This document shows positions 1 to 64,000 of a stretch of 64,000 nucleotides of DNA, piece by piece. Under the pieces are notes generated by a model, which saw nothing but the letters and a program-made list of their open reading frames with translations, did not search any database and had not been told where the DNA came from. Source of the stretch: an uncultured Pseudacidovorax sp. GTDB taxonomy: Bacteria > Pseudomonadota > Gammaproteobacteria > Burkholderiales > Burkholderiaceae_C. The stretch is taken from contig NZ_CAJYES010000076.1 in assembly GCF_913773995.1 (NCBI RefSeq), positions 36,962 through 100,961 on the forward strand. Direction: 5' to 3'. The first letter of the stretch is position 1. Each line of letters begins with the position of its first letter. The translations under genes and the position numbers were made by a program.

Positions 1-135
1 CACACCTTCGACGGAGAGCGGGATCAGCGCCTGCGCCCGCAGCATGCTGCGCGCCGCGCGGGCGGTGTCGGCCTCCAGCACGCCCTTGCGGGGGCGTCCG
101 TCTGCGTCGATGGCTTCGAAGGCGTAGGCGGGCAT
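1..135 (-). CDS. gspF: Type II secretion inner-membrane protein GspF (5' part only)
   Basis: The first 45 codons of GspF are present; the rest lies beyond the left edge. GspF is the polytopic inner-membrane platform protein of the type II secretion system and contacts GspE and GspL. The visible N-terminus (MPAYAFEAID, then GRPRKGVLEAD) is the conserved start of the GspF/PilC family, in which the first cytoplasmic domain begins. ATG is at 135. It is the last visible gene of the minus-strand gsp operon, 22 nt after the stop of the preceding small secreted-protein gene. It is too short for the ORF track. The family call is secure from the N-terminus and operon position; nothing can be said about the missing part. 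Confidence 0.85.
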   Translation of the reverse strand, partial: MPAYAFEAIDADGRPRKGVLEADTARAARSMLRAQALIPLSVEGV

Positions 136-157
136 GCGTCGGTCGGTAAAAGGGCAG

Positions 158-634
158 TCAGCGCTGCAGGATGCCGGAGATCTCGTTGCCGTCGGCTTTC
201 ACCGGGGCCGTGGCGCTACGCAGTCGAAGCGAGGCATGACCATGCGCTTCGCTGGTCAGGAGCCGGCCTTCGTAGCGGCCGTTGACGCGCGGGTCGGTGC
301 AGCGGTCCACCTGCACGGCCAGTTGGGCATGGGCATTGCTGCGGTAGGGCAGCGCGCTGCCCTGGATGCCGCAGCTGGCGCGCGGCATCTGGCCGGAGAC
401 CTGGCCGTCGGCACCGATGCGCAGCCACAGGTCTGAGGCCAGGCGGCGCCCGACCTGGAATCCGTCTGCGCCCAGCTCGAAGACCATTACGCTGCCGCGC
501 CACTCGCCATGGAAGTCGGCGTAGCCTTGTGCGACCACCAGGCCGGGCGCCATCAGCGCGCCCATGCCCAGCACCGCGCAAAGGCCCGGCAGCGCGCTGC
601 GGCAGGCGGGGACGGGGTGAGCGTGCAGGGGCAT
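158..634 (-). CDS. Hypothetical exported protein inside the gsp operon
   Basis: A 158-residue protein I do not recognise. Its N-terminus has a hydrophobic stretch ending in an Ala-Gln site (GLVVAQG, about residues 30-37), consistent with a Sec signal peptide. The mature part has two cysteines (SCGIQG and DRCTDP) that could form a periplasmic disulphide. It is probably a small beta-rich domain (FHGEWRGSVMVFELG). It lies 12 nt after the gspE stop and 22 nt before gspF, on the same strand, so it is very probably cotranscribed with the secretion genes. The standard gsp set has no such protein between E and F. It could be an accessory periplasmic factor or a secreted passenger. The plus-strand ORFs over it are shadows. 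Confidence 0.7.
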   Translation of the reverse strand: MPLHAHPVPACRSALPGLCAVLGMGALMAPGLVVAQGYADFHGEWRGSVMVFELGADGFQVGRRLASDLWLRIGADGQVSGQMPRASCGIQGSALPYRSNAHAQLAVQVDRCTDPRVNGRYEGRLLTSEAHGHASLRLRSATAPVKADGNEISGILQR

Positions 635-646
635 GGAGAAGGGCGC

Positions 647-2074
647 TCAGTCCCGCGTCACGCGCAGCAGTTCGGCGCGCGAGGTGATGCCGGTCGCCAC
701 CAGCCGCTCGCCGTCGGCGCGCATGGAGCGCAGGCCGCCGCGCGCGCCCGCAGCCAGCAGCTCGCTCTCGGGCGCGCGGTTGTGCACCAGCGCACGCACG
801 GCGTCATCGGCGACCAGCAGCTCGAAGATGCCGGTGCGGCCCTGGTAGCCGGTGTGGCCGCAGGCCTCGCAGCCCACCGGCTGCATCTGGACATCGGGGC
901 CGGGCGCGGCGCAATGCGGGCACAGCTTGCGCACCAGCCGCTGGGCCAGCACGCCCAGCAGCGAGCTCGACAGCAGGAAGGGCTCCACGCCCATGTCGGT
1001 CAGGCGGGTGACGGCGCTGACGGCGTCGTTGGTGTGCAGCGTGGCCAGCACCAGGTGGCCCGTCAGCGAGGCCTGGATGGCGATCTGCGCGGTCTCGAAG
1101 TCGCGGATCTCGCCGATCATGATCACGTCCGGGTCCTGACGCAGGATGGCGCGCAGGGCCTTGGCGAAGGTGAGTTCGATGCGGGCATTGACCTGCGTCT
1201 GGCCCACACCGGGCAGCTCGTATTCGATCGGGTCTTCCACCGTCATGATGTTGCTGCTGCCGGCATCGAGCCGGGACAGCGCCGCATAGAGGGTGGTGGT
1301 CTTGCCCGAGCCGGTCGGGCCGGTCACCAGGATGATGCCGTGCGGCTGCTGGATCAGCGTCTCGAAGCGCTGGAGGGTGTCGCCCAGCATGCCCACCGAT
1401 TCGAGGGTGAGCTTGCTCTCGCTCTTGTCCAGAAGGCGCAGCACGGCCCGCTCGCCGTGGGCCGAGGGCAGGGTGGAGACGCGCACGTCCACCGCCCGCG
1501 TGCCGATGCGCAGCGAGATGCGGCCGTCCTGCGGCAGGCGCTTTTCGGCGATGTCGAGGTCGGCCATGATCTTCAGGCGCGAGATCAGCGCCGCATGCAG
1601 GGCCCGGTTGGGCTGCACCACCTCGCGCAGCGTGCCGTCGATGCGGAAGCGCACGGCCGAGGTGCGCTCGTAGGGCTCGATGTGGATGTCGCTGGCGCCG
1701 TCGCGCGCGGCCTGCGTGAGCAGCGCGTTGAGCATGCGGATGATGGGCGCGTCGCCGGCGGATTCCAGCAGGTCCTCCACCGCCGGCAGCTCCTGCATCA
1801 TGCGCGAGAGATCGGCGTCGGTCTCGACCTCGCTCACGATGGCGGCGGCATTGGATTCGCCCTGCGCATAGGCGGCGCTGATGCGCTGTGCGAGCTGGTC
1901 GGCCGGCAGCAGATCGACCTGGGCGGCCGGGTATTTCCGCAACACCTCGCCCACGGCGCTGGCGGGGGCGCCCACCGGCATCCACAGCGTCAGCCGGCCG
2001 GCGTCGTCCTCTTCCAGCAGCAGCTGCTGGCTGCGCGCGAAGCCGTAGGGCAGGGGATGGCGCAGGGCCGGCAT
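647..2074 (-). CDS. gspE: Type II secretion ATPase GspE
   Basis: Cytoplasmic hexameric ATPase (475 aa) that drives pseudopilus assembly. Visible motifs are a Walker A loop (GPTGSGKTTT, about residue 255), an Asp box, a Walker B/His box (DPDVIMIGEIRD, then LATLHTNDA) and, near residues 385-410, the CxxC...CxxC zinc module typical of GspE (LCPHC and CEAC). Length is normal for a GspE lacking the N1E domain. I chose ATG at 2074 because it gives MPALRHPLPYG. The longer open frame to 3088 only overlaps gspD. The start overlaps the gspD stop as TGATG, so the two are translationally coupled. Confidence 0.96.
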   Translation of the reverse strand: MPALRHPLPYGFARSQQLLLEEDDAGRLTLWMPVGAPASAVGEVLRKYPAAQVDLLPADQLAQRISAAYAQGESNAAAIVSEVETDADLSRMMQELPAVEDLLESAGDAPIIRMLNALLTQAARDGASDIHIEPYERTSAVRFRIDGTLREVVQPNRALHAALISRLKIMADLDIAEKRLPQDGRISLRIGTRAVDVRVSTLPSAHGERAVLRLLDKSESKLTLESVGMLGDTLQRFETLIQQPHGIILVTGPTGSGKTTTLYAALSRLDAGSSNIMTVEDPIEYELPGVGQTQVNARIELTFAKALRAILRQDPDVIMIGEIRDFETAQIAIQASLTGHLVLATLHTNDAVSAVTRLTDMGVEPFLLSSSLLGVLAQRLVRKLCPHCAAPGPDVQMQPVGCEACGHTGYQGRTGIFELLVADDAVRALVHNRAPESELLAAGARGGLRSMRADGERLVATGITSRAELLRVTRD

Positions 2075-4410
2075 CAGGGCATCTCGCGGCGCGAGGCCGG
2101 GTCGTCGGTGGGCGGCAGGGCGCCCTTGAGCGGCGCACGGCTCAGCGCGTCCGGCGACAGCGGGCCGGGCACGGCGGGCGGCAGCGGCGGCGGGATCAGG
2201 CGCGTGCCGTCGATGCGGCGGCTGTCGTCGCCCACGCCCTGCACGGCCGGCAGTGGGGGCAGCACGAAGGAATCGCGCACGTTGTTCAGCATGGGGTTGT
2301 CGGTGGGCGGCTGGCTGGCCTGCTGCAGGGCGCGCAGCGTGTCGTAGCGGTCGGCCGTGATGGCGTCGCTGGAGAGCTGGTCGCGCACGATGGTCGGGCG
2401 CAGGAAGACCATCAGGTTGGTCTTGTTGCGGCGCCGCGTCTCGCTCTTGAACAGGTTGCCCATGATGGGCACGTCGCCCAGGCCGGGCACCTTCTCCTGC
2501 GAGGCGGAATACTCGTCCGACAGCAGGCCGCCCAGCAGCACGATGCCGCCCTGGTCGACCAGCACGCTGGACTCGATCGCGCGCTTGCTGGTGGTCGGGC
2601 CGTTGACGTTGTTGACCGACGAGGCCACCACCGCCGAGACCTCCTGGAAGATGGTCATCTTGACGGTGCCGGTCTCGCTGATCTGCGGCCGCACCCGCAG
2701 CGTCAGGCCCACGTCCTTGCGCTCGATGGTCTGGAAGGGGTTGACCTGCGTGGTGGCACTGCCAGTGTTGGTGTACTGGCCGGTGACGAAGGGCACGTTC
2801 TGGCCGACGACGATTCTTGCTTCCTCGTTGTCCAGCGTCAGCAGGTTGGGCGTGGACAGCACGTTGCCCTCGCCGTTGGAGGCCAGGAAGCGCGCCAGGA
2901 AGCCCAGCACGTAGTTGTCGCCGTACTTGTGACCGATGCCGAAGTTGAACCCCGTCGATGGCAAGGTCGTGGCGGTCTTGGTGGCCAGGCCCACGGCGAG
3001 GTTGATGATGTTGGCGCCGGCCAGGCTGGAGTTGGTGCCGATCACGCCGACGTTGCTGCTGCCGTTGCTGCCCAGGGCGCTTTGCCACTGCACGCCGAAT
3101 TCGGCGGCCTTGTCGGCGTTGACCTCGACGATCAGCGTCTCGATCAGCACCTGGGCGCGGCGGCTGTCCAGCTTTTCGATCACCGCACGCAACTGGCGGT
3201 ACTGCGGCTCGGGCGCCGTGATGATGAGCGAGTTGGTGGAAGGGTCGGCCTGGATCTGCCCGCCGGTGGAAGGCTGGTTGGCGTTGTTGACCGGCGTGCT
3301 GGCGGCGCTGCTGGTCAGGCTCGACAGTCCGGCCTGCAGCGTGTTGGGCATGGCCTGCGGAACGGCCGAGGCGGCACTGCCGCCGCCTTGGGCCGCGCCC
3401 GCGCCGGCCGCACCGTTGGTGTTGGCCAGGCCGGCCGCCATGGCGGCGCGCAGCGTGGCCGCCAGGCGCACCGCGTCGGCGTTCTTGAGGTAGACGACGT
3501 AGATGTTGCCGGCCGCGCCGTTGCCCGTGTCCGCGGCCGGGCGGTCGAGCTTGTCGACCAGCGAGCGGATCAGCTGCAGCCGTGCCGGCGTGGCGGCCCG
3601 CACGATCAGCGCATTGCTGCGCGGATCGGCCAGCAGCGCGGTGCGGAAGCCCGCTTCACCACCACCCGTGGGTGCGCCGCCCGCCGCGACGCCGGCGATT
3701 CCACCGCCGCCCCCGCCGCCGTCGATCAGGCGCTGCACCAGCGGCACCATGTCCGAGGCGATGGAGTAGCGCAGCGGGATCACCTCGATGTCCGAGGCGC
3801 TGGGCACGTCCAGCGCCGCGATGATGCGGGCCAGCCGGCGCATGTTGTCCGCGTAGTCGGTGATGACCAGCGAGTTGTTGCCCGGGTTGGCGTTGATCGT
3901 GTTGTTGGGCGGGATCAGCGGCCGCAGCACCGGCAGCAGGTTGTTGGCCGACTCGTGGTTGAGCCGGAACACCTGCGTGATCATCTGACTGCCACTCACG
4001 CCACCAGCGCCGCCCACCGAGGTGGTGACGGTGCCGCTCTGCAGCTTGGCGTCGGCCTCGGGCAGCACCTTGAACAGGCCATCCGACTGCACGATGGAGA
4101 AGCCCTGCAGCCGCAGCGCCGCCGCGAACTGGTCGAAGGCGGCCGCCGGCGCCAGCGGGCGATCGGTCTGAAGCGTGATCTGGCCCTTGACGCGCGGGTC
4201 GACCACCACGTCACGGCCCGTGATCACGCCCATGGTGCGGGCCACGGCCTCGATGTCGGCATTGGCGAAGTTGAGCGTGATGGGCTCGCCGCGGCGCACG
4301 GCCGGGCTGGCGGCATCCTGGGCCATCGCGGCGGGAGCGATCGCCTGCAGTGCGAGCACGGCAAGCAGGGCACGGGCGGCGCGGGCGCCCAGGGTGAGGG
4401 AAGGCTTCAT
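2074..4410 (-). CDS. gspD: Type II secretion outer-membrane secretin GspD
   Basis: Secretin (778 aa) forming the outer-membrane exit channel. It has a signal peptide (MKPSLTLGARAARALL to AMAQ, about 35 residues), the N0 domain (ITLNFANADIEAVARTMG), N1-N3 repeats (for example VIPLRYSIASDMVPLVQRL) and the C-terminal secretin domain (VPFVTGQYTN, DVGLTLRVRPQIS, GGIVLLGGLLSDE). A Gly-rich run sits in one inter-domain loop (near residue 225) and an Ala/Gly-rich stretch in another (near residue 335). The C-terminus has a Pro-rich extension where a pilotin might bind, but no pilotin gene is visible here. ATG at 4410 is 2 nt after the gspN stop. The upstream frame extension to 4956 is a shadow of gspN. 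Confidence 0.96.
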   Translation of the reverse strand: MKPSLTLGARAARALLAVLALQAIAPAAMAQDAASPAVRRGEPITLNFANADIEAVARTMGVITGRDVVVDPRVKGQITLQTDRPLAPAAAFDQFAAALRLQGFSIVQSDGLFKVLPEADAKLQSGTVTTSVGGAGGVSGSQMITQVFRLNHESANNLLPVLRPLIPPNNTINANPGNNSLVITDYADNMRRLARIIAALDVPSASDIEVIPLRYSIASDMVPLVQRLIDGGGGGGGIAGVAAGGAPTGGGEAGFRTALLADPRSNALIVRAATPARLQLIRSLVDKLDRPAADTGNGAAGNIYVVYLKNADAVRLAATLRAAMAAGLANTNGAAGAGAAQGGGSAASAVPQAMPNTLQAGLSSLTSSAASTPVNNANQPSTGGQIQADPSTNSLIITAPEPQYRQLRAVIEKLDSRRAQVLIETLIVEVNADKAAEFGVQWQSALGSNGSSNVGVIGTNSSLAGANIINLAVGLATKTATTLPSTGFNFGIGHKYGDNYVLGFLARFLASNGEGNVLSTPNLLTLDNEEARIVVGQNVPFVTGQYTNTGSATTQVNPFQTIERKDVGLTLRVRPQISETGTVKMTIFQEVSAVVASSVNNVNGPTTSKRAIESSVLVDQGGIVLLGGLLSDEYSASQEKVPGLGDVPIMGNLFKSETRRRNKTNLMVFLRPTIVRDQLSSDAITADRYDTLRALQQASQPPTDNPMLNNVRDSFVLPPLPAVQGVGDDSRRIDGTRLIPPPLPPAVPGPLSPDALSRAPLKGALPPTDDPASRREMP

Positions 4411-4412
4411 GG

Positions 4413-5219
4413 TCAACCGAGATTGATGATGGAGCGCGCGCCTTCGCGCCGCCCCATGATGTTCAGGAGATTGGCGAGGGCGTCCTCGCTGCCGGGCGCG
4501 GCGCTGGCCTCGCCCCCGAAACGCATGGTGTTGCCGTTCCAGCGGCCGCTGCCCGACAGGCGCAGTGCACCCTGGGTGGTGGTCAGCAGCAGGCTGGGCG
4601 CGGGACCGCCGTCGAGCACCAGCCGGTAGCTGCCCATCGGGCGCAGCGTGCTGAGGCTGGAGCTGAGATCCGTCGCATCGAGCACGGCGCGGCCGTCCAG
4701 TGCGAGGCCGCCCTGCGACCAGCGCAGCGCGAAGGCGTCGGTGCGCAGGTCGAGCGCGCCGTCGAGCCGCAAGGTGTTCCAGGGGGCGCCCAGGCCGCTC
4801 AGCATGGCCGCAGGCCAGCGGCTGCGGCCGTCGTCCCAGGCCAGGCGGAAGCCGGCGCTGCCGGCCGGGCCGGCCGCAAAGCCCAGCGGGCCCTGCGTGC
4901 AGCAGCCGAGTTCGAGCTGGCCGCGCACGCCCAGCCAGGCGGGGCGCAATTGCCACTGCATGCGGCCTGGCAGCGCGATCCGGTCGGCGCCGCCCGCGCC
5001 GCTGGCGAGCACGACGGCGGCACTGCCCTTCCAGACGGTGCCGCGCGCATCACGCAGCTGCAGCTGGCCACTGGTGGCCGAATCCAGCCCCTGCGCGAGC
5101 CAGCGGGCCGGCGCCCACACCACCGTCGCGATGAGGGCGCCCAGCACCGCACCGACCACGGCCCAGCGCCAGGGCGCGCGCGGCTCCCGTCGAACGGCGG
5201 CGGCAGTGCGAAGGGCCAT
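4413..5219 (-). CDS. gspN: Type II secretion protein N (GspN)
   Basis: A 268-residue protein with one N-terminal membrane helix (WAVVGAVLGALIATVVWAP, about residues 18-37) and a periplasmic part with a repetitive LRLDGALDLRTDAF-type beta pattern, as in the T2SSN family. GspN is a bitopic, non-universal component whose role is unclear even in model systems. Two adjacent cysteines (GCC) lie mid-protein. ATG is at 5219. The gene is packed between gspM (stop 5222) and gspD (start 4410). Recognition rests on operon position plus the N-terminal architecture. Confidence 0.85.
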   Translation of the reverse strand: MALRTAAAVRREPRAPWRWAVVGAVLGALIATVVWAPARWLAQGLDSATSGQLQLRDARGTVWKGSAAVVLASGAGGADRIALPGRMQWQLRPAWLGVRGQLELGCCTQGPLGFAAGPAGSAGFRLAWDDGRSRWPAAMLSGLGAPWNTLRLDGALDLRTDAFALRWSQGGLALDGRAVLDATDLSSSLSTLRPMGSYRLVLDGGPAPSLLLTTTQGALRLSGSGRWNGNTMRFGGEASAAPGSEDALANLLNIMGRREGARSIINLG

Positions 5220-5221
5220 GG

Positions 5222-5779
5222 TCAGCGCGCGGCGGGCAGGCCCATGACGAAGGTGCCCTGCCAGGATGGCTGCACCACGCCTGGCGCCGCGGTCGCGTTG
5301 GCGGCACCGGTGCCGGTGGGGGCGGCGGTCTGGGCGCGGGTCAGATGCGCCTCGCGCGGCACGGCGCGGGCATTGGCGCGGGCCTGGGCAAGCCAATCGG
5401 CCAGTTGGTCGGCCGGCACGCTGCGCAGCCCGATGGCCACGGCATCGCCACCTGCGGCACGCACTTGTGCATCGGGTCCCAGACCCTTGCGCGCGGCCGT
5501 CTCGATTCCGCGCAGGGCATCTTCGCGGCTGGGCCGGGGCTGCCCCTGCATGGCGCGGGCCTGGGCTTGCAACGACGCCATCTGCTGCAGCTGGGCGTCC
5601 AGTGCGGCATGGGCAGCCGGTGCGGTCGAGACGGTACGCAGCGCGGGCGCCAGGGCCACCCACCACAGCAGTGCCACCCCCACGAGCAGGGCGGCGATTG
5701 CGGCCAGCCGCCGCTCGCGCGGAGCCAGCGTGGCCCACCATGTCTGCAGGCGGGCCGGGGAAGCGGGGCGGCGATTCAC
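5222..5779 (-). CDS. gspM: Type II secretion protein M (GspM)
   Basis: A 185-residue bitopic inner-membrane protein that partners GspL. It starts with a short cytoplasmic segment containing TLAPRERR, a hallmark of the GspM family, then a membrane helix (LAAIAALLVGVALLWWVALAP) and a periplasmic ferredoxin-like region rich in Ala and Gln. I chose the GTG at 5779 (VNRRPASPARLQ) because it places the family motif near residue 20. The track's longer frame uses a TTG at 5875 and adds an implausible Arg/Pro-rich tail. About 107 nt separate it from gspL, wider than elsewhere in the operon. A start at the longer TTG cannot be excluded. Confidence 0.88.
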   Translation of the reverse strand: MNRRPASPARLQTWWATLAPRERRLAAIAALLVGVALLWWVALAPALRTVSTAPAAHAALDAQLQQMASLQAQARAMQGQPRPSREDALRGIETAARKGLGPDAQVRAAGGDAVAIGLRSVPADQLADWLAQARANARAVPREAHLTRAQTAAPTGTGAANATAAPGVVQPSWQGTFVMGLPAAR

Positions 5780-5885
5780 GAAGGAGCCTTGTCGGTCGGG
5801 GCTGGCGTTGGGGCGGATGTCGTGCGTGCCGGGGGGAAGGGGTGGGCGGCACGCGCGCCGTCGGGATCGACGCAAGTCTTGCGCC

Positions 5886-7094
5886 TCATCGTGCGGCCTC
5901 TGCCTGGACCAGCAGCAGGTCGCCTTCGGCGCGTGCGCTGTAGCCGCGGCTGCGAAGACCGGTCTGCACGGACTCCATTTCTGCCGGCGAGAGCGTCACG
6001 CCGCGCAGGCGCAACTGGCCGCCGCTGTAGTCGATGGCCGAGGGTACCCGCCCTGCGGGCAGGCTGCCGCCCAGTGCGGCGAGAGTCGGCTCGAAGTCGG
6101 AGGGCGTCAGGCCGCCCGTGGCCGCCTGCAGCGCCGCCACTTCGCGGGACATCTGCACCGGCGCGTCGAGCACCACCGACACATGCGGAAAGGTCTGGGT
6201 GAGCACCTGCCGCACCTGCTGGCGCTTGGCCTCCAGCGCGCGCCGCTCCTTGAATGCCCAGGCGTTGAGTCCCACGAGCTGCAGCACGACGAGCAGGGCC
6301 GCACCCCAGCGCGCAGCGCGCCAGCGGGGTGCCCGCCACACCGCGGCCGCCAGGGCGCCGGCCTGCTTGCGGGCCCGTGCACTGCCCGTGGTGGCGAATT
6401 CGAACTGGGCCAGGTCCCAGCCGGACTGGCTGGCTTGCAGCCAGCGTTCCGCAGTAGGCAGGAGGGGCAGGGCGTGGCCGAGCAGGTGCTCGGCCACCGC
6501 AGCGGCCGCCGGCTCGGCCATGGCTTCGCCGGCTTCCGAGTGGGCCGCTGCGAGCGCCGCCGTGCTGGCCGAGAACGGAAGTCGCAGCACACCTTGTGCG
6601 TTGCAGATGGTGAGCCAGGGCGACGCGCTGTCGCCAGTGACGAAGACAGTCGCGGGCTGGCCCTCGGCCTGAGGCGCGAATTCGGGAACCAGTCGACTGA
6701 CGCGTCGGCCCGTGGCCTCGATGGCCTGCAGCGTGGCCTGCAGCCAGTCGCGGCGGCAGGCGGCCACCCACGCCGCAGCGCCGGCCTCGGCGCCGGGTGA
6801 GAGCGCGAAGTGCAGTTGCTCCGGATCGTCGAGCAGCCGGTCTTCCAGAAGGCCCGAGAGCACGTTGCGCACCCGCGCCGCGTTCTGCAGGCTGCCTGGC
6901 GGCAGCGAGACGGCATGCCACGACAGGGCGGAGGCAGGCACGATCAGCACCAGCTCGTGCTGGCCCGGCAGCAGGGAGATGGGCGATTCACCCTGACCCA
7001 CCAACTGGCGGCCGTCGGAAGACCAATGCGCCCAGGCCACGGAGCCCAGGCCAGGCGCGGACGGAGGCGGCGGCTGGACGAGGATCAGGGCCAT
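5886..7094 (-). CDS. gspL: Type II secretion protein L (GspL)
   Basis: A 402-residue bitopic protein linking GspE to the inner-membrane platform. The large N-terminal cytoplasmic domain (about residues 1-250) is of the actin-like GspL type. It is followed by a single membrane helix near 262-282 (WGAALLVVLQLVGLNAWAF) and a periplasmic ferredoxin-like domain ending LRSRGYSARAEGDLLLVQAE. Length is normal for GspL. ATG is at 7094. The 257 bp between the gspK stop and this start is the largest gap in the gsp operon. It holds a -10-like TAGAAT just upstream and may carry an internal promoter. Confidence 0.92.
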   Translation of the reverse strand: MALILVQPPPPSAPGLGSVAWAHWSSDGRQLVGQGESPISLLPGQHELVLIVPASALSWHAVSLPPGSLQNAARVRNVLSGLLEDRLLDDPEQLHFALSPGAEAGAAAWVAACRRDWLQATLQAIEATGRRVSRLVPEFAPQAEGQPATVFVTGDSASPWLTICNAQGVLRLPFSASTAALAAAHSEAGEAMAEPAAAAVAEHLLGHALPLLPTAERWLQASQSGWDLAQFEFATTGSARARKQAGALAAAVWRAPRWRAARWGAALLVVLQLVGLNAWAFKERRALEAKRQQVRQVLTQTFPHVSVVLDAPVQMSREVAALQAATGGLTPSDFEPTLAALGGSLPAGRVPSAIDYSGGQLRLRGVTLSPAEMESVQTGLRSRGYSARAEGDLLLVQAEAAR

Positions 7095-7118
7095 GGCGCG
7101 TGTCGCGGAAAGTTTTTC

Positions 7119-7124
7119 ATTCTA
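7119..7124 (-). promoter_or_regulatory. Possible internal promoter before gspL (-10 box)
   Basis: On the minus strand the box reads TAGAAT, 24 nt before the gspL ATG, in the 257-bp gap between gspK and gspL. No good -35 is visible at 16-18 nt. The same CCTAGAAT context precedes the GntR gene at 60981. The rest of the gap (7125-7351) shows no convincing gene; the ORFs there have no codon-level support. Confidence 0.3.
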
Positions 7125-7351
7125 GGGACGCACTTCAACCGTGAAGCGGCAGGTTGGCGCGGCAGATCGCCCGAATCCGAAGAAGCGCACGGATCGACAC
7201 GATGGCGAAGCGATTCCCTTGAAGCGCAGGCATGCCTCCAGATCCGCTGGAGGCGGAGGCGGCATTGTGGAGGGGCTGCAAGGCATATCGATGACACCAT
7301 GTCGGCGGTCAGGGGGGCGGGCGGCGATGGAATGGAAAGATTTTCCGGCAT

Positions 7352-8467
7352 TTAGCCGGCGCCGCCAGTCGGTTGAACCCCGGCACTGCGCTGGCGCCAG
7401 ATGATGTTGACCGTGGTGCCGGTCCGGTGCAGCAGCGAGGCTTCCTCGACCCAGTAGCGGTCCATGCGCAGCCGGCCGCGCACTTCGAAATAGCTGGTCG
7501 AGATACCGACCTGGCCCGGCGTGAGCTGCACGTCCGTGGCCGAACTGAGCTGCTGCGATGCCTCGGCCAGATCGGAGAAGAACTTGCGCCGGCGCACTTC
7601 GACCAGCTTGCGGGCGCCCGCCATGTCGATCTGCTCGACGGCGGCGAAGATCACCTCGGCGCTCGCCGTGTTGAGATTGACCGGCGTGCTTGCCGGCAAC
7701 AGCGTCACGTAGGGCGCAATGGCCGCCACGGTGTCGGCCGGCAAACCCAGCCAGCCGAGCTGCTCCAACCGCTGGGGCATGAGCGGCGCGCCCTCGGATG
7801 CACCGGCGTCGTCGGTCGAGGCAGAAGCGGAGGTGGAGGCCGTCGCGTTCTGCGTCTCGGTGCTGGTGGCCGCTGCAGCGGCGCTGGCGGTGGAGGTGCC
7901 GTCCGCGCCGGTGCCTGCAGATGGCGTCTGTGCCGCACCGCCACCGGCGAGCAGGGCCCGGCGCATCTGTTGCACCAGCGTGTCCACCTGGCCGGGCGGC
8001 AGGTCCAGCAGATCGAAGAGCTTGCGCGTGGCGGCCACCGCCCGCAAGACGGGTCGGCCACCGGAATCGACCAGATTGCGCAGGTTCAGCCGCGACTGCG
8101 CGTCGGTGATCGAGCCCGACAGGAAGGCATCGGGCAGGCCTTCGAGCGCGTCGCTGGCGACGTTCTTGTCGGCCGCCAGGAAGCTGGTGAGCTTGGCCTC
8201 GGCCAGCGGCACGGCCCAGGGCTCTGCCAGGTGGTCGGCGCCGCCGGTGCGTCCGTCTTCGGCGAGGATGAGCCGCGACCAGTCCAGCGCGCCGGCCAGC
8301 ACCAGCGAGGCCTGGAGGCGGGAGCGCTCGGCCGCTTCCACCTCGGTGGCGCGCCATTGGCGCCACAGCGCCGCGGCGGCCATGGTGGCCACCAGCGTCA
8401 CAGTGATCAGGGCGGTTAGCAGGGCGGCGCCCCGCTGCCGCCGGACCGGGGCGGAGTTGGCGTTCAT
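7352..8467 (-). CDS. gspK: Type II secretion minor pseudopilin GspK
   Basis: The large minor pseudopilin (371 aa) that caps the pseudopilus tip with GspI and GspJ. Its N-terminus (RRQRGAALLTALITVTLVATMAAAALW) is the atypical GspK prepilin leader and helix. The C-terminal half has the helix-hairpin-helix-like SAM domain (TPVNLNTASAEVIFAAV). Between them, about residues 185-235, sits a low-complexity run of Ala, Thr and Ser, longer than I would expect in this family. ATG is at 8467 and overlaps the gspJ stop as ATGA. Confidence 0.93.
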   Translation of the reverse strand: MNANSAPVRRQRGAALLTALITVTLVATMAAAALWRQWRATEVEAAERSRLQASLVLAGALDWSRLILAEDGRTGGADHLAEPWAVPLAEAKLTSFLAADKNVASDALEGLPDAFLSGSITDAQSRLNLRNLVDSGGRPVLRAVAATRKLFDLLDLPPGQVDTLVQQMRRALLAGGGAAQTPSAGTGADGTSTASAAAAATSTETQNATASTSASASTDDAGASEGAPLMPQRLEQLGWLGLPADTVAAIAPYVTLLPASTPVNLNTASAEVIFAAVEQIDMAGARKLVEVRRRKFFSDLAEASQQLSSATDVQLTPGQVGISTSYFEVRGRLRMDRYWVEEASLLHRTGTTVNIIWRQRSAGVQPTGGAG

Positions 8468-9138
8468 GAGGTCTTGGCGGCGCTCCAGGTGGGCCGCAGC
8501 CAGTCGCGCGTGATGAGGCCCGACAACCCGGGACCGGGTGGCAACTGCAACTGCAGCCGGACGCCGTCGGGCAGCGTGGCCGTGCCCAGGGCCTGTGCCT
8601 GGACGGCCACGCTCCAGGCACCATTGCGAAAGTAGCCCACGTTCCAGCCGGCCGCCGGCAGGACGCGCGTGGCGGCCGCATCGGCGCCGGGCAGGGCGGA
8701 CTCGGCCCACGCCGCGGCGGTGCCCCAGGCCTGGGTCCAGTCGGCACGGCTGGCCAGCGGCGGCGACTGCCAGCGCAACCAGCTGCTGCTGCCGTCCGCC
8801 GTGGCGCCGACCGCCCAGGCGATCACCCGCGCTGCAGGGCTGCCCTGGGCATCGACGCCCTGCCGGGTGATGCGCAGCACGCGGCCATTCCAGTCCAGTG
8901 CCGGCGTGTTTCCGAAGTTGGTGGCGCCGTCCAGGTCGGCGCCCCATTGAGCCAGCGCGGTTTGCAGCACCAGCACGGCCTCGTCGCGCGCGCTGTGCTG
9001 GGACTGGACGCGGGCCATGCTGTCCAGGCCTCGCCAGCTGATGAGCGCCAGCAGGGCCATCGCCGCCAGGGCGACCAGCAACTCGACCAGCGTGAATCCG
9101 CGCAGGCGTGCCGCGCGCGCGGCGTGAGGTCGGGTCAT
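8464..9138 (-). CDS. gspJ: Type II secretion minor pseudopilin GspJ
   Basis: A minor pseudopilin of 224 aa. A short basic leader ends RLRG and is followed by FTLVELLVAL, the type IV prepilin cleavage and methylation site. The hydrophobic helix then runs to about residue 35, followed by the GspJ periplasmic domain (WRGLDSMARVQSQH, then WNGRVLRITRQG). GspD processes nothing here; maturation needs the GspO/PilD prepilin peptidase, which is not in this window. ATG at 9138 overlaps the gspI stop as TGATG, and its own stop overlaps the gspK start. Confidence 0.93.
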   Translation of the reverse strand: MTRPHAARAARLRGFTLVELLVALAAMALLALISWRGLDSMARVQSQHSARDEAVLVLQTALAQWGADLDGATNFGNTPALDWNGRVLRITRQGVDAQGSPAARVIAWAVGATADGSSSWLRWQSPPLASRADWTQAWGTAAAWAESALPGADAAATRVLPAAGWNVGYFRNGAWSVAVQAQALGTATLPDGVRLQLQLPPGPGLSGLITRDWLRPTWSAAKTS

Positions 9139-9572
9139 CAGTAGCGCCCGATCACCGTGGACAGCCGCAGCAGCGGCCAGCGCTGCGCGTCGCGCACCTG
9201 CACATCGACGCGGTTGAAGTTGGGGTTGAGCGTCGGCGTGGTGGACACCGCCACGTCCAGCTGAACGCCCGCCTGCTCGCAACCCTGGCTGCTTTCGCCC
9301 ACAGGGGGCATCTGCGGCGAGAGGCGCAGCTGGATGAGCTGGTTCTCGGCGCACAGTTGTGCCAGAACCATGTCGGACTGGCGCTGCGCATTGCGCGTCA
9401 GCGCGTTGGTGGCCTGCGCCCCAGCCGCCAGCGCGATGGCGACGATGGCCAGTGCGACCAGCACCTCGACCAGCGTGAAGCCGCCGTGACCGGCAGGGGC
9501 ATGGAGCCGTGTCGCCGCGTGGCCCGCGCTTGCGCCGCGAAAGCGCCTGGTCGCGGCAGTGCCGATGCTCAT
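9138..9572 (-). CDS. gspI: Type II secretion minor pseudopilin GspI
   Basis: A minor pseudopilin of 144 aa. The prepilin site is GHGG followed by FTLVEVLVAL. The leader before it is unusually long (about 31 residues from the ATG at 9572) and Arg/Ala/His-rich, so a downstream start is possible although no better ATG is apparent. The mature domain carries the GspI pattern LAQLCAENQLIQLRL. The start overlaps the gspH stop as ATGA. The longer frame to 9764 in the track is gspH shadow. Confidence 0.92.
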   Translation of the reverse strand: MSIGTAATRRFRGASAGHAATRLHAPAGHGGFTLVEVLVALAIVAIALAAGAQATNALTRNAQRQSDMVLAQLCAENQLIQLRLSPQMPPVGESSQGCEQAGVQLDVAVSTTPTLNPNFNRVDVQVRDAQRWPLLRLSTVIGRY

Positions 9573-10051
9573 GGCGAACCCGGATCGACCACGGAGAAGG
9601 GCCGAAGCCCGTCCGTGGCCAGTCGAAGCACCTGCGTCGGCGGACCCTCGCCGCGGATCAGCACCTGCTGCGCGCCGATGATCGGCTCGGGCCCCAGCAG
9701 CAGCGAAGCGACGGGACGGCCGGCCGCATCGAGGGGTTGGGCGCTCACGCCCGCCATCTGCCAACCCTGGGGCAGAGCGCCAGGCGGCACACCATCGAAG
9801 ACGAAACCCTGTTGCGTGACGCGCCAGCGCACCGCGGCGCCGCTGGCGCGGGCCTGGGCGCGTCCGGCTTCGAGCAGGGCGACGAGCCGCTCGGCCTCCC
9901 TGTCCAGGCCGACGCGCGCCGTGTCGCGCAATGCAAAGCCGACGCCAGCGGTCGCGAAGGCGATGATCGCCACCACCACCAGCAGCTCGATCAGCGTGAA
10001 GCCGGCGGCGGTCTGGCGCAGATGGCTACTGCCAGCTGCCGATGTCGGCAT
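9569..10051 (-). CDS. gspH: Type II secretion minor pseudopilin GspH
   Basis: A 160-residue minor pseudopilin with the cleavage site TAAG followed by FTLIELLVVVAII and the GspH domain (LDREAERLVALLEAGRAQA, RWRVTQQGFVF). The ATG at 10051 lies inside the 3' end of gspG, a 26-nt overlap, and the stop overlaps gspI. GspH joins the major pseudopilus shaft to the GspI-J-K tip. Confidence 0.93.
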   Translation of the reverse strand: MPTSAAGSSHLRQTAAGFTLIELLVVVAIIAFATAGVGFALRDTARVGLDREAERLVALLEAGRAQARASGAAVRWRVTQQGFVFDGVPPGALPQGWQMAGVSAQPLDAAGRPVASLLLGPEPIIGAQQVLIRGEGPPTQVLRLATDGLRPFSVVDPGSP

Positions 10052-10469
10052 CGTTGCCCTCGCCCCCGGGCTGGCCGTCGGCGCCTAGCGACAGCACATC
10101 CACCTCGCCCTTGATGCCCGGATTCACGTACTGGTAGGGGCGCCCCCAAGGATCGTTGGGCAGCTTGTCGACATAGGGCTTCCAGTTGGGCGCGGCGGGG
10201 CCGGTGGTGGGGCGCGTGACCAGGGCCTGCAGGCCTTGCTCGCTCGTCGGGTAGCGCTGGTTGTCCAGACGGTACATCTTGAGCGCGTTCATCAGGTTGT
10301 TGACGTCCGTGCGGGCGGCGGTCACTCGCGCGTCGTCGGCGCGGCCGATCACATTGGGAACGATCAGGGCGGCGAGCACGCCGATGATCACCAGCACGAC
10401 CATCAGTTCGATGAGGGTGAAGCCGCGCTGGAGAGGGCTCTGCCGGTTGCGTTGGTAGGAAGCTGTCAT
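10026..10469 (-). CDS. gspG: Type II secretion major pseudopilin GspG
   Basis: The major pseudopilin (147 aa), the building block of the periplasmic pseudopilus. The leader ends LQRG and is followed by FTLIELMVVLVIIGVLAAL. The globular part contains the family signatures LKMYRLDNQRYPTSEQGL and DPWGRPYQYVNPG, and the acidic C-terminal loop (SLGADGQPGGEGNDADIGSW) that binds calcium in GspG proteins. ATG is at 10469. It is the first gene of the minus-strand operon, divergent from gspC with only 25 bp between the two starts. Confidence 0.97.
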   Translation of the reverse strand: MTASYQRNRQSPLQRGFTLIELMVVLVIIGVLAALIVPNVIGRADDARVTAARTDVNNLMNALKMYRLDNQRYPTSEQGLQALVTRPTTGPAAPNWKPYVDKLPNDPWGRPYQYVNPGIKGEVDVLSLGADGQPGGEGNDADIGSWQ

Positions 10470-10494
10470 GGGCGGCGCATGATAATGCCCGCAT

Positions 10495-10980
10495 ATGACG
10501 AGTGCGTTGCCCGTATCTTCCCGATGGCCCGTGTTGGCGACCACTGCCTTGCTCTGGGCAGCTGCTGCTGCAAGCGCGGTGTATTGGGGCCTGCGCCTCG
10601 CAGCGCCGGTCGACAGTGCGCTTGCACCGCCCGTGGCCGTGCCCGCGCTGGGTGTGGACACAGGCGATGTTGCGCGTGCCTTCGGCGCAGTGAAGGTCGC
10701 GGCCAGCGCGCCGATGGCCCCCGACGTTGCCAGCCGCTTCAGGCTGCTGGGGGTGGCGGCGGATCGGGACGGCGGCGGCGTCGCACTCATTGCGGTCGAT
10801 GGCAAGCCACCGCGTTCCTACCGCGCGGGTGCGGCTTTCGATGGCCAGCTCGTGCTGCAGTCCATTGACGCGGCCGGTGCGCACATCGGTCCGGCTGCGG
10901 GCGGGACGGGGTTTCGGTTGACCGTACCGCCGCGGCCCCTTGCCGTGAACGGACCGCCGCGTTCGCTCGTCGAGCCCTGA
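10495..10980 (+). CDS. gspC: Type II secretion protein C (GspC), short form
   Basis: A 161-residue bitopic inner-membrane protein. One membrane helix (VLATTALLWAAAAASAVYWGL, about 13-33) is followed by an Ala/Pro linker and the homology region (ASRFRLLGVAADRDGGGVALIAVDGKPPRSYRAGA), which contacts the secretin in GspC proteins. The C-terminal PDZ or coiled-coil domain found in many GspC proteins is absent; the protein ends in a Pro-rich tail. It is divergent from gspG and convergent with ilvA (12 bp apart, including a CAGGCC/GGCCTG hairpin). A GATAAT box ends 8 nt before the ATG, suggesting a very short or absent leader. Confidence 0.85.
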   Translation: MTSALPVSSRWPVLATTALLWAAAAASAVYWGLRLAAPVDSALAPPVAVPALGVDTGDVARAFGAVKVAASAPMAPDVASRFRLLGVAADRDGGGVALIAVDGKPPRSYRAGAAFDGQLVLQSIDAAGAHIGPAAGGTGFRLTVPPRPLAVNGPPRSLVEP

Positions 10981-10992
10981 CGCGGCAGGCCC

Positions 10993-12549
10993 TCAGGCCT
11001 GAAGGAAGAGTCGATAGGCCGGGTTGGCCGTCTCTTCGATGAAGGGATAGCCCAGTTCCTTCAGGAAGGCCTGGAAGACGCCATCTTCCGCCGCGGGCAC
11101 CTGCAGGCCGACGAGGATGCGTCCGTAGTCGGCGCCCTGGTTGCGGTAGTGGAACAGGCTGATGTTCCAGTTCGGCTTCATCAGGCTCAGGAACTTCAGC
11201 AGCGCGCCGGGCCGCTCCGGAAAGATGAAGCGCAGCAGCCGCTCGTCGCTCGCCAGACCGCTGCGCCCCCCCACCATGTAGCGAACATGCTCCTTCGCGA
11301 GCTCGTCGTGCGTGAGGTCGAGGGCGCCGAATCCGTGGCTGCGGAAGAGCTCCGCGATGCTGGCCGATTCACCGCGCTGCTGCGTCGTCAGGCCAACGAA
11401 AACATGGGCGCGCTGCGCATCGCTGATGCGGTAGTTGAACTCGGTCACGTTGCGCGGGCCGCCAGGCAACTGGCCCACCAGTTCGCAGAAGCGGCGGAAG
11501 CTGCCGCGCTCCTCGGGAATGGTGATCGCGAACAGGGCCTCACGCTCCTCGCCCACCTCGGCCCGCTCTGCCACGAAGCGCAGGCGGTCGAAATTCATGT
11601 TGGCGCCACACAGGATCGCCGCATAGGTTTCGCCGCGCTTTCCGTGCGTCTGCACGTACTGCTTGATCGCTGCAACGGCCAGTGCACCGGCGGGCTCGAC
11701 GATGCTTCGCGTATCGATGAAGATGTCCTTGATGCCGGCGCAGACGGCGTCGGTGTCGACCGTGATGAATTCGTCCACGAGGTCGCTGGCGATGCGAAAG
11801 GTTTCTTCGCCGACCAGCTTGACGGCCGTGCCATCGGAAAACAGCCCGACGTCGGGCAGCGTGATGCGCTCACGGGCCGACACGGACTGCATCATGGCGT
11901 CCGAGTCGTTCATCTGCACGCCGATGACGCGGATGTCGGGCCGCACCGCCTTGATGTAGTTGGCCACGCCCGAGATCAGCCCGCCACCGCCGATGGCAAC
12001 GAACACGGCATCGAGGCGGCCCTGGTGCTGCCGCAGGATCTCCATGGCGATCGTTCCCTGCCCGGCGATCACTTCAGGATCGTCGAATGGATGCACAAAG
12101 GTCAGACCTTCTTGCTCCTGCAGCGTGAGCGCGTGCTGGTAGGCATCTGAGTAGCTGTCGCCATGCAGATGGACTTCGCCGCCTAGGCCGCGCACGGCGT
12201 CGATCTTGAGTTGCGGCGTCGTGACGGGCATGACGATCACCGCCCGCGTCCCCAGCTTGCGCGCGCCCAGGGCAACACCCTGGGCATGGTTACCGGCCGA
12301 CGCGCAGATAACGCCCCGCCCAAGCTGCTCCGCCGTGAGATGCGCCATTTTGTTGTACGCACCGCGCAGCTTGAAGCTGAACACCGGCTGTTGGTCTTCA
12401 CGTTTGAGCAACACCGTATTGCCAACTCTGTCACTCAAACTCCGAGCGGGTTCCAGCGCCGATTCGATGGCCACGTCGTACACACGGGCGGTCAGGATTT
12501 TTTTGAGATAGTCGGCGGGCGTCAGCGCCGGTCCCTGGCTGGTAGGCAT
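10993..12549 (-). CDS. ilvA: Threonine ammonia-lyase, biosynthetic (IlvA)
   Basis: PLP-dependent threonine deaminase (518 aa) making 2-oxobutanoate from L-threonine, the first committed step to isoleucine. Residues 1-320 form the catalytic fold II domain with the PLP lysine in FSFKLRGAYNKM (about K57), the SAGNHAQGVA loop and the glycine-rich phosphate loop GGGGLISGVANYIK. Two ACT-like regulatory domains follow (EEREALFAITIPEERGSF and DERLLRFIFPERPGALL), so isoleucine feedback control is expected. ATG at 12549 gives MPTSQGPALTPADYL; the longer frame to 12633 is less likely. A candidate sRNA lies 248 bp upstream on the same strand. Confidence 0.96.
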   Translation of the reverse strand: MPTSQGPALTPADYLKKILTARVYDVAIESALEPARSLSDRVGNTVLLKREDQQPVFSFKLRGAYNKMAHLTAEQLGRGVICASAGNHAQGVALGARKLGTRAVIVMPVTTPQLKIDAVRGLGGEVHLHGDSYSDAYQHALTLQEQEGLTFVHPFDDPEVIAGQGTIAMEILRQHQGRLDAVFVAIGGGGLISGVANYIKAVRPDIRVIGVQMNDSDAMMQSVSARERITLPDVGLFSDGTAVKLVGEETFRIASDLVDEFITVDTDAVCAGIKDIFIDTRSIVEPAGALAVAAIKQYVQTHGKRGETYAAILCGANMNFDRLRFVAERAEVGEEREALFAITIPEERGSFRRFCELVGQLPGGPRNVTEFNYRISDAQRAHVFVGLTTQQRGESASIAELFRSHGFGALDLTHDELAKEHVRYMVGGRSGLASDERLLRFIFPERPGALLKFLSLMKPNWNISLFHYRNQGADYGRILVGLQVPAAEDGVFQAFLKELGYPFIEETANPAYRLFLQA

Positions 12550-12796
12550 GGCGAAAGGAAGGACCAATGAGAACAGCGTTTGATGATACGCGGCCCCCCT
12601 CTGGCGGCCGGGAAGCGGAGGGCGCACGAACACCGCTGTTCGGCTCGCGTAGAGGCGGCGCGGGACTTCGCTTTTTGGTGCATGACGACACCTTAGAACC
12701 CGGCTCCAAGCGGCTCATCACTTCAATGACAAGGCCGGCGCGATTTCGGTGGTGCGACAAAACCGAATGCAGCGGGGCGCTCCAAGCGCGCCAAAG

Positions 12797-12826
12797 AAAA
12801 AAGCCCCGAGTCTTGCGACTCGGGGC
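12797..12826 (-). terminator. Intrinsic terminator of the candidate sRNA
   Basis: A perfect 10-bp stem (GCCCCGAGTC and its complement) with a TTGC loop, followed on the minus strand by six T residues. No minus-strand protein gene ends just upstream, which is what suggests an RNA gene. Confidence 0.8.
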
Positions 12827-12886
12827 CAAATCCACCAATTGGGAGGGTGGAGGAGACAACTGGGGCATACCCTCGAGTATGCGATG
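12797..12886 (-). ncRNA. Candidate trans-acting sRNA with anti-Shine-Dalgarno loop
   Basis: The stretch 12550-13008 has no protein gene. On its minus strand lies a compact transcription unit: a promoter (TTGCGA, 16 nt, TATACT), then about 90 nt, then a strong intrinsic terminator. Three hairpins can be drawn by eye. The 5' hairpin is GCATAC-TCGAGG-GTATGC (12866-12883). The middle stem is CCAGUUG/CAAUUGG (12857-12863 with 12835-12841, one G-U pair), holding a 15-nt loop UCUCCUCCACCCUCC. The terminator is at the 3' end. A C-rich, UCCUCC-bearing exposed loop is the hallmark of sRNAs that block ribosome-binding sites. No family is recognised. The alternative is an ilvA leader/attenuator, but no Ile/Val/Leu-rich leader peptide is seen. 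The remaining 12550-12796 shows nothing convincing. Confidence 0.6.
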
Positions 12887-12892
12887 GGATAA

Positions 12893-12920
12893 AGTATAGC
12901 AAAGCCATGCTGCATCGCAA
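12893..12920 (-). promoter_or_regulatory. Sigma-70-type promoter for the candidate sRNA
   Basis: Minus strand: -35 TTGCGA (12915-12920), 16-nt spacer, -10 TATACT (12893-12898), predicting a start near 12886. It is among the best promoter matches in the window and points away from osmC, towards the terminator at 12797 and then ilvA. Confidence 0.6.
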
Positions 12921-13008
12921 CAAGTCTGTGATGCGGAATCGCAACATTTCTACAAACGCCCTCTCCTCCGTGAAGTAGTTCACTAAGTTGGGCCAGGAAC
13001 TTTCACAG

Positions 13009-13476
13009 ATGGAATGCACAGTCAGCTGGACCGGTCATGCGGGTACACGCTCTTCCATGGGGTTTGTCGCTGAGACCGGCAGCGGTCATGTCTTGACCAT
13101 GGATGGTGCACCGGACGCCGCACGGCCCGAGAACGGCGGACAGAATCTCGCGCCGCGGCCCATGGAGACCGTCCTGGCAGGGACTGGAGGATGCACCGCC
13201 TACGACGTCGTCATGATCCTTCGCCGAGGGCGTCATCAGGTGGAAGGCTGCAGCGTGCGTCTGACCAGTGAGCGGGCAGAAAAGGATCCCAAGGTCTTCA
13301 CCAAGATCCATATGCACTTCAAGGTGACAGGCCGTGCGATCCCAGAGTTGGCGGTCGAGAGGGCCATCGCGCTGAGTCACGAAACCTACTGCTCCGCCAG
13401 CATCATGTTGGCCAAGACCGCTGAGATCACCACGAGCTATGAGCTTGTGGACAGTGCTCGAACCACTTCAGGCTGA
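13009..13476 (+). CDS. OsmC/YhfA-family peroxide-detoxification protein
   Basis: A 155-residue OsmC-family protein. The two conserved cysteines of the family are visible (GGCTAYDVVMILRR and HETYCSAS). In OsmC/Ohr proteins these reduce organic hydroperoxides; the EVXXXC context and length fit the YhfA-like subgroup better than Ohr. ATG at 13009 gives MECTVSWTG; the upstream TTG at 12988 in the track is less likely. It stands alone on the plus strand, convergent with coq7. Substrate is not predictable. Confidence 0.85.
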   Translation: MECTVSWTGHAGTRSSMGFVAETGSGHVLTMDGAPDAARPENGGQNLAPRPMETVLAGTGGCTAYDVVMILRRGRHQVEGCSVRLTSERAEKDPKVFTKIHMHFKVTGRAIPELAVERAIALSHETYCSASIMLAKTAEITTSYELVDSARTTSG

Positions 13477-13532
13477 ATCTCTCCTGGGCCGCAACCCGTG
13501 CCGCACCGTCGTTCGGACGGCCGTATGGTGTA

Positions 13533-14168
13533 TCAAATGTGATGGGCGACGGTGGTCATGACCCGCGCCGCGACGTGCATGAGGGCCTTTGCCGGTGCAG
13601 GTAACGGCAGTCCGCCTGCCGCGCTCGCCCAAGCGGCGTGGGCAGCTTCGTCTGCCTTCATGCGGGCGACCACTGCGCGAGAGGCAATGTCGCCGACAGG
13701 CAGGCGACTCAAATGACCATCCAGATGCGCTTCGACCTGCTTTTCGGTTTCTTGGACAAAGCCCAGACTCCATTTGTCACCCAAACGACCGGCGATCATC
13801 CCCAGTGCAAAGGCGCCGCTGTACCAAAGCGGATTCAGCAGTGAAGGCCGAGCGCCGAGCCTGTCCAGGCGGTCACGCGTCCAACTGAGGTGGTCCGTTT
13901 CCTCTTGCGCCGCTCGCAGCAGAGTCTGTTTGAGCGAAGGGTTGCCAGTGGTCGCAGCCTGCGCACAGTAGAGCGCCTGCGCGCAGACCTCACCCACATG
14001 ATTGACGCGCATCAGCGCGCCGGCCTCTTTGCGTTCAGCAGCGGACAAGGGTGCCTCAGAACTTGGCAGGGCCTGGGCGGGTGACGGAGTGCTGGCGCGC
14101 GGGCGTCCCCAGATCGTGCGCAGCGCGCTGTCTAGAGTGCCGAGAAATGCATCGACGGATGAACTCAT
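13533..14168 (-). CDS. coq7: 3-demethoxyubiquinol 3-hydroxylase (Coq7/UbiF-type, di-iron)
   Basis: A 211-residue di-iron hydroxylase for the last ring hydroxylation of ubiquinone synthesis, used instead of the flavoprotein UbiF in many proteobacteria. Visible iron ligands are in [34 protein letters not shown] and KADEAAHA, matching the two E...ExxH repeats of the family. The Ala/Pro-rich N-terminus (about residues 20-45) is normal for betaproteobacterial members. ATG at 14168 gives [10 protein letters not shown]; an in-frame ATG at 14186 is an alternative. It is convergent with the OsmC gene and divergent from the porin. Confidence 0.93.
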
Positions 14169-14466
14169 GCTGGCATTTGAACGCATGCTGTGCGGTGCCA
14201 CCAGTGCTGCATCTTTCCGTAATGTGAAAACCATGCGGCTCGGCACCGAGGTTGAGCGTGCCCTGGTCTTGTTGTACTACTGCAACGAAACGCGGAGCCC
14301 CCTTCAGATTTGGCCCGATTTGCTTTGCCGTGATGCCGGGCGTCTGGTGCAATAGCGACAACTTCCCAAAAGGAGGTTGGCCCGGGGCCCGGCGGGAGCA
14401 CAGCATGTGCCAGCGCGGTGAACCCTTCGCACCGGCGCCCTATGTTTAACCTTGGAGAAACTTGCA

Positions 14467-15750
14467 ATGAAAAAATCTCTAGTTGCTCTGGCTGCCCTGG
14501 CTGTCGCCGGTGTGGCCTCGGCCCAATCGTCGGTGACCCTGTTCGGTATCGTTGACGCCTCGATCAGCGGCGTGTCGAACAAGAGCGAACTGGTGACGAA
14601 CCCCGCGGTTCTGCTGGCCAACCCGTTTGCCTACGCTCTGCTGCCCCAGTCGACGACCTCCAGCCGTACCGGCATCAGCAACTCGGCCAACAGCTCCAGC
14701 CGTCTGGGCTTCCGCGGCGTGGAAGACCTGGGTGGCGGCCTGGCTGCCAGCTTCTGGCTGGAAGGCGCGCTGAACAACGACGACGGCACCGGTGCTGCCA
14801 CCGGCGGCGGCTTCAACTTCCAGCGTCGTTCCACCGTGAGCCTGTCGGGCCCCTTCGGTGAAGTGCGTCTGGGCCGTGACTACAAGCCGACGTTCTGGAA
14901 CCTGACCGTGTTCGATCCGTTCGGCACGAACGGCGCCGGCACCGCTCTGGTGCAACGCGCCATCGGCGGCAGCACCGCTGTGCCCGCGATCGAAGGCTCC
15001 AACGTTCGCGCCAGCAACAGCATCGGCTACTTCCTGCCCCCGAACCTGGGCGGCTTCTATGGCCAGGCCATGTACGGCTTCAGCGAGCAAGCCAAGTACG
15101 ACAACTTCCTGCAAGGCAGCCTGAACAACGGCAGCCGCACCGGCCGTTACTGGGGTGGCCGCTTCGGCTACGCCAACGGTCCTCTGGACGTTGCCGTTGC
15201 CTATGGCGAGCAAGTCAACGCTTCGAACTTCACGGTGGGCACCAACAACCTGTCGAAGAACTTCAACGTTGGCGGTAGCTACGACTTTGGCGTCGTGAAG
15301 CTGTTCGCTCAGTACGTGAACGTCAAGGGCACGGTTGACTACTCGGGCAACAACCAGCCCCTGTTCAACCCCGACACCAAGCTCGACGGCGCTCTGCTGG
15401 GCGTGACGGTGCCGGTCGGCGCCGGTCAGATCAAGGCCACCTACGGCAAGGTCAAGACCCGCGTGGACCAGAACCCCCTGGTGTACCTGACGAACCCCTT
15501 CTTCCAGTACAACGCCCCCAAGGCTGACCAACTGGCTCTGGGCTACGTCCACAACCTGAGCAAGCGCACCGCTCTGTACGCCACCGTGGCTTACATCAAG
15601 AACAAGAACGGCGCCGACTACCAGGCCAACTCCAATGGCCTGGCTACCCCTTACGTCGCCACGTTCCAGCCGGCTGGTACCGCTCTGACCGGTGCCTACC
15701 TGCCGAAGAGCTCGGTCGGCTACGACTTCGGTATCCGTCACTCGTTCTAA
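14467..15750 (+). CDS. Gram-negative outer-membrane porin
   Basis: A 427-residue trimeric-porin-type protein of the betaproteobacterial family. The signal peptide is MKKSLVALAALAVAGVASAQ, and the mature protein starts SSVTLFGIVDASISG, the family's first strand. It has LGFRGVEDLGGGLAASFWLEG and PFGEVRLGRDYKP before the constriction loop and ends with a C-terminal Phe (YDFGIRHSF), the BAM recognition signal. Codon use is strongly biased (many CTG, ACC, AAG) compared with neighbours, suggesting high expression. ATG at 14467 follows GGAGA. The 298 bp upstream has no other gene; I see no clear -35/-10. Confidence 0.95.
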   Translation: MKKSLVALAALAVAGVASAQSSVTLFGIVDASISGVSNKSELVTNPAVLLANPFAYALLPQSTTSSRTGISNSANSSSRLGFRGVEDLGGGLAASFWLEGALNNDDGTGAATGGGFNFQRRSTVSLSGPFGEVRLGRDYKPTFWNLTVFDPFGTNGAGTALVQRAIGGSTAVPAIEGSNVRASNSIGYFLPPNLGGFYGQAMYGFSEQAKYDNFLQGSLNNGSRTGRYWGGRFGYANGPLDVAVAYGEQVNASNFTVGTNNLSKNFNVGGSYDFGVVKLFAQYVNVKGTVDYSGNNQPLFNPDTKLDGALLGVTVPVGAGQIKATYGKVKTRVDQNPLVYLTNPFFQYNAPKADQLALGYVHNLSKRTALYATVAYIKNKNGADYQANSNGLATPYVATFQPAGTALTGAYLPKSSVGYDFGIRHSF

Positions 15751-15792
15751 TCTGATGCTGGCGCAGGCCAGCTAAGGATCAAGTTCGACAAA

Positions 15793-15822
15793 GCCACCCG
15801 GTGCGAGCCGGGTGGCTTTTTT
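15793..15822 (+). terminator. Intrinsic terminator after the porin
   Basis: A 9-bp stem, GCCACCCGG with CCGGGTGGC around a 6-nt loop, followed by TTTTTT, 43 nt after the porin stop codon. Confidence 0.9.
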
Positions 15823-15995
15823 GTTGGCATTCGATGCGACTGGCATAAACGCTCGTGTGGGGCCGCGTGTTTGGGCGAATGGGCGGTCGCAGCCCGCTCC
15901 AGCAGCGCAATGACCCTGCGTCACGCCCATCCTCCATTGCCGGATGTCGGCGACGTTGCAATAGTCGACCCTCCAAAACATACGAGGGGTTGCCT

Positions 15996-17576
15996 GTGAA
16001 TTTCAAACGTCTGTGCGCACCGATGGCGGTGGTGTTGTCGATGGGGGTCGCCTTGCCCCTGCACGCCAAGACCTTCCGGTGGTCGAGTGCGAGTGACATC
16101 CCGACGATGGACATCCACTCCCAGAACAACGCGCTGGGCAACGGCGTGCACGCCGCCATCTACGACTCGCTGGTCTACTACAACAGCAAGACCTTCAAGC
16201 CCGAGGCGCAACTTGCCACGAGTTGGAAGAACATCTCGCCCACGCAGGTGCGCATCACCCTGCGCAGCGGCGTCAAGTTCAGCGACGGCTCGCCACTCAA
16301 GGCCGAGGATGTGGTCTATTCGCTCACCCGTGCCATGGCCAAGACGTCCAACTATGCGGTCTATGCGCAAGGCATCGACCAGGTGGTGAAGGTGGACGAC
16401 AGCAACGTCGACATCCTGCTGAAGGCGCCGACGCCAACGCTCATCAACCAGTTGACCGAGCTGCGCATCATGAGCCGGGCGTGGGCCGAGAAGAACCGCT
16501 CGCTCGAGCCCAAGGACATCAAGACCCAGGAGGAAACCTTCGCCCACCGCAACGCCATGGGCACAGGGCCGTACATGGTGAAGGAGTGGCAGCCCGACCA
16601 GCGCCTGGTGCTGGTGGCCAATCCGCACTACTGGGGCAAGAACCCCACCAACGTGACGGAGATCGTCTACACGCCCATCAAGTCGCAGGCCACGCGCATG
16701 GCGGCACTTCTCTCGAACGAGACGGATTTCGTGCTCGACCCCAGTCCGCAGGACCTGGGCCGACTGCGCAACAACGCCGACATCAAGGTCATCGACGGCG
16801 TCGAGAACCGCACCATCTTCCTGGGCATGGACCAGTTCCGCGACGAGCTGCCCGGCTCCAATGTCAAAGGCAAGAACCCGCTGAAGGACGTGCGGGTGCG
16901 CAAGGCGCTCTACCAGGCCATCGACATCGCCGCGATCCACCGCGTGACGATGCGCGGGCTGTCGCAGAACACCGGTACCGTCATCGCGCCGCAGGTCAAC
17001 GGCTGGACGAAGAAGGCCGACGTGCGCTGGCCCTATGACGTGGCCGCCGCGCAGAAGCTGCTGGCCGAGGCGGGCTATCCGCAGGGCTTCGAGGTCGACT
17101 TCGCCTGCTCCAACAATCGCTACATCAACGACGAATCCATCTGCCAGGCCGTCACCGCCATGTGGGCGCGCATCGGCGTCAAGGCCAAGCTGCGCACGCT
17201 GCCGCTGGTGACCTACTTCCCGATGATCCAGCGTTACGAAGCCAGCATCTACATGCTGGGCTGGGGCGTGCCCACCTTCGATGCGCTCTACAGCCTGCAG
17301 TCGCTGCTGCGCACGGTCGGCGCAGGCGGCGACGGCAACTACAACGTGGGCCGCTATTCCAACCCGCAGATGGATGCCCTCGTCGAGCGCGTCAAGGTGG
17401 AGACGGACCTCAAGGTGCGCAACGAGCTGCTCGAAAAGGCACTGCTGCTGTCGCATGAGGACGTGGCCTACCTGCCCCTGCACAACCAGGTCATCCCCTG
17501 GGCCATGCGCAAGAACATCGAGGTGATCCACCGCGCCGACAACCGCATCGACTGGCGCAGCGTGAAGGTGAACTGA
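15996..17576 (+). CDS. ABC transporter substrate-binding protein, peptide/nickel family (SBP 5), first copy
   Basis: A periplasmic solute-binding protein of family 5 (526 aa), like DppA/OppA. Signal peptide is at residues 1-25 (ending LPLHAKTF). Family patterns are DIPTMDIHSQNN, YDSLVYYNSKTFKPEAQLATSW, LRSGVKFSDGSPLKAEDVVYSL and NGWTKKADVRWPYD. GTG at 15996 is preceded by GAGGGG, and the leader translates sensibly only from there. It is closely similar in pattern to the second binding protein at 20127 (shared GMDQ...RDEL...SNVKGKNP), so the two are paralogues. It starts the peptide-importer cluster. Substrate is probably peptides or peptide-like amides, by inference. Confidence 0.9.
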   Translation: MNFKRLCAPMAVVLSMGVALPLHAKTFRWSSASDIPTMDIHSQNNALGNGVHAAIYDSLVYYNSKTFKPEAQLATSWKNISPTQVRITLRSGVKFSDGSPLKAEDVVYSLTRAMAKTSNYAVYAQGIDQVVKVDDSNVDILLKAPTPTLINQLTELRIMSRAWAEKNRSLEPKDIKTQEETFAHRNAMGTGPYMVKEWQPDQRLVLVANPHYWGKNPTNVTEIVYTPIKSQATRMAALLSNETDFVLDPSPQDLGRLRNNADIKVIDGVENRTIFLGMDQFRDELPGSNVKGKNPLKDVRVRKALYQAIDIAAIHRVTMRGLSQNTGTVIAPQVNGWTKKADVRWPYDVAAAQKLLAEAGYPQGFEVDFACSNNRYINDESICQAVTAMWARIGVKAKLRTLPLVTYFPMIQRYEASIYMLGWGVPTFDALYSLQSLLRTVGAGGDGNYNVGRYSNPQMDALVERVKVETDLKVRNELLEKALLLSHEDVAYLPLHNQVIPWAMRKNIEVIHRADNRIDWRSVKVN

Positions 17577-17778
17577 CCCACGCTTGAGCCGGGCCCCAGG
17601 TCCGCGCCCAGCGCCGGTCTGGCGAGTAGAGGCAGTGAGCCCACACAGTGGGCTTAGTGCTTTCCATGAACCAAAACAGGGCGCCGGGGGCGATGTTTGG
17701 TCTTATGCTCCCTGCGGCCGGGATGTGGTCTGGGCATGTCCTTTGCTCTGCTTCCCGCTTCGAGGAATTTACCCACGC

Positions 17779-18759
17779 ATGCTCGCCTTCGTTCTGCGTC
17801 GCCTGATCCAGGCCGTCATCGTCATGGTGGCGGTGGCCTTCATCGCCTTCCTGCTGTTCCAGTACGTGGGCGACCCGGTGGTCTTCCTCCTGGGGCAGGA
17901 CGCGACGCCCGATCAGATCCGCGAGCTGCGCTCCGCCCTGGGCCTCGACCAGCCCTTCTTCGTCCAGTTCTGGCACTTTCTGATCAACGCGGCCCAGGGC
18001 GAGTTCGGTCTGAGCCTGCGCCAGGGTGCCAAGGTGTCCAGTCTCATCGCCGAGCGCTTCCCGGCCACGTTGGAGCTGGCGCTGGTGGCCGCTGGGCTGG
18101 CGTTGCTGCTTGGCATCCCGATGGGCGTGTATGCGGCGCTGCGCCGGGGCAGCTTCATGAGCCAGATGTTCATGACGCTCTCGCTGCTGGGGGTGTCGCT
18201 GCCCACGTTCCTGATCGGCATTCTGCTGATCCTGGTCTTCGCAGTGCACTTGGGCTGGTTCCCCAGTTTCGGCCGTGGCGACATCGTGCAGATCGGCTGG
18301 TGGCGCACCGGCCTGCTCACGTTCGATGGCTGGCACCACCTTGTGCTGCCGGCGGTGACGCTGGCGATCTTCCAGCTCACGCTGATCATGCGGCTGGTGC
18401 GTGCCGAGATGCTCGAGGTGCTGCGCACCGACTACATCAAGTTCGCACGGGCGCGAGGGCTGTCCAACCGTGCCATCCACTTTGGCCACGCGCTCAAGAA
18501 CACGCTGGTGCCGGTGATGACCATCACCGGGCTGCAGCTGGGCGGGCTGATCGCCTTCGCCATCATCACCGAGACGGTGTTCCAGTGGCCCGGGATGGGC
18601 CTGCTCTTCATCCAGGCCGTGACCTTCGCGGACATTCCGGTGATGGCGGCCTACCTGTGCCTCATCGCCTTGATCTTCGTCGTGATCAATCTGGTGGTGG
18701 ACCTGCTCTATTTCGCCGTCGATCCGCGGCTGCGCGTGGGCAAGGCGGGCGGCCATTGA
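17779..18759 (+). CDS. ABC transporter permease, DppB/OppB type
   Basis: An inner-membrane permease (326 aa) with about six helices and the binding-protein-dependent transport signature (EVLRTDYIKFARARGLS) that docks to the ATPase. The N-terminus (MLAFVLRRLIQAVIVMVAVAFIAFLL) is typical of DppB. It follows the first binding protein after 202 bp. That gap contains a short AGCCCAC/GTGGGCT hairpin (17638-17654) with no real T-run, and nothing else I can name. It pairs with the DppC-type permease at 21841. Confidence 0.94.
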   Translation: MLAFVLRRLIQAVIVMVAVAFIAFLLFQYVGDPVVFLLGQDATPDQIRELRSALGLDQPFFVQFWHFLINAAQGEFGLSLRQGAKVSSLIAERFPATLELALVAAGLALLLGIPMGVYAALRRGSFMSQMFMTLSLLGVSLPTFLIGILLILVFAVHLGWFPSFGRGDIVQIGWWRTGLLTFDGWHHLVLPAVTLAIFQLTLIMRLVRAEMLEVLRTDYIKFARARGLSNRAIHFGHALKNTLVPVMTITGLQLGGLIAFAIITETVFQWPGMGLLFIQAVTFADIPVMAAYLCLIALIFVVINLVVDLLYFAVDPRLRVGKAGGH

Positions 18760-18802
18760 TCGGCCAGCGCGAACCCTTTTGCCGCGCAGCGATCCTTCAG
18801 CC

Positions 18803-20086
18803 ATGACTACACAACGCCTGTACGCGAACGGCCGGGCCTTCGAGCACATCGCCCGCTTCCATCCTGAACTCACCGCCTTCCGGCGCGACCTGCATGCGAA
18901 CCCCGAGCTGGGCTTCGAAGAGGTGTACACCGCGGGCCAGGTCAAGGCCGCCTTGCAGGCCTGCGGCGTGGACGAGATCCACACCGGCATCGGCAAGACC
19001 GGCGTGGTCGGCATCATCCGCGGCCGCTCCACGGCCAGCGGCCGCATGATCGGCCTGCGCGCCGACATGGATGCGCTGCCGATGAAAGAGGACAACGACC
19101 TGCCCTGGTGCTCCGGCAAGTCGGGCCTGATGCACGGCTGCGGCCATGACGGGCACACGGCCATGCTGGTCGGCGCGGCGCGCTACCTGGCCGAGACGCG
19201 CCACTTCGACGGTACCGCCGTGCTGATCTTCCAGCCGGGCGAAGAGGGCTTCGCCGGCGCTCGCGTGATGATCGAGGACGGGCTGTTCGAGCGCTTCCCC
19301 GTCGATGCCGTCTATGCCATGCACAACTGGCCGGCCCTGCCGGCCGGCACCATCGGCATCAATCGCGGCGCCATGATGGCGGCGGCGGACCGCATCACCA
19401 TCCGCATCACGGGCAAGGGGGGCCATGGCGCGCATGCCTACCTGACGGTCGATCCGGTCGTGGTCGCGGCCCACATCATCACGGCGGCGCAGACCATCAC
19501 CTCGCGCAACGTGCGGCCCATCGACGCCGCTGTGGTCAGCCTTTGCGCCGTGCAGGCGGGCGACCTCGATGCCTTCAGCGTTATCCCAGGCACCGCCACG
19601 CTGGTCGGTACCGTACGCACCTTCAGTTCGCGCGTGCAGGCGCAGGTCGAGCAGCGCCTGCGCGAGCTGTGCACGCAGGTGGCCGCGGCCTTCGGCGCCA
19701 CGGCCGAGCTGACCTACGAACGCATCTACCCTGCCACCATCAACACGGCGCCCGAGGCGCAGTTCGCCGCTGACGTGGCGGCTGCCATTGTTGGCGAAGG
19801 CAATGTCGACCGCCACCTCGAGCCCAGCATGGGCGCCGAGGACTTCTCCTTCATGCTGCAGAAGAAGGCGGGTGCCTATCTGCGCCTCGGCCAGGACGCC
19901 CGCGGCGGCGCCTTCCTGCACAACAGCCGATACGACTTCAACGATGACATCCTGCCCCTGGGCGCCGCGCTGCATGCGGGCCTGGTGGAACAGGGCATGC
20001 CCCTGGCCGGTGAAGCCGGCCGGGGCGCCGAGGCCGTCGCCACCCGCGCGGCCTCTTCCGACAGGACCGCCACCGCGGCCCAATGA
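18803..20086 (+). CDS. M20-family amidohydrolase (hippurate hydrolase / aminoacylase type)
   Basis: A 427-residue zinc amidohydrolase of the M20D group. Metal-site motifs are RRDLHANPELGFEE, the MHGCGHDGHTAML block near residue 110 and the catalytic EE in QPGEEGFAGARVM near residue 146; the dimerisation domain has GKGGHGAHAYL. Relatives hydrolyse N-acyl or N-benzoyl amino acids or split dipeptides. There is no signal peptide, so it acts in the cytoplasm, presumably on what the surrounding ABC system imports. ATG at 18803 is chosen over 18779. The C-terminus is extended by an Ala/Thr-rich tail. Confidence 0.9.
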   Translation: MTTQRLYANGRAFEHIARFHPELTAFRRDLHANPELGFEEVYTAGQVKAALQACGVDEIHTGIGKTGVVGIIRGRSTASGRMIGLRADMDALPMKEDNDLPWCSGKSGLMHGCGHDGHTAMLVGAARYLAETRHFDGTAVLIFQPGEEGFAGARVMIEDGLFERFPVDAVYAMHNWPALPAGTIGINRGAMMAAADRITIRITGKGGHGAHAYLTVDPVVVAAHIITAAQTITSRNVRPIDAAVVSLCAVQAGDLDAFSVIPGTATLVGTVRTFSSRVQAQVEQRLRELCTQVAAAFGATAELTYERIYPATINTAPEAQFAADVAAAIVGEGNVDRHLEPSMGAEDFSFMLQKKAGAYLRLGQDARGGAFLHNSRYDFNDDILPLGAALHAGLVEQGMPLAGEAGRGAEAVATRAASSDRTATAAQ

Positions 20087-20126
20087 CCGATCGTCCCGAG
20101 CCTTGACCAACCCGAGGAGTGATTCC

Positions 20127-21701
20127 ATGAGCTTCAAGAAAAAAGCCGCCGTCGCGGCCGTGCTGGCCGCGGCCAGCCTGATCGCCAGCGCCCAGACTGT
20201 GCGCATCGCCAACCAGGGCGACGCACTGTCGCTGGACCCGCATTCGCTCAATGAATCGCTCCAGCTGTCGGTGGACCTGAACGTCTACGAGGGCCTGACC
20301 GACCGCAACAAGGACCTGAGCCTGGCGCCGGCCCTGGCCACGTCCTGGAAGCAGACAGCGCCCGACACCTGGCGCTTCGAGCTGCGCAAGGGCGTGACCT
20401 TCCATGACGGTACGCCTTTCACGGCCGACGACGTGATCTTCAGCATCGCGCGCGCGGGCGGCGACGGCTCCGATGTGAAGGCCAAGGTCAACGACATCCA
20501 GGAAGTGCGCAAGGTCAACGAGCATGCCGTGGACATCGTCACCAAGGGCCCCTTCCCGATCCTGCCCGACGTGCTGTCCGACCTCGCCATCATGAGCAAG
20601 AAGTGGTGCGAGGAGAACAAGGCCGAGAAGCCGGTGGACCGACGAAAGGGCATCGAGAACACCGCGTCCTTCAAGGCCAACGGCACCGGTCCCTTCCGCG
20701 TGCGCGAGCGGCAGCCCAATGTGCGCACGGTGTTCGTGCGCAACATGAACTACTGGGGCAAGATCGAAGGCAACGCGCAGGAAGTGATCTTCACGCCCAT
20801 CGCCAACCCGGCCACCCGCGTTGCGGCGCTGGTCTCGGGCGAGGTCGACGTGATGGAGCCGGTGCCCGTGCAGGACATCGCCCGCATCAATGCGAGCCCC
20901 AGCGCGCGCGTGGTGGTCGGCCCCGAGCTGCGCACCATCTTCCTGGGCATGGACCAGAGGCGCGACGAACTGCTGTACTCCAACGTGAAGGGCAAGAACC
21001 CCTTCAAGGACAAGCGCGTGCGCCAGGCCTTCTACCAGGCCATCGACATCAACGGCATCCAGCGCACGGTGATGCGCGGCGCCTCGCGGCCGACGGCGCT
21101 GATGGTGGGCCCCGGCATCAACGGCTGGACCGAGGCTCAGGACAAGCGCCTCCCCTATGACGCCGAGGCCGCCAAGAAGCTGCTGGCCGACGCCGGTTAT
21201 CCGAGTGGCTTCGAGGTCACGATGAACTGCCCCAACGACCGCTACGTCAACGACGCACAGGTCTGCCAGGCAGTGGCGGCCAACCTGGCGCGCATCGGCG
21301 TCAAGATCAATCTGGCGGCTGAGACCAAGGGCACCTACTTCCCGAAGATCCTGCGCCGCGACACCAGCTTCTACCTGCTGGGCTGGACGCCCACCACCTA
21401 CGACTCGCACAACGCGCTGGATGCGCTGATGCGCTGCCCCAACGACAAGGACGGCAGCGGCCAGTTCAACCTGGGGGCCTACTGCAATCCCAAGCTCGAC
21501 GAGCTGATCGGCCAGATCAAGTCGGAGACCGACAAGGCCAAGCGCCAGGGCCTGATCGAAGCGGCCTTCAAGATCCACACCGACGACATCGGCCACCTGC
21601 CGCTGCACCAGCAGTCGCTGGCCTGGGGCGTGAGCAAGAAGGTGTCGCTGACCCAGCGCGCCGACAACTTCATGCCCTTCAAGTGGATCAGCATCAAGTG
21701 A
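20127..21701 (+). CDS. ABC transporter substrate-binding protein, peptide/nickel family (SBP 5), second copy
   Basis: A 524-residue periplasmic binding protein with a signal peptide ending ASLIASAQ. It shows the family pattern LSLDPHSLNESLQLS, LRKGVTFHDGTPFTADDVIFS and NGWTEAQDKRLPYDAEAAKKLLADAGYP. It is a paralogue of the protein at 15996. It has four cysteines in the ligand-binding half (for example MNCPNDRY and LMRCPNDKDGSG), some shared with the first copy. A strong SD (GAGGAG) precedes the ATG at 20127, 40 nt after the amidohydrolase. Two binding proteins for one permease pair suggest two substrate sets. Confidence 0.92.
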   Translation: MSFKKKAAVAAVLAAASLIASAQTVRIANQGDALSLDPHSLNESLQLSVDLNVYEGLTDRNKDLSLAPALATSWKQTAPDTWRFELRKGVTFHDGTPFTADDVIFSIARAGGDGSDVKAKVNDIQEVRKVNEHAVDIVTKGPFPILPDVLSDLAIMSKKWCEENKAEKPVDRRKGIENTASFKANGTGPFRVRERQPNVRTVFVRNMNYWGKIEGNAQEVIFTPIANPATRVAALVSGEVDVMEPVPVQDIARINASPSARVVVGPELRTIFLGMDQRRDELLYSNVKGKNPFKDKRVRQAFYQAIDINGIQRTVMRGASRPTALMVGPGINGWTEAQDKRLPYDAEAAKKLLADAGYPSGFEVTMNCPNDRYVNDAQVCQAVAANLARIGVKINLAAETKGTYFPKILRRDTSFYLLGWTPTTYDSHNALDALMRCPNDKDGSGQFNLGAYCNPKLDELIGQIKSETDKAKRQGLIEAAFKIHTDDIGHLPLHQQSLAWGVSKKVSLTQRADNFMPFKWISIK

Positions 21702-21840
21702 TCGTCCGGGCGTGAGGGCCGCCATCGGCTGAGTCCCCGCCAGCACCGCCCCGGCCGCGCAAGACGGCGGCCGGGCGGCATGCACTTCGCTTTGGATGGC
21801 CCCGGGCGCCTCGTCGCACGGCGCCCAGATACTTTCCCCG

Positions 21841-22752
21841 ATGAAGAACACGCTCCTCCGTTGGCTCGACAGCGATGTCGGCCACAGTTTCAGGACCTCG
21901 CCCGTGGCGGTGGCTGCGGCGGTCATCGCCTTCGTCTGCATCTTCTGCTCGGTATTCGCCGGCTGGGTGGCGCCGCACAACCCCTTCGATCTTGCGTCGC
22001 TGGAGCTGGGCGACGCGCGGCTGCCACCGGCCTGGAGCGAGGGCGGCAGCAGCAAGTACCTGCTGGGCACAGACGACCAGGGCCGCGACATCCTCTCGGC
22101 GCTGATCTACGGCGCGCGCATCTCGCTGGTGGTGGGCGTGGTGTCGGTCATCCTGTCGGTGGTGGTGGGCGTGCTGCTGGGCCTGCTCGCCGGCTTCCTG
22201 GGCGGCTGGCTCGATGCCTTCCTGATGCGGCTTTGCGACGTGATGCTGTCCTTCCCGCCCATCCTGGTGGCACTGCTGATCGCGGGCGTGGGGCGGGCGC
22301 TCTTTCCCAATGCGCATGAGTCGCTGGCCTTCGGCGTGCTGATCATCTCGATCTCGCTCACCGGCTGGGTGCAGTACGCGCGCACGGTGCGCGGCTCCAC
22401 GCTCGTCGAGCGCAGCAAGGAGTACGTGCAGGCCGCACGTGTGACGGGCGTGGCGCCGCTGCGCATCATGCTGCGCCATGTGCTACCCAACGTGACCGGG
22501 CCCGTGCTGGTGCTGGCCACCATCCAGGTGGCGACGGCCATCATCACCGAGGCCACGCTGAGCTTCCTGGGCGTGGGCGTGCCGCCGACCTCGCCATCGC
22601 TGGGCACGCTGATCCGCGTGGGCAACGACTATCTGTTCTCGGGCGAGTGGTGGATCACCGTCTTTCCGGGCGCCATGCTGGTGCTGATCGCGCTGTCGGT
22701 GAACCTGCTGGGCGACTGGCTGCGCGACGCATTGAATCCCCGGCTGAGATGA
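21841..22752 (+). CDS. ABC transporter permease, DppC/OppC type
   Basis: A 303-residue permease, partner of the DppB-type protein. It has the DppC N-terminal domain (VAPHNPFDLASLEL, LLGTDDQGRDILSALIYGARISL), about six helices and the EAA-like docking loop (RSKEYVQAARVTGVAPLRIMLRHVLPN). ATG at 21841 follows a GATACT box 7 nt upstream, in a 139-bp gap after the second binding protein. This may give an extra promoter with little or no leader. Confidence 0.94.
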   Translation: MKNTLLRWLDSDVGHSFRTSPVAVAAAVIAFVCIFCSVFAGWVAPHNPFDLASLELGDARLPPAWSEGGSSKYLLGTDDQGRDILSALIYGARISLVVGVVSVILSVVVGVLLGLLAGFLGGWLDAFLMRLCDVMLSFPPILVALLIAGVGRALFPNAHESLAFGVLIISISLTGWVQYARTVRGSTLVERSKEYVQAARVTGVAPLRIMLRHVLPNVTGPVLVLATIQVATAIITEATLSFLGVGVPPTSPSLGTLIRVGNDYLFSGEWWITVFPGAMLVLIALSVNLLGDWLRDALNPRLR

Positions 22753-22880
22753 CTCCCCCAGCCTTCGCGGACGTCGTTCCGCTTCGCCAACCCCCTCAAG
22801 GGGGCGCATTCAGCGGCCCGGCCAAGCCGGTCCCGTGGATGCACGCGCATGGCCTGCTCCGCGGCCTTTTGTTCAGGGGA
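22753..22880 (+). repeat. Dispersed GC-rich intergenic repeat, copy 1
   Basis: The gap between the DppC and DppD genes is filled by a GC-rich element. It contains CCCCCTCAAGGGGGCGCA, GCGGCCCGGCCAAGCC and GCATGGCCTGCTCCGCGGCC. The same blocks in the same order occur on the opposite strand at 57823-57940. It splits an operon that would otherwise be continuous. Elements like this are scattered through Comamonadaceae genomes (from memory, not searched). Confidence 0.6.
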
Positions 22881-22885
22881 CACGC

Positions 22886-23956
22886 ATGAGCCTGCTCCAG
22901 GTGAAGAACCTCGTCGTCGAATTCCCCGGCCGCCGCGGCACGCTGCGGGCGCTGGACGACATCTCCTTCGACATCGCGCCGGGCGAGATCCTGGGCGTGG
23001 TGGGCGAATCGGGCGCGGGCAAGTCGCTCACCGGTGCGGCCATCATCGGCCTGCTGGAGCCGCCCGGTCGCGTGGCCGGTGGGCAGATCCTGCTGCAGGG
23101 CCAGCGCATCGACAACCTCGGCTACGAGCAGATGCGCCACATCCGTGGCCGCAAGATCGGCGCGATCTTCCAGGACCCGCTCACCTCGCTGAACCCGCTC
23201 TACACCGTGGGGCGGCAGCTCATCGAGACCATCCGCGCGCACCTGCCCGTGACCGAGACCGAGGCCAAGCGCCGCGCCATCGCGTTGCTGCAGGACACGG
23301 GCATCCCCGCGGCCGAGCAGCGCATCGACCACTATCCGCACCAGTTCTCCGGCGGCATGCGCCAGCGCGTGGTGATCGCGCTGGCTCTGGCGGCCGAACC
23401 GCAGCTGATCGTGGCTGACGAACCCACCACGGCGCTGGACGTGTCGATCCAGGCGCAGATCATCCAGCTGCTCAAGCGCCTGTGCCGCGAGCGCGGCGCG
23501 GCCGTCATGCTGATCACCCACGACATGGGTGTGATCGCCGAGACCTGCGACCGCGTGGCCGTCATGTACGCCGGCCGCATCGCCGAGATCGGCCCCGTGC
23601 ACGAGGTGATCCACCAGCCGGCCCACCCGTACACGGGCGGCCTGATGGCGTCGATTCCCGAGATGGACAGCGACCGCGAGCGCCTGAACCAGATCGACGG
23701 CGCCATGCCGCGGCTCAATGCCATTCCCCAGGGCTGTGCCTACAACCCGCGCTGCCCGCGCGTGTTCGACCGCTGCCTGCAGGAGCGGCCCGAACTGATG
23801 CCAGCTGGCGCCACGCGTGCCGCCTGCTGGCTGCACGATGGGGCCGATCCGCACCGCGGCCATGACCGTCTGGCCGCCGAGCATGTCGTCGCGATGGCAC
23901 AAGGCGAACGTGCGATGCCCGACGCCGCCACGCCTGTCCAGGAGATCGACGAATGA
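22886..23956 (+). CDS. ABC transporter ATPase, DppD/OppD type
   Basis: A 356-residue ATP-binding subunit. Visible motifs are Walker [11 protein letters not shown], signature [15 protein letters not shown], Walker [13 protein letters not shown], and the C-terminal oligopeptide domain with the Fe-S-type cysteine pattern ([15 protein letters not shown]). It is slightly longer than usual at the C-terminus. The stop overlaps the next gene as ATGA. It powers the importer together with the DppF-type subunit. Confidence 0.95.
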
Positions 23957-24993
23957 GTGCCGTGCTGGCGTCTTCCCAACAAACCAAGTCGACCCAGGGC
24001 GCGGCGCCGCTGGTCGTCGCCCATGACCTGGCGCGCACCTTCGACGTATCGGCGCCCTGGCTCAACCGCGTGCTGGAGCGTAAGCCCCGCACCCTGCTGC
24101 ATGCCGTCGACGGCGTGAGCTTCGAGATCGAGCGCGGCAAGACGCTGGCGCTGGTGGGCGAATCGGGCTGCGGCAAGAGCACCGTGGCGCGACTGCTGGT
24201 GGGCCTGTACGAGCCCACGCGCGGCGGCATGCGCTTCGACGGCCAGGATGCGCATGCGGCCTACCGCACGGCCGCGGGCCGGCAGCTGCGCCGGCGCATC
24301 CAGATGATCTTCCAGGACCCGTACGCCAGCCTCAATCCGCGCTGGGTGGTCGAGGACATCATTGCCGAGCCGCTGCGCGAGCACGGCATCCTGCGCGAGA
24401 AGGCGGCCGTCCGTGAGCGCGTGGGCGAGTTGCTGCGCTCGGTGGGCCTGTCGCCGCTGGACATGGCCAAGTACCCGCACCAGTTCTCGGGCGGGCAGCG
24501 CCAGCGCATCTCCATCGCGCGGGCGCTGGCCACGGCGCCCGAGTTCCTGGTCTGCGACGAGCCTACTTCGGCCCTGGACGTGAGCGTGCAGGCGCAGGTG
24601 CTCAACATCATGAAGGACCTGCAGCGCGAGCGCGGTCTGACCTACCTGTTCATCTCACACAACCTGGCCGTGGTTCGGCATGTGAGCGACCAGGTGGGTG
24701 TGATGTACCTGGGCCGGCTGGTGGAGCTGGCCGACAAGGCGCAGCTCTTCGCGCAGCCGCGCCATCCCTATACGCGCATGCTGCTGGACGCGATTCCGCA
24801 GATGCATGCGACCGGTCGTGCGCGCACCCCCGTGCAGGGCGAGGTGCCCAACCCGCTCAACCCACCCACGGGCTGCGCATTCCATCCGCGCTGCCCGCAT
24901 GCCAATGCGCGTTGCTCAGCCGAGCGGCCGGCGCTGCTGAACATCGGTGGCGTGCGCGTGGCCTGCCACGCGGTGGAAGAGGGACGCATCTGA
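23953..24993 (+). CDS. ABC transporter ATPase, DppF/OppF type
   Basis: The second ATP-binding subunit (346 aa). Walker A is [14 protein letters not shown], signature [16 protein letters not shown], Walker [13 protein letters not shown], and the C-terminal cysteine cluster is [15 protein letters not shown]. The start at 23953 overlaps the DppD stop. The first 20 residues are variable and could include a later start. It is the last gene of the peptide-importer operon; 118 bp follow before the next transporter, with no clear terminator. Confidence 0.95.
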
Positions 24994-25111
24994 TCCGCTG
25001 AGAGCGAGGCGCCGCACCAGCGGTAGTTCCACCGATGACGGCTGCAGGATCGGGGCGTAAGGTCGGCACCCCGGTCCGGCGACGCCGGGCCTCTCTCTTT
25101 CCGGAATCAAG

Positions 25112-26143
25112 ATGCCCCGACAACAACAGACCTTCCGCCGCGCCTTGTTGGCCGCCGCCCTCGCCACTGCCGCCTCGGCCGCGAGCGCCCAGCAGGTCAA
25201 TGTCATCTGCTCGGTGCAGGCCGACTGGTGCAACATGATCGCCACCGTCTATGCGCGCACCACCGGCGTCAAGATCAACCTGGCCCTCAAGGGCTCGGGC
25301 GAGGCCCTGGCCCAGCTGATCGCCGAGCGCGACAACCCCAAGACCGACGTCTGGTTCGGCGGTACGGGCGATCCGCACCTGCAGGCCGCCGAGCAGAACC
25401 TCACGCTGGAGTACAAGTCGCCGACGCTCACGCAGCTGTACCCGTGGGCGCAGCAGCAGGCCCAGCAGTCGGGCTACCGCACGGTGGGCATCTACTCCGG
25501 CCCGCTGGGCTTTGGCTACAACACCGAGCTGCTGGCCAAGAAGAAGCTGCCGGTGCCGCGCAGCTGGGTCGACCTGCTCAAGCCCGAATACAAGGGCGAC
25601 GTCCAGGTGGCCAACCCCGCGTCGAGCGGCACGGCCTACACCATGATCGCCACGCTGGTGCAGCTGATGGGCGAGGACAAGGCCTTCGATTACCTCAAGG
25701 GCCTGCACAAGAATGTCTCGGCCTACACCCGCTCCGGCACGGCGCCGATCAAGGCGGTGGCGCGCGGCGAGACCGCGGTGTCGATCAGCTTCGTGCACGA
25801 CGCGCCGCAGGAGAAGATGCAGGGCTTTCCGGTCGAGACGGTGACGCCCTCCGAAGGCACCGGCGCCGAGATCGGATCCATGAGCATCGTCAAGGGCGCC
25901 CGCAATCTGGACCAGGCCAAGAAGTTCTACGAATGGGCGCTGACGCCCCAGGCGCAGGCCTTCGGTGCGGCGTCCAAGCAGTACCAGCTGCCCTCGAACA
26001 AGGCCACGGTGGTCGATCCGAACGTGCCTGACTTCAAGAAGATCAAGCTGATCAACTACGACTACAAGACCTACGGCGCCAGCGCCGAGCGGCGACGCCT
26101 GATCGCCCGCTGGGAAAAAGAAGTCAACTCGCTGCCCCGCTGA
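25112..26143 (+). CDS. ABC transporter substrate-binding protein, FbpA/AfuA-like
   Basis: A 343-residue exported protein (signal peptide to about residue 27, ending ASAQ) of the extracellular binding protein type that includes ferric-iron, phosphonate and thiamine carriers. Typical blocks are KGSGEALAQLIAERDNPKTDVWFGG, PVPRSWVDLLKPEYKGDVQVANP and YTRSGTAPIKAVARGE. Two cysteines lie early in the mature protein (ICSVQADWC), which is unusual for FbpA. Iron is only one possibility; I could not identify a clear ligand set. It is the first gene of a three-gene importer operon. Confidence 0.85.
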   Translation: MPRQQQTFRRALLAAALATAASAASAQQVNVICSVQADWCNMIATVYARTTGVKINLALKGSGEALAQLIAERDNPKTDVWFGGTGDPHLQAAEQNLTLEYKSPTLTQLYPWAQQQAQQSGYRTVGIYSGPLGFGYNTELLAKKKLPVPRSWVDLLKPEYKGDVQVANPASSGTAYTMIATLVQLMGEDKAFDYLKGLHKNVSAYTRSGTAPIKAVARGETAVSISFVHDAPQEKMQGFPVETVTPSEGTGAEIGSMSIVKGARNLDQAKKFYEWALTPQAQAFGAASKQYQLPSNKATVVDPNVPDFKKIKLINYDYKTYGASAERRRLIARWEKEVNSLPR

Positions 26144-28360
26144 GTGCGCGCGCCCCGTTCGAACGCGGCGGCCTGGTCGTGCATCGCGATCGGGCTCGTC
26201 GCCTATGGGCTGCTGCCCTGGTATGCGATCCAGGACACCAGCTGGTGGCAGGCGCTGCCCGGCATCTGGCGTGAAGGCGACGCAGCCAATGGGCTGATCC
26301 AGGCTGCGAAGCAGGGGCGGCCCTGGCTCTTCGCGGGGCTGGCCGGGCTGGTGCTATGCATGGTGGGCGCGAGCCTCGCACCCGGCCGCGCCCAGGGCCG
26401 CTGGTGGCTGGCGGGCGGTGGCCTCGGCGCGCTGGCGCTGGCCGTGTCGGGCCTGGCCATCGGCGCACGCGGCTGGAGCTTTGCCGCACTCAACACGCTG
26501 TTCGGCGAGCTGCAGGTCAACCAGTTCGGTATCGGCATCGGCGGCTTCGTCGTCTTCGCGATGCTTGTCGTGCTGGCCGCCTTCGGCCTTGCGCGCCTGG
26601 GCTTCTTCCGCGGCGACCTGTTCGTCTCCGCGGCCGTGGTGGGCTGCGGGCTGGTGCTGCTCATGTTCATCGGCTGGCCCGTCGGCAAGGCACTGTCGGC
26701 GGCCTTCTTCGACGAGGACGGACACGCCTCGCTCGCCGCCTTCGGCGCGCGGGTGTTCACCGAGCGCATCTGGGGCCTGGGCTGCGTCGCTGGCGGCACG
26801 AGCTGCGGCGTGGCCTGGAACACGCTGCTGCTGGCCCTGCTGACGGCGGCCGGCACCACCTTCCTGGGCACGCTGATCGCACTGATGGCCGAGCGCGGCG
26901 CCCGCCGCTGGCAGGGGCCGCTGAAGGTGGTGGCGCTGCTCCCCATCATCACGCCGCCCTTCGTGGTGGGGCTGGGGCTGATCCTGCTGTTCGGCCGCGC
27001 GGGCGTGGTCAATCAGGCACTGGAAAGCTGGTTCGGCATTCCTGCCACGCGCTGGTTCTACGGCCTGCCGGGCATCCTCACGGCGCAGCTCTTCGCCTTC
27101 ACGCCCATCGCTTTCATGATCATGCGCGGCGTGGTGCAGGGCATCGCGCCCAGCCTGGAAGAGGCGGCGCTGATGCTGCGCGCCGACCGCTGGCGCACCT
27201 TCCGCACGGTGACGCTGCCGCTGCTCAAGCCGGGGCTGGCCAATGCCTTCCTGGTGGGCTTCATCGAGAGCATCGCGGACTTCGGCAACCCGGTGGTGGT
27301 GGGCGGCCAGTATTCGGTGCTCTCCACCGACATCTTCTTCGCCATCGTGGGGGCGCAGTACGACCAGGGGCGCGCCGCTTCGCTGGCCTGGGTGCTCACC
27401 ATCTTCGCGCTGGTGGTCTTCGCCCTGCAGCGGGGCCTGCTCGGTCGGCAGAACTTCACCACCGTCAGCGGCAAGGGCGATGCCGGCGTGCCCATGCCGC
27501 TGCCCACGGGTGTGCTGCGCACGGTGCAGTGCGTGGCCCTGCCGTGGATCGGCTTCACCGTGGTGGTCTACCTGTTTGCCTTTGCGGGCGGCTTCGTGCA
27601 GACCTGGGGACGCGACTACACGCTGACGCTGCAGCACTTCCGCACCGCCTTTTCGCTGGAGTGGGGCCAGTTCGGGCTGGTGTGGGCCGGCACGGCCTGG
27701 AATTCGCTGTGGACCACGCTCAAGCTGGCGGGCCTGTCGGCGCCGCTGACCGCGGCGCTGGGCCTGCTCATCGCCTGGCTGCTGGCGCGCAACGAGTTCA
27801 AGGGCCAGGGTGCCTTCGAGTTCGCCGCGTTGCTGGCCTTCGCGATTCCCGGCACGGTGCTGGGCGTGAGCTACATCCTGGCCTTCAACGTGCCGCCGCT
27901 GGAGCTCACGGGCACGGGCCTGGTCATCGTGCTGTGCTTCATGTTCCGCAACCTGCCGGTGGGCGTGCGGGCGGGCACGGCCGCCTTCAAGCAGCTCGAC
28001 CGTTCGCTGGACGAGGCCTCGCTGATGCTGCGCGCCTCGACCGCGCAGACGCTGCTGCACGTGGTGCTGCCGCTGCTCAAGCCGGCGCTGGTGGCGGCGC
28101 TGGTCTACAGCTTCGTGCGGGCCATGACCACGGTGAGCGCGGTGATCTTCCTGGTCACGGCCGAGAACGAACTGGCCACGACCTACATCATTGGCCGCGT
28201 GGGCAACGGCGACTACGGCGTGGCGCTGGCGTACTGCACGGTGCTGATCGTGCTGATGTCGCTGGCCATCGCGCTGATCCAGTTCGTGGTGGGCGAGCGC
28301 AGGCTGGGTCGGCGCAAAGTGCCCGGCCATCAAGGACACCACAAGATGGAGGCCGTATGA
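26144..28360 (+). CDS. ABC transporter permease, FbpB-like with extra N-terminal membrane domain
   Basis: A 738-residue two-domain permease. Two binding-protein-dependent modules are visible, each with a docking loop (EEAALMLRADRWRTFRTVTLPLLKPG in the first, DEASLMLRASTAQTLLHVVLPLLKPA in the second). They are preceded by about 200 residues with four or more extra hydrophobic segments, so the protein is longer than usual FbpB proteins (roughly 500-560 aa). GTG at 26144 directly follows the stop of the binding-protein gene with zero spacing (TGAGTG). Family membership is clear; the role of the N-terminal part is unknown. Confidence 0.92.
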   Translation: MRAPRSNAAAWSCIAIGLVAYGLLPWYAIQDTSWWQALPGIWREGDAANGLIQAAKQGRPWLFAGLAGLVLCMVGASLAPGRAQGRWWLAGGGLGALALAVSGLAIGARGWSFAALNTLFGELQVNQFGIGIGGFVVFAMLVVLAAFGLARLGFFRGDLFVSAAVVGCGLVLLMFIGWPVGKALSAAFFDEDGHASLAAFGARVFTERIWGLGCVAGGTSCGVAWNTLLLALLTAAGTTFLGTLIALMAERGARRWQGPLKVVALLPIITPPFVVGLGLILLFGRAGVVNQALESWFGIPATRWFYGLPGILTAQLFAFTPIAFMIMRGVVQGIAPSLEEAALMLRADRWRTFRTVTLPLLKPGLANAFLVGFIESIADFGNPVVVGGQYSVLSTDIFFAIVGAQYDQGRAASLAWVLTIFALVVFALQRGLLGRQNFTTVSGKGDAGVPMPLPTGVLRTVQCVALPWIGFTVVVYLFAFAGGFVQTWGRDYTLTLQHFRTAFSLEWGQFGLVWAGTAWNSLWTTLKLAGLSAPLTAALGLLIAWLLARNEFKGQGAFEFAALLAFAIPGTVLGVSYILAFNVPPLELTGTGLVIVLCFMFRNLPVGVRAGTAAFKQLDRSLDEASLMLRASTAQTLLHVVLPLLKPALVAALVYSFVRAMTTVSAVIFLVTAENELATTYIIGRVGNGDYGVALAYCTVLIVLMSLAIALIQFVVGERRLGRRKVPGHQGHHKMEAV

Positions 28361-29403
28361 ACGGCATCGAGTTCCGCAACGTCACCAAGCGCTACGGCAG
28401 CGACCGCAACGCCCCACTGGCCGTCAAGGGCATCAGCTTCGAGGTGCCCCAGGGCACGCTGACCACCATCCTCGGCCCGTCGGGCTGCGGCAAGACCACG
28501 ACGCTGCGCATGATCGCGGGCCTGGAGTCGCCCACCTCGGGGCAGATCTTCATGGGCGGCCGGGACGTCACCACGCTCGGCCCGGCCGAGCGCAACGTGT
28601 CGATGATGTTCCAGAGCTACGCGCTCTTCCCGCACATGAACGTCATCGAGAACGTGGCCTACGGACTGCGCATGAGCGGCATCGCCAAGGCTGAGGCCGC
28701 GGCGCGTGCCCGCGAGGCGCTGCGCGGCGTGGGCCTGGTGGGCTTCGACGAGCGCCTGCCCAGCGAGCTGTCCGGCGGCCAGCAGCAGCGCGTGGCCCTG
28801 GCGCGCGCGCTGGTGCTGGAGCCGGCGGTGCTGCTCTTCGACGAGCCCCTGTCCAACCTCGACGCCCGCCTGCGACGCGAGATGCGCGAGGAGATCCGCG
28901 CCATCCAGCAGCGCCTGCAGCTCACGGTGGCCTATGTGACGCACGACCAGGGCGAGGCGCTGGCCGTGAGCGACCAGATCATCGTGATGGACCATGGCGT
29001 GATCGCCCAGCGCGGCACCCCGCAGGCCCTCTACAACCAGCCCGAGAGCGAGTTCGTGGCCGGCTTCATGGGCGAGGCCATGGTGTTCCCGGCCGAGGTC
29101 GAGGCCGATGGCCGGGTGCGCCTGGGACCGATCGCCTGGTCCGCGTCCCAGCCGCTGCCCGCCGGCCCGGTCAAGCTGGCCGTGCGGCCCGAAGCCTGGC
29201 AGATCGGTGCGGCCGACGGCCTGCCGGCGGTGTGCGCCAAGGCGTCGTACCTGGGCCATGGCTACGAATACAGCTTCGACACCCCCCTGGGGCCGGTCTT
29301 CGTGCTGGGCGGCCATGCGGGACAGCCGATCGCGCAGGGCGAGCGGACGCAACTGACGCTCGGGCGCCAGGGCGTGTCGGTCGTCCGCACCGCAGCGGCC
29401 TGA
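28357..29403 (+). CDS. ABC transporter ATPase, FbpC/PotA-like
   Basis: A 348-residue ATPase with a C-terminal TOBE-type domain. Walker A is GPSGCGKTTTLRMI, Q-loop MMFQSYALFPHMN, signature LSGGQQQRVALARAL and Walker B LLFDEPLSNLDARLR. ATG overlaps the permease stop as ATGA. It completes the importer. Directly at its stop lies an 18-bp perfect palindrome, possibly a weak terminator. Confidence 0.95.
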   Translation: MNGIEFRNVTKRYGSDRNAPLAVKGISFEVPQGTLTTILGPSGCGKTTTLRMIAGLESPTSGQIFMGGRDVTTLGPAERNVSMMFQSYALFPHMNVIENVAYGLRMSGIAKAEAAARAREALRGVGLVGFDERLPSELSGGQQQRVALARALVLEPAVLLFDEPLSNLDARLRREMREEIRAIQQRLQLTVAYVTHDQGEALAVSDQIIVMDHGVIAQRGTPQALYNQPESEFVAGFMGEAMVFPAEVEADGRVRLGPIAWSASQPLPAGPVKLAVRPEAWQIGAADGLPAVCAKASYLGHGYEYSFDTPLGPVFVLGGHAGQPIAQGERTQLTLGRQGVSVVRTAAA

Positions 29404-29420
29404 GCGCCCGGCCGGGCGCT
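29403..29420. other. Perfect GC palindrome at the end of the FbpC-type gene
   Basis: AGCGCCCGGCCGGGCGCT starts on the last base of the stop codon. It has no T-run, so it is at best a weak or Rho-linked terminator or an mRNA 3'-end stabiliser. The 223-bp gap to 29626 shows nothing else I can name. Confidence 0.45.
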
Positions 29421-29626
29421 ACGGAGTACGTGTTTGTCGCGGGTGGGGCCGATGTGCCTCCTGCGTCGCCTTCCTGCATGCGGCGCTCGGCCGCGACAAT
29501 CGCCACCCGTCCGGCACCGCATCCACCGTGCGGCGCCAATCCCCTGTCGGTGTTCTCCGCTTCATCGCTTCGTCATCCGTGCGCCCCAGCATGCACGGCT
29601 GCAACAACGAAGGACGGGGAACTTCC

Positions 29627-31591
29627 ATGGATCGAACTGTGATCGGCACACTCGCGGCCGCCATCTGTCTGAGCCTTGCCGGCTGTGGCGGCGGCACTTC
29701 CACCCTGCAGATCGGCAGCGCGACGCCGGCGCCTGCCGCCTCGGCACCAGTGCCCGCACCCACACCGGCCGCGGCCCCAGCGCGGGCACCGCTCGAACTC
29801 ACGCTTCTGCACATCAACGACCACCATTCCAACCTGGCCGCCCGAACGCGCACCCTGCAACTGCAGGCGGGCGAGGCCACGCGCAGCACGGTGAGCGTCG
29901 AGGCTGCGGGCTTTCCGCGCGTGACGGCCGCCATCAACCAACTGGCGGCCGGCAAGGCGAACGTGCTCAAGCTGCACGCGGGCGATGCGCTCACCGGCAC
30001 GCTGTTCTTCAACCGTGCCGGCGCCGACGGCGAGGCCGATGCGGCGCTGATGAACACCGTCTGCTTCGACGCCTTCACGCTGGGCAACCACGAGTTCGAC
30101 AAGGGCGACACGGGCCTGAGGAACTTCCTGGACCTGCTGCGCCAGGGCAGCTGCAAGACGCCTGCGCTGAGCGCCAACGTCAACTTCGGCGCCGGCTCCG
30201 CCCTCAACCCTTCGCGTGCACCGGGCGCCGTGCAGCGCTCCACCGTGGTCGAGCGCGGTGGCCAGAAGATCGGCCTCGTCGGCCTGACCATCGCCGGCAA
30301 GACCAAGGCCTCCTCCAGCCCCGACGCCGACACCACCTTCGAGGACGAGACCACGGCTGCCCAGCGCGAGATCGACCGCCTGCGCGCCCAGGGCATCGAC
30401 AAGATCGTGCTGATGAGCCACATCGGCTACGAGTACGACCTGCAGGTGGCCAAGGCCCTGTCGGGCGTGGACGTGGTGGTGGGCGGCGATTCGCACACGC
30501 TGCTCGGGCCGGACGCGCTGAACACGCTGGGCGTGGGCTCACCCGCCGGCGCCTACCCCACGCAGATCACCAACAAGGACGGCAAGCGCGTCTGCGTGGT
30601 GCAGGCCTGGGAATACGCGCAGGTGGTGGGCGAGCTCAAGGTCAGCTTCGACGCCAACGGCGACGTCACGGCCTGCAGCGGCACGCCGCATGTGCTGGTG
30701 AGCGACAACTACACGCTCGCCGGCAAGGCGCCCACCGATGCGCAGCGGAGCGCCATCCAGGCCGACGTCGCGGCCACCAACGGGCTGCTCTACACCGTGG
30801 CGCCCGATGCCAGCGCCAGCGCCGTGCTCAAGCCCTTCGCTGACCGCATCGAGGTCTTCAACAAGACCGACGTGGCCGTGGCGGTCGACGAGCTGTGCTC
30901 GCGCCGCGTGCCGGGCGGCGCCGGCACGGTCGACTATTCGCGTTCCAGCAGCAGTTGCAACACGCTCGGCAGCGTGTCGCTGCGTGGCGGCGACATCCAG
31001 CAGCTGGTGGCTCAGGCCTACCTGGAGGTGGCGCAGAAGAAGTACGGCGGCGCGGACATCTCGCTGCAGAGCGGCGGCGGCGTGCGCATTCCGCTCGTGC
31101 CCGGGAAGGTGACGGCGGCGCAGGTGATCCAGGTGCTGCCCTTCGGCAACATGCTGTTCCGTCTGGACATCACCGGCGCCGAGGTCAAGGCCATGCTGGA
31201 GGACGGCCTCGACGCGGTCTACGGCACGGGCGGCACGACCGGCCCCTATCCCTACACCGGCGGCCTGCGCTTCGATGTGGATGCGCGCCTGGCCAAGGGC
31301 GCCCGCACCAGCAACATCGAGGTGCGCGATGCGAGGACCGGCGTCTGGGCGGCGCTGGATGCCAGCAAGACTTACAAGCTCTTCGTGCTGAGCTTCAATG
31401 CCACCGGCGGCGACGGCTACAAGACGCTGGCCGCCGTGCCCGCGGCGCGGCGCCTGGACATCGGCGTGCTCGATGCCGACGTGTTCATGGACTACATCCA
31501 GTCGCAGGCCAGGGACAGCACCACCGGCCTGCCAGCGCTGAAGAAGCTGCCGGTGGAGCTCTACAGCACCAAGAGCTACCAGGCGCCCTGA
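29627..31591 (+). CDS. Exported 5'-nucleotidase / metallophosphatase lipoprotein
   Basis: A 654-residue secreted nucleotidase of the UshA/NadN family. It has a lipoprotein signal (SLAGC, Cys20), an Ala/Pro-rich spacer, then the metallophosphatase domain with LLHINDHHSN, LHAGDALTGTLFF, TLGNHEFD, MSHIGYEYD and GGDSHT metal ligands. The C-terminal nucleotide-binding domain has LEDGLDAVYGTGG and LSFNATGGDGYKTL. It probably releases phosphate and nucleosides from extracellular nucleotides. ATG at 29627 is chosen for the lipobox; the longer frame is unlikely. It converges with zwf, 10 bp apart. Confidence 0.9.
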   Translation: MDRTVIGTLAAAICLSLAGCGGGTSTLQIGSATPAPAASAPVPAPTPAAAPARAPLELTLLHINDHHSNLAARTRTLQLQAGEATRSTVSVEAAGFPRVTAAINQLAAGKANVLKLHAGDALTGTLFFNRAGADGEADAALMNTVCFDAFTLGNHEFDKGDTGLRNFLDLLRQGSCKTPALSANVNFGAGSALNPSRAPGAVQRSTVVERGGQKIGLVGLTIAGKTKASSSPDADTTFEDETTAAQREIDRLRAQGIDKIVLMSHIGYEYDLQVAKALSGVDVVVGGDSHTLLGPDALNTLGVGSPAGAYPTQITNKDGKRVCVVQAWEYAQVVGELKVSFDANGDVTACSGTPHVLVSDNYTLAGKAPTDAQRSAIQADVAATNGLLYTVAPDASASAVLKPFADRIEVFNKTDVAVAVDELCSRRVPGGAGTVDYSRSSSSCNTLGSVSLRGGDIQQLVAQAYLEVAQKKYGGADISLQSGGGVRIPLVPGKVTAAQVIQVLPFGNMLFRLDITGAEVKAMLEDGLDAVYGTGGTTGPYPYTGGLRFDVDARLAKGARTSNIEVRDARTGVWAALDASKTYKLFVLSFNATGGDGYKTLAAVPAARRLDIGVLDADVFMDYIQSQARDSTTGLPALKKLPVELYSTKSYQAP

Positions 31592-31601
31592 GCGACTGCG
31601 C

Positions 31602-33068
31602 CTACTGCTCTTCGCTCCAGGCCAGCCCGTCGCGCGCGATCATGGCGCTGCTCGCGCTCGGCCCCCAGGTGCCGGCGGCGTAGGGGCGAGGTCCGCCGTC
31701 GTTCTGCCAGGCCTCGATCAGCGGCTCGACCCAGCGCCAGGCCTCTTCCTGCTCGTCGCTGCGCACGAAGAGGTTGAGCCGGCCGTCGATCACGTCCAGC
31801 AGCAGCCGCTCGTAGGCACCGACGCGCTCGGTGCCGAAGCGCTGGCCGAAGTCCAGGTCCAGCTGCACGGTCGCCAGCGGCTGGGTGCCGTCGCCGCTGC
31901 GCTTGCGGCTGTTCTGGGCCTGCGCCAGCAGGTGCAGCTCCAGCCCGTCCTTGGGTTGCAGGTTGATCACCAGCTTGTTCGCCGAAGCCCCCGCGGGCGC
32001 GCGGAAGATGGCATGCGGCGTCGGCTTGAAGTTGACCTCGATGCGCGCATCGCGCGAGGCCAGTCGCTTGCCCGTGCGGATGTAGAAGGGCACGCCGGCC
32101 CAGCGCCAGTTGGCGATCTCGGCGCGCAGGGCGACGAAGGTCTCGGTGCGGCTGGCCGGGTCGATGCCGGGCTCCTGCAGGTAGCCCTGCACCCGCTCGC
32201 CGTAGGCGGTGCCTGCGGTGTACTGTCCGCGAACGGCGTGCAGGCCGATGGACTCGGACGTCCAGGGCTTCAGCGATCGCAGTACCTTGAGCTTCTCGTC
32301 GCGCAGGGCATCGGCATGGGCATTGATCGGTGGCTCCATGGCCACCGCGCACAGCAGCTGCAGCGCATGGTTCTGCACCATGTCGCGCAAGGCGCCGGTC
32401 TGGTCGTAGAAGGCGCCGCGCTTTTCCACGCCCAGGTCTTCGGCGATGGTGATCTCGATGCTGGCGATGTACTCGCGACGCCACAGCGGCTCGAACAGCG
32501 CATTGCCGAAGCGCATGGCGAACAGGTTCTGCACCGAGGGCTTGCCCAGGTAGTGGTCGATGCGGAAGACCTGTTCTTCCTTCAGCACGTGGCCCACTGC
32601 CGCATTGATGGCGCGGTTGGAGGCCAGGTCGTGGCCCAGCGGCTTTTCGAGCACCACGCGGGTCTTCGGGCCGCCCAGGCCTGCGGCCGCGATGCGCTCC
32701 ACCGTCTGCGTGAACAGTGACGGCGCGGTGGCGAGGTACATCACCACCGTGTCGGCATCGCGCTGCTGCAGGGTCTGCGCCAGGCGCTCGTAGTCCGCCG
32801 GCTTGGAGAGGTCCATGCGCAGGTAGTGCAGCAGGTCGGCGAACTTCTCGAACTCCTCGGCGCTCGGCCGCTTGGCGCCTTCGACGGCCTTGAAGCGGGA
32901 CTGGATCAGTTCACGGTACTGCGCGTCCGACAGGTCGTCGCGCGCCACGCCGATGATGCGGCCGCCGGCCGGCAGGCTGCCGTGGCGGAAGGCCTGGAAG
33001 AGGGCGGGCATCAGCTTGCGCCAGGCCAGATCGCCGGTGCCGCCGAAAAGAACGAGGTCGAAGCTCAT
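31602..33068 (-). CDS. zwf: Glucose-6-phosphate 1-dehydrogenase
   Basis: Cytoplasmic enzyme (488 aa) oxidising glucose-6-phosphate to 6-phosphogluconolactone with NAD(P). Visible features are the N-terminal dinucleotide fold LFGGTGDLAWRKLMPAL, the substrate-binding signature RIDHYLGKPSVQNLFAMRF with the catalytic-site histidine, and the family C-terminus. ATG is at 33068. It follows the di-heme peroxidase gene by 74 nt on the same strand. No pgl or edd is adjacent, but tal and pgi lie 5-6 kb away. Confidence 0.97.
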   Translation of the reverse strand: MSFDLVLFGGTGDLAWRKLMPALFQAFRHGSLPAGGRIIGVARDDLSDAQYRELIQSRFKAVEGAKRPSAEEFEKFADLLHYLRMDLSKPADYERLAQTLQQRDADTVVMYLATAPSLFTQTVERIAAAGLGGPKTRVVLEKPLGHDLASNRAINAAVGHVLKEEQVFRIDHYLGKPSVQNLFAMRFGNALFEPLWRREYIASIEITIAEDLGVEKRGAFYDQTGALRDMVQNHALQLLCAVAMEPPINAHADALRDEKLKVLRSLKPWTSESIGLHAVRGQYTAGTAYGERVQGYLQEPGIDPASRTETFVALRAEIANWRWAGVPFYIRTGKRLASRDARIEVNFKPTPHAIFRAPAGASANKLVINLQPKDGLELHLLAQAQNSRKRSGDGTQPLATVQLDLDFGQRFGTERVGAYERLLLDVIDGRLNLFVRSDEQEEAWRWVEPLIEAWQNDGGPRPYAAGTWGPSASSAMIARDGLAWSEEQ

Positions 33069-33142
33069 GGGGCAGAAGGTGCGCGCCGCGCGCGCCAGGG
33101 TTGGGACTCGGGGTCCCGACTGTAAGCGCAGCCGCCGGGGGC

Positions 33143-34516
33143 TCAGCGGGCCGCGGCGGCGGGTGGCTTCCAGCCGTCGTCCAGCGTGTGCAGGAAGGCC
33201 ACGAGGTCGCGGATGTCGCCATCGCTCAGCACCGGCCGGTTGCCGGGCCGCGGGCCGAAGGGCGCCTCGGTGTTGACGTTGCCGCGGAAGGTCTCGGGCA
33301 GGTCGTCGAACTTCTGTACCCGGCCCTGGGCGTCCCTGGGGTACACGCGGGCGGGCCGCGTGTCGCGCAGGGCGTAGAAGCGCAGCGCGTCCTCCAGGGT
33401 GTGGAACACGCCGTTGTGGAAGAACACCTGGCGCATGGCGACGTTGCGCAGTGACGGCGTGCGGAAGCGTCCGCAGTAGTCCGCATGGTCCTTCAGGTCG
33501 GTGCGCAGCGGACCGCACAGGCCGAGGTCGAAGAAGGCCGGGTCGGCATTGGCGGGCAGGGCGGCGTTGCGCGGCACGCCCAGCGCGATGTGGCCGAAGT
33601 CGGTGAAGAGCGGGAAGGCGCCGTCCTCGGTGATGCGGCTGATGTGGCAGGAGGCGCAGTTGCCCTTGTTCGGGTCCTCGAAGGTGGCCAGGCCGCGGGC
33701 CTCCTGCACACTCAGTCGGGTCTGGCCGCGAAGCACCGCGTCGTACTTGCTGTCGTAGGGCGCGAATTCCTTGGGTTCTTCCTGGAACACCTCCAGCGCC
33801 AGGCCGGCGAGGCGGAAGGCCTGCCTGTCGTCGTCCAGCGCGGCCGGACCGAAGGCGGCGCGGAACCGGTCCGCATAGGGCGCGCGGCGCAGGCGGGCCG
33901 CCACGTCGGCTTCGCTGGCATTGGCCATCTCGAAGGGCGACAGCAGGGGCGCGGCGGCCTGGGCATGCGCGGAGTCGGCGCGGCCGTCCCAGGTGCGGCC
34001 GCCGGTGGGGCCGGCGTCCTCGCTGTCGTTGCCGTCGTTGTCGTGGTGGTGCTCGGAGAAGCTGCCGGCCGTCTGCAGGTAGCGCAGCGAGGGCACGGCG
34101 CGCAGGCCGCTGTCGTGACCGGCGGGCCCGCCAAGCTGCACCGACAGGCCGTTGGGCGGACCGTAGGCATGGTCGGGGCTGTGGCAGCTGGCGCAGGCCA
34201 TCTTGCCGGAGGCCGACAGGCCGGGGTCGAAGAACATCGCGCGGCCCAGTGCGCTCATCTCGGCGGCCGTCGGCTGGCGGCTGGGCAGGGGGGCATACAT
34301 GGCGTTGGCACCGGCCGGCGCGCTGGCGGCCGGTGCCGGCGTGGACGCGGAAGCGGTCAGCCGCGCCGGGGCTTCGGAGCGCCCGCAACCGGCCAGGGCC
34401 AGGCCCAGGCACAGAAGGGGCACCAGCCTGTGCGGCCGAAGGAAGGTCGGAAGGATCGGGCGGGACACGGCGGCGCGGGGTGGAGCGAAAGGTGCAGCAC
34501 TCTGGCCCTGCTGCAT
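33143..34516 (-). CDS. Di-heme cytochrome c peroxidase (CcpA/MauG-like) lipoprotein
   Basis: A 457-residue protein with a lipobox (LALAGC, Cys44) and two c-type heme sites CASCH, at about residues 108-112 and 287-291, spaced as in bacterial di-heme peroxidases. The region between the hemes contains a His/Asp-rich insert (EHHHDNDGNDSED, about 155-167) that I do not know from standard CcpA. The C-terminal domain has GRFRTPSLRNVAMRQVFFHNGVF, the family motif. ATG at 34516 is chosen to place the lipobox; a start at 34581 is possible. Peroxidase or MauG-like oxidase function cannot be separated. It is divergent from the phospholipase-type gene. Confidence 0.9.
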   Translation of the reverse strand: MQQGQSAAPFAPPRAAVSRPILPTFLRPHRLVPLLCLGLALAGCGRSEAPARLTASASTPAPAASAPAGANAMYAPLPSRQPTAAEMSALGRAMFFDPGLSASGKMACASCHSPDHAYGPPNGLSVQLGGPAGHDSGLRAVPSLRYLQTAGSFSEHHHDNDGNDSEDAGPTGGRTWDGRADSAHAQAAAPLLSPFEMANASEADVAARLRRAPYADRFRAAFGPAALDDDRQAFRLAGLALEVFQEEPKEFAPYDSKYDAVLRGQTRLSVQEARGLATFEDPNKGNCASCHISRITEDGAFPLFTDFGHIALGVPRNAALPANADPAFFDLGLCGPLRTDLKDHADYCGRFRTPSLRNVAMRQVFFHNGVFHTLEDALRFYALRDTRPARVYPRDAQGRVQKFDDLPETFRGNVNTEAPFGPRPGNRPVLSDGDIRDLVAFLHTLDDGWKPPAAAAR

Positions 34517-34644
34517 GACGCTTTCGTGAACGGATGGGCTGGTCAGTTGGGCCTCAGCTTTCCGCCATGCATGTGTCATGCGTGTGGCAGACCATTCGGG
34601 CCGACCGGAATTCCTCCGCTTTTTCTCCCACATCGTCAGCGCCC

Positions 34645-36870
34645 ATGTTCTCCCCCACGCTTTCTCTTTCCGCGGCCAAGCACGGCTACCGCCTCCTGCC
34701 CGTGGCGGCACTCGCCATCGTGCTCGCCGCCTGCGGTGGCGGCGGCCGCGTGGCCTTCCTGCCGGCCTCCAGCAACAGCAGCGGCACCGGCGGCGGTAGC
34801 AGCGGCAGCAACGGCACGGCCAGCATCAGCGGCATCGTGGCCGGCAGCTACTACCGCAACGCCAAGGTCTGCCTGGACAGCAACAACAACGGCCGCTGCG
34901 ACAGCGGGGAGCCCAGCACCCGCACCGACGCCAACGGTGCCTTCACGCTGAGCGGGGCCGCCAGCGGCGCCCTGGTGGCCGAGATCGGCACCGACGCCGT
35001 GCGCTTCGACCCGGCCACGGGCACGGCCACGCCGGTGGCCGCGCCGCTGGTGTTCCGTGCGCCGGCCGACGCCAACGGCGTGCTGAGCGCCGTCTCCACC
35101 GAGGTGGTCGCGCTGATGGACCGCGGCCAGGGCTATGCCGCGGCCAGCGCCATGCTGGCGGGCCGCCTGGGCGTCTCGACCGACCAGTTGCGTGCCGACC
35201 CCAACAAGATCGCCGACACCAGTGCCCGTGGCGCGCTGCAGCTGGAAGGCGACCAGATGACCCAGCGCATCGCCGACGCCGTGCAGGCCGCCGGCGGCGG
35301 CGACCGCGTGGCCGCGCTCTCGTCGCGCCTGGCGGTGGACCTGGACCTGGCGAACAAGATCCAGAACGTGGTGGTGATCTATGCCGAAAACCGCGGCTTC
35401 GACAACCTCTACGGCCTGTTCCCTGGCGCCAACGGCGTGCCGGGCGTCAACCCCAGCTCCACCGGCGCCGAGCCGCAGAAGGACCGCGACGGCTCGGTGC
35501 TGCCGGCCCTGCCGCCGACCTGGGGCGGCCTCACGGCCGGCGGCCAGGCGGTCTCGGTGACGCAGGCCCAGACCATCGGCTGGGCCAACAAGCCCTTCCA
35601 GATCGATGCCGCCACCTTGCAGAACACCGGCGTCGCCGTCAGCCAGTCGGTCATCACGCGCGACCTGGTGCACCGCTTCTTCAACGACCAGATGCAGATC
35701 AACGGTGGCAAGAACGACCTGTTCGCCGCCTACTCGGATGCCGGCGGCCTGACCATGGGCTACTACGACGGCAGCGCCATGGCCATGTGGAAGCTCGCGC
35801 AGCAGAACGTGCTGGCCGACAACTTCTTCATGGGCGCCTTCGGCGGCTCCTTCCTGACCCACCAGTACCTGGTGTGCGCCTGCGCGCCCGAGTACCCGAA
35901 CGCCGACACCGCTGCCGCCAAGCCCAGCATCTCGGCCATCGACACCGACGCGAGCGGCAATTTCGTGCGCCTGACGCCCGCCGACAACATGCCGGCCAGC
36001 GCCCTCAACGGTCCGCCGGCCTACAAGTCTGACGGCAACATCACGCCCAAGGACGCCAACGGCAAGTTCTACGCCGTCAACACCATGCAGCCGCCCTTCC
36101 AGCCCAGCGGCAACGCCCCGGCCAGCGGCGACACCACCGGCCAGTACGCCGATCCGTCCAAGGCCACCACGCTGCCGGCGCAGACGGCCACCACCATCGC
36201 CGACCTGCTGGACGCCAAGGGCGTGAGCTGGGCGTGGTACTCGGGCGCCTGGTCCAGCGCTTCGCAGAACCGCAGCAACATCTACAACGGCAAGACGCCC
36301 AACTTCCAGGCGCACCACCAGCCCTTCAACTACTTCGCCAAATTCGACCCGGTCAACGCCGCGGCCTACCGCAACGCGCACCTGAAGGACTTCGACAGCC
36401 AGTTCCTGGCCGATGCCGCCGCCGGCAAGCTGCCCGCCGTCGCCTTCTACAAGCCGCAGGGCAACCTGAACCAGCACCCGGGCTATGCGGACGTGGCCTC
36501 GGGCGACGCGCACATCGCCGACGTGATCGCGCAACTCAAGAAGAGCCCGCAGTGGAAGAACATGGTCGTGGTGGTCACCTACGACGAGAACGGCGGCTTC
36601 TACGACCACGCGGCCGTGCCGAAGGGCGACCGTTGGGGTCCCGGCACGCGCATCCCGGCCATCGTCATTTCCGACTGGGCCCGGCACGGCGTCGTCGACA
36701 AGACGCAGTACGACACCGCCTCGGTGCTGCGCCTGGTGACCCGCCGCTTCGGCCTGCCCAGGCTCGATGGCCTCAAGCAGCGCGACCAGGCCCTGACCGC
36801 CAATGGCTTCCGGCCGATGGGCGACCTGACCGCGGCGCTGGACTTCTCGCAGCAGCAGCCCGGACAGTGA
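34645..36870 (+). CDS. Phospholipase C / acid phosphatase (AcpA-like) lipoprotein
   Basis: A 741-residue exported lipoprotein (lipobox IVLAAC, Cys30), then a Gly/Ser spacer and a small beta domain with a calcium-loop-like segment (CLDSNNNGRCDSGEP, about residues 75-90). The phosphoesterase domain follows, with the ENRGFDNLYG active-site motif near 247 and the later HHQPFNYF, YDENGGFYDH and RIPAIVIS blocks. Members hydrolyse phosphomonoesters or phospholipids; the sub-specificity is open. ATG is at 34645. Only 128 bp separate it from the divergent peroxidase. Confidence 0.88.
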   Translation: MFSPTLSLSAAKHGYRLLPVAALAIVLAACGGGGRVAFLPASSNSSGTGGGSSGSNGTASISGIVAGSYYRNAKVCLDSNNNGRCDSGEPSTRTDANGAFTLSGAASGALVAEIGTDAVRFDPATGTATPVAAPLVFRAPADANGVLSAVSTEVVALMDRGQGYAAASAMLAGRLGVSTDQLRADPNKIADTSARGALQLEGDQMTQRIADAVQAAGGGDRVAALSSRLAVDLDLANKIQNVVVIYAENRGFDNLYGLFPGANGVPGVNPSSTGAEPQKDRDGSVLPALPPTWGGLTAGGQAVSVTQAQTIGWANKPFQIDAATLQNTGVAVSQSVITRDLVHRFFNDQMQINGGKNDLFAAYSDAGGLTMGYYDGSAMAMWKLAQQNVLADNFFMGAFGGSFLTHQYLVCACAPEYPNADTAAAKPSISAIDTDASGNFVRLTPADNMPASALNGPPAYKSDGNITPKDANGKFYAVNTMQPPFQPSGNAPASGDTTGQYADPSKATTLPAQTATTIADLLDAKGVSWAWYSGAWSSASQNRSNIYNGKTPNFQAHHQPFNYFAKFDPVNAAAYRNAHLKDFDSQFLADAAAGKLPAVAFYKPQGNLNQHPGYADVASGDAHIADVIAQLKKSPQWKNMVVVVTYDENGGFYDHAAVPKGDRWGPGTRIPAIVISDWARHGVVDKTQYDTASVLRLVTRRFGLPRLDGLKQRDQALTANGFRPMGDLTAALDFSQQQPGQ

Positions 36871-36928
36871 TGGCGGGCCTTCCCCAGGCTCGCCGCAGCG
36901 CGGCGGGCGGGAGAGGGACAATCGCCCG

Positions 36929-37564
36929 ATGAACGTGGTTTTCGATCTCGGCGGGGTGCTCATCGACTGGCGCCCCGCCGATCTCATGCGGGCACACTTC
37001 CCGCAGCAGGCGCCGGACGACACGGCTGCCCATGCGCTGATGAGGGCCTTCTTCCATCATGAGGACTGGCAGGGCTTCGACGGCGGCCTGCGCACGGCCG
37101 AAGAGGTCGCGGCCCGCACGGCGGAGCGGCTCCGGCTGCCGCAGGAGGCAGTGCGCGACTTCGTGCTGCCGCTCGGTGAACACCTGCAGCCGCTGTCCGT
37201 CACTGTCGACATGCTGAACCGCCTTGCCGGCCAGCGCGACGCGGGTGCGGCGCTGCGGCTCTACTACCTGTCGAACATGCCGGTGCCCTACGCACGGGCA
37301 TTGGAGCGCCGGCTGCCTGCGCTGTTCGGCTGCTTCGACGGTGGCGTGTTCTCGGGCGACGTGAAGCGCATCAAGCCGCACACTGAGATCTACGAGCTGC
37401 TTGCCTGGCGCCACGGACTGGTGCCGGCGCAGACGCTCTTCATCGACGACACGGTACCCAACGTGGAAACGGCACGGGCATTGGGCTGGCAGGCGCTGCA
37501 CTGCGCTTCGCCGGCGGCGCTGGCGGTGCAATTGCCGCAGATGGTCGCCAGGGCGCTCGGCTGA
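36929..37564 (+). CDS. HAD-superfamily hydrolase (HAD-IA)
   Basis: A 211-residue haloacid-dehalogenase-fold enzyme. Motif I is FDLGGVLIDW (nucleophile Asp), motif II LYYLSNMP, motif III around KRIKPHTEIYELL and motif IV LFIDDTVPNVETA. The alpha-helical cap between motifs I and II is typical of class IA phosphatases/dehalogenases. The substrate is unknown. ATG at 36929 is preceded by GACAAT ending 6 nt before it and by no SD, suggesting a leaderless message. It converges with the lipocalin gene. Confidence 0.9.
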   Translation: MNVVFDLGGVLIDWRPADLMRAHFPQQAPDDTAAHALMRAFFHHEDWQGFDGGLRTAEEVAARTAERLRLPQEAVRDFVLPLGEHLQPLSVTVDMLNRLAGQRDAGAALRLYYLSNMPVPYARALERRLPALFGCFDGGVFSGDVKRIKPHTEIYELLAWRHGLVPAQTLFIDDTVPNVETARALGWQALHCASPAALAVQLPQMVARALG

Positions 37565-37583
37565 GCGCGTCCAGCGCGGTGGC

Positions 37584-38264
37584 TCAGGCCGGCGAATCCT
37601 GCGCGCCGCTGCGCACCACCTGGTCGATGTCGAACCCCAGGGTGCGGGCGTAGTCCAGCTCGGCCGCCAGTGAAGCTTCGTCCAGGTGCTGCACGCGCGA
37701 GAGCACCCAGAGGTAGTCGCGCTTGGGCGTGCCGACCAGCGTCACCTGGTAGTCGCGGTCCAGCTTGAGGATCCAGTAATCCCCCCAGGCGATGGGCAGC
37801 CAGCGCATCCAGGCGGGTGCGAAGCTGACGGCCAGCCGGCCCGCGCCCGGCAGGCCGGCCACGCGCACCGCATGGGCGATGCCCACCGATTCGTCGACCT
37901 GCCCGTCCTGGCGCACGCAGCGGTTGCGCACCTCCACCGTGCCGTCCGGCAGCGGGGTGTATTCGGCCGACACGGTGCCGCCGCAGGCCTTTTCGAAGCG
38001 GTTCGGCAGGCGGGCCTGCTCGTACCAGATGCCGGCATAACGCTTGAGGTCCACCGGCGCCACCACCTGCAGCGGGGCGCGCATCAGCGGCGCGCCGTCC
38101 GCCGGGCCGGCCGGCTGGCGGTGGCGGCGGGCCCACTTGAGGCCGGCCATGGCGGCGATGCCGCCGACGCAGAAGGCCGCCGCCAGCAGGGCGATGCGGT
38201 GGCCGGTGTCGTGCTCGTCGTGCAGGTCGGGGGTGTCGTTCAGGTCGCGGCCGAAGCGGCTCAT
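37584..38264 (-). CDS. Bacterial lipocalin (Blc-like)
   Basis: A 226-residue lipocalin with an N-terminal membrane anchor ([21 protein letters not shown], about 24-44). The lipocalin signature is [18 protein letters not shown] (the GxW motif), and later blocks include [16 protein letters not shown], the strand-and-tryptophan block [20 protein letters not shown] and LWVLSR. It is probably membrane-tethered and binds lipids or other hydrophobic molecules. ATG at 38264. It is longer at the N-terminus than E. coli Blc and lacks a clear lipobox, so it would be anchored by the helix. Confidence 0.88.
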
Positions 38265-38394
38265 GGGGGCTCCCGTCGGAATTGGAAAACAGCCTTCGAC
38301 ATTAGCGTCAGGGGCCCTCCAGGCCTGTCAGCCACCAGCCAAAACGGCCGTGCGCAGTCGGATTGCGCCATCTGCGCGCGACATAATCGATTGC

Positions 38395-39348
38395 ATGAAC
38401 CAACTCGACGCCCTCCGCCAATGGACCACCGTGGTCGCCGACACCGGTGACTTCCGCCAGCTCGCCCAGTTCAAGCCGCAGGACGCGACCACCAACCCGT
38501 CGCTGATCCTCAAGGCGGTGCAGAAGACCGAGTACCGGCCGCTGCTGGACGAGGCGCTGGCCCGCCACGCCGGCCGGCCGCTGGACGAGATCGTCGACCG
38601 GCTGCTGGTGCGCTTCGGCTGCGAGATCCTGGCGCTGGTGCCGGGCCGGGTGTCGACCGAAGTGGACGCGCGGCTGTCCTTCGACACCACGGCCACCGTG
38701 GCCCGCGCGCTGCGGCTGGTCGAGCTGTACAAAGCCGAGGGCATCGACATCGAGAAGCGGCTGCTGATCAAGATCGCTGCCACCTGGGAGGGTATCGAGG
38801 CCGCGCGCGAGCTGGAGGCCCGCGGCATCCACACCAACCTGACGCTGCTGTTCTCCTTCGCGCAGGCCGTGGCCTGCGGTGCGGTGGGCGTCAAGCTCAT
38901 CTCGCCCTTCGTGGGTCGCATCTACGACTGGTACAAGAAGAGCGCTGGCGGCAGCTGGGACGAGGCCGCCAGCAGCGGTGCCAACGACCCCGGCGTGAAG
39001 TCCGTGCGCCGCATCTTCGACTACTACAAGCGCCATGGCATCGCCACCGAGGTGATGGGCGCGAGCTTCCGCAACGTGGGCCAGATCGCCGCGCTGGCGG
39101 GCTGCGACTTGCTGACCATCAGCCCGGAGCTGTTGGCCGAACTGGCGGCGAGCGATGGACCGCTCACCCTCGCGCTGGACGCCGCGGCTGCGCGCGACTG
39201 TGCCGACATCCCCAAGGTCACGCTTGACGAGCCGGCCTTCCGCTTCGCACTCAACGAGGACGCCATGGCCACCGAGAAGCTGGCCGAAGGCATCCGCGGC
39301 TTCACGGCCGATGCGATCAAGCTCGACAAGCTGATGGGAGCTGCCTGA
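38395..39348 (+). CDS. tal: Transaldolase
   Basis: Cytoplasmic pentose-phosphate enzyme (317 aa) transferring dihydroxyacetone units. The family's N-terminal signature is [14 protein letters not shown] and the Schiff-base lysine is in [11 protein letters not shown] (about K126). Length is that of TalB-type transaldolases. ATG at 38395 has no SD; a CATAAT box ends 7 nt before it, which may make the transcript leaderless. Its stop overlaps the pgi start as TGATG, so the two are coupled. Confidence 0.97.
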
Positions 39349-40898
39349 TGCCCGTGCGCTGCGAGCAAACGCCCGCCTGGGCCCGCCTCCAGGGCCTGCA
39401 GGCTGCCCGCCGGGGCTTCGATCTGCGCCAGGCTTTCGCCGCTGACGCCGGCCGTGCCGCCGCACTGAGCCAGGAGGCGCCTTACCTTTTCGTCGACCTG
39501 TCCAAGAACCTGCTGGACGCCGAGGTCGAACAGGCCCTGCTGCAGCTTGCCGCCGACTGCGGGGTCGAGGCGAAGCGAGCTGCCTTGTTCGGCGGCGAGT
39601 CGATCAACAGCACCGAAGGCCGCGCCGTCATGCACTGGCTGCTGCGCACGCCCGCAGGCGCCAAGGGCCTGGCGCCCGCCGCTGCGGCCGAGCTGCCGGC
39701 AGTCCATGACACGCTCGACGCCATGCTCGCCTACGCCGAGAAGGTGCGGGCCGACCACACCATCACCGACGTGGTCAACATCGGCATCGGCGGCTCTGAC
39801 CTGGGCCCGCAGATGGCGGTGCTGGCGCTGGCGGAGCATGTCGCGCCGGGCAAGCACTTCCATTTCGTCTCCAACGTGGACGGGCATGAGCTGGCCGGCG
39901 TGCTCAAGGGCCTGGCGCCGGAGCACACGCTGTTCCTGATCGCCTCCAAGACCTTCACCACGGCCGAGACGATGGCCAACGCCCAGTCGGCAAAGCGCTG
40001 GTACGAGCAATCGGGCGGCACCGACATCGCTGGCCACTTCGCGGCGCTCACCACCAACGTCGAGGCCGCGCGCGCCTTCGGCATCGACACCACCTTCGGC
40101 TTCTGGGACTGGGTGGGCGGTCGCTATTCGATGTGGTCGGCCATCGGCCTGCCCATTGCGCTGGCCGTGGGCGCCGAGGGCTTCCGCCGCCTGCTGGCCG
40201 GCGCCCATGCCATGGACGAGCATTTCCGCACCGCGCCGCTGGCCAACAACCTGCCGGTACGGCTGGGCCTGCTGGATGTCTGGTACCGCAACTTCCTGGG
40301 CTTCACCAGCCGCTGCATCGCGCCGTACCACAGCGCGCTGCGCCGCGTGCCGGCCTACCTGCAGCAGCTGGAGATGGAGAGCAACGGCAAGCAGGTCGAT
40401 CTGGACGGTCGGCCGCTCGCCGTCGGCACCTCGCCCGTGCTGTGGGGCGAGCCCGGCACCAACGGCCAGCATGCCTACTTCCAGATGCTGCACCAGGGCA
40501 CGGACGTGGTGCCGCTGGAATTCGTCGCCGTGCGCCGGCCGGCGCATTCGCTCGAGGGCCACCATGCGAAGCTGCTGGCCAACGCCATCGCGCAGGCGCA
40601 GGCGCTCATGGTGGGCAAGGCCGATGCCGGCGGGCACCGCCACTTCCCCGGCAACCGGCCGAGCAGCTTCTTCGTGCTGGAGGAGCTCACGCCCGAGTCG
40701 CTGGGCGCCTTCATCGCCATGTATGAGCACCGGGTGTTCGTCAGCGGCGCGATCTGGGGCATCAACAGCTTCGACCAGTGGGGCGTGGAGCTGGGCAAGG
40801 TACTGGCCAAGGACCTGGAGCCGCGGCTCGCCAGCGGCGACGTGCAGGGGCTGGATGCCTCCACGGCCCAGTTGCTGGGCCGCTTGAAACAGGACTGA
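39348..40898 (+). CDS. pgi: Glucose-6-phosphate isomerase
   Basis: A 516-residue phosphoglucose isomerase interconverting glucose-6-phosphate and fructose-6-phosphate. Signatures are [48 protein letters not shown] and the C-terminal [16 protein letters not shown]. It is translationally coupled to tal through TGATG. Together they feed carbon between hexose and pentose phosphates, in keeping with zwf on the other side of region 5. Confidence 0.97.
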
Positions 40899-41032
40899 TC
40901 CCGCCGCTTTCCCTTCCTCGGCCCGGGCCTGGCGTCCGGGCCGAAGTCCGTCTGGCGACGCCTGCGCCGATCAGAGCGAAAATGCCCGCCGGACCCGATT
41001 CCGACCATCTTCTCCAAGGACATCCCAGCGCC

Positions 41033-43270
41033 ATGAGCACGACGTCTCCGACCATCATCTACACCCTGACCGACGAAGCGCCCGCGCTCGCCACCGCCTC
41101 CTTCCTGCCCATCGTCCGCACCTTCGCGCAGGCCGCGGGCGTCAACGTCCAGACCAGCGACATCTCGGTGGCCGGCCGCATCCTCGGCCAGTTCCCGGAG
41201 TGCCTGACCGAAGAGCAGCGCGTGCCGGACAACCTGAGCGAGCTGGGCAAGCTCACGCTCAAGCCCGAAGCCAACATCATCAAGCTGCCCAACATCAGCG
41301 CCTCGGTGGCCCAGCTCAAGGCCGCCATCAAGGAACTGCAGGACAAGGGCTACAAGATCCCCGACTTCCCCGAGAACCCGCAGACCGACGAAGAGAAGGA
41401 CATCCGTGCGCGCTACAACAAGTGCACCGGCTCCGCCGTCAACCCGGTCCTGCGTGAAGGCAACTCCGACCGCCGCGCGCCCAAGGCCGTCAAGGAATAC
41501 GCCCGCAAGAACCCGCACAGCATGGCCCCCTGGAGCCAGGCCTCGCGCTCGCATGTGTCGCACATGCATGCCGGCGACTTCTACCACGGCGAAAAGTCGA
41601 TGACGCTGGACCGCGCGCGCGACGTCAAGATGGAGCTGATCACCAAGAGCGGCAAGACCATCGTGCTCAAGCCGAAGGTGTCGCTGCTCGACCGGGAAGT
41701 GATCGACTCGATGTTCATGAGCAAGAAGGCCCTGCTGGCCTTCTACGAGAAGGAAATCGAGGATGCCCGCGAGACCGGCGTGATGTTCTCGCTGCACGTC
41801 AAGGCCACCATGATGAAGGTCTCGCACCCCATCGTGTTCGGCCACTGCGTGAAGATCTTCTACAAGGACGCCTTCGAGAAGCACGGCAAGCTGTTCGACG
41901 AGCTGGGCGTGAACGTCAACAACGGCATGGTCGACCTCTACAACAAGATCGCTACGCTGCCGACCGCCAAGCAGGACGAGATCAAGCGCGACCTGCATGC
42001 CTGCCACGAGCACCGTCCCGAGCTGGCCATGGTGGACTCGGCCAAGGGCATCACCAACTTCCACTCGCCCAACGACATCATCGTGGATGCCTCCATGCCC
42101 GCCATGATCCGCAACGGCGGCAAGATGTGGGACGCCAACGGCCGCCTGAAGGACGTCAAGGCCGTGATGCCGGAGTCGACCTTCGCCCGCATCTATCAGG
42201 AGATCATCAACTTCTGCAAGTGGCACGGCGCCTTCGACCCCAAGACCATGGGCACCGTGCCCAACGTCGGCCTGATGGCGCAGCAGGCCGAGGAATACGG
42301 CTCGCACGACAAGACCTTCGAGATCCCCGAGGACGGCGTCGCCAACATCACCGACCTGGCCACCGGCGAAGTGCTGATGAGCCAGAACGTGGAGCAGGGC
42401 GACATCTGGCGCATGTGCCAGGTCAAGGACGCCGCCATCCGCGACTGGGTCAAGTTGGCCGTCACCCGCGCCCGCAATTCCGGCATGCCCGTGGTCTTCT
42501 GGCTGGACCAGTACCGCCCGCACGAGGCGCAGCTGATCACCAAGGTCAAGATGTACCTGCATGAGCACAACACGACCGGCCTGGACATCCAGATCATGAG
42601 CCAGGTGCGCGCCATGCGTTACACGCTGGAGCGCGTGATCCGCGGCCTGGACACCATCAGCGCCACCGGCAACATCCTGCGCGACTACCTGACGGACCTG
42701 TTCCCGATCATGGAACTGGGCACCTCGGCCAAGATGCTGTCGATCGTGCCCCTGATGGCGGGCGGCGGCATGTACGAGACGGGCGCCGGCGGCTCGGCCC
42801 CGAAGCACGTGCAGCAGCTGGTGGAAGAGAACCACCTACGCTGGGACTCGCTGGGCGAGTTCCTGGCCTTGGCCGTGAGTCTGGAAGAGCTAGGCATCAA
42901 GAACAGCAATGCCAAGGCCAAGGTGCTGGCCAAGGCGCTGGACACCGCCACCGGCAAGCTGCTGGACAACAACAAGGGCCCGAGCCCCAAGACCGGCCAG
43001 CTGGACAACCGCGGCAGCCACTTCTACATCGCGCTGTACTGGGCCCAGGCCCTGGCCGAGCAGACCGAAGACGCCGAGCTGGCCACCAAGTTCAAGCCCC
43101 TGGCCCAGAAGCTGGCCGCCGACGAGCAGAAGATCGTCGCCGAGCTGGCCGAGGTGCAGGGCAAGCCGGCCGACATCGGCGGCTACTACAAGACCGACCC
43201 TGCCAAGACCGACGCCGTGATGCGCCCCAGCAAGACCTTCAACGAGGACCTGGCCAGCGTCGCCGCCTGA
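41033..43270 (+). CDS. icd: Isocitrate dehydrogenase, NADP-dependent, monomeric type
   Basis: A 745-residue monomeric isocitrate dehydrogenase (about 740 aa is usual), catalysing oxidative decarboxylation of isocitrate to 2-oxoglutarate. Family blocks are [30 protein letters not shown] (substrate arginines), [12 protein letters not shown] and [18 protein letters not shown] at 41033 gives [10 protein letters not shown]; the longer frame to 40778 is pgi shadow. It stands alone 134 bp after pgi and ends before a strong terminator. Confidence 0.97.
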
Positions 43271-43314
43271 TCGAGTCACAGGGCTGCACTGCAGCCCCAT
43301 CCCATCAACGAAAA

Positions 43315-43341
43315 AGCCGTCGCATGCGACGGCTTTTTTTT
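43315..43341 (+). terminator. Intrinsic terminator after icd, possibly bidirectional
   Basis: A perfect 20-bp palindrome AGCCGTCGCATGCGACGGCT with eight T residues on the plus side and five A residues on the other, 45 nt after the icd stop. Confidence 0.9.
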
Positions 43342-43378
43342 CGCCCCGCCGAAGCAGCGCGCAGGCGGAGCGCCCATG

Positions 43379-43402
43379 AAAAAAGCCGGGCTTCGCCCGG
43401 CT
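43379..43402 (-). terminator. Intrinsic terminator for groESL
   Basis: An 8-bp stem (AGCCGGGC/GCCCGGCT) followed on the minus strand by six T residues, 60 nt beyond the groL stop. Confidence 0.85.
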
Positions 43403-43425
43403 TTTTGATCTGACTTGAACAGAAC

Positions 43426-43457
43426 CAAATCAAGCGCGCAGCAGCGCGCTTGATTTG
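43426..43457 (-). other. Perfect 14-bp hairpin just after groL
   Basis: CAAATCAAGCGCGC, a 4-nt AGCA loop and the exact complement, ending 2 nt before the groL stop codon. No T-run follows on the minus strand, so it looks like an mRNA 3'-end stabiliser in front of the true terminator. Confidence 0.6.
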
Positions 43458-43459
43458 AA

Positions 43460-45112
<1,653 letters not shown>

Positions 45113-45129
45113 CTAGATCCGGGGATTGA

Positions 45130-45420
45130 TTACTTCTCGACGACCGCGAACAGGTCGTCTTCCTTCATGACCAGCAGCTCTTCGCCATCGACCTTGACGG
45201 TCTGGCCGGAGTACTTGCCGAACAGCACGCGGTCGCCGACCTTGATGTTCAGGACGACGAAATCGCCCTTGTCGTTGCGCTTGCCGGGGCCGACGGCCAG
45301 GACTTCACCCTGGTCCGGCTTCTCGGCGGCGTTGTCGGGGATCACGATGCCCGAGGCGGTCTTGGTTTCGCTTTCAACGCGCTTGACGATCACGCGATCG
45401 TGCAGAGGACGAAGTTTCAT
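45130..45420 (-). CDS. groS: Co-chaperonin GroES (Cpn10)
   Basis: The 96-residue lid of the GroEL chamber, with [16 protein letters not shown] at the start, the mobile loop [15 protein letters not shown] and [24 protein letters not shown] is at 45420 behind an AGGAGA SD. It is the first gene of the groESL operon. Its leader carries the CIRCE element about 80 nt upstream. Confidence 0.99.
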
Positions 45421-45502
45421 TGGGAATCTCCTGGAAGAGGGACGGAATGAGGGTTGTGCGACAGGGCGACGAGGCCCTGCCATCCACTTGGCGTCGGTGC
45501 TG

Positions 45503-45529
45503 TTAGCACTCACCGCCAGCGAGTGCTAA
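45503..45529. promoter_or_regulatory. CIRCE element (HrcA operator) of groESL
   Basis: TTAGCACTC, 9 nt, GAGTGCTAA: an exact match to the CIRCE consensus. It lies at the expected start of the groESL transcript and overlaps the -10 box. HrcA repression with heat-induced release is therefore expected; hrcA itself is not in the window. Confidence 0.96.
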
Positions 45530-45556
45530 TCATAAGGACTTTTGGCGGCATTTCAA
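45529..45556 (-). promoter_or_regulatory. groESL promoter
   Basis: Minus strand: -35 TTGAAA (45551-45556), 16-nt spacer, -10 TATGAT (45529-45534), directly abutting CIRCE, so HrcA binding would block initiation. Confidence 0.75.
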
Positions 45557-45620
45557 CTGGGGTGCCGGCCTACGGCGCCTAGCGGCGAAGGATTGCGGCT
45601 GCGGCTTGACAAGTCCGTGC

Positions 45621-45654
45621 GAACAATCAATGCCATTGAATTCTTCAATTGTTC
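45621..45654. other. Nested inverted repeats upstream of the small periplasmic gene
   Basis: GAACAAT...ATTGTTC encloses a second inverted repeat ATTGAA-TTC-TTCAAT. A TTGACA (45606-45611) lies just before it. It is a plausible regulator-binding or promoter region for the gene at 45828, but no good -10 is seen. The rest of the 45557-45827 gap holds nothing I can name. Confidence 0.35.
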
Positions 45655-45827
45655 GCGATATGGAAACTCGTCGACCGCAGTTCGACAGGCAGTCAGACGG
45701 CGTTCCGGCCGCATCATTCATTCCACGGCGCCGATGAAACCCCAGCGCCGCCACCGCCCGGCGACGACCTGTCGCCCCGCAGGCTCTCAGTGGGTGACCC
45801 ATCCTCGCTACAGAAAAGGACAACATC

Positions 45828-46223
45828 ATGACCAAGACTTCCAAGACTCTCGCTGCCGCCGCGCTGGCCCTGTTCGCCGCTGCCGGCGCCGTGCACGCCG
45901 AGGAATACGAAGGCGTGCTCCAGTTCAACTCCAACCTCAGCCGCGCCGAAGTGCAGGCCCAGGGCGTCGCTGCGGCCCATGGCCCAGACCTTTACGCCGA
46001 AGGTGCCCTGGCCCACACCACGCCGGTGATGACCTCGCCGCGCCTGCGTGCTTCGGTCCAGGCCGAAGCCGTGGCCGCCGCCCATGCGCCGGACCAGAAC
46101 GTGCAGGTCGGCTCGCGGGGCGACCAGCGCTTCTTCGCCGGCATCGCGCCCAGTACCGTCGTTGGCGGCACGACCTGGGCCATCCGCGGCCATGCGGACG
46201 CAGTGCAGCAAGGCGCCGAATAA
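45828..46223 (+). CDS. Small periplasmic repeat protein (DUF4148-like)
   Basis: A 131-residue exported protein with a signal peptide (MTKTSKTLAAAALALFAAAGAVHA). The mature part carries two copies of a short motif, EVQAQGVAAAHGPD and SVQAEAVAAAHAPD, about 45 residues apart, as in the small DUF4148-type proteins abundant in Burkholderiales. Function is unknown. There is an AAAGGA SD, and ATG is at 45828. It is monocistronic, ending at the terminator at 46280. Confidence 0.75.
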   Translation: MTKTSKTLAAAALALFAAAGAVHAEEYEGVLQFNSNLSRAEVQAQGVAAAHGPDLYAEGALAHTTPVMTSPRLRASVQAEAVAAAHAPDQNVQVGSRGDQRFFAGIAPSTVVGGTTWAIRGHADAVQQGAE

Positions 46224-46279
46224 GTTCTGCCCCTGCGCGCCTGCCGCAGAGGTCAGGCAGCGCAACGCACCGCACCACA

Positions 46280-46300
46280 GGCGCCTCCGGGCGCCTTTTT
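46280..46300 (+). terminator. Intrinsic terminator after the small periplasmic gene
   Basis: GGCGCC, TCCG loop, GGCGCC, then TTTTT; 57 nt after the stop at 46223. Confidence 0.75.
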
Positions 46301-46365
46301 CATGGGCCTGCGAATTCCAGCCCTGACGACGGGCGCATACGCGAAGCCACCTCGTGCCCGCCTAC

Positions 46366-46384
46366 AATGAAAACAATTCGCATT
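46366..46384. promoter_or_regulatory. Fur box upstream of the PepSY-TonB receptor operon
   Basis: On the minus strand it reads AATGCGAATTGTTTTCATT, close to the AATGCGAATNATTNTCATT form of the Fur operator seen in betaproteobacteria. It overlaps a -10-like TACAAT (46363-46368), so ferric Fur would repress the operon when iron is plentiful. Confidence 0.75.
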
Positions 46385-46404
46385 TGTATTGTGGGCGTCG
46401 CAAC

Positions 46405-47622
46405 ATGGGCATGGACAGCAAGACCATCAAGACCTGGGCCTGGGTGCACAAGTGGAGCAGCCTCGTCTGTACGGTGTTCATGCTGCTGCTGTGCCTCACC
46501 GGGCTGCCGTTGATCTTCCATCACGAGATCGGGCACCTGCTGGGCACCGAGGTGGAAGCGCCGAAGATGCCGGCCGACACGCCACGCGTGAGCCTGGACC
46601 GCGCGCTCGAAGTGGCGCGCGCCCAGCATCCGGACCGCGTGGTGCAGTTCGCCTCTCACGACGAGGACAGCGAGGACATCTGGTTCGTCACCCTCACGCC
46701 CACGCCGGCGCCCACCGACGACTTCCGCTCGGTGGCCGTGGACGCGCGCACCGGCCACATCCTGGCGCAGCCGCGCTTCGACCAGGGCTTCATGTGGATC
46801 ATGTTCAAGCTGCACGTCGACCTGTTCGCCGGCCTGCCGGGCAAGCTCTTCCTGGGACTGATGGGCCTGCTGCTGCTGGTGGCGCTGGTTAGCGGCACGG
46901 TGCTGTACGCCCCCTTCATGCGCAAGCTGGAATTCGGCACCGTGCGGCGCGACCGGCGGCCGCGCGCCAAGTGGCTGGACCTGCACAACCTGCTGGGCAT
47001 CGTCACGCTGACCTGGGCCTTCGTGGTGGGCGCCACCGGCATGATCAACACCTGGGCCGACCTGCTGATCAAGTACTGGCAGCACGACCAGCTCAGCGCC
47101 TTGCTGGCGCCCTACCAGGGCCAGCCGCTGGTGCCGGTGGCCGAACGGGCGCCGCTTCAGCGTGCGCTGGAAGCGGCCAGGGCCCAGGCGCCAGACAAGC
47201 GGCTCTCCTTCATCGCCTTCCCTGGCACGGCCTTCTCCAGCCCGCACCACACCACCTTCTTCCTGCGCGGGCAGGAGCCGCTGACCTCCAAGCTGCTGCA
47301 GCCGGTGCTCGTGGACGCCCGGACCGCCGAGGTGACGGCCGCGCCCAGGCTGCCCTGGTACCTGACGGCACTGCTGGTCTCGCAGCCGCTGCACTTCGGC
47401 GACTACGGTGGCATGCCGATGCAGATCCTGTGGGCGCTGCTGGACATCGCCACCATCATCGTGCTGGGCACCGGCCTGTACCTGTGGCTGCGCAAGGGCG
47501 ATCCGGCGCACGTGCACCGCGCGCATGGCCCTGCGGATGGCGCGCCGGCCAGGGGTGAACACCCTGCGCCCATGCGGCCTCAGCCTGTGCAGGCACGCGC
47601 GAGCCTGGAGTCGTCGCGATGA
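46405..47622 (+). CDS. PepSY-domain inner-membrane protein (ferric-reductase-like)
   Basis: A 405-residue PepSY_TM protein with four hydrophobic helices (about 18-40, 155-175, 195-215 and 340-362) and two periplasmic PepSY-like segments (PRVSLDRALEVARAQHPDRVVQF and APLQRALEAARAQAPDKRL). Conserved helix histidines (WVHKWSSL, IFHHEIGHL, LHVDLFAG, DLHNLLG) suggest heme or metal handling. Relatives sit beside siderophore receptors and are proposed to release iron by reduction. ATG at 46405 (MGMDSK). A Fur box lies just upstream; the stop overlaps the next gene. Confidence 0.88.
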   Translation: MGMDSKTIKTWAWVHKWSSLVCTVFMLLLCLTGLPLIFHHEIGHLLGTEVEAPKMPADTPRVSLDRALEVARAQHPDRVVQFASHDEDSEDIWFVTLTPTPAPTDDFRSVAVDARTGHILAQPRFDQGFMWIMFKLHVDLFAGLPGKLFLGLMGLLLLVALVSGTVLYAPFMRKLEFGTVRRDRRPRAKWLDLHNLLGIVTLTWAFVVGATGMINTWADLLIKYWQHDQLSALLAPYQGQPLVPVAERAPLQRALEAARAQAPDKRLSFIAFPGTAFSSPHHTTFFLRGQEPLTSKLLQPVLVDARTAEVTAAPRLPWYLTALLVSQPLHFGDYGGMPMQILWALLDIATIIVLGTGLYLWLRKGDPAHVHRAHGPADGAPARGEHPAPMRPQPVQARASLESSR

Positions 47623-47870
47623 GCGCCCGTCCGGCGCAGCCGAGGGCCGACCGCGCCGCGAGCGCGGCCAGTGGTGCACCTGCGGATGCCAGTGCCGACC
47701 GCCGGCCCTGGGGCGGCATGTGGGGCTGGCCGCTGGTACTCGGCATCTCCACGGCCATCGGGCTGGTTTCCTCGCTGTTCAGCGATGGCGGCTTCGGCGA
47801 CTGGCTGGGCTGGCTGACGCTGGGAGCGCCGGTGGCGGCCTGCCTCTGGTGGGGCTGGCTGCGCCGCTGA
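47619..47870 (+). CDS. Small membrane protein of the iron operon
   Basis: An 83-residue protein overlapping the PepSY gene by 4 nt (ATGA). It has an Ala/Arg-rich N-terminus and two hydrophobic segments (WGWPLVLGISTAIGLVSSLF and WLGWLTLGAPVAACLWWGWL). Small two-helix proteins are common between PepSY and TonB-receptor genes; no function is known to me. Coupled translation supports it as real. Confidence 0.75.
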   Translation: MSARPAQPRADRAASAASGAPADASADRRPWGGMWGWPLVLGISTAIGLVSSLFSDGGFGDWLGWLTLGAPVAACLWWGWLRR

Positions 47871-48014
47871 AGGGCCTGCACGCGCTGCCGGGCAGAGAGC
47901 GCGCATCCACGCATCCACCGACAGCGCGCGGCTTCGCTGCCCTGCGGCCCGTCCACGGCAATTGGCGCCTGCACCGACGCGGGCGGTCGTCGGGCTCCCG
48001 CAGAATGCCGGCCC

Positions 48015-50138
48015 ATGAATACATGGCGCATGGCGAAAACGGTGGGGGTCGTGGTGGCAACCGCGCAGGCGGGGCTGGCGGCCGCGCAGGTGGCGGTCGC
48101 CGGTCAGTTGCCCGAGGTGACGGTGAGCACACCGAGCGGGCCCCAGCCCGTCTTTGCCGTGCCGGGCTCGGTGGATCGTGTCGAAGGCGCGGACCTGCGC
48201 GACAACCGCCTGGGCGTGCAGCTGAGCGAAGGCCTGGGCGCCGTGCCCGGCCTGCAGATCCGCGACCGGCAGAACTTCGCGCAGGACCTGCAGCTGTCCA
48301 TCCGCGGCTTCGGTGCCCGCTCGACGTTCGGCGTGCGCGGCGTGCGGCTGTATGTGGACGGCATCCCCGCCACGCTGCCCGATGGCCAGGGCCAGACCTC
48401 CAACATCGACATCGCCTCGCTGGAGCGCATCGACGTGCTGCGTGGGCCGTTTTCGGCCCTGTACGGCAATTCCTCCGGCGGCGTGGTGCAGGCCTTCACG
48501 GCGCCGGGCGAGGCACCGGCCAGCCTGTCGTACAGCGTGGCCGGCGGCAGCAACGGCACCTGGCGCGCTGGCCTGGTTGGCAGCGGCAAGCAGGGCGCCG
48601 TCGACTGGCGGCTGAGTGCCAGCCGCTATTCGACCGACGGCTGGCGCACGCATTCGGCCGCGCAGCGCGACCTGGCCAACGGCCGCGTGGGCATCGACCT
48701 CGATCAGGGCGGCAAGCTCACGCTGGTGTTCAACCGCGTCACGGTCGATGCGCAGGACCCGCTGGGCCTGACCGCGCAGCAGTTCGCCACCGCACCGCGC
48801 AGCGCCGATGTGGCGACGCAGTACGACACCCGCAAGACCGTGACCCAGAGCCAGGCCGGCGTGGTGTTCGAGCAGCCGCTGGGTGCGCAGCAGTCGCTGC
48901 GGGTGATGCTCTACGGCGGCGAGCGCGGCACCACGCAATACCAGGCCATCCCGCCTTCGGCGCAGCAGAACCCGCGCCATGCCGGCGGCGTGATCGACCT
49001 GGACCGCCACTATGCGGGTGCCGATCTGCGCTGGACCGGCAAGTTCGATCTGGCGGGCCGGCCCTTCGAACTCGTGGCGGGCCTGGGCTACGACAGCCTG
49101 CGCGAATGGCGCCGCGGCTACGAGAACTACCTGGGCAGCCCGGCGCAACCGTTGCTGGGCGTGCAGGGGCGGCTGCGCCGCAACGAGCGCAACGAGGTCT
49201 TCAACGTCGACCCCTATGCCCAGGCCACCTGGCGCTTCGCGCCCGACTGGTCGGCCGAGTTCGGTGTGCGCCGCAGCCGGGTGCATTTCGATTCGCAGGA
49301 CCGCTACGTCACCGGCGCCAACGGCGACGACAGCGGCACCGCCACCTACAGCCGTACGCTGCCCGTGGCCTCGCTGCGCTGGACGCCGACGCGCGACCTG
49401 GCCCTGTATGCGTCCGCCGGCCGCGGCTTCGAGACGCCGACGCTCAACGAGCTCTCGTACCGATCGGACGGCGTGGGCGGCCTCAACTTCGGCCTGCGCC
49501 CGTCGGTGAGCGACAACGTGGAACTGGGCGCCAAGGCGCGTGTGGCCGGCGGCCTGCTCACGGCGGCGGTATTCCAGACACGCACCCGGGACGAGATCGT
49601 CACCGACACCAACGTCGGCGGCCGCTCCACCTTCCGCAATGCCGGGCGGACGAAGCGGCAGGGCGTGGAGCTGGGCTGGCAGCACGAAACCGAGAACCAC
49701 TGGCGCACGCAGCTGGCCTACACCTGGCTCGACGCGCGTTATCAGGACGCCTTCTGCACGCTGGCGCCCTGCAGCGCCGCCAACCTCGTGCCGGCCGGCC
49801 GTCGCCTGCCCGGCGTGGCCAGCCAGTCGCTGTATGCGGCCTACGGCTGGATGCCGCCGCAGGGCTGGCGCGCAGGGGCCGAACTGCGGGCCGTGGCTAA
49901 GGTCTGGGCCAACGACCTGAACACCGCCCGTGCGCCGGGCTATGCCGTGGCCGCCCTTCATGCCGGTTACGTGCTCAAGCTCGGCCGTTGGGACCTGAAT
50001 GCCTTCGCCCGCATCGACAACCTGTTCGACCGCCGCTACGCGGGCTCGGTGATCGTCAATGAGGGCAATGCGCGCTACTTCGAGCCGGCACCGGGTCGGA
50101 CCTGGACGATGGGCTTGGGCGGCACCTATAGCTTCTGA
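48015..50138 (+). CDS. TonB-dependent outer-membrane receptor (probably ferric siderophore)
   Basis: A 707-residue receptor. The signal peptide ends near AAAQ (about residue 25). The plug domain runs from GSVDRVEGADLRDN to NSSGGVV and contains QLSIRGFGARSTFGVRGVRL and ERIDVLRGPFSALYGNSSGG. The beta-barrel ends ...RTWTMGLGGTYSF with C-terminal Phe. No N-terminal sigma-signalling domain is present. Fur-box control and PepSY neighbours point to iron, but the siderophore cannot be named. ATG at 48015 follows CAGAATGCCGGCCC, identical to the sequence before the gene at 62792. Confidence 0.93.
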   Translation: MNTWRMAKTVGVVVATAQAGLAAAQVAVAGQLPEVTVSTPSGPQPVFAVPGSVDRVEGADLRDNRLGVQLSEGLGAVPGLQIRDRQNFAQDLQLSIRGFGARSTFGVRGVRLYVDGIPATLPDGQGQTSNIDIASLERIDVLRGPFSALYGNSSGGVVQAFTAPGEAPASLSYSVAGGSNGTWRAGLVGSGKQGAVDWRLSASRYSTDGWRTHSAAQRDLANGRVGIDLDQGGKLTLVFNRVTVDAQDPLGLTAQQFATAPRSADVATQYDTRKTVTQSQAGVVFEQPLGAQQSLRVMLYGGERGTTQYQAIPPSAQQNPRHAGGVIDLDRHYAGADLRWTGKFDLAGRPFELVAGLGYDSLREWRRGYENYLGSPAQPLLGVQGRLRRNERNEVFNVDPYAQATWRFAPDWSAEFGVRRSRVHFDSQDRYVTGANGDDSGTATYSRTLPVASLRWTPTRDLALYASAGRGFETPTLNELSYRSDGVGGLNFGLRPSVSDNVELGAKARVAGGLLTAAVFQTRTRDEIVTDTNVGGRSTFRNAGRTKRQGVELGWQHETENHWRTQLAYTWLDARYQDAFCTLAPCSAANLVPAGRRLPGVASQSLYAAYGWMPPQGWRAGAELRAVAKVWANDLNTARAPGYAVAALHAGYVLKLGRWDLNAFARIDNLFDRRYAGSVIVNEGNARYFEPAPGRTWTMGLGGTYSF

Positions 50139-50220
50139 CGCAATGAAGGATGGAGGCTGCTCTTTGCAGCAGCGACCAGAGAGGCGCGTGGGCAAGGAGC
50201 CGTCGGAAAGGCCCTGACCT

Positions 50221-50241
50221 TTCGGGTTGAGCCTGTCGAAG
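50221..50241 (+). repeat. REP-like element, copy A
   Basis: TTCGGGTTGAGCCTGTCGAAG matches the consensus TTCGSSYTGAGCCTGTCGAAG shared with copies B and C near 54541-54617. It lies between the TonB receptor and the permease terminator. The rest of 50139-50309 holds only a GCTGCT/AGCAGC hairpin. Confidence 0.6.
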
Positions 50242-50309
50242 GCTGCCCCGGCCCTGCCCGTCGTGCGTCGGGTTCAGGGCAAGCAGGAAGAGGAAGCAGC
50301 AGCCCAACG

Positions 50310-50338
50310 AAAAAAGCCGCCCGGAAGCCCGGGCGGCT
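50310..50338 (-). terminator. Intrinsic terminator for the NCS2 permease
   Basis: A 10-bp stem AGCCGCCCGG/CCGGGCGGCT, 4-nt loop, then six T residues on the minus strand, 37 nt past the permease stop. Confidence 0.88.
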
Positions 50339-50374
50339 CGAACACGAATGAGGCTGCTCGAGCCAGCGCAGCGC

Positions 50375-51862
50375 TCAGTGTGCCTCCGCCTGCCGCGCCG
50401 CCGCGATGCTGGCCGCCTCGTCGTGCCGCGCACCGTTGAGGAACAGGTTCAGCACCACCGCCGTGATCGAGGTCAGCAGGATGCCCGACTCGATCAGCGG
50501 ATGGATGCCGTGCGGCATCCACTGCTTGAAGTTGGGCGCCAGCAGCGGAATCATGCCGATGCCGATGGAGACGGCCACGATCATCGCGTTGTGGCGGTTG
50601 GTCTTGAAGTCCACGCCGCTCAGGATGCGGATGCCGGTGGCCAGCACCATGCCGAACATCACCAGGCCCGCGCCGCCGAGCACCACCGTCGGCAGCGACT
50701 CCACCAGTGCCGCCATCTTGGGCAGCAGGCCCAGCACGATCAGGATCGCGCCGCCGGCCACGCAGACGAAGCGGCTCTTCACGCCCGTCACCGCCACCAG
50801 GCCCACGTTCTGCGAGAAGCTGGTGTAGGGGAAGGTGTTGAAGATGCCACCGATCAGCGTGCCCAGACCGTCGGTGCGCAGGCCGCGGGCCAAGTCCTGC
50901 TGGCTCACCTTGCGGTCCGTCATCTCGCCCAGCGCGAGGAACATGCCGGTCGACTCGATCATCACCACGATCATCACCAGGGTCATGGTGAAGATCAGCA
51001 CCGGGTCGAAGATGGGCATGCCGAAGTGGAAGGGCAGCACCACATCCACCCAGGCGGCCTTGGCCACCTTGTCGAAGGTCATCAGGCCCATGGCCGCCGC
51101 CGCGATGGCGCCGATGACGATGCCCAGAAGCACCGAGATGTTGGCCACAAAGCCCTTGGCGAACTTCACGATCAGCAGGATGGACACCAGCACCAGCGCC
51201 GAGATGCCCACGCCGGAGAGGTCGGCGTACTTGGGATTGGGCACCGTTGGCATCAGCGCCAGGCCCTTGGGCGCCGGCGGCAGCGAAGAGCCGGGTGAGG
51301 TCACGTCGGCCAGCCACTTGGCGTAGGCCGGATCGACCACGGCCGGGGCCGTCGGGCCCACCGGGTTGCCGAAGATCCAGTTGATGCCCACGCGCATCAG
51401 CGTGATGCCGATGACCGCGATGATGGTGCCGGTCACCACCGGCGGAAAGAAGCGCAGCATGCGGCTGACCAGCGGCGCGATGAGGATCGAAACGATGCCG
51501 GCCCCGATGATCGAGCCGAAGAGCAACTGGGCCCCCGCCTGCCCCGGGTTGCCGTTGGCGATGGCCACCATCGGTGCCACCGAGGCGAAGGTCACGCCCA
51601 TCATCACGGGCAGGCGGATGCCGAACCACTGCGTGGCGCCCAGCGCCTGGATCAGCGTGACCAGGCCGCAGCAGAACAGGTCGGCCGAGATCAGCAGCGC
51701 CACCTCGTCGGGACTGAGCTTGAGCGCACGGCCCACGATCAGCGGCACGGCGACGGCACCGGCATACATCACCAGCACATGCTGCAGGCCCAGCGCGGCC
51801 AGCTTGCCACTGGGCAGCTTCTGGTCGACGGGGTGGACGGACAACGAAGCAGACGAACTCAT
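50375..51862 (-). CDS. NCS2-family nucleobase permease (xanthine/urate/uracil type)
   Basis: A 495-residue cation symporter with about 12-14 hydrophobic helices. The NCS2 signatures ALGLQHVLVMYAGAVAVPLIVG and the QNxGxxxxTxxxSR motif (SQNVGLVAVTGVKSR) are clear; this form of the motif is typical of the purine (xanthine/uric acid) branch rather than uracil, by family knowledge. ATG at 51862. It is divergent from a LysR-type regulator that probably controls it, and ends at an intrinsic terminator. Confidence 0.92.
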   Translation of the reverse strand: MSSSASLSVHPVDQKLPSGKLAALGLQHVLVMYAGAVAVPLIVGRALKLSPDEVALLISADLFCCGLVTLIQALGATQWFGIRLPVMMGVTFASVAPMVAIANGNPGQAGAQLLFGSIIGAGIVSILIAPLVSRMLRFFPPVVTGTIIAVIGITLMRVGINWIFGNPVGPTAPAVVDPAYAKWLADVTSPGSSLPPAPKGLALMPTVPNPKYADLSGVGISALVLVSILLIVKFAKGFVANISVLLGIVIGAIAAAAMGLMTFDKVAKAAWVDVVLPFHFGMPIFDPVLIFTMTLVMIVVMIESTGMFLALGEMTDRKVSQQDLARGLRTDGLGTLIGGIFNTFPYTSFSQNVGLVAVTGVKSRFVCVAGGAILIVLGLLPKMAALVESLPTVVLGGAGLVMFGMVLATGIRILSGVDFKTNRHNAMIVAVSIGIGMIPLLAPNFKQWMPHGIHPLIESGILLTSITAVVLNLFLNGARHDEAASIAAARQAEAH

Positions 51863-51992
51863 GGGAACGAACTCCTCGCCCTCATCGTGGGGCTGGCGCG
51901 AAGCATAGAGAAAGCCAAAAATCGTCAAAGACGGTCAATCCGATAATTCAATCGCGTCTGCCGATCAATGGGTTTGGAAAGGGCGGTTTCCC
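51863..51992. promoter_or_regulatory. Divergent control region, permease / LysR
   Basis: On the minus strand TTGACG and TATGCT are 15 nt apart, a weak promoter for the permease. A small inverted repeat CGTC-AAA-GACG (51923-51933) overlaps its -35 and could be a LysR site. Confidence 0.4.
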
Positions 51993-52895
51993 TTGGCAAT
52001 CAAGTCTTCCTTGCCGGAGCTCAGGGTTTTCCTGGCTGTGGCCGAAAGCGGTCATTTCACGCGGGCCGCGGAGCGCCTGGGCATGTCGCAGTCCTCGCTC
52101 AGTGCGGCGCTGGGCAAGCTGGAGCGCGAACTGGGTGCGCGCCTGTTCGACCGCCACACGCGCGCCTGCCGCATGACCGACGCCGGCACGGCGTTGCTGC
52201 CGGCCGCGCGCCGGCTGGTGGCCGACTGGGACCACCTCGTCGCCGATGCGCAGGACTTCGGCCGCTTCGCCCGGGGCCGGGTGGCGGTGGCGGCGCCCAA
52301 TGCCCAGTGCGCGCTGCTGCTGCCGCCGGTAATCCGCGCCTTCGGCGAGTCGCACCCCGGCGTGCGGGTGGTGCTGCACGATGTGCCCGAGCACGAGGTG
52401 CACGCCCTGGTGCGCAGTGGCGCCGCCGACCTGGGCATCGCCACCCAGACCGATGCCCGCAGCGACCTGGTGGCCTCGCCGCTGCAGTCGGACGAGTTCG
52501 TCGCGGTGATGGCGCCCGACCATCCGCTGGCCGCGCGCCGCTCGCTGGAATGGTCCCAGTTGGCGCGGGCGCCGGTCATCGGCTACCTGCCCGGCAATCC
52601 GGTGCGAACGCTGCTGGAGGAGAAGCTGGCCGCGCGCGGCATCGCGCTGGACTATGCCTTCGAGATCGCGCTGCCCTGGACCATGATGGGCCTGGCCCGC
52701 GAGGGCCTGGGCGTGGCGGTGGTGACCATGGCGCTGCGGCCGCTGGCGGCTTGGCATGGGCTCGAGGTGCGCACCGTGGGCCGGCCGCAGGTGGCGCGCA
52801 TGCTGACGCTGCTGCGGGCGCCGGCCCACTCGCCGTCGCCAGCGGTGGCGGCCTTTCGAGAGCAGCTTATGGCGGCGACGGGCGCGCGGCTGTGA
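51993..52895 (+). CDS. LysR-family transcriptional regulator
   Basis: A 300-residue LTTR with the N-terminal winged HTH (LPELRVFLAVAESGHFTRAAERLGMSQSSLSAALGKLERELGARLFDR) and a periplasmic-binding-like effector domain. Start TTG at 51993 is chosen because it begins the HTH at the usual place; GGAAAGGG lies upstream. It is divergent from the NCS2 permease, so it is the likely regulator of purine uptake. Ligand unknown. Confidence 0.9.
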   Translation: MAIKSSLPELRVFLAVAESGHFTRAAERLGMSQSSLSAALGKLERELGARLFDRHTRACRMTDAGTALLPAARRLVADWDHLVADAQDFGRFARGRVAVAAPNAQCALLLPPVIRAFGESHPGVRVVLHDVPEHEVHALVRSGAADLGIATQTDARSDLVASPLQSDEFVAVMAPDHPLAARRSLEWSQLARAPVIGYLPGNPVRTLLEEKLAARGIALDYAFEIALPWTMMGLAREGLGVAVVTMALRPLAAWHGLEVRTVGRPQVARMLTLLRAPAHSPSPAVAAFREQLMAATGARL

Positions 52896-52968
52896 GTCGC
52901 CGCGCAGACGAAAGACACAGGCCGTCGCCCGTAAGAAAAGCACGTCGGGCAGGGCCCCGGGCGTTGGA

Positions 52969-53686
<718 letters not shown>

Positions 53687-53694
<8 letters not shown>

Positions 53695-54481
53695 GCGCGG
53701 GCTCCTGCGTGCGGGCGACCGGCAGGTGTGCATGGGCACGGCCCAGGTACACCTCGCGCACGCGCGGGTCGGCGGCGATCTCGGCCGGGCTGCCCTCGGT
53801 CAGCTGCCGGCCGGCCACCAGCACCGAGATGCGGCGGGCAAAGCGGAAGACGAGTTGCATGTCGTGCTCGATGAACAGCACCGCCACGTCGGCGGGCAGG
53901 GCGGCGACGGCGTCAAAGATCTCGCCGCTCTCGTCCTTGGGGACGCCAGCAGCGGGCTCGTCCAGCAGCAGCACGCGCGGGCGCGTGGCCATGGCCAGGG
54001 CGATCTCCAGCAGGCGCTGCTTGCCATAGGCGAGTTCGGCCACCGGCACATGGGCCAGGTCGCCCAGCCGCAGCAGGGCCAGCAGGCGCTCGGCCTCATC
54101 GTGCAGCGGCCGGTAGCGGGCGACGGGCTTCCACCACACGGCGCCGATGCGCTCGCGCTCGGCCAGGGCCAGCAGCACCGACTGCAGAGGCGTGAGCCGA
54201 GGGAAGAGGGCGTTGATCTGGAAGGTGCGGGCCAGGCCCCGGCGCACCCGCGCATCGGGCGACCAGGCGGTCACGTCCTGCCCGTCCAGCTGCACACGGC
54301 CTTCGGAGGGCTTGAGCACGCCGGTCAGCAGGTTGATCAGCGTGGTCTTGCCGGCGCCGTTCGGGCCGATGAGCGCATGCCGGTCGCCGGCCGCGAGCGA
54401 CAGGTTGACGCCCGCCACGGCCTGGAAGGCGCCGAAGCGCACGCCCAGGTTGTCGGTGTTGAGCAAGATGGGAGCGATCAT
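53687..54481 (-). CDS. livG: Branched-chain amino-acid-type ABC ATPase (LivG)
   Basis: A 264-residue ATPase with Walker A GPNGAGKTTLINLL, LARTFQINALFPRLT, a signature degenerated to LAYGKQRLLEIALAMA as is normal for LivG, and Walker B LLLDEPAAGVPKDE. ATG at 54481 (MIAPILLNTDNL); the extra N-terminal residues in the track come from the tandem repeat upstream. A 160-bp repeat-filled gap separates it from livM. Confidence 0.94.
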
Positions 54482-54492
54482 GGCGCACTCCC

Positions 54493-54617
54493 GTCGGGCC
54501 GATGGCCCACAAACCGGTCGGGCCGATGGCCCACACACCGTTCGGGCTGAGCCTGTCGAAGCCGGGGCGCGATCATGGTGCCTGCGCCGTTCTGCCCTTC
54601 GACAGGCTCAGGGCGAA
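54493..54617. repeat. Tandem 24-bp repeats plus inverted pair of REP-like elements
   Basis: Two 24-bp units (GTCGGGCCGATGGCCCACA..., starting 54493 and 54517) are followed by a third, degenerate unit at 54541 that merges into REP copy B (TTCGGGCTGAGCCTGTCGAAG, 54541-54561). Copy C lies inverted at 54597-54617, so B and C form a large stem-loop. The whole lies between livM and livG. Confidence 0.7.
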
Positions 54618-54641
54618 CGGATTTGATGTTGCAGGCCCTGC

Positions 54642-55670
54642 TCACGTCGCACCTCCCGCGTCCCGGCGCCGGCCCTGCGTCAGCCGTGCCAGCAAGCCCA
54701 TCAGCCCCCCGCGGCCCACCAGTACCGCAGCGATCAGGAACAGCCCCAGCCAGAACATCCAGTACTGCGGATTCATGTCGGCGAAGCGGTCGTGCACCAG
54801 CATGTAGACCACCGCGCCGAGCATGCCGCCGTAGAGCCGCCCGGTGCCACCCAGCACCAGGATGATCAGCACCTCGGCCGAGCGGTTGAAGCCGATGGAC
54901 TCGATGCCCACGAACTGCGTGGTCTGCGCCAGCAGCGCGCCGGCGATGGCGGCCACGCCGGCCGAGAAGGCATAGGCCATGCGAAGCCGCGCATCCACCG
55001 GCGTGCCCAGCGCCAGCATGCGCTTGCGGTTGTCGTGGATGCCGCGCAGCGCCATGCCGAAGGGCGAGCGCAGCACCCGCCGCACCACCAGGAAGACGGC
55101 CAGCACCACCACGAAGCTGTAGACGAAGGCCGTGCGGCCGAAGAAGTCGAACTCGAAACGGCCCAGCAGTGGCGACACCGCCATGCCCTGCAACCCATCG
55201 GTACCGCCGGTGATGGCCGACAGCCGGTTGGCCAGCTCATAGAGCAGCACACAGACGGCGATGGTGATCATCAGCCGGGCCAGGTCGGTGCCGCGCACCA
55301 CCAGCCAGCTGAGCAGCCAGCCCAGCGCCAGGCCGACGGCCAGGGCCGCGGCCAGTCCGCTGATCGGCTCGCCCCAGCCATGCTTGGCCAGCAGGCCCGC
55401 CGCATAGGCGCCGGCGCCGAAGAAGGCCGCATGGCCCACGGTGAGGATGCCCGCATAGCCCAACGCCATGTCCAGCGACACGGCGAACAGGCCGAAGATC
55501 AGCACCTGACTCATCAGCGTGAGCTGCTCGGGCATCAGGAAGAAGCTGCTGGCCAGAGCCGCCCAGAACGCCGCTTCGGCGGCGATCTGGCGGCGCGGCG
55601 TCTTCACCGAATGGGCTCCGCCCGAAGCATGTCCGGCTTGCAGACCGGGCGCGCGTGCGATGCCGCTCAT
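54642..55670 (-). CDS. livM: Branched-chain amino-acid-type ABC permease (LivM)
   Basis: A 342-residue permease with about eight to nine helices. Family blocks are GYAGILTVGHAAFFGAGAYAAGLL, the docking region FGMALRGIHDNRKRMLALG and GTGRLYGGMLGAV. ATG at 55670, overlapping the livH stop as ATGA. Downstream, before livG, lies the repeat block. Confidence 0.94.
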   Translation of the reverse strand: MSGIARAPGLQAGHASGGAHSVKTPRRQIAAEAAFWAALASSFFLMPEQLTLMSQVLIFGLFAVSLDMALGYAGILTVGHAAFFGAGAYAAGLLAKHGWGEPISGLAAALAVGLALGWLLSWLVVRGTDLARLMITIAVCVLLYELANRLSAITGGTDGLQGMAVSPLLGRFEFDFFGRTAFVYSFVVVLAVFLVVRRVLRSPFGMALRGIHDNRKRMLALGTPVDARLRMAYAFSAGVAAIAGALLAQTTQFVGIESIGFNRSAEVLIILVLGGTGRLYGGMLGAVVYMLVHDRFADMNPQYWMFWLGLFLIAAVLVGRGGLMGLLARLTQGRRRDAGGAT

Positions 55671-56530
55671 GCCGTCGCCCCTTTTCGCACCACCAGCCCA
55701 TGGGGCCGCAGCAGCAGCATCACGATCATCACGCCGTAGATCAGGAAGGCGCCGGTCTGCGGCATGTAGTACTTGCCGGCCACGTCCACGATGCCCACCA
55801 GCAGCGCTGCGGCAAAGGGCCCGGTGATCGTGCCCGCGCCGCCCACGCACACCACCAGCAGGAAGTACACGAGGTATTTCAGCGCAAAGCCCGGCTCCAG
55901 CCCCAGCACGCCCAGGCTCAGCGCACCGCCCAGCCCGGCCAGGCCGCAGCCCAGCGAGAAGGTCAGCAGAAAGAGCCGCTGCACATGGATGCCGGTGCCG
56001 GCCGCCACGCGCTGGTTGTCCACCGCGGCGCGCACCATGGCGCCGTAGCGGGTGCGGCCCAGTACCAGCAGCAGGGCGGCCAGCACCGCCAGGCCGCAGC
56101 CGATCAGGAACAGGCGGTAGCGGCCCAGCCCCACGCCGGCCACTTCGATCTGGCCCTGCAGCCACAGCGGCAGCGTGAAGGGCTGCGGCGAGGGCCCGAA
56201 GAGCCAGGTGAAGGCCGCGATGGACACGAACACCAGCCCGATGGACAGCAGCACCTGGTCCAGCGGATGCGCGCGGTACAGGCGCCGGTACAACAGCCAT
56301 TCCAGCATTGCGCCCAGCAGCGCCGAGGCGACGAAGGCGGCCAGCAGCGCCAGCCCGAAGCCCACGCCGTGGGCATTCATCAGCACGGCCGCCGCATAGC
56401 CGCCCGCCATGGCGAAGCTGCCATGCGCCAGGTTGACGAAGTTCATCAGCCCCATGGTCACCGACAGCCCCACCGCCATCAGGAAGAGGAGCATGCCGTA
56501 GGCCACTCCATCGAAAAGCACGACCGCCAT
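55667..56530 (-). CDS. livH: Branched-chain amino-acid-type ABC permease (LivH)
   Basis: A 287-residue permease. The N-terminal MGLMNFVNLAHGSFAMAGGYAA block is the LivH hallmark, and TRYGAMVRAAVDNQRVAAGTGI is the cytoplasmic docking loop. ATG at 56530, 34 nt after the livK stop. Confidence 0.95.
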   Translation of the reverse strand: MAVVLFDGVAYGMLLFLMAVGLSVTMGLMNFVNLAHGSFAMAGGYAAAVLMNAHGVGFGLALLAAFVASALLGAMLEWLLYRRLYRAHPLDQVLLSIGLVFVSIAAFTWLFGPSPQPFTLPLWLQGQIEVAGVGLGRYRLFLIGCGLAVLAALLLVLGRTRYGAMVRAAVDNQRVAAGTGIHVQRLFLLTFSLGCGLAGLGGALSLGVLGLEPGFALKYLVYFLLVVCVGGAGTITGPFAAALLVGIVDVAGKYYMPQTGAFLIYGVMIVMLLLRPHGLVVRKGATA

Positions 56531-56564
56531 CTGCCGCTGTTCCTCCGCGCGTCGCCGGCTCGCC

Positions 56565-57755
56565 TTACTTGGCTTCCTTGGCCGGGTCCTTCACGCGGTC
56601 GAACTTGTCGAACTCCACGTTGACCAGCTGGCCGTCCTTGGTCTTCTCGACCTTGCGGATGTAGACCGTCTGCACGATGTCGCGCGTGGCCGGGTCGATC
56701 TCGATGGGGCCGCGCGGGCTTTCGAAGGCCACGCCCTTGAGCGCTTCCATCACCTTGTCGCCCGAGGCTTCGGCACCGGCCTTCTTGTAGGCCAGCTCGA
56801 TGGCGGTCATGGCGTCGTAGGCGGTGATGGCGAAGTAGCTCGGGCGCAGCTGGGTGCCGAACTCGGCCACGAAGTCCTTCACGAACTTCTCGTTCTTGGC
56901 CGACTTGTGGGCGTAGGAGTAGTGGTGCGCCGTCACCAGGCCCAGAGCCACGTCGCCGGTGGCCTGCAGGTAGCTGTCGTCGGTGGCCTCGCCGGTGGCG
57001 TAGAGCTTGATGCCGGCTTCGTCCATCCCGCGCTCCTTCCAGACCTTGAGGAATGCCGGCGGCATCACGCCCGAGGGAAAGAAGAAGAACACGGCCTGCG
57101 GCTTGGCGTCCTTGATGCGCTGGACATAGGCCGAGAAGTCGGGGTTGTTCATGGGCGTGCGCACCTCGCCCACCACCTTGCCGCCGCCTTCGGTGAAGGC
57201 CTTCTTGAAGGCCGTCTCGGCATCGGTGCCCGAGGCATAGTCGGCCACCACCGTGTAGGCCTCCTTGACGCCGTTCCTGAGCATCCACCGCGCCATCGGA
57301 TCGGCCATCTGCTGCACGGTGAAGGAGACGCGCGCCACATAGGGCGAGCTGGTGGTGATGCCGGACGAGGCGGCGTTCATCACCACCACCGGCACCTTGG
57401 CCTGGGCGGCGACGGCACCCACCGCATAGGCATTGGGGCTGAAGTCCAGGCCGGTGAGCACGCTCACCTTGTCGCGCACGATCAGCTCCTGCGCGATGCG
57501 CTTGGCGGCATCGGGCGCCGGGCCGGCGGTGTCTTTCTTGACGATCTCCACCGCGCGCCCGGCGATCTTGCCGCCATGCTCCTTGAGGTAGAGCGCCACC
57601 CCGGCATCGAACTGCCGGCCGTAGTCGGCATAGGGCCCCGAGTAGGTGGCGATCAGCCCGATGCGCAGCGGCTCCGCCGCCTGGGCGGCAGCGCCCATCA
57701 GGCCCAGGCAGGCAACAGCAATCGCGCCCAGGGCGCTTCTCTTGGTGACGGTCAT
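56565..57755 (-). CDS. livK: Branched-chain amino-acid-type ABC substrate-binding protein (LivK-like)
   Basis: A 396-residue periplasmic binding protein with a signal peptide ending AAAQAAE and the Peripla_BP_6 pattern (IGLIATYSGPYADYGRQFDAGVALYLKEHGGKIAGR, LTGLDFSPNAYAVGAVAAQAKVPVV). The family also carries aromatic acids, urea and amides, so the substrate may follow the oxygenase upstream rather than leucine. GAGGA SD, ATG at 57755. It is separated from the GS-like gene by 187 bp containing a dispersed repeat. Confidence 0.9.
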   Translation of the reverse strand: MTVTKRSALGAIAVACLGLMGAAAQAAEPLRIGLIATYSGPYADYGRQFDAGVALYLKEHGGKIAGRAVEIVKKDTAGPAPDAAKRIAQELIVRDKVSVLTGLDFSPNAYAVGAVAAQAKVPVVVMNAASSGITTSSPYVARVSFTVQQMADPMARWMLRNGVKEAYTVVADYASGTDAETAFKKAFTEGGGKVVGEVRTPMNNPDFSAYVQRIKDAKPQAVFFFFPSGVMPPAFLKVWKERGMDEAGIKLYATGEATDDSYLQATGDVALGLVTAHHYSYAHKSAKNEKFVKDFVAEFGTQLRPSYFAITAYDAMTAIELAYKKAGAEASGDKVMEALKGVAFESPRGPIEIDPATRDIVQTVYIRKVEKTKDGQLVNVEFDKFDRVKDPAKEAK

Positions 57756-57822
57756 CGCAGAAATCCTCGTTAGAACAGCAAACAAAACCTTGGGCGTAGA
57801 TAACTGCACAGCAGGCCAAACG

Positions 57823-57940
57823 TCAGAGGGCCGCGGAGCAGGCCATGCCGATGGCACTCGCGGAACTGGCTTTGCCAGGCCGCGGAGTGCGCCCCCTGGG
57901 GGGGAGGCGGCTACACGAAGTGAGCAAGCAACGGGGGGGT
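57823..57940 (-). repeat. Dispersed GC-rich intergenic repeat, copy 2
   Basis: On the minus strand it reads CCAGGGGGCGCACTCCGCGG, then GGCAAAGCCAGTTCC and GCATGGCCTGCTCCGCGGCC, matching copy 1 at 22753-22880 block by block. It lies between the GS-like gene and livK. Confidence 0.6.
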
Positions 57941-57942
57941 TG

Positions 57943-59382
57943 TCAGTACATATCGAAATACTCGCGGTGCTCCCACTCGGAGACCTCCAGGTTGAACCGC
58001 GCGATCTCCGCCTGCTTGATGTGGCAGTAGTAGTCCACGAAGGCGCGGCCGAGTCGCTCGACCAGCACCTCGTCGACCTGCAGCGCGACCAGCGCATCGC
58101 CCAGCGACCGGGGCAGCGGCTCGGCCGGCGTGTCGTAGGGCGCGTCGGCGCTGGGGCCGGGGTCGAGGCGGCGCGCCATGCCGTCGAGGCCAGCGTGGAT
58201 CTGCGAGGCCAGGTACAGGTACGGATTGGCCGTGGGTTCGCCCACGCGGTTCTCGATGCGGGTGCCGGCATCGCCAGGTCCGCCCAGCACGCGCAGCATG
58301 GCGCCGCGGTTGTCGCGGGCCCAGATGGCGCGGTCGGGCGCCAGCGAGAAGGGTCGATAACGCCGGTAGCCGTTGATCGTCGGGCAGGCCAGCACCGAGG
58401 CGCCCACCGCATGGGCCTTGAGGCCGGCCAGCCAATGCATGCCCAGCGGGCTCAGGTCGCCTGCGCCTTCCTCGGGGATGAAGGCGTTGACCCCATCGCT
58501 GCGCCGCCGCAGCGACTGGTGCAGGTGCCAGCCGCTGGACATCACGTTGGGGATCTTCGGCCGGCACATGAAGGTGGCGTGCCAGCCCTGCCGCTGGCAG
58601 ATCTGCTTGATGGCGCTGCGCAGCAGGACCATGGTGTCGGCGGGCGTCAGGCCCGCGGTGGGGCCGAAGGTGAGCTCGAACTGGCTGGGGCCAAACTCGA
58701 TCTCCAGCGAACGCAGTGGCAGGCCCAGCGCGATGAGCTGGTCGTGCAGCACCTGCATCACCGCATCGACGCGGTCGTAGCGCAGCTCGGTGAGGTACTG
58801 GTGGCCGTGCGACAGCAATGACACGCGTGGCGGCTCGCCGGGCTGACCCGAATCGGCCAGGCCCATGCGCGCATCGTCGAGCTGGAAGACGTGGAACTCC
58901 ACCTCCAGCCCGGCGACGAAGTCCAGGCCCTCGCGGCCCAGTTCATCCACCGCCTTCTGCAGGATGCGCCGCGTGGCGAAGGGACAGGGGCTGCCATCGG
59001 CCATGTAGGCATCGCACAGCACCCAGCCGGTCTTCTTGGCCCAGGGCAGGATGCGGGAGGTGCCGGGGTCGGCCACCAGCGTGAAGTCGGCGCCGCCTTG
59101 CAGTCCGGGCAGTGCAAAGCCGCCGCCGGCGCTGAAGACCGGGAACACCGTCTTGTGCGAGGTGTCCTTGGCCAGCAGGGTGGTGGTGAGGTTGACGCCG
59201 CCGCGCAGGGCGCTGCGGGCCTCGCTGGCCACCAGGGTCTTGCCGCGCAGCAGGCCGTGCTGGTCGGGCCAGGCGAAGCGCACCACGTCCACCTCGCCGC
59301 TGGCCAGGCGCCGGTCCAGCTCGGCGGCCTGGCGGGCCTGCTCGTCGGTCCACAGGCCGTGGCGGTCCACGAAGCTCGCCAT
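57943..59382 (-). CDS. Glutamine-synthetase-family ligase (gamma-glutamylamide synthetase-like)
   Basis: A 479-residue GS-fold enzyme. Active-site blocks are present in altered form: EVEFHVF (metal/Glu), GPSQFELTFGP, SSGWHLHQSL (canonical GMHVHQ), the ATP/phosphate region INGYRRYRPFSLAP with ARDNRGAMLRV (canonical NRSA), and the C-terminal ENRVGEPTANPYLYLASQIHAGLDGM. Such divergence is typical of GS-like enzymes that ligate glutamate to amines (methylamine, putrescine, ethanolamine, aniline types) rather than ammonia. ATG at 59382, 5 nt after the Rieske gene stop. The amine is unknown. Confidence 0.88.
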   Translation of the reverse strand: MASFVDRHGLWTDEQARQAAELDRRLASGEVDVVRFAWPDQHGLLRGKTLVASEARSALRGGVNLTTTLLAKDTSHKTVFPVFSAGGGFALPGLQGGADFTLVADPGTSRILPWAKKTGWVLCDAYMADGSPCPFATRRILQKAVDELGREGLDFVAGLEVEFHVFQLDDARMGLADSGQPGEPPRVSLLSHGHQYLTELRYDRVDAVMQVLHDQLIALGLPLRSLEIEFGPSQFELTFGPTAGLTPADTMVLLRSAIKQICQRQGWHATFMCRPKIPNVMSSGWHLHQSLRRRSDGVNAFIPEEGAGDLSPLGMHWLAGLKAHAVGASVLACPTINGYRRYRPFSLAPDRAIWARDNRGAMLRVLGGPGDAGTRIENRVGEPTANPYLYLASQIHAGLDGMARRLDPGPSADAPYDTPAEPLPRSLGDALVALQVDEVLVERLGRAFVDYYCHIKQAEIARFNLEVSEWEHREYFDMY

Positions 59383-59387
59383 GGCGC

Positions 59388-60728
59388 TCAGCCCGCCTTG
59401 CCCTGGGTCAGCCGGGCGGCGGCCCAACTGCTCTTGAGGCGGCGCTCGCGGTCGGCCTCGCGCCAGTAGGCGTCGTTGTCGCTGCCGCGGTCGTTCACGC
59501 CGTCGATGGAGGGCGGGCCGCTGAAGGCGGCGGCCTGGTCGGCGCCGATCAGCAGCGGCGCTTCGCGCTCGCCGCGCTGCACGCTCTCGATGGCGCGCAC
59601 CAGCATGCGCCGGAAGGTGATGATGCCCTTGTCGGTGGCGCCCAGGTGCTCGCGGCTGCGGTCCTGGATGGAGCCCTGCGATTCGCAGGCCCACTGGTCG
59701 TGCACATTGATGTCCATGCCCATGCCGGTGAAGGTCTGGTTGGCCTGCTCCTGCACGTCGTAGCCGTACTGGTTGGACTTGTTGCGGCGCGAGATGTAGT
59801 CGGGCAGCTCGATGGTGGCCAGGCGCTGCTCGCGCATCTGCTGCTTGTCCACCGGGCCGGTGAAGCTGGTGAAGATGGCGTACCAGTAGGTGTGGGTGTC
59901 GTCCACCGGCACATGCCATTGGGTGATGGTCATCTCCGCGCTCATCGGGATGACGAAGGCCTGCGGGAACATCACGTTGGTCACGCGCACATGCGTGGCC
60001 TTTTCATCGAGCTTGCGCAGCGTGGTCAGGCGCATGCCGTATTCGGTGGGCTCCACCGCGATCTCGGGCCGGTCGTATTCGCGCAGCACCTTGGTGATGG
60101 GCAGGTCGGAATCGGCCGAGGCGCCGCGGAACTGCTTGCCGTAGCTCTCGGAGGTGTCCTCGTCCTCGAAGAAGCGGTGCAGGAAGGAGGCATGGGCCGG
60201 GTCCATGCCCACCTCCAACGCCTGCAGCCAGTTGCATTCCCACAGGCCCTTGAAGGCGAAGGTGTGCGTGCCGGGTGCGACGAAGCAGTCGAACTCCGGA
60301 AAGGCCGGCGGCTCGCCCGGGCCGATGTACGCGAAGACGATGCCCGAGCGCTCCACCACCGGGTAGGCGCCCTGTTTGATGCGCGTGCACATCTTGCTGC
60401 CCACGGGCTCGGCGGGCGTTTCCAGGCATTGGCCGGTGGCGTCGAACAGCCAGCCGTGGAAGGGGCAGCGCAGGCCGCCGTCTTCCAGACGGCCGAAGGC
60501 CAGGTCGGCGCCGCGGTGCGGACAGTCGCGGTCGAGCAGGCCCAGGCGGCCGGTCTCGTCGCGGAACAGCACGAAGTCCTGGCCCATCAGCTTGACGGCC
60601 TTGAGCGGGCGCGGGCCGTCCAGCTCTTCCAGCAGCGCGACGGGCTGCCAGTAGCGCCGCAGCAGTTCGCCCGCGGGCTTGCCGGGAGCGACGCGGGTCA
60701 TGAAATCGTTCTGTTCCTGGGTGATCAT
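59388..60728 (-). CDS. Rieske non-heme iron oxygenase, alpha subunit
   Basis: A 446-residue ring-hydroxylating-type oxygenase. The Rieske [2Fe-2S] motif is CPHRGADLAFGRLEDGGLRC followed by PFHGW (about residues 69-93), and the mononuclear iron site is MDPAHASFLHR (D..H....H). Overall it resembles the single-component-alpha phthalate/vanillate-demethylase type. No reductase or ferredoxin gene is adjacent, so electrons must come from elsewhere. ATG at 60728 is preceded by GGAG. It heads the operon with the GS-like ligase and faces a GntR regulator across a palindromic operator. Confidence 0.92.
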   Translation of the reverse strand: MITQEQNDFMTRVAPGKPAGELLRRYWQPVALLEELDGPRPLKAVKLMGQDFVLFRDETGRLGLLDRDCPHRGADLAFGRLEDGGLRCPFHGWLFDATGQCLETPAEPVGSKMCTRIKQGAYPVVERSGIVFAYIGPGEPPAFPEFDCFVAPGTHTFAFKGLWECNWLQALEVGMDPAHASFLHRFFEDEDTSESYGKQFRGASADSDLPITKVLREYDRPEIAVEPTEYGMRLTTLRKLDEKATHVRVTNVMFPQAFVIPMSAEMTITQWHVPVDDTHTYWYAIFTSFTGPVDKQQMREQRLATIELPDYISRRNKSNQYGYDVQEQANQTFTGMGMDINVHDQWACESQGSIQDRSREHLGATDKGIITFRRMLVRAIESVQRGEREAPLLIGADQAAAFSGPPSIDGVNDRGSDNDAYWREADRERRLKSSWAAARLTQGKAG

Positions 60729-60758
60729 GGGCTACTCCATCGAGGGGCTGCACATCGT

Positions 60759-60776
60759 TGTATGCAATTGCATGCA
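60759..60776. promoter_or_regulatory. Probable GntR operator
   Basis: TGTATGCAATTGCATGCA is an 18-bp palindrome with one mismatched pair, of the TGTATNNNATACA style bound by FadR-subfamily (FCD) GntR proteins. It lies 31-48 bp before the Rieske gene start. A related half-site (TGCATGCAACTTGC) is near 60927. The 282-bp gap (60729-61010) holds no gene. Confidence 0.6.
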
Positions 60777-61010
60777 GTGTCGCGCCAGAGCTTGTGTTTC
60801 GTCAATGGTGGGCAAGCAGCTCGGCGGCACGATGCGAGGTCATTTTTCCTGTGTTGGGTAGGTATGAGGCGCGGGAATGCACCAGTGACGGGCATTACTG
60901 CCGTTGACAAGGAGATCCCTCTTCTGCATGCAACTTGCGCGCCAAGGTGCGCCATGGGCATGCCGCTGCACGCCGGCGCCTAGAATCCGCGGCAGCTTCG
61001 GAACTGCGCC

Positions 61011-61748
61011 ATGGACTCCCAACAATCACGCGTGCTCGTCCAACTCCGGGACATGATCCTCAAGGGCGAATTCGGCCCCGGCGAGCGCCTGGCGGAGATC
61101 CCGCTCTCGGAGCGCCTCGGCGCCTCGCGCACGCCGGTGCGGCTCGCGCTGGCCAGCCTGGAGCACGAGGGCCTGATCGAGCCCTCGCCCTCGGGCGGCT
61201 ACCAGATGCGGGCCTTCACCTCGCGCGAGATCGCCGACGCCATCCGCGTTCGCGGCGTGATCGAGGGCTTTGCGGCCCGCCTGCTGGCGGAGGACGGCGC
61301 CTCGCGCCAGCTGCTGCGCCAGTTGCACGACTGCCTCGACGAAGGCGACCGCGCCGTCAACAAGCCCACCATGGAGCTGGACGACTACGCCGCCTATGTG
61401 GAGATGAACGACCGCTTCCATCGCCTGATCCTCGAAGGCTGCGGCAATGCGGCCGTGCTGCGCACGCTGGACATGCTGGCCAGCCAGCCCTTCGCCGCGC
61501 CCAGCGCCATGCTGCCCATGCAGTCGTCGATGGAAGAGGGCCAGCAGTGGATGCGCCAGGCCCACCGCACCCACCATGCCCTCGTGCAGGCCATCGAGCG
61601 CGGCCAGGGCTCGCGCGCCCAGGCGCTGGGCGAGGAGCATGTGGAAATCGCCCGCATGAACCTGGACTACGCGCTGGAGCGGCCCGACCTGGCCGCGCAA
61701 CTGATGCCCGGCATGCGCCTCGTGGCTGGCAGCCGCGGCCGGAGCTGA
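61011..61748 (+). CDS. GntR-family regulator (FadR/FCD subfamily)
   Basis: A 245-residue regulator. Winged HTH is at about 10-75 (PGERLAEIPLSERLGASRTPVRLALASLEHEGLIEP), followed by the all-helical FCD effector domain with metal-site-like histidines (NDRFHRLILEGCGN, HRTHHALVQAI). ATG at 61011; a TAGAAT box lies 24 nt upstream. It is divergent from the Rieske/GS-like operon and probably represses it until the substrate or a product binds. It converges with a LysR gene, 10 bp apart. Confidence 0.92.
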   Translation: MDSQQSRVLVQLRDMILKGEFGPGERLAEIPLSERLGASRTPVRLALASLEHEGLIEPSPSGGYQMRAFTSREIADAIRVRGVIEGFAARLLAEDGASRQLLRQLHDCLDEGDRAVNKPTMELDDYAAYVEMNDRFHRLILEGCGNAAVLRTLDMLASQPFAAPSAMLPMQSSMEEGQQWMRQAHRTHHALVQAIERGQGSRAQALGEEHVEIARMNLDYALERPDLAAQLMPGMRLVAGSRGRS

Positions 61749-61758
61749 CAACCGTCGC

Positions 61759-62679
61759 TCAGCCTGCGGCAGCCCGAGCGGCGCGTTGCTGAAGCAGTTC
61801 GACAAACGCGAGGGCCGGCGGCGACAGTGCCAGCCCGCGGCGCTGGTAGATGTAGTAGGGCCGGCGCATCTCCGGCCCCCGCAACTCGATGAAGCGCAGG
61901 CCGAAGTTGTCGGCGAAGGACCGCGCATAGTCCGGCACCGCCGCCAGCCCGGTGCCCACGCCGACCAGCGCCAGCGCGGTGGTCAGGTACTCCACTTCGG
62001 CGGCGGTCTGCAGCGAGAGCGAGGCATCGTGCGCATGCAGGTGCCGCTCCAGGTGGCGGTTGAACTCGCTCGAATAGAGCACCCAGCGCTCGTTGCGCAA
62101 CTCGTCCCAGGCCACGGCCTTGCGCCCGGCCAGCGGGTGGCCGGCGGCGCAGACCAGGCGGATCGGCACGTCCATCAGGAAGGTGCGGGCCACGTCCTCG
62201 CCGGTGGGTCGCTCGGGCCCCACACCCAGTTCGGCATCGCCACGGCGCACCGTGCCCACCACCGCATCGGCCGTGGCGTCCGCCATGCGCAGGCCGATCT
62301 CTGGGTGGGCGGCCTCGAACTCGCCCAGCACGGCCGCCACCCAGGTGCAGGCCAGCATCTGCGGCGCGACCACGCGCAGCAGGCCGGTGCGCAGCGAGCG
62401 CAGGTCCGAGGCGCCTTCGGCCATCTGCTGCAGGTCGTCCAGGATGCGTCGGGCCAGCGGCAGCAACTGGCGGCCGGCCTCGGTGAGCGTCACGTTCTGG
62501 CCGCGGTCGAAGAGCTGCAGGCCCAGCGCTTCTTCGAGCTGCTGCACCAGCATGCTGACGGCCGACTGCGTGAGGTGGAGCTGCCGCGCCGCCGCCGTGA
62601 AGCTGCCCGCGCGGGCCACGGCGGCAAAGGCGCGCATCTGCCGCAGGCTGAGGGCGTTGAGGGTGGGGGAAGGCTGCAC
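61759..62679 (-). CDS. LysR-family transcriptional regulator
   Basis: A 306-residue LTTR. The HTH (LSLRQMRAFAAVARAGSFTAAARQLHLTQSAVSMLVQQLEEALGLQLFDR) is followed by the effector-binding domain. Start is GTG at 62679; no closer ATG fits. It is divergent from the DadA-like oxidase gene, 112 bp apart, so it is the likely regulator of that gene. It is not closely related in pattern to the LysR protein at 51993. Confidence 0.9.
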   Translation of the reverse strand: MQPSPTLNALSLRQMRAFAAVARAGSFTAAARQLHLTQSAVSMLVQQLEEALGLQLFDRGQNVTLTEAGRQLLPLARRILDDLQQMAEGASDLRSLRTGLLRVVAPQMLACTWVAAVLGEFEAAHPEIGLRMADATADAVVGTVRRGDAELGVGPERPTGEDVARTFLMDVPIRLVCAAGHPLAGRKAVAWDELRNERWVLYSSEFNRHLERHLHAHDASLSLQTAAEVEYLTTALALVGVGTGLAAVPDYARSFADNFGLRFIELRGPEMRRPYYIYQRRGLALSPPALAFVELLQQRAARAAAG

Positions 62680-62711
62680 CAGCGTGGAACGGGCAAGGCA
62701 ATGGGAGGTGG

Positions 62712-62722
62712 CTGATTATCAG
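62712..62722. promoter_or_regulatory. Palindrome between LysR and DadA-like genes
   Basis: CTGATTATCAG, a perfect 11-bp dyad in the 112-bp divergent region, with ATGGGCCCAT (62731-62740) beside it. Position and size suit a LysR site; it is AT-rich against the local background. Confidence 0.4.
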
Positions 62723-62791
62723 AAGTCTTGATGGGCCCATGAAAAGAATTGGCTGGCTTGATGGCGCTCAAGCTTTCCAGAATGCCGGCCC

Positions 62792-64000
62792 ATGCACATC
62801 GCCGTCATCGGAACCGGAATCGTGGGCAACTGCACCGCTGCCTGGCTGCAGCGCGACGGCCACCGCATCACCTTCGTCGATCCGCTGGACGCCGGCGAGG
62901 CCTGCTCCTTCGGCAATGCGGGCTCGCTCTCGCCCAGCGCCTGCCTGCCGGTGGGCATGCCGGGCATGTGGAAGAAGGTGCCGCGCTGGCTGCTCGACCC
63001 GCTGGGCCCGCTGACGGTGCGCTGGGCCTATGCGCCGGTGGTGCTGCCCTGGCTGCTGCGCATGCTGCGGCATTCCTCCCGCGAAGAGGTCACGCGCATC
63101 GCCACCGCGCTGCGCACGCTGCTGGCGCCCATCTTCGACAGCTACGAGCCGCTGCTGACCCATGCCCAGGTCCAGCATCTGGTGCGACGCAGCGGCTGCC
63201 TGTATGTGTTTTCCTCGCGCGAAACGGCGGCGCAATGGGCCTGGGGCATGAAGCTGCGCCGCTCGCTGGGCGTGCAGATGCGCGACGTGGAGCAGGACGA
63301 GCTCGAAGCGCTGGAGCCCGACCTGAAGGGGCAGTTCCGCTTCGGCATCCTGGCGCCGGAGAACGGCTCTACCACCGACCCGTCGGCGCTGGTGAAGGCG
63401 CTGCATGCCCAGTGCCTGGCCGACGGCGGGACGCACCTGCGTCAGCGCGTCACCGGCTTCGAGCGGCAGGGCGGCCGCGTCACGGCCGTCAAGCTGGACG
63501 CGGGCGCACCCTTGGCGGTGGATGGCGTGGTCGTCGCCGCGGGTGCCTGGTCGGGCCGGCTGGCCGCCGCGCTGGGCAGCCCGGTGATGCTGGAAACCCA
63601 GCGGGGCTATCACGTCACGGTGCAGAGTTCCAACCTGCAGTTGCGCCACACCGTGATGGCGGTCGAGCACAACCTGATGGTCAACCCCATGGCCATGGGT
63701 CTGCGGCTGGCAGGCACGGTGGAATTCGCCGGCCTGGCCGCCGAGCCCAACCTGGCCCGGGCCGATGCGCTGCTGGCGCAGGGCCGGCAGCTCTTTCCGC
63801 ACCTGGACACCTCCGCCTTCACGCGCTGGATGGGCCACCGGCCCTGCCTGCCCGACAGCCTCCCGGTGGTGGGCCCGGCGCGCAGCGCCGACAACGCCTG
63901 GCTGGCCTTCGGCCATGGCCACATGGGCATGTGCATGGGCGCCACCACGGGCCGCGAGATCGCGCACCTCGTGGCCGGACGGCCCACGCAGGTGGATCTG
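62792..64000 (+). CDS. FAD-dependent amino-acid/amine oxidase, DadA-like (3' end missing)
   Basis: The reading frame is open from ATG 62792 to the window end (403 codons), so the ORF track omits it. It is a DAO-family flavoprotein: the Rossmann FAD motif IGTGIVGNCTAAWLQRDGH is at residues 6-24, with the family motif DAGEACSFGNAGSLSPSACLPVGMP and the C-terminal GHRPCLPDSLPVVGPA and FGHGHMGMCMGATTG blocks. Only the last few residues are missing. It likely oxidises a D-amino acid or secondary amine, with electrons passed to the respiratory chain if truly DadA-like. CAGAATGCCGGCCC precedes the ATG. It is divergent from a LysR regulator. Confidence 0.9.
   Translation, partial: MHIAVIGTGIVGNCTAAWLQRDGHRITFVDPLDAGEACSFGNAGSLSPSACLPVGMPGMWKKVPRWLLDPLGPLTVRWAYAPVVLPWLLRMLRHSSREEVTRIATALRTLLAPIFDSYEPLLTHAQVQHLVRRSGCLYVFSSRETAAQWAWGMKLRRSLGVQMRDVEQDELEALEPDLKGQFRFGILAPENGSTTDPSALVKALHAQCLADGGTHLRQRVTGFERQGGRVTAVKLDAGAPLAVDGVVVAAGAWSGRLAAALGSPVMLETQRGYHVTVQSSNLQLRHTVMAVEHNLMVNPMAMGLRLAGTVEFAGLAAEPNLARADALLAQGRQLFPHLDTSAFTRWMGHRPCLPDSLPVVGPARSADNAWLAFGHGHMGMCMGATTGREIAHLVAGRPTQVDL

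Follow-up and report, generated by a model that had tools for sequence, protein, structure and literature searches.

A small RNA of the catalogued family RF02278 in Pseudacidovorax under a predicted PhaR operator: a probable link between polyhydroxybutyrate storage and repression of carbon uptake

Introduction

The Rfam family RF02278 (Betaproteobacteria toxic small RNA) owes its label to growth inhibition when overexpressed in E. coli; S17S of B. pertussis is non-toxic in E. coli. The 'double-hairpin RNAs' ncS03/05/27/62 of Burkholderia cenocepacia, and bdhR1, have a CU-rich single strand, a second hairpin and a terminator, and members of the family are predicted to target the ribosome-binding sites of transport and catabolic genes (PMC5688073, PMC10987360). 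The Burkholderia publications also describe an upstream motif shared by three copies, with its regulator unnamed, and ncS RNAs of the family rise in glucose medium and in starvation. S17 of B. pertussis binds and depends on Hfq, is processed by RNase E, represses a sigma-54 activator gene and probably transporters, and is transcribed from a promoter with a TTGC-type -35 box and a 17-nt spacer (PMC11722255).

Outside this family, the Neisseria siblings NmsRA and NmsRB (RcoF, NgncR_162/163) have three stem-loops with an exposed UC-rich strand between SL1 and SL2, and together repress central carbon metabolism (PMC5362039). In Sinorhizobium meliloti, the sRNA MmgR is negatively controlled by the PhaR orthologue AniA and is tied to polyhydroxybutyrate (PHB) and phasins (PMC8401924). 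Repression of the promoters of R. eutropha phaP1 and of H. seropedicae PhbF involves PhaR/PhbF palindromes, which sit at the -35 box and around the start site (PMC12849132, PMC3206438); PhaR can also activate, as at phaP3 (PMC12849132). Here we describe an sRNA locus of an uncultured Pseudacidovorax sp. within a 64,000-nucleotide stretch of DNA (hereafter the window) that shares traits with each of these systems.

Results

The sRNA is a new member of RF02278

The initial annotation had described a promoter, a minus-strand RNA of about 90 nt, a strong terminator and a UCUCCUCCACCCUCC stretch, and all of these are present (Table 1). The promoter is sigma-70-like, and the transcription start was placed from spacing only. 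The RNA folds at -39.5 kcal/mol compared to a shuffled mean of -25.0 kcal/mol (z -4.84), which is beyond chance since none of the 200 shuffles is as good.

Table 1. Positions of the sRNA unit, its predicted elements and its neighbours in the window
Feature	Position	Strand	Remarks
sRNA transcript, predicted, ~90 nt	12796..12886	minus	5' end by spacing from -10 box; 3' end from terminator
Rfam RF02278 core of sRNA	12858-12796	minus	cmscan 62 bits, cut-off 50
Palindrome TTGTTGCGATGCAGCAT, predicted PhaR operator	12907..12923	minus	overlaps -35 box; 16/17 positions fit YTKNTGCRNYGCANMAR
-35 box TTGCGA of sRNA promoter	12915..12920	minus	16-nt spacer to -10
-10 box TATACT of sRNA promoter	12893..12898	minus	
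5' hairpin GCAUACUCGAGGGUAUGC	12865..12882	minus	MFE and centroid
Seed UUGUCUCCUCC	12849..12859	minus	mostly unpaired as far as UUGUCUCC; complements (GG)AGGAGACAA-type ribosome-binding sites
Second hairpin, stem UCCACC/GGUGGA, CUCC in loop	12831..12851	minus	99.5% of cells paired, 63 sequences
Intrinsic terminator hairpin and U-tract of sRNA	12797..12826	minus	
ilvA	10993..12633	minus	PALP and Thr_dehydrat_C; downstream neighbour, in the Pseudacidovorax family only
OsmC-family gene	12988..13476	plus	PF02566; divergent neighbour, adjoins sRNA in relatives too
coq7	13533..14246	minus	PF03232; conserved neighbour

The RNA had been called undescribed, and this is wrong: an Rfam search gives RF02278, with a full-length match to the model (positions 1-64; 62 bits against a cut-off of 50) that is the only one in the window at a curated score. 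The layout of the family is present, with a first hairpin of the form UCCA../..UGGA, CU-rich sequence before and inside it, and the terminator as the second hairpin. Hence, the sRNA adds a new member to a catalogued family of translation-blocking small RNAs, of which ncS27 and S17 have been studied by experiment. Like the B. cenocepacia double-hairpin RNAs and bdhR1, it combines a CU-rich single strand, a second hairpin and a terminator, and its length is near that of ncS27 (92 nt); unlike the B. cenocepacia RNAs, its inner loop is a genus variant (CUCCCAAUU). It shares with S17 the seed region, the coq7 neighbour and a TTGC-type -35 box (PMC11722255), and with NmsRA/NmsRB the exposed strand between hairpins, and it scores 39.5 bits against the NmsRb family RF02877, below the cut-off of 52.

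RF02278 matches above the cut-off were found in 69 of 101 genomes of the Pseudacidovorax family (14 of 15 in the genus) and in 75 of 200 genomes across the order, where a single genome can have as many as nine. By exact core matches, the window falls near Xenophilus, Variovorax and Pseudacidovorax. Three genomes of one family (G107, G156 and G277) hold eight or nine matches each, some only a few hundred bases apart, and so have large sibling sets.

The conserved stem leaves the seed exposed

We found that the stem UCCACC/GGUGGA is paired in 99.5% of cells across 63 aligned relatives, with 8 double-change (compensatory) cells, and that none of 500 shuffles had as many; in the window sRNA its fold has -39.5 kcal/mol and pair probabilities of 0.74-0.85. 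A different 7-bp stem, CCAGUUG/CAAUUGG, had been drawn in the initial annotation. It can form, but its fold is less stable (-37.6 kcal/mol) and its pair probability is about 0.12. In the alignment of the 63 relatives 62% of its cells are paired, and double changes show no clear excess over shuffles, so it was rejected as a conserved stem. The alignment check that had been proposed for covarying stems and a conserved loop thus turned out well for UCCACC/GGUGGA, which covaries, and for GTCTCCTC, which is invariant in all 63 relatives, and badly for the drawn stem.

As for the 15-nt C-rich loop of that drawing, part of it sits in the conserved stem, and the UUGUCUCC part is largely exposed, with an unpaired probability of 0.79-0.98 in the fold of the window sRNA. 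Hence, with UCCACC/GGUGGA as the conserved stem, UUGUCUCC is an exposed single strand between hairpins, an arrangement also seen in the Neisseria NmsR RNAs (PMC5362039) and in S17 (PMC11722255). The 5' hairpin is real; it occurs in the window and in 7 relatives of the genus despite sequence turnover (mean z -2.5, n = 7), and roughly half of the bacterial family's other genera show a hairpin at this position. Just 5' of the seed, a GCACC stretch recurs in Comamonadaceae loci (L011, L012, L022, L068 and others); by base-pairing with GGUG in the second stem it might give the unprocessed RNA an alternative fold.

The conserved sequence might instead encode a small peptide, a reading we regard as barely credible. 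S17L has a putative ORF of 32 aa that overlaps S17S at its 5' end (PMC11722255), a 145-codon ORF overlaps the sRNA unit in the window, and in some relatives tblastn finds short matches to parts of the overlapping ORFs; these matches, however, span the conserved RNA core only, loop indels between relatives break any frame, and it is pairing rather than codons that is conserved. We found no conserved frame among the ORFs overlapping the sRNA.

The sRNA is kept without ilvA in other families

The order ilvA - sRNA - osmC - coq7 is conserved at nearly all loci of the Pseudacidovorax family. In other families osmC, and often coq7, still lies beside the sRNA, and ilvA is absent from the flanks. S17 of B. 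pertussis adjoins coq7 as well (PMC11722255), which suggests that the two loci are orthologous. Beyond ilvA, the window carries a GspG-like type II secretion pseudopilin (RGFTLIELMVVLVIIGVLAALIVPN; 10026-10805).

These neighbours bear on whether the RNA is a leader or attenuator of ilvA, its terminator being a regulated stop and read-through feeding the gene, which the initial annotation had kept as a secondary possibility. Although ilvA lies downstream on the same strand at all loci of the family examined, its distance varies, published RF02278 members are free sRNAs, and other families have the RNA with osmC or coq7 and without ilvA. The association with ilvA is therefore not constant, and since the sRNA is kept where ilvA is absent, it does not serve ilvA; we rate attenuation as highly improbable, given the synteny outside the family. 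Most likely, then, the RNA is no mRNA leader but an anti-Shine-Dalgarno sRNA that acts in trans and has a promoter and a terminator of its own. This much of the initial annotation stands, namely an anti-Shine-Dalgarno repressor as an independent unit; its claim of novelty, the drawn stem-loop and the secondary possibility of ilvA attenuation fall. Its observation is partly confirmed and its interpretation partly supported, and the PhaR-type operator, the phasin-linked sibling and the conserved target sites described below were beyond its view.

A predicted PhaR operator overlaps the -35 box

The -35 box TTGCGA lies inside the palindrome TTGTTGCGATGCAGCAT, which fits the consensus YTKNTGCRNYGCANMAR deduced for PhaR of R. 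eutropha (PMC12849132) and is nearly the same as the motif TG[N]TGC[N]3GCAA footprinted for Herbaspirillum PhbF (PMC3206438). The palindrome was first spotted in the sRNA loci, and the externally published consensus was then scored on loci of other families, with a site defined by at most 2 mismatches within 200 nt upstream. Among other Burkholderiales families, 21 of 27 loci have such a site (background 5.2%, binomial 2e-22), and in the Pseudacidovorax family 23 of 32 do (background 5.8%); the operator is missing from the sRNA loci of some relatives. Both elements were found at 43 loci, and at 41 of these the left half of the palindrome coincides with the -35 box and a spacer of 16-18 nt separates it from a -10 box of the form TANNNT. 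In one relative (L047), TTGCAT, 17 nt and TACTAT are the boxes published for the S17 promoter. The Pseudacidovorax genome has a gene with the PhaR domain (PF07879, over cut-off), which appears to be split over two contig ends (C224 end, C67 start).

By analogy with phaP1, the position of the operator over the -35 box predicts repression. The phaP1 and PhbF promoters drive protein genes, whereas the one described here drives an sRNA. For the 190-nt, Bvg-associated S17L a repressor has been postulated; for the ~90-nt transcript of the window we propose PhaR as a candidate repressor.

It is conceivable, though we think it unlikely, that this is an ordinary anti-Shine-Dalgarno RNA of RF02278 that represses broadly in growth arrest, that the palindrome belongs to another regulator or to the divergent osmC, and that PHB plays no role. 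Known members act in this way with PHB unmentioned, and the palindrome is symmetric and lies between two divergent genes. However, its spacing to the -10 box of the sRNA is fixed, it persists at loci without osmC nearby (L052, L054, L063, L065), it fits a consensus that was defined independently for PhaR, and the same motif, doubled, precedes a phasin gene that carries a sibling of the sRNA.

Phasin 3' UTRs carry a sibling with the same seed

The genome has a second RF02278-like match, sub-threshold at 34.3 bits, which starts 12 nt past the stop codon of a phasin gene (PF09361, 92.8 bits). The promoter of this gene has one palindrome at -35 and another just after the predicted start, which is the two-palindrome layout described for R. 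eutropha phaP1. Within the genus, all 14 second copies lie 11-71 nt past the stop codon of a phasin-like ORF. Across the family, GUCUCC followed by a terminator occurs within 220 nt of the phasin stop in 25 of 30 genera (background 3%), GUCUCC being nearly always in the form RUUGUCUCCUYGG, and 29 of 30 have a PhaR site upstream of the phasin gene. Outside the family the sibling is found in only 4 of 27.

None of 16 scanned phasin 3' UTR loci reaches the cut-off of any Rfam family, and the element was classed as a related sibling and not as a member of RF02278. For 31 distinct sibling sequences, RNAalifold recovered only the terminator; the varying loop lengths kept it from recovering the inner hairpin. 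Given the seed, the terminator and the fact that RNase E processes S17, we infer that the siblings may be released as separate RNAs. Beside the phasin gene lies a short-chain dehydrogenase gene (L148, G000:C244:8500-13500) whose ribosome-binding site CAAGGAGACAGC is complementary over ~10 nt to the seed of the sibling, and which is a possible local target.

The complement of the seed marks carbon-uptake and catabolic genes

Target statistics were computed on ~1.1 Mb of the genome with 705 predicted genes, start codons being predicted simply. GGAGACA, the complement of the seed, is strongly enriched in ribosome-binding sites: the triplet after GGAG is ACA in 10.3% of these sites compared to 1.04% of GGAG occurrences genome-wide. 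Base-pairing with 16S rRNA does not explain ACA after GGAG, and GGAGACA could be favoured for reasons other than the sRNA.

Genes with GGAGACA or AGGAGAC in their ribosome-binding sites are mostly carbon-uptake and catabolic genes, a bias absent from a 100-gene control set. TctC receptors make up 12 of the 42 predicted targets (Fisher 1.7e-10), a signal that may be inflated by paralogues possibly sharing ribosome-binding sites by descent. The other predicted targets include amino-acid or sugar binding proteins, acyl-CoA ligases, DctA, BoxC, a gentisate-dioxygenase-like protein, glyoxylate carboligase and all three pyruvate dehydrogenase genes. They agree with the published targets of S17 and ncS27, which are transport and catabolic genes repressed through pairing at their ribosome-binding sites.

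As an independent test of target sites, we compared aceE (pyruvate dehydrogenase) across genera and found GGAGAC in 27 of 30 and GGAGACA in 22 of 30, with differing surrounding sequence. Among control genes GGAGAC occurs in 3 of 110 (ilvA 2/30, osmC 1/29, coq7 0/20, phasin 0/31). The initial annotation had proposed a target scan by complementarity at start codons, and its outcome is mixed: the ACA(A) extension is enriched at ribosome-binding sites, and whole-seed duplex energies for the 705 genes rank no better than controls keeping the UCUCCUCC core. Therefore, only the ACAA extension is specific, and the target claims rest on ACA(A) and its conservation.

Discussion

With family membership, structure, operator sequence and geometry, phasin linkage, and the enrichment and conservation of target sites computed, we consider it probable that the locus is an RF02278 ('double-hairpin', ncS27/S17-type) sRNA under a predicted PhaR operator that would exert PHB-linked repression of carbon uptake. 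The sRNA would be transcribed from its own promoter, whose -35 box lies within the operator that we infer PhaR to bind. As PHB granules form, PhaR would be titrated onto them and leave the operator, and derepression would yield the sRNA together with the phasin mRNA, whose 3' UTR carries the sibling of the same seed. Through its exposed UUGUCUCCU seed, each of the two RNAs, the sibling presumably after its release, would then pair with AGGAGACAA-type ribosome-binding sites, probably aided by Hfq. Such pairing would repress translation of carbon-uptake genes (TctC-type binding proteins and others), catabolic genes and pyruvate dehydrogenase genes, and this repression at initiation may serve to damp carbon influx and the supply of acetyl-CoA. 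The rise of ncS RNAs in glucose medium and starvation fits this circuit and does not prove it.

We also lean towards a broader reading, with somewhat less assurance: two sibling anti-Shine-Dalgarno RNAs, one from a PhaR-operated promoter and one from a PhaR-operated phasin 3' UTR, may form a PHB-granule-sensing post-transcriptional regulon that reads the AGGAGACAA code on carbon-uptake and pyruvate dehydrogenase genes in Comamonadaceae, the first sibling extending across Burkholderiales. The sequences suggest a circuit not reported before, by which bacteria with bioplastic granules as a carbon store would throttle carbon intake through both RNAs.

Control of MmgR by AniA/PhaR in Sinorhizobium is the nearest precedent. 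MmgR differs in being another RNA of another bacterial class, in lowering phasin levels rather than carbon uptake and in not residing in a phasin 3' UTR (PMC8401924). NmsRA/NmsRB, which share with the proposed circuit a sibling pair acting on carbon metabolism, differ in that they stand under RelA, target the TCA cycle and have no PHB link (PMC5362039). In the open-access literature searched, we found no link of PhaR or PHB to RF02278, ncS27, S17 or a phasin 3' UTR RNA; three elements appear to be new, namely the predicted PhaR operator, the sibling in the phasin 3' UTR and the conserved sites AGGAGACA.

The predicted operator at the -35 box makes PhaR a directly testable candidate controller of RF02278/ncS27/S17 RNAs and would tie them to carbon storage. 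If the circuit holds, RNA would carry a signal from PHB granules back to carbon uptake and acetyl-CoA formation, and the mRNA of a storage-granule protein would also serve as the precursor of an sRNA. Both are relevant to the production of PHB, a bioplastic, in Burkholderiales.

Perfect PhaR-consensus cores also occur elsewhere in the genome, and most seem to lie within coding sequence, a point against the proposed circuit. One of them (L146, G000:C165:6820-6834) is intergenic, before a hemC-like gene, and marks another possible PhaR-regulated promoter.
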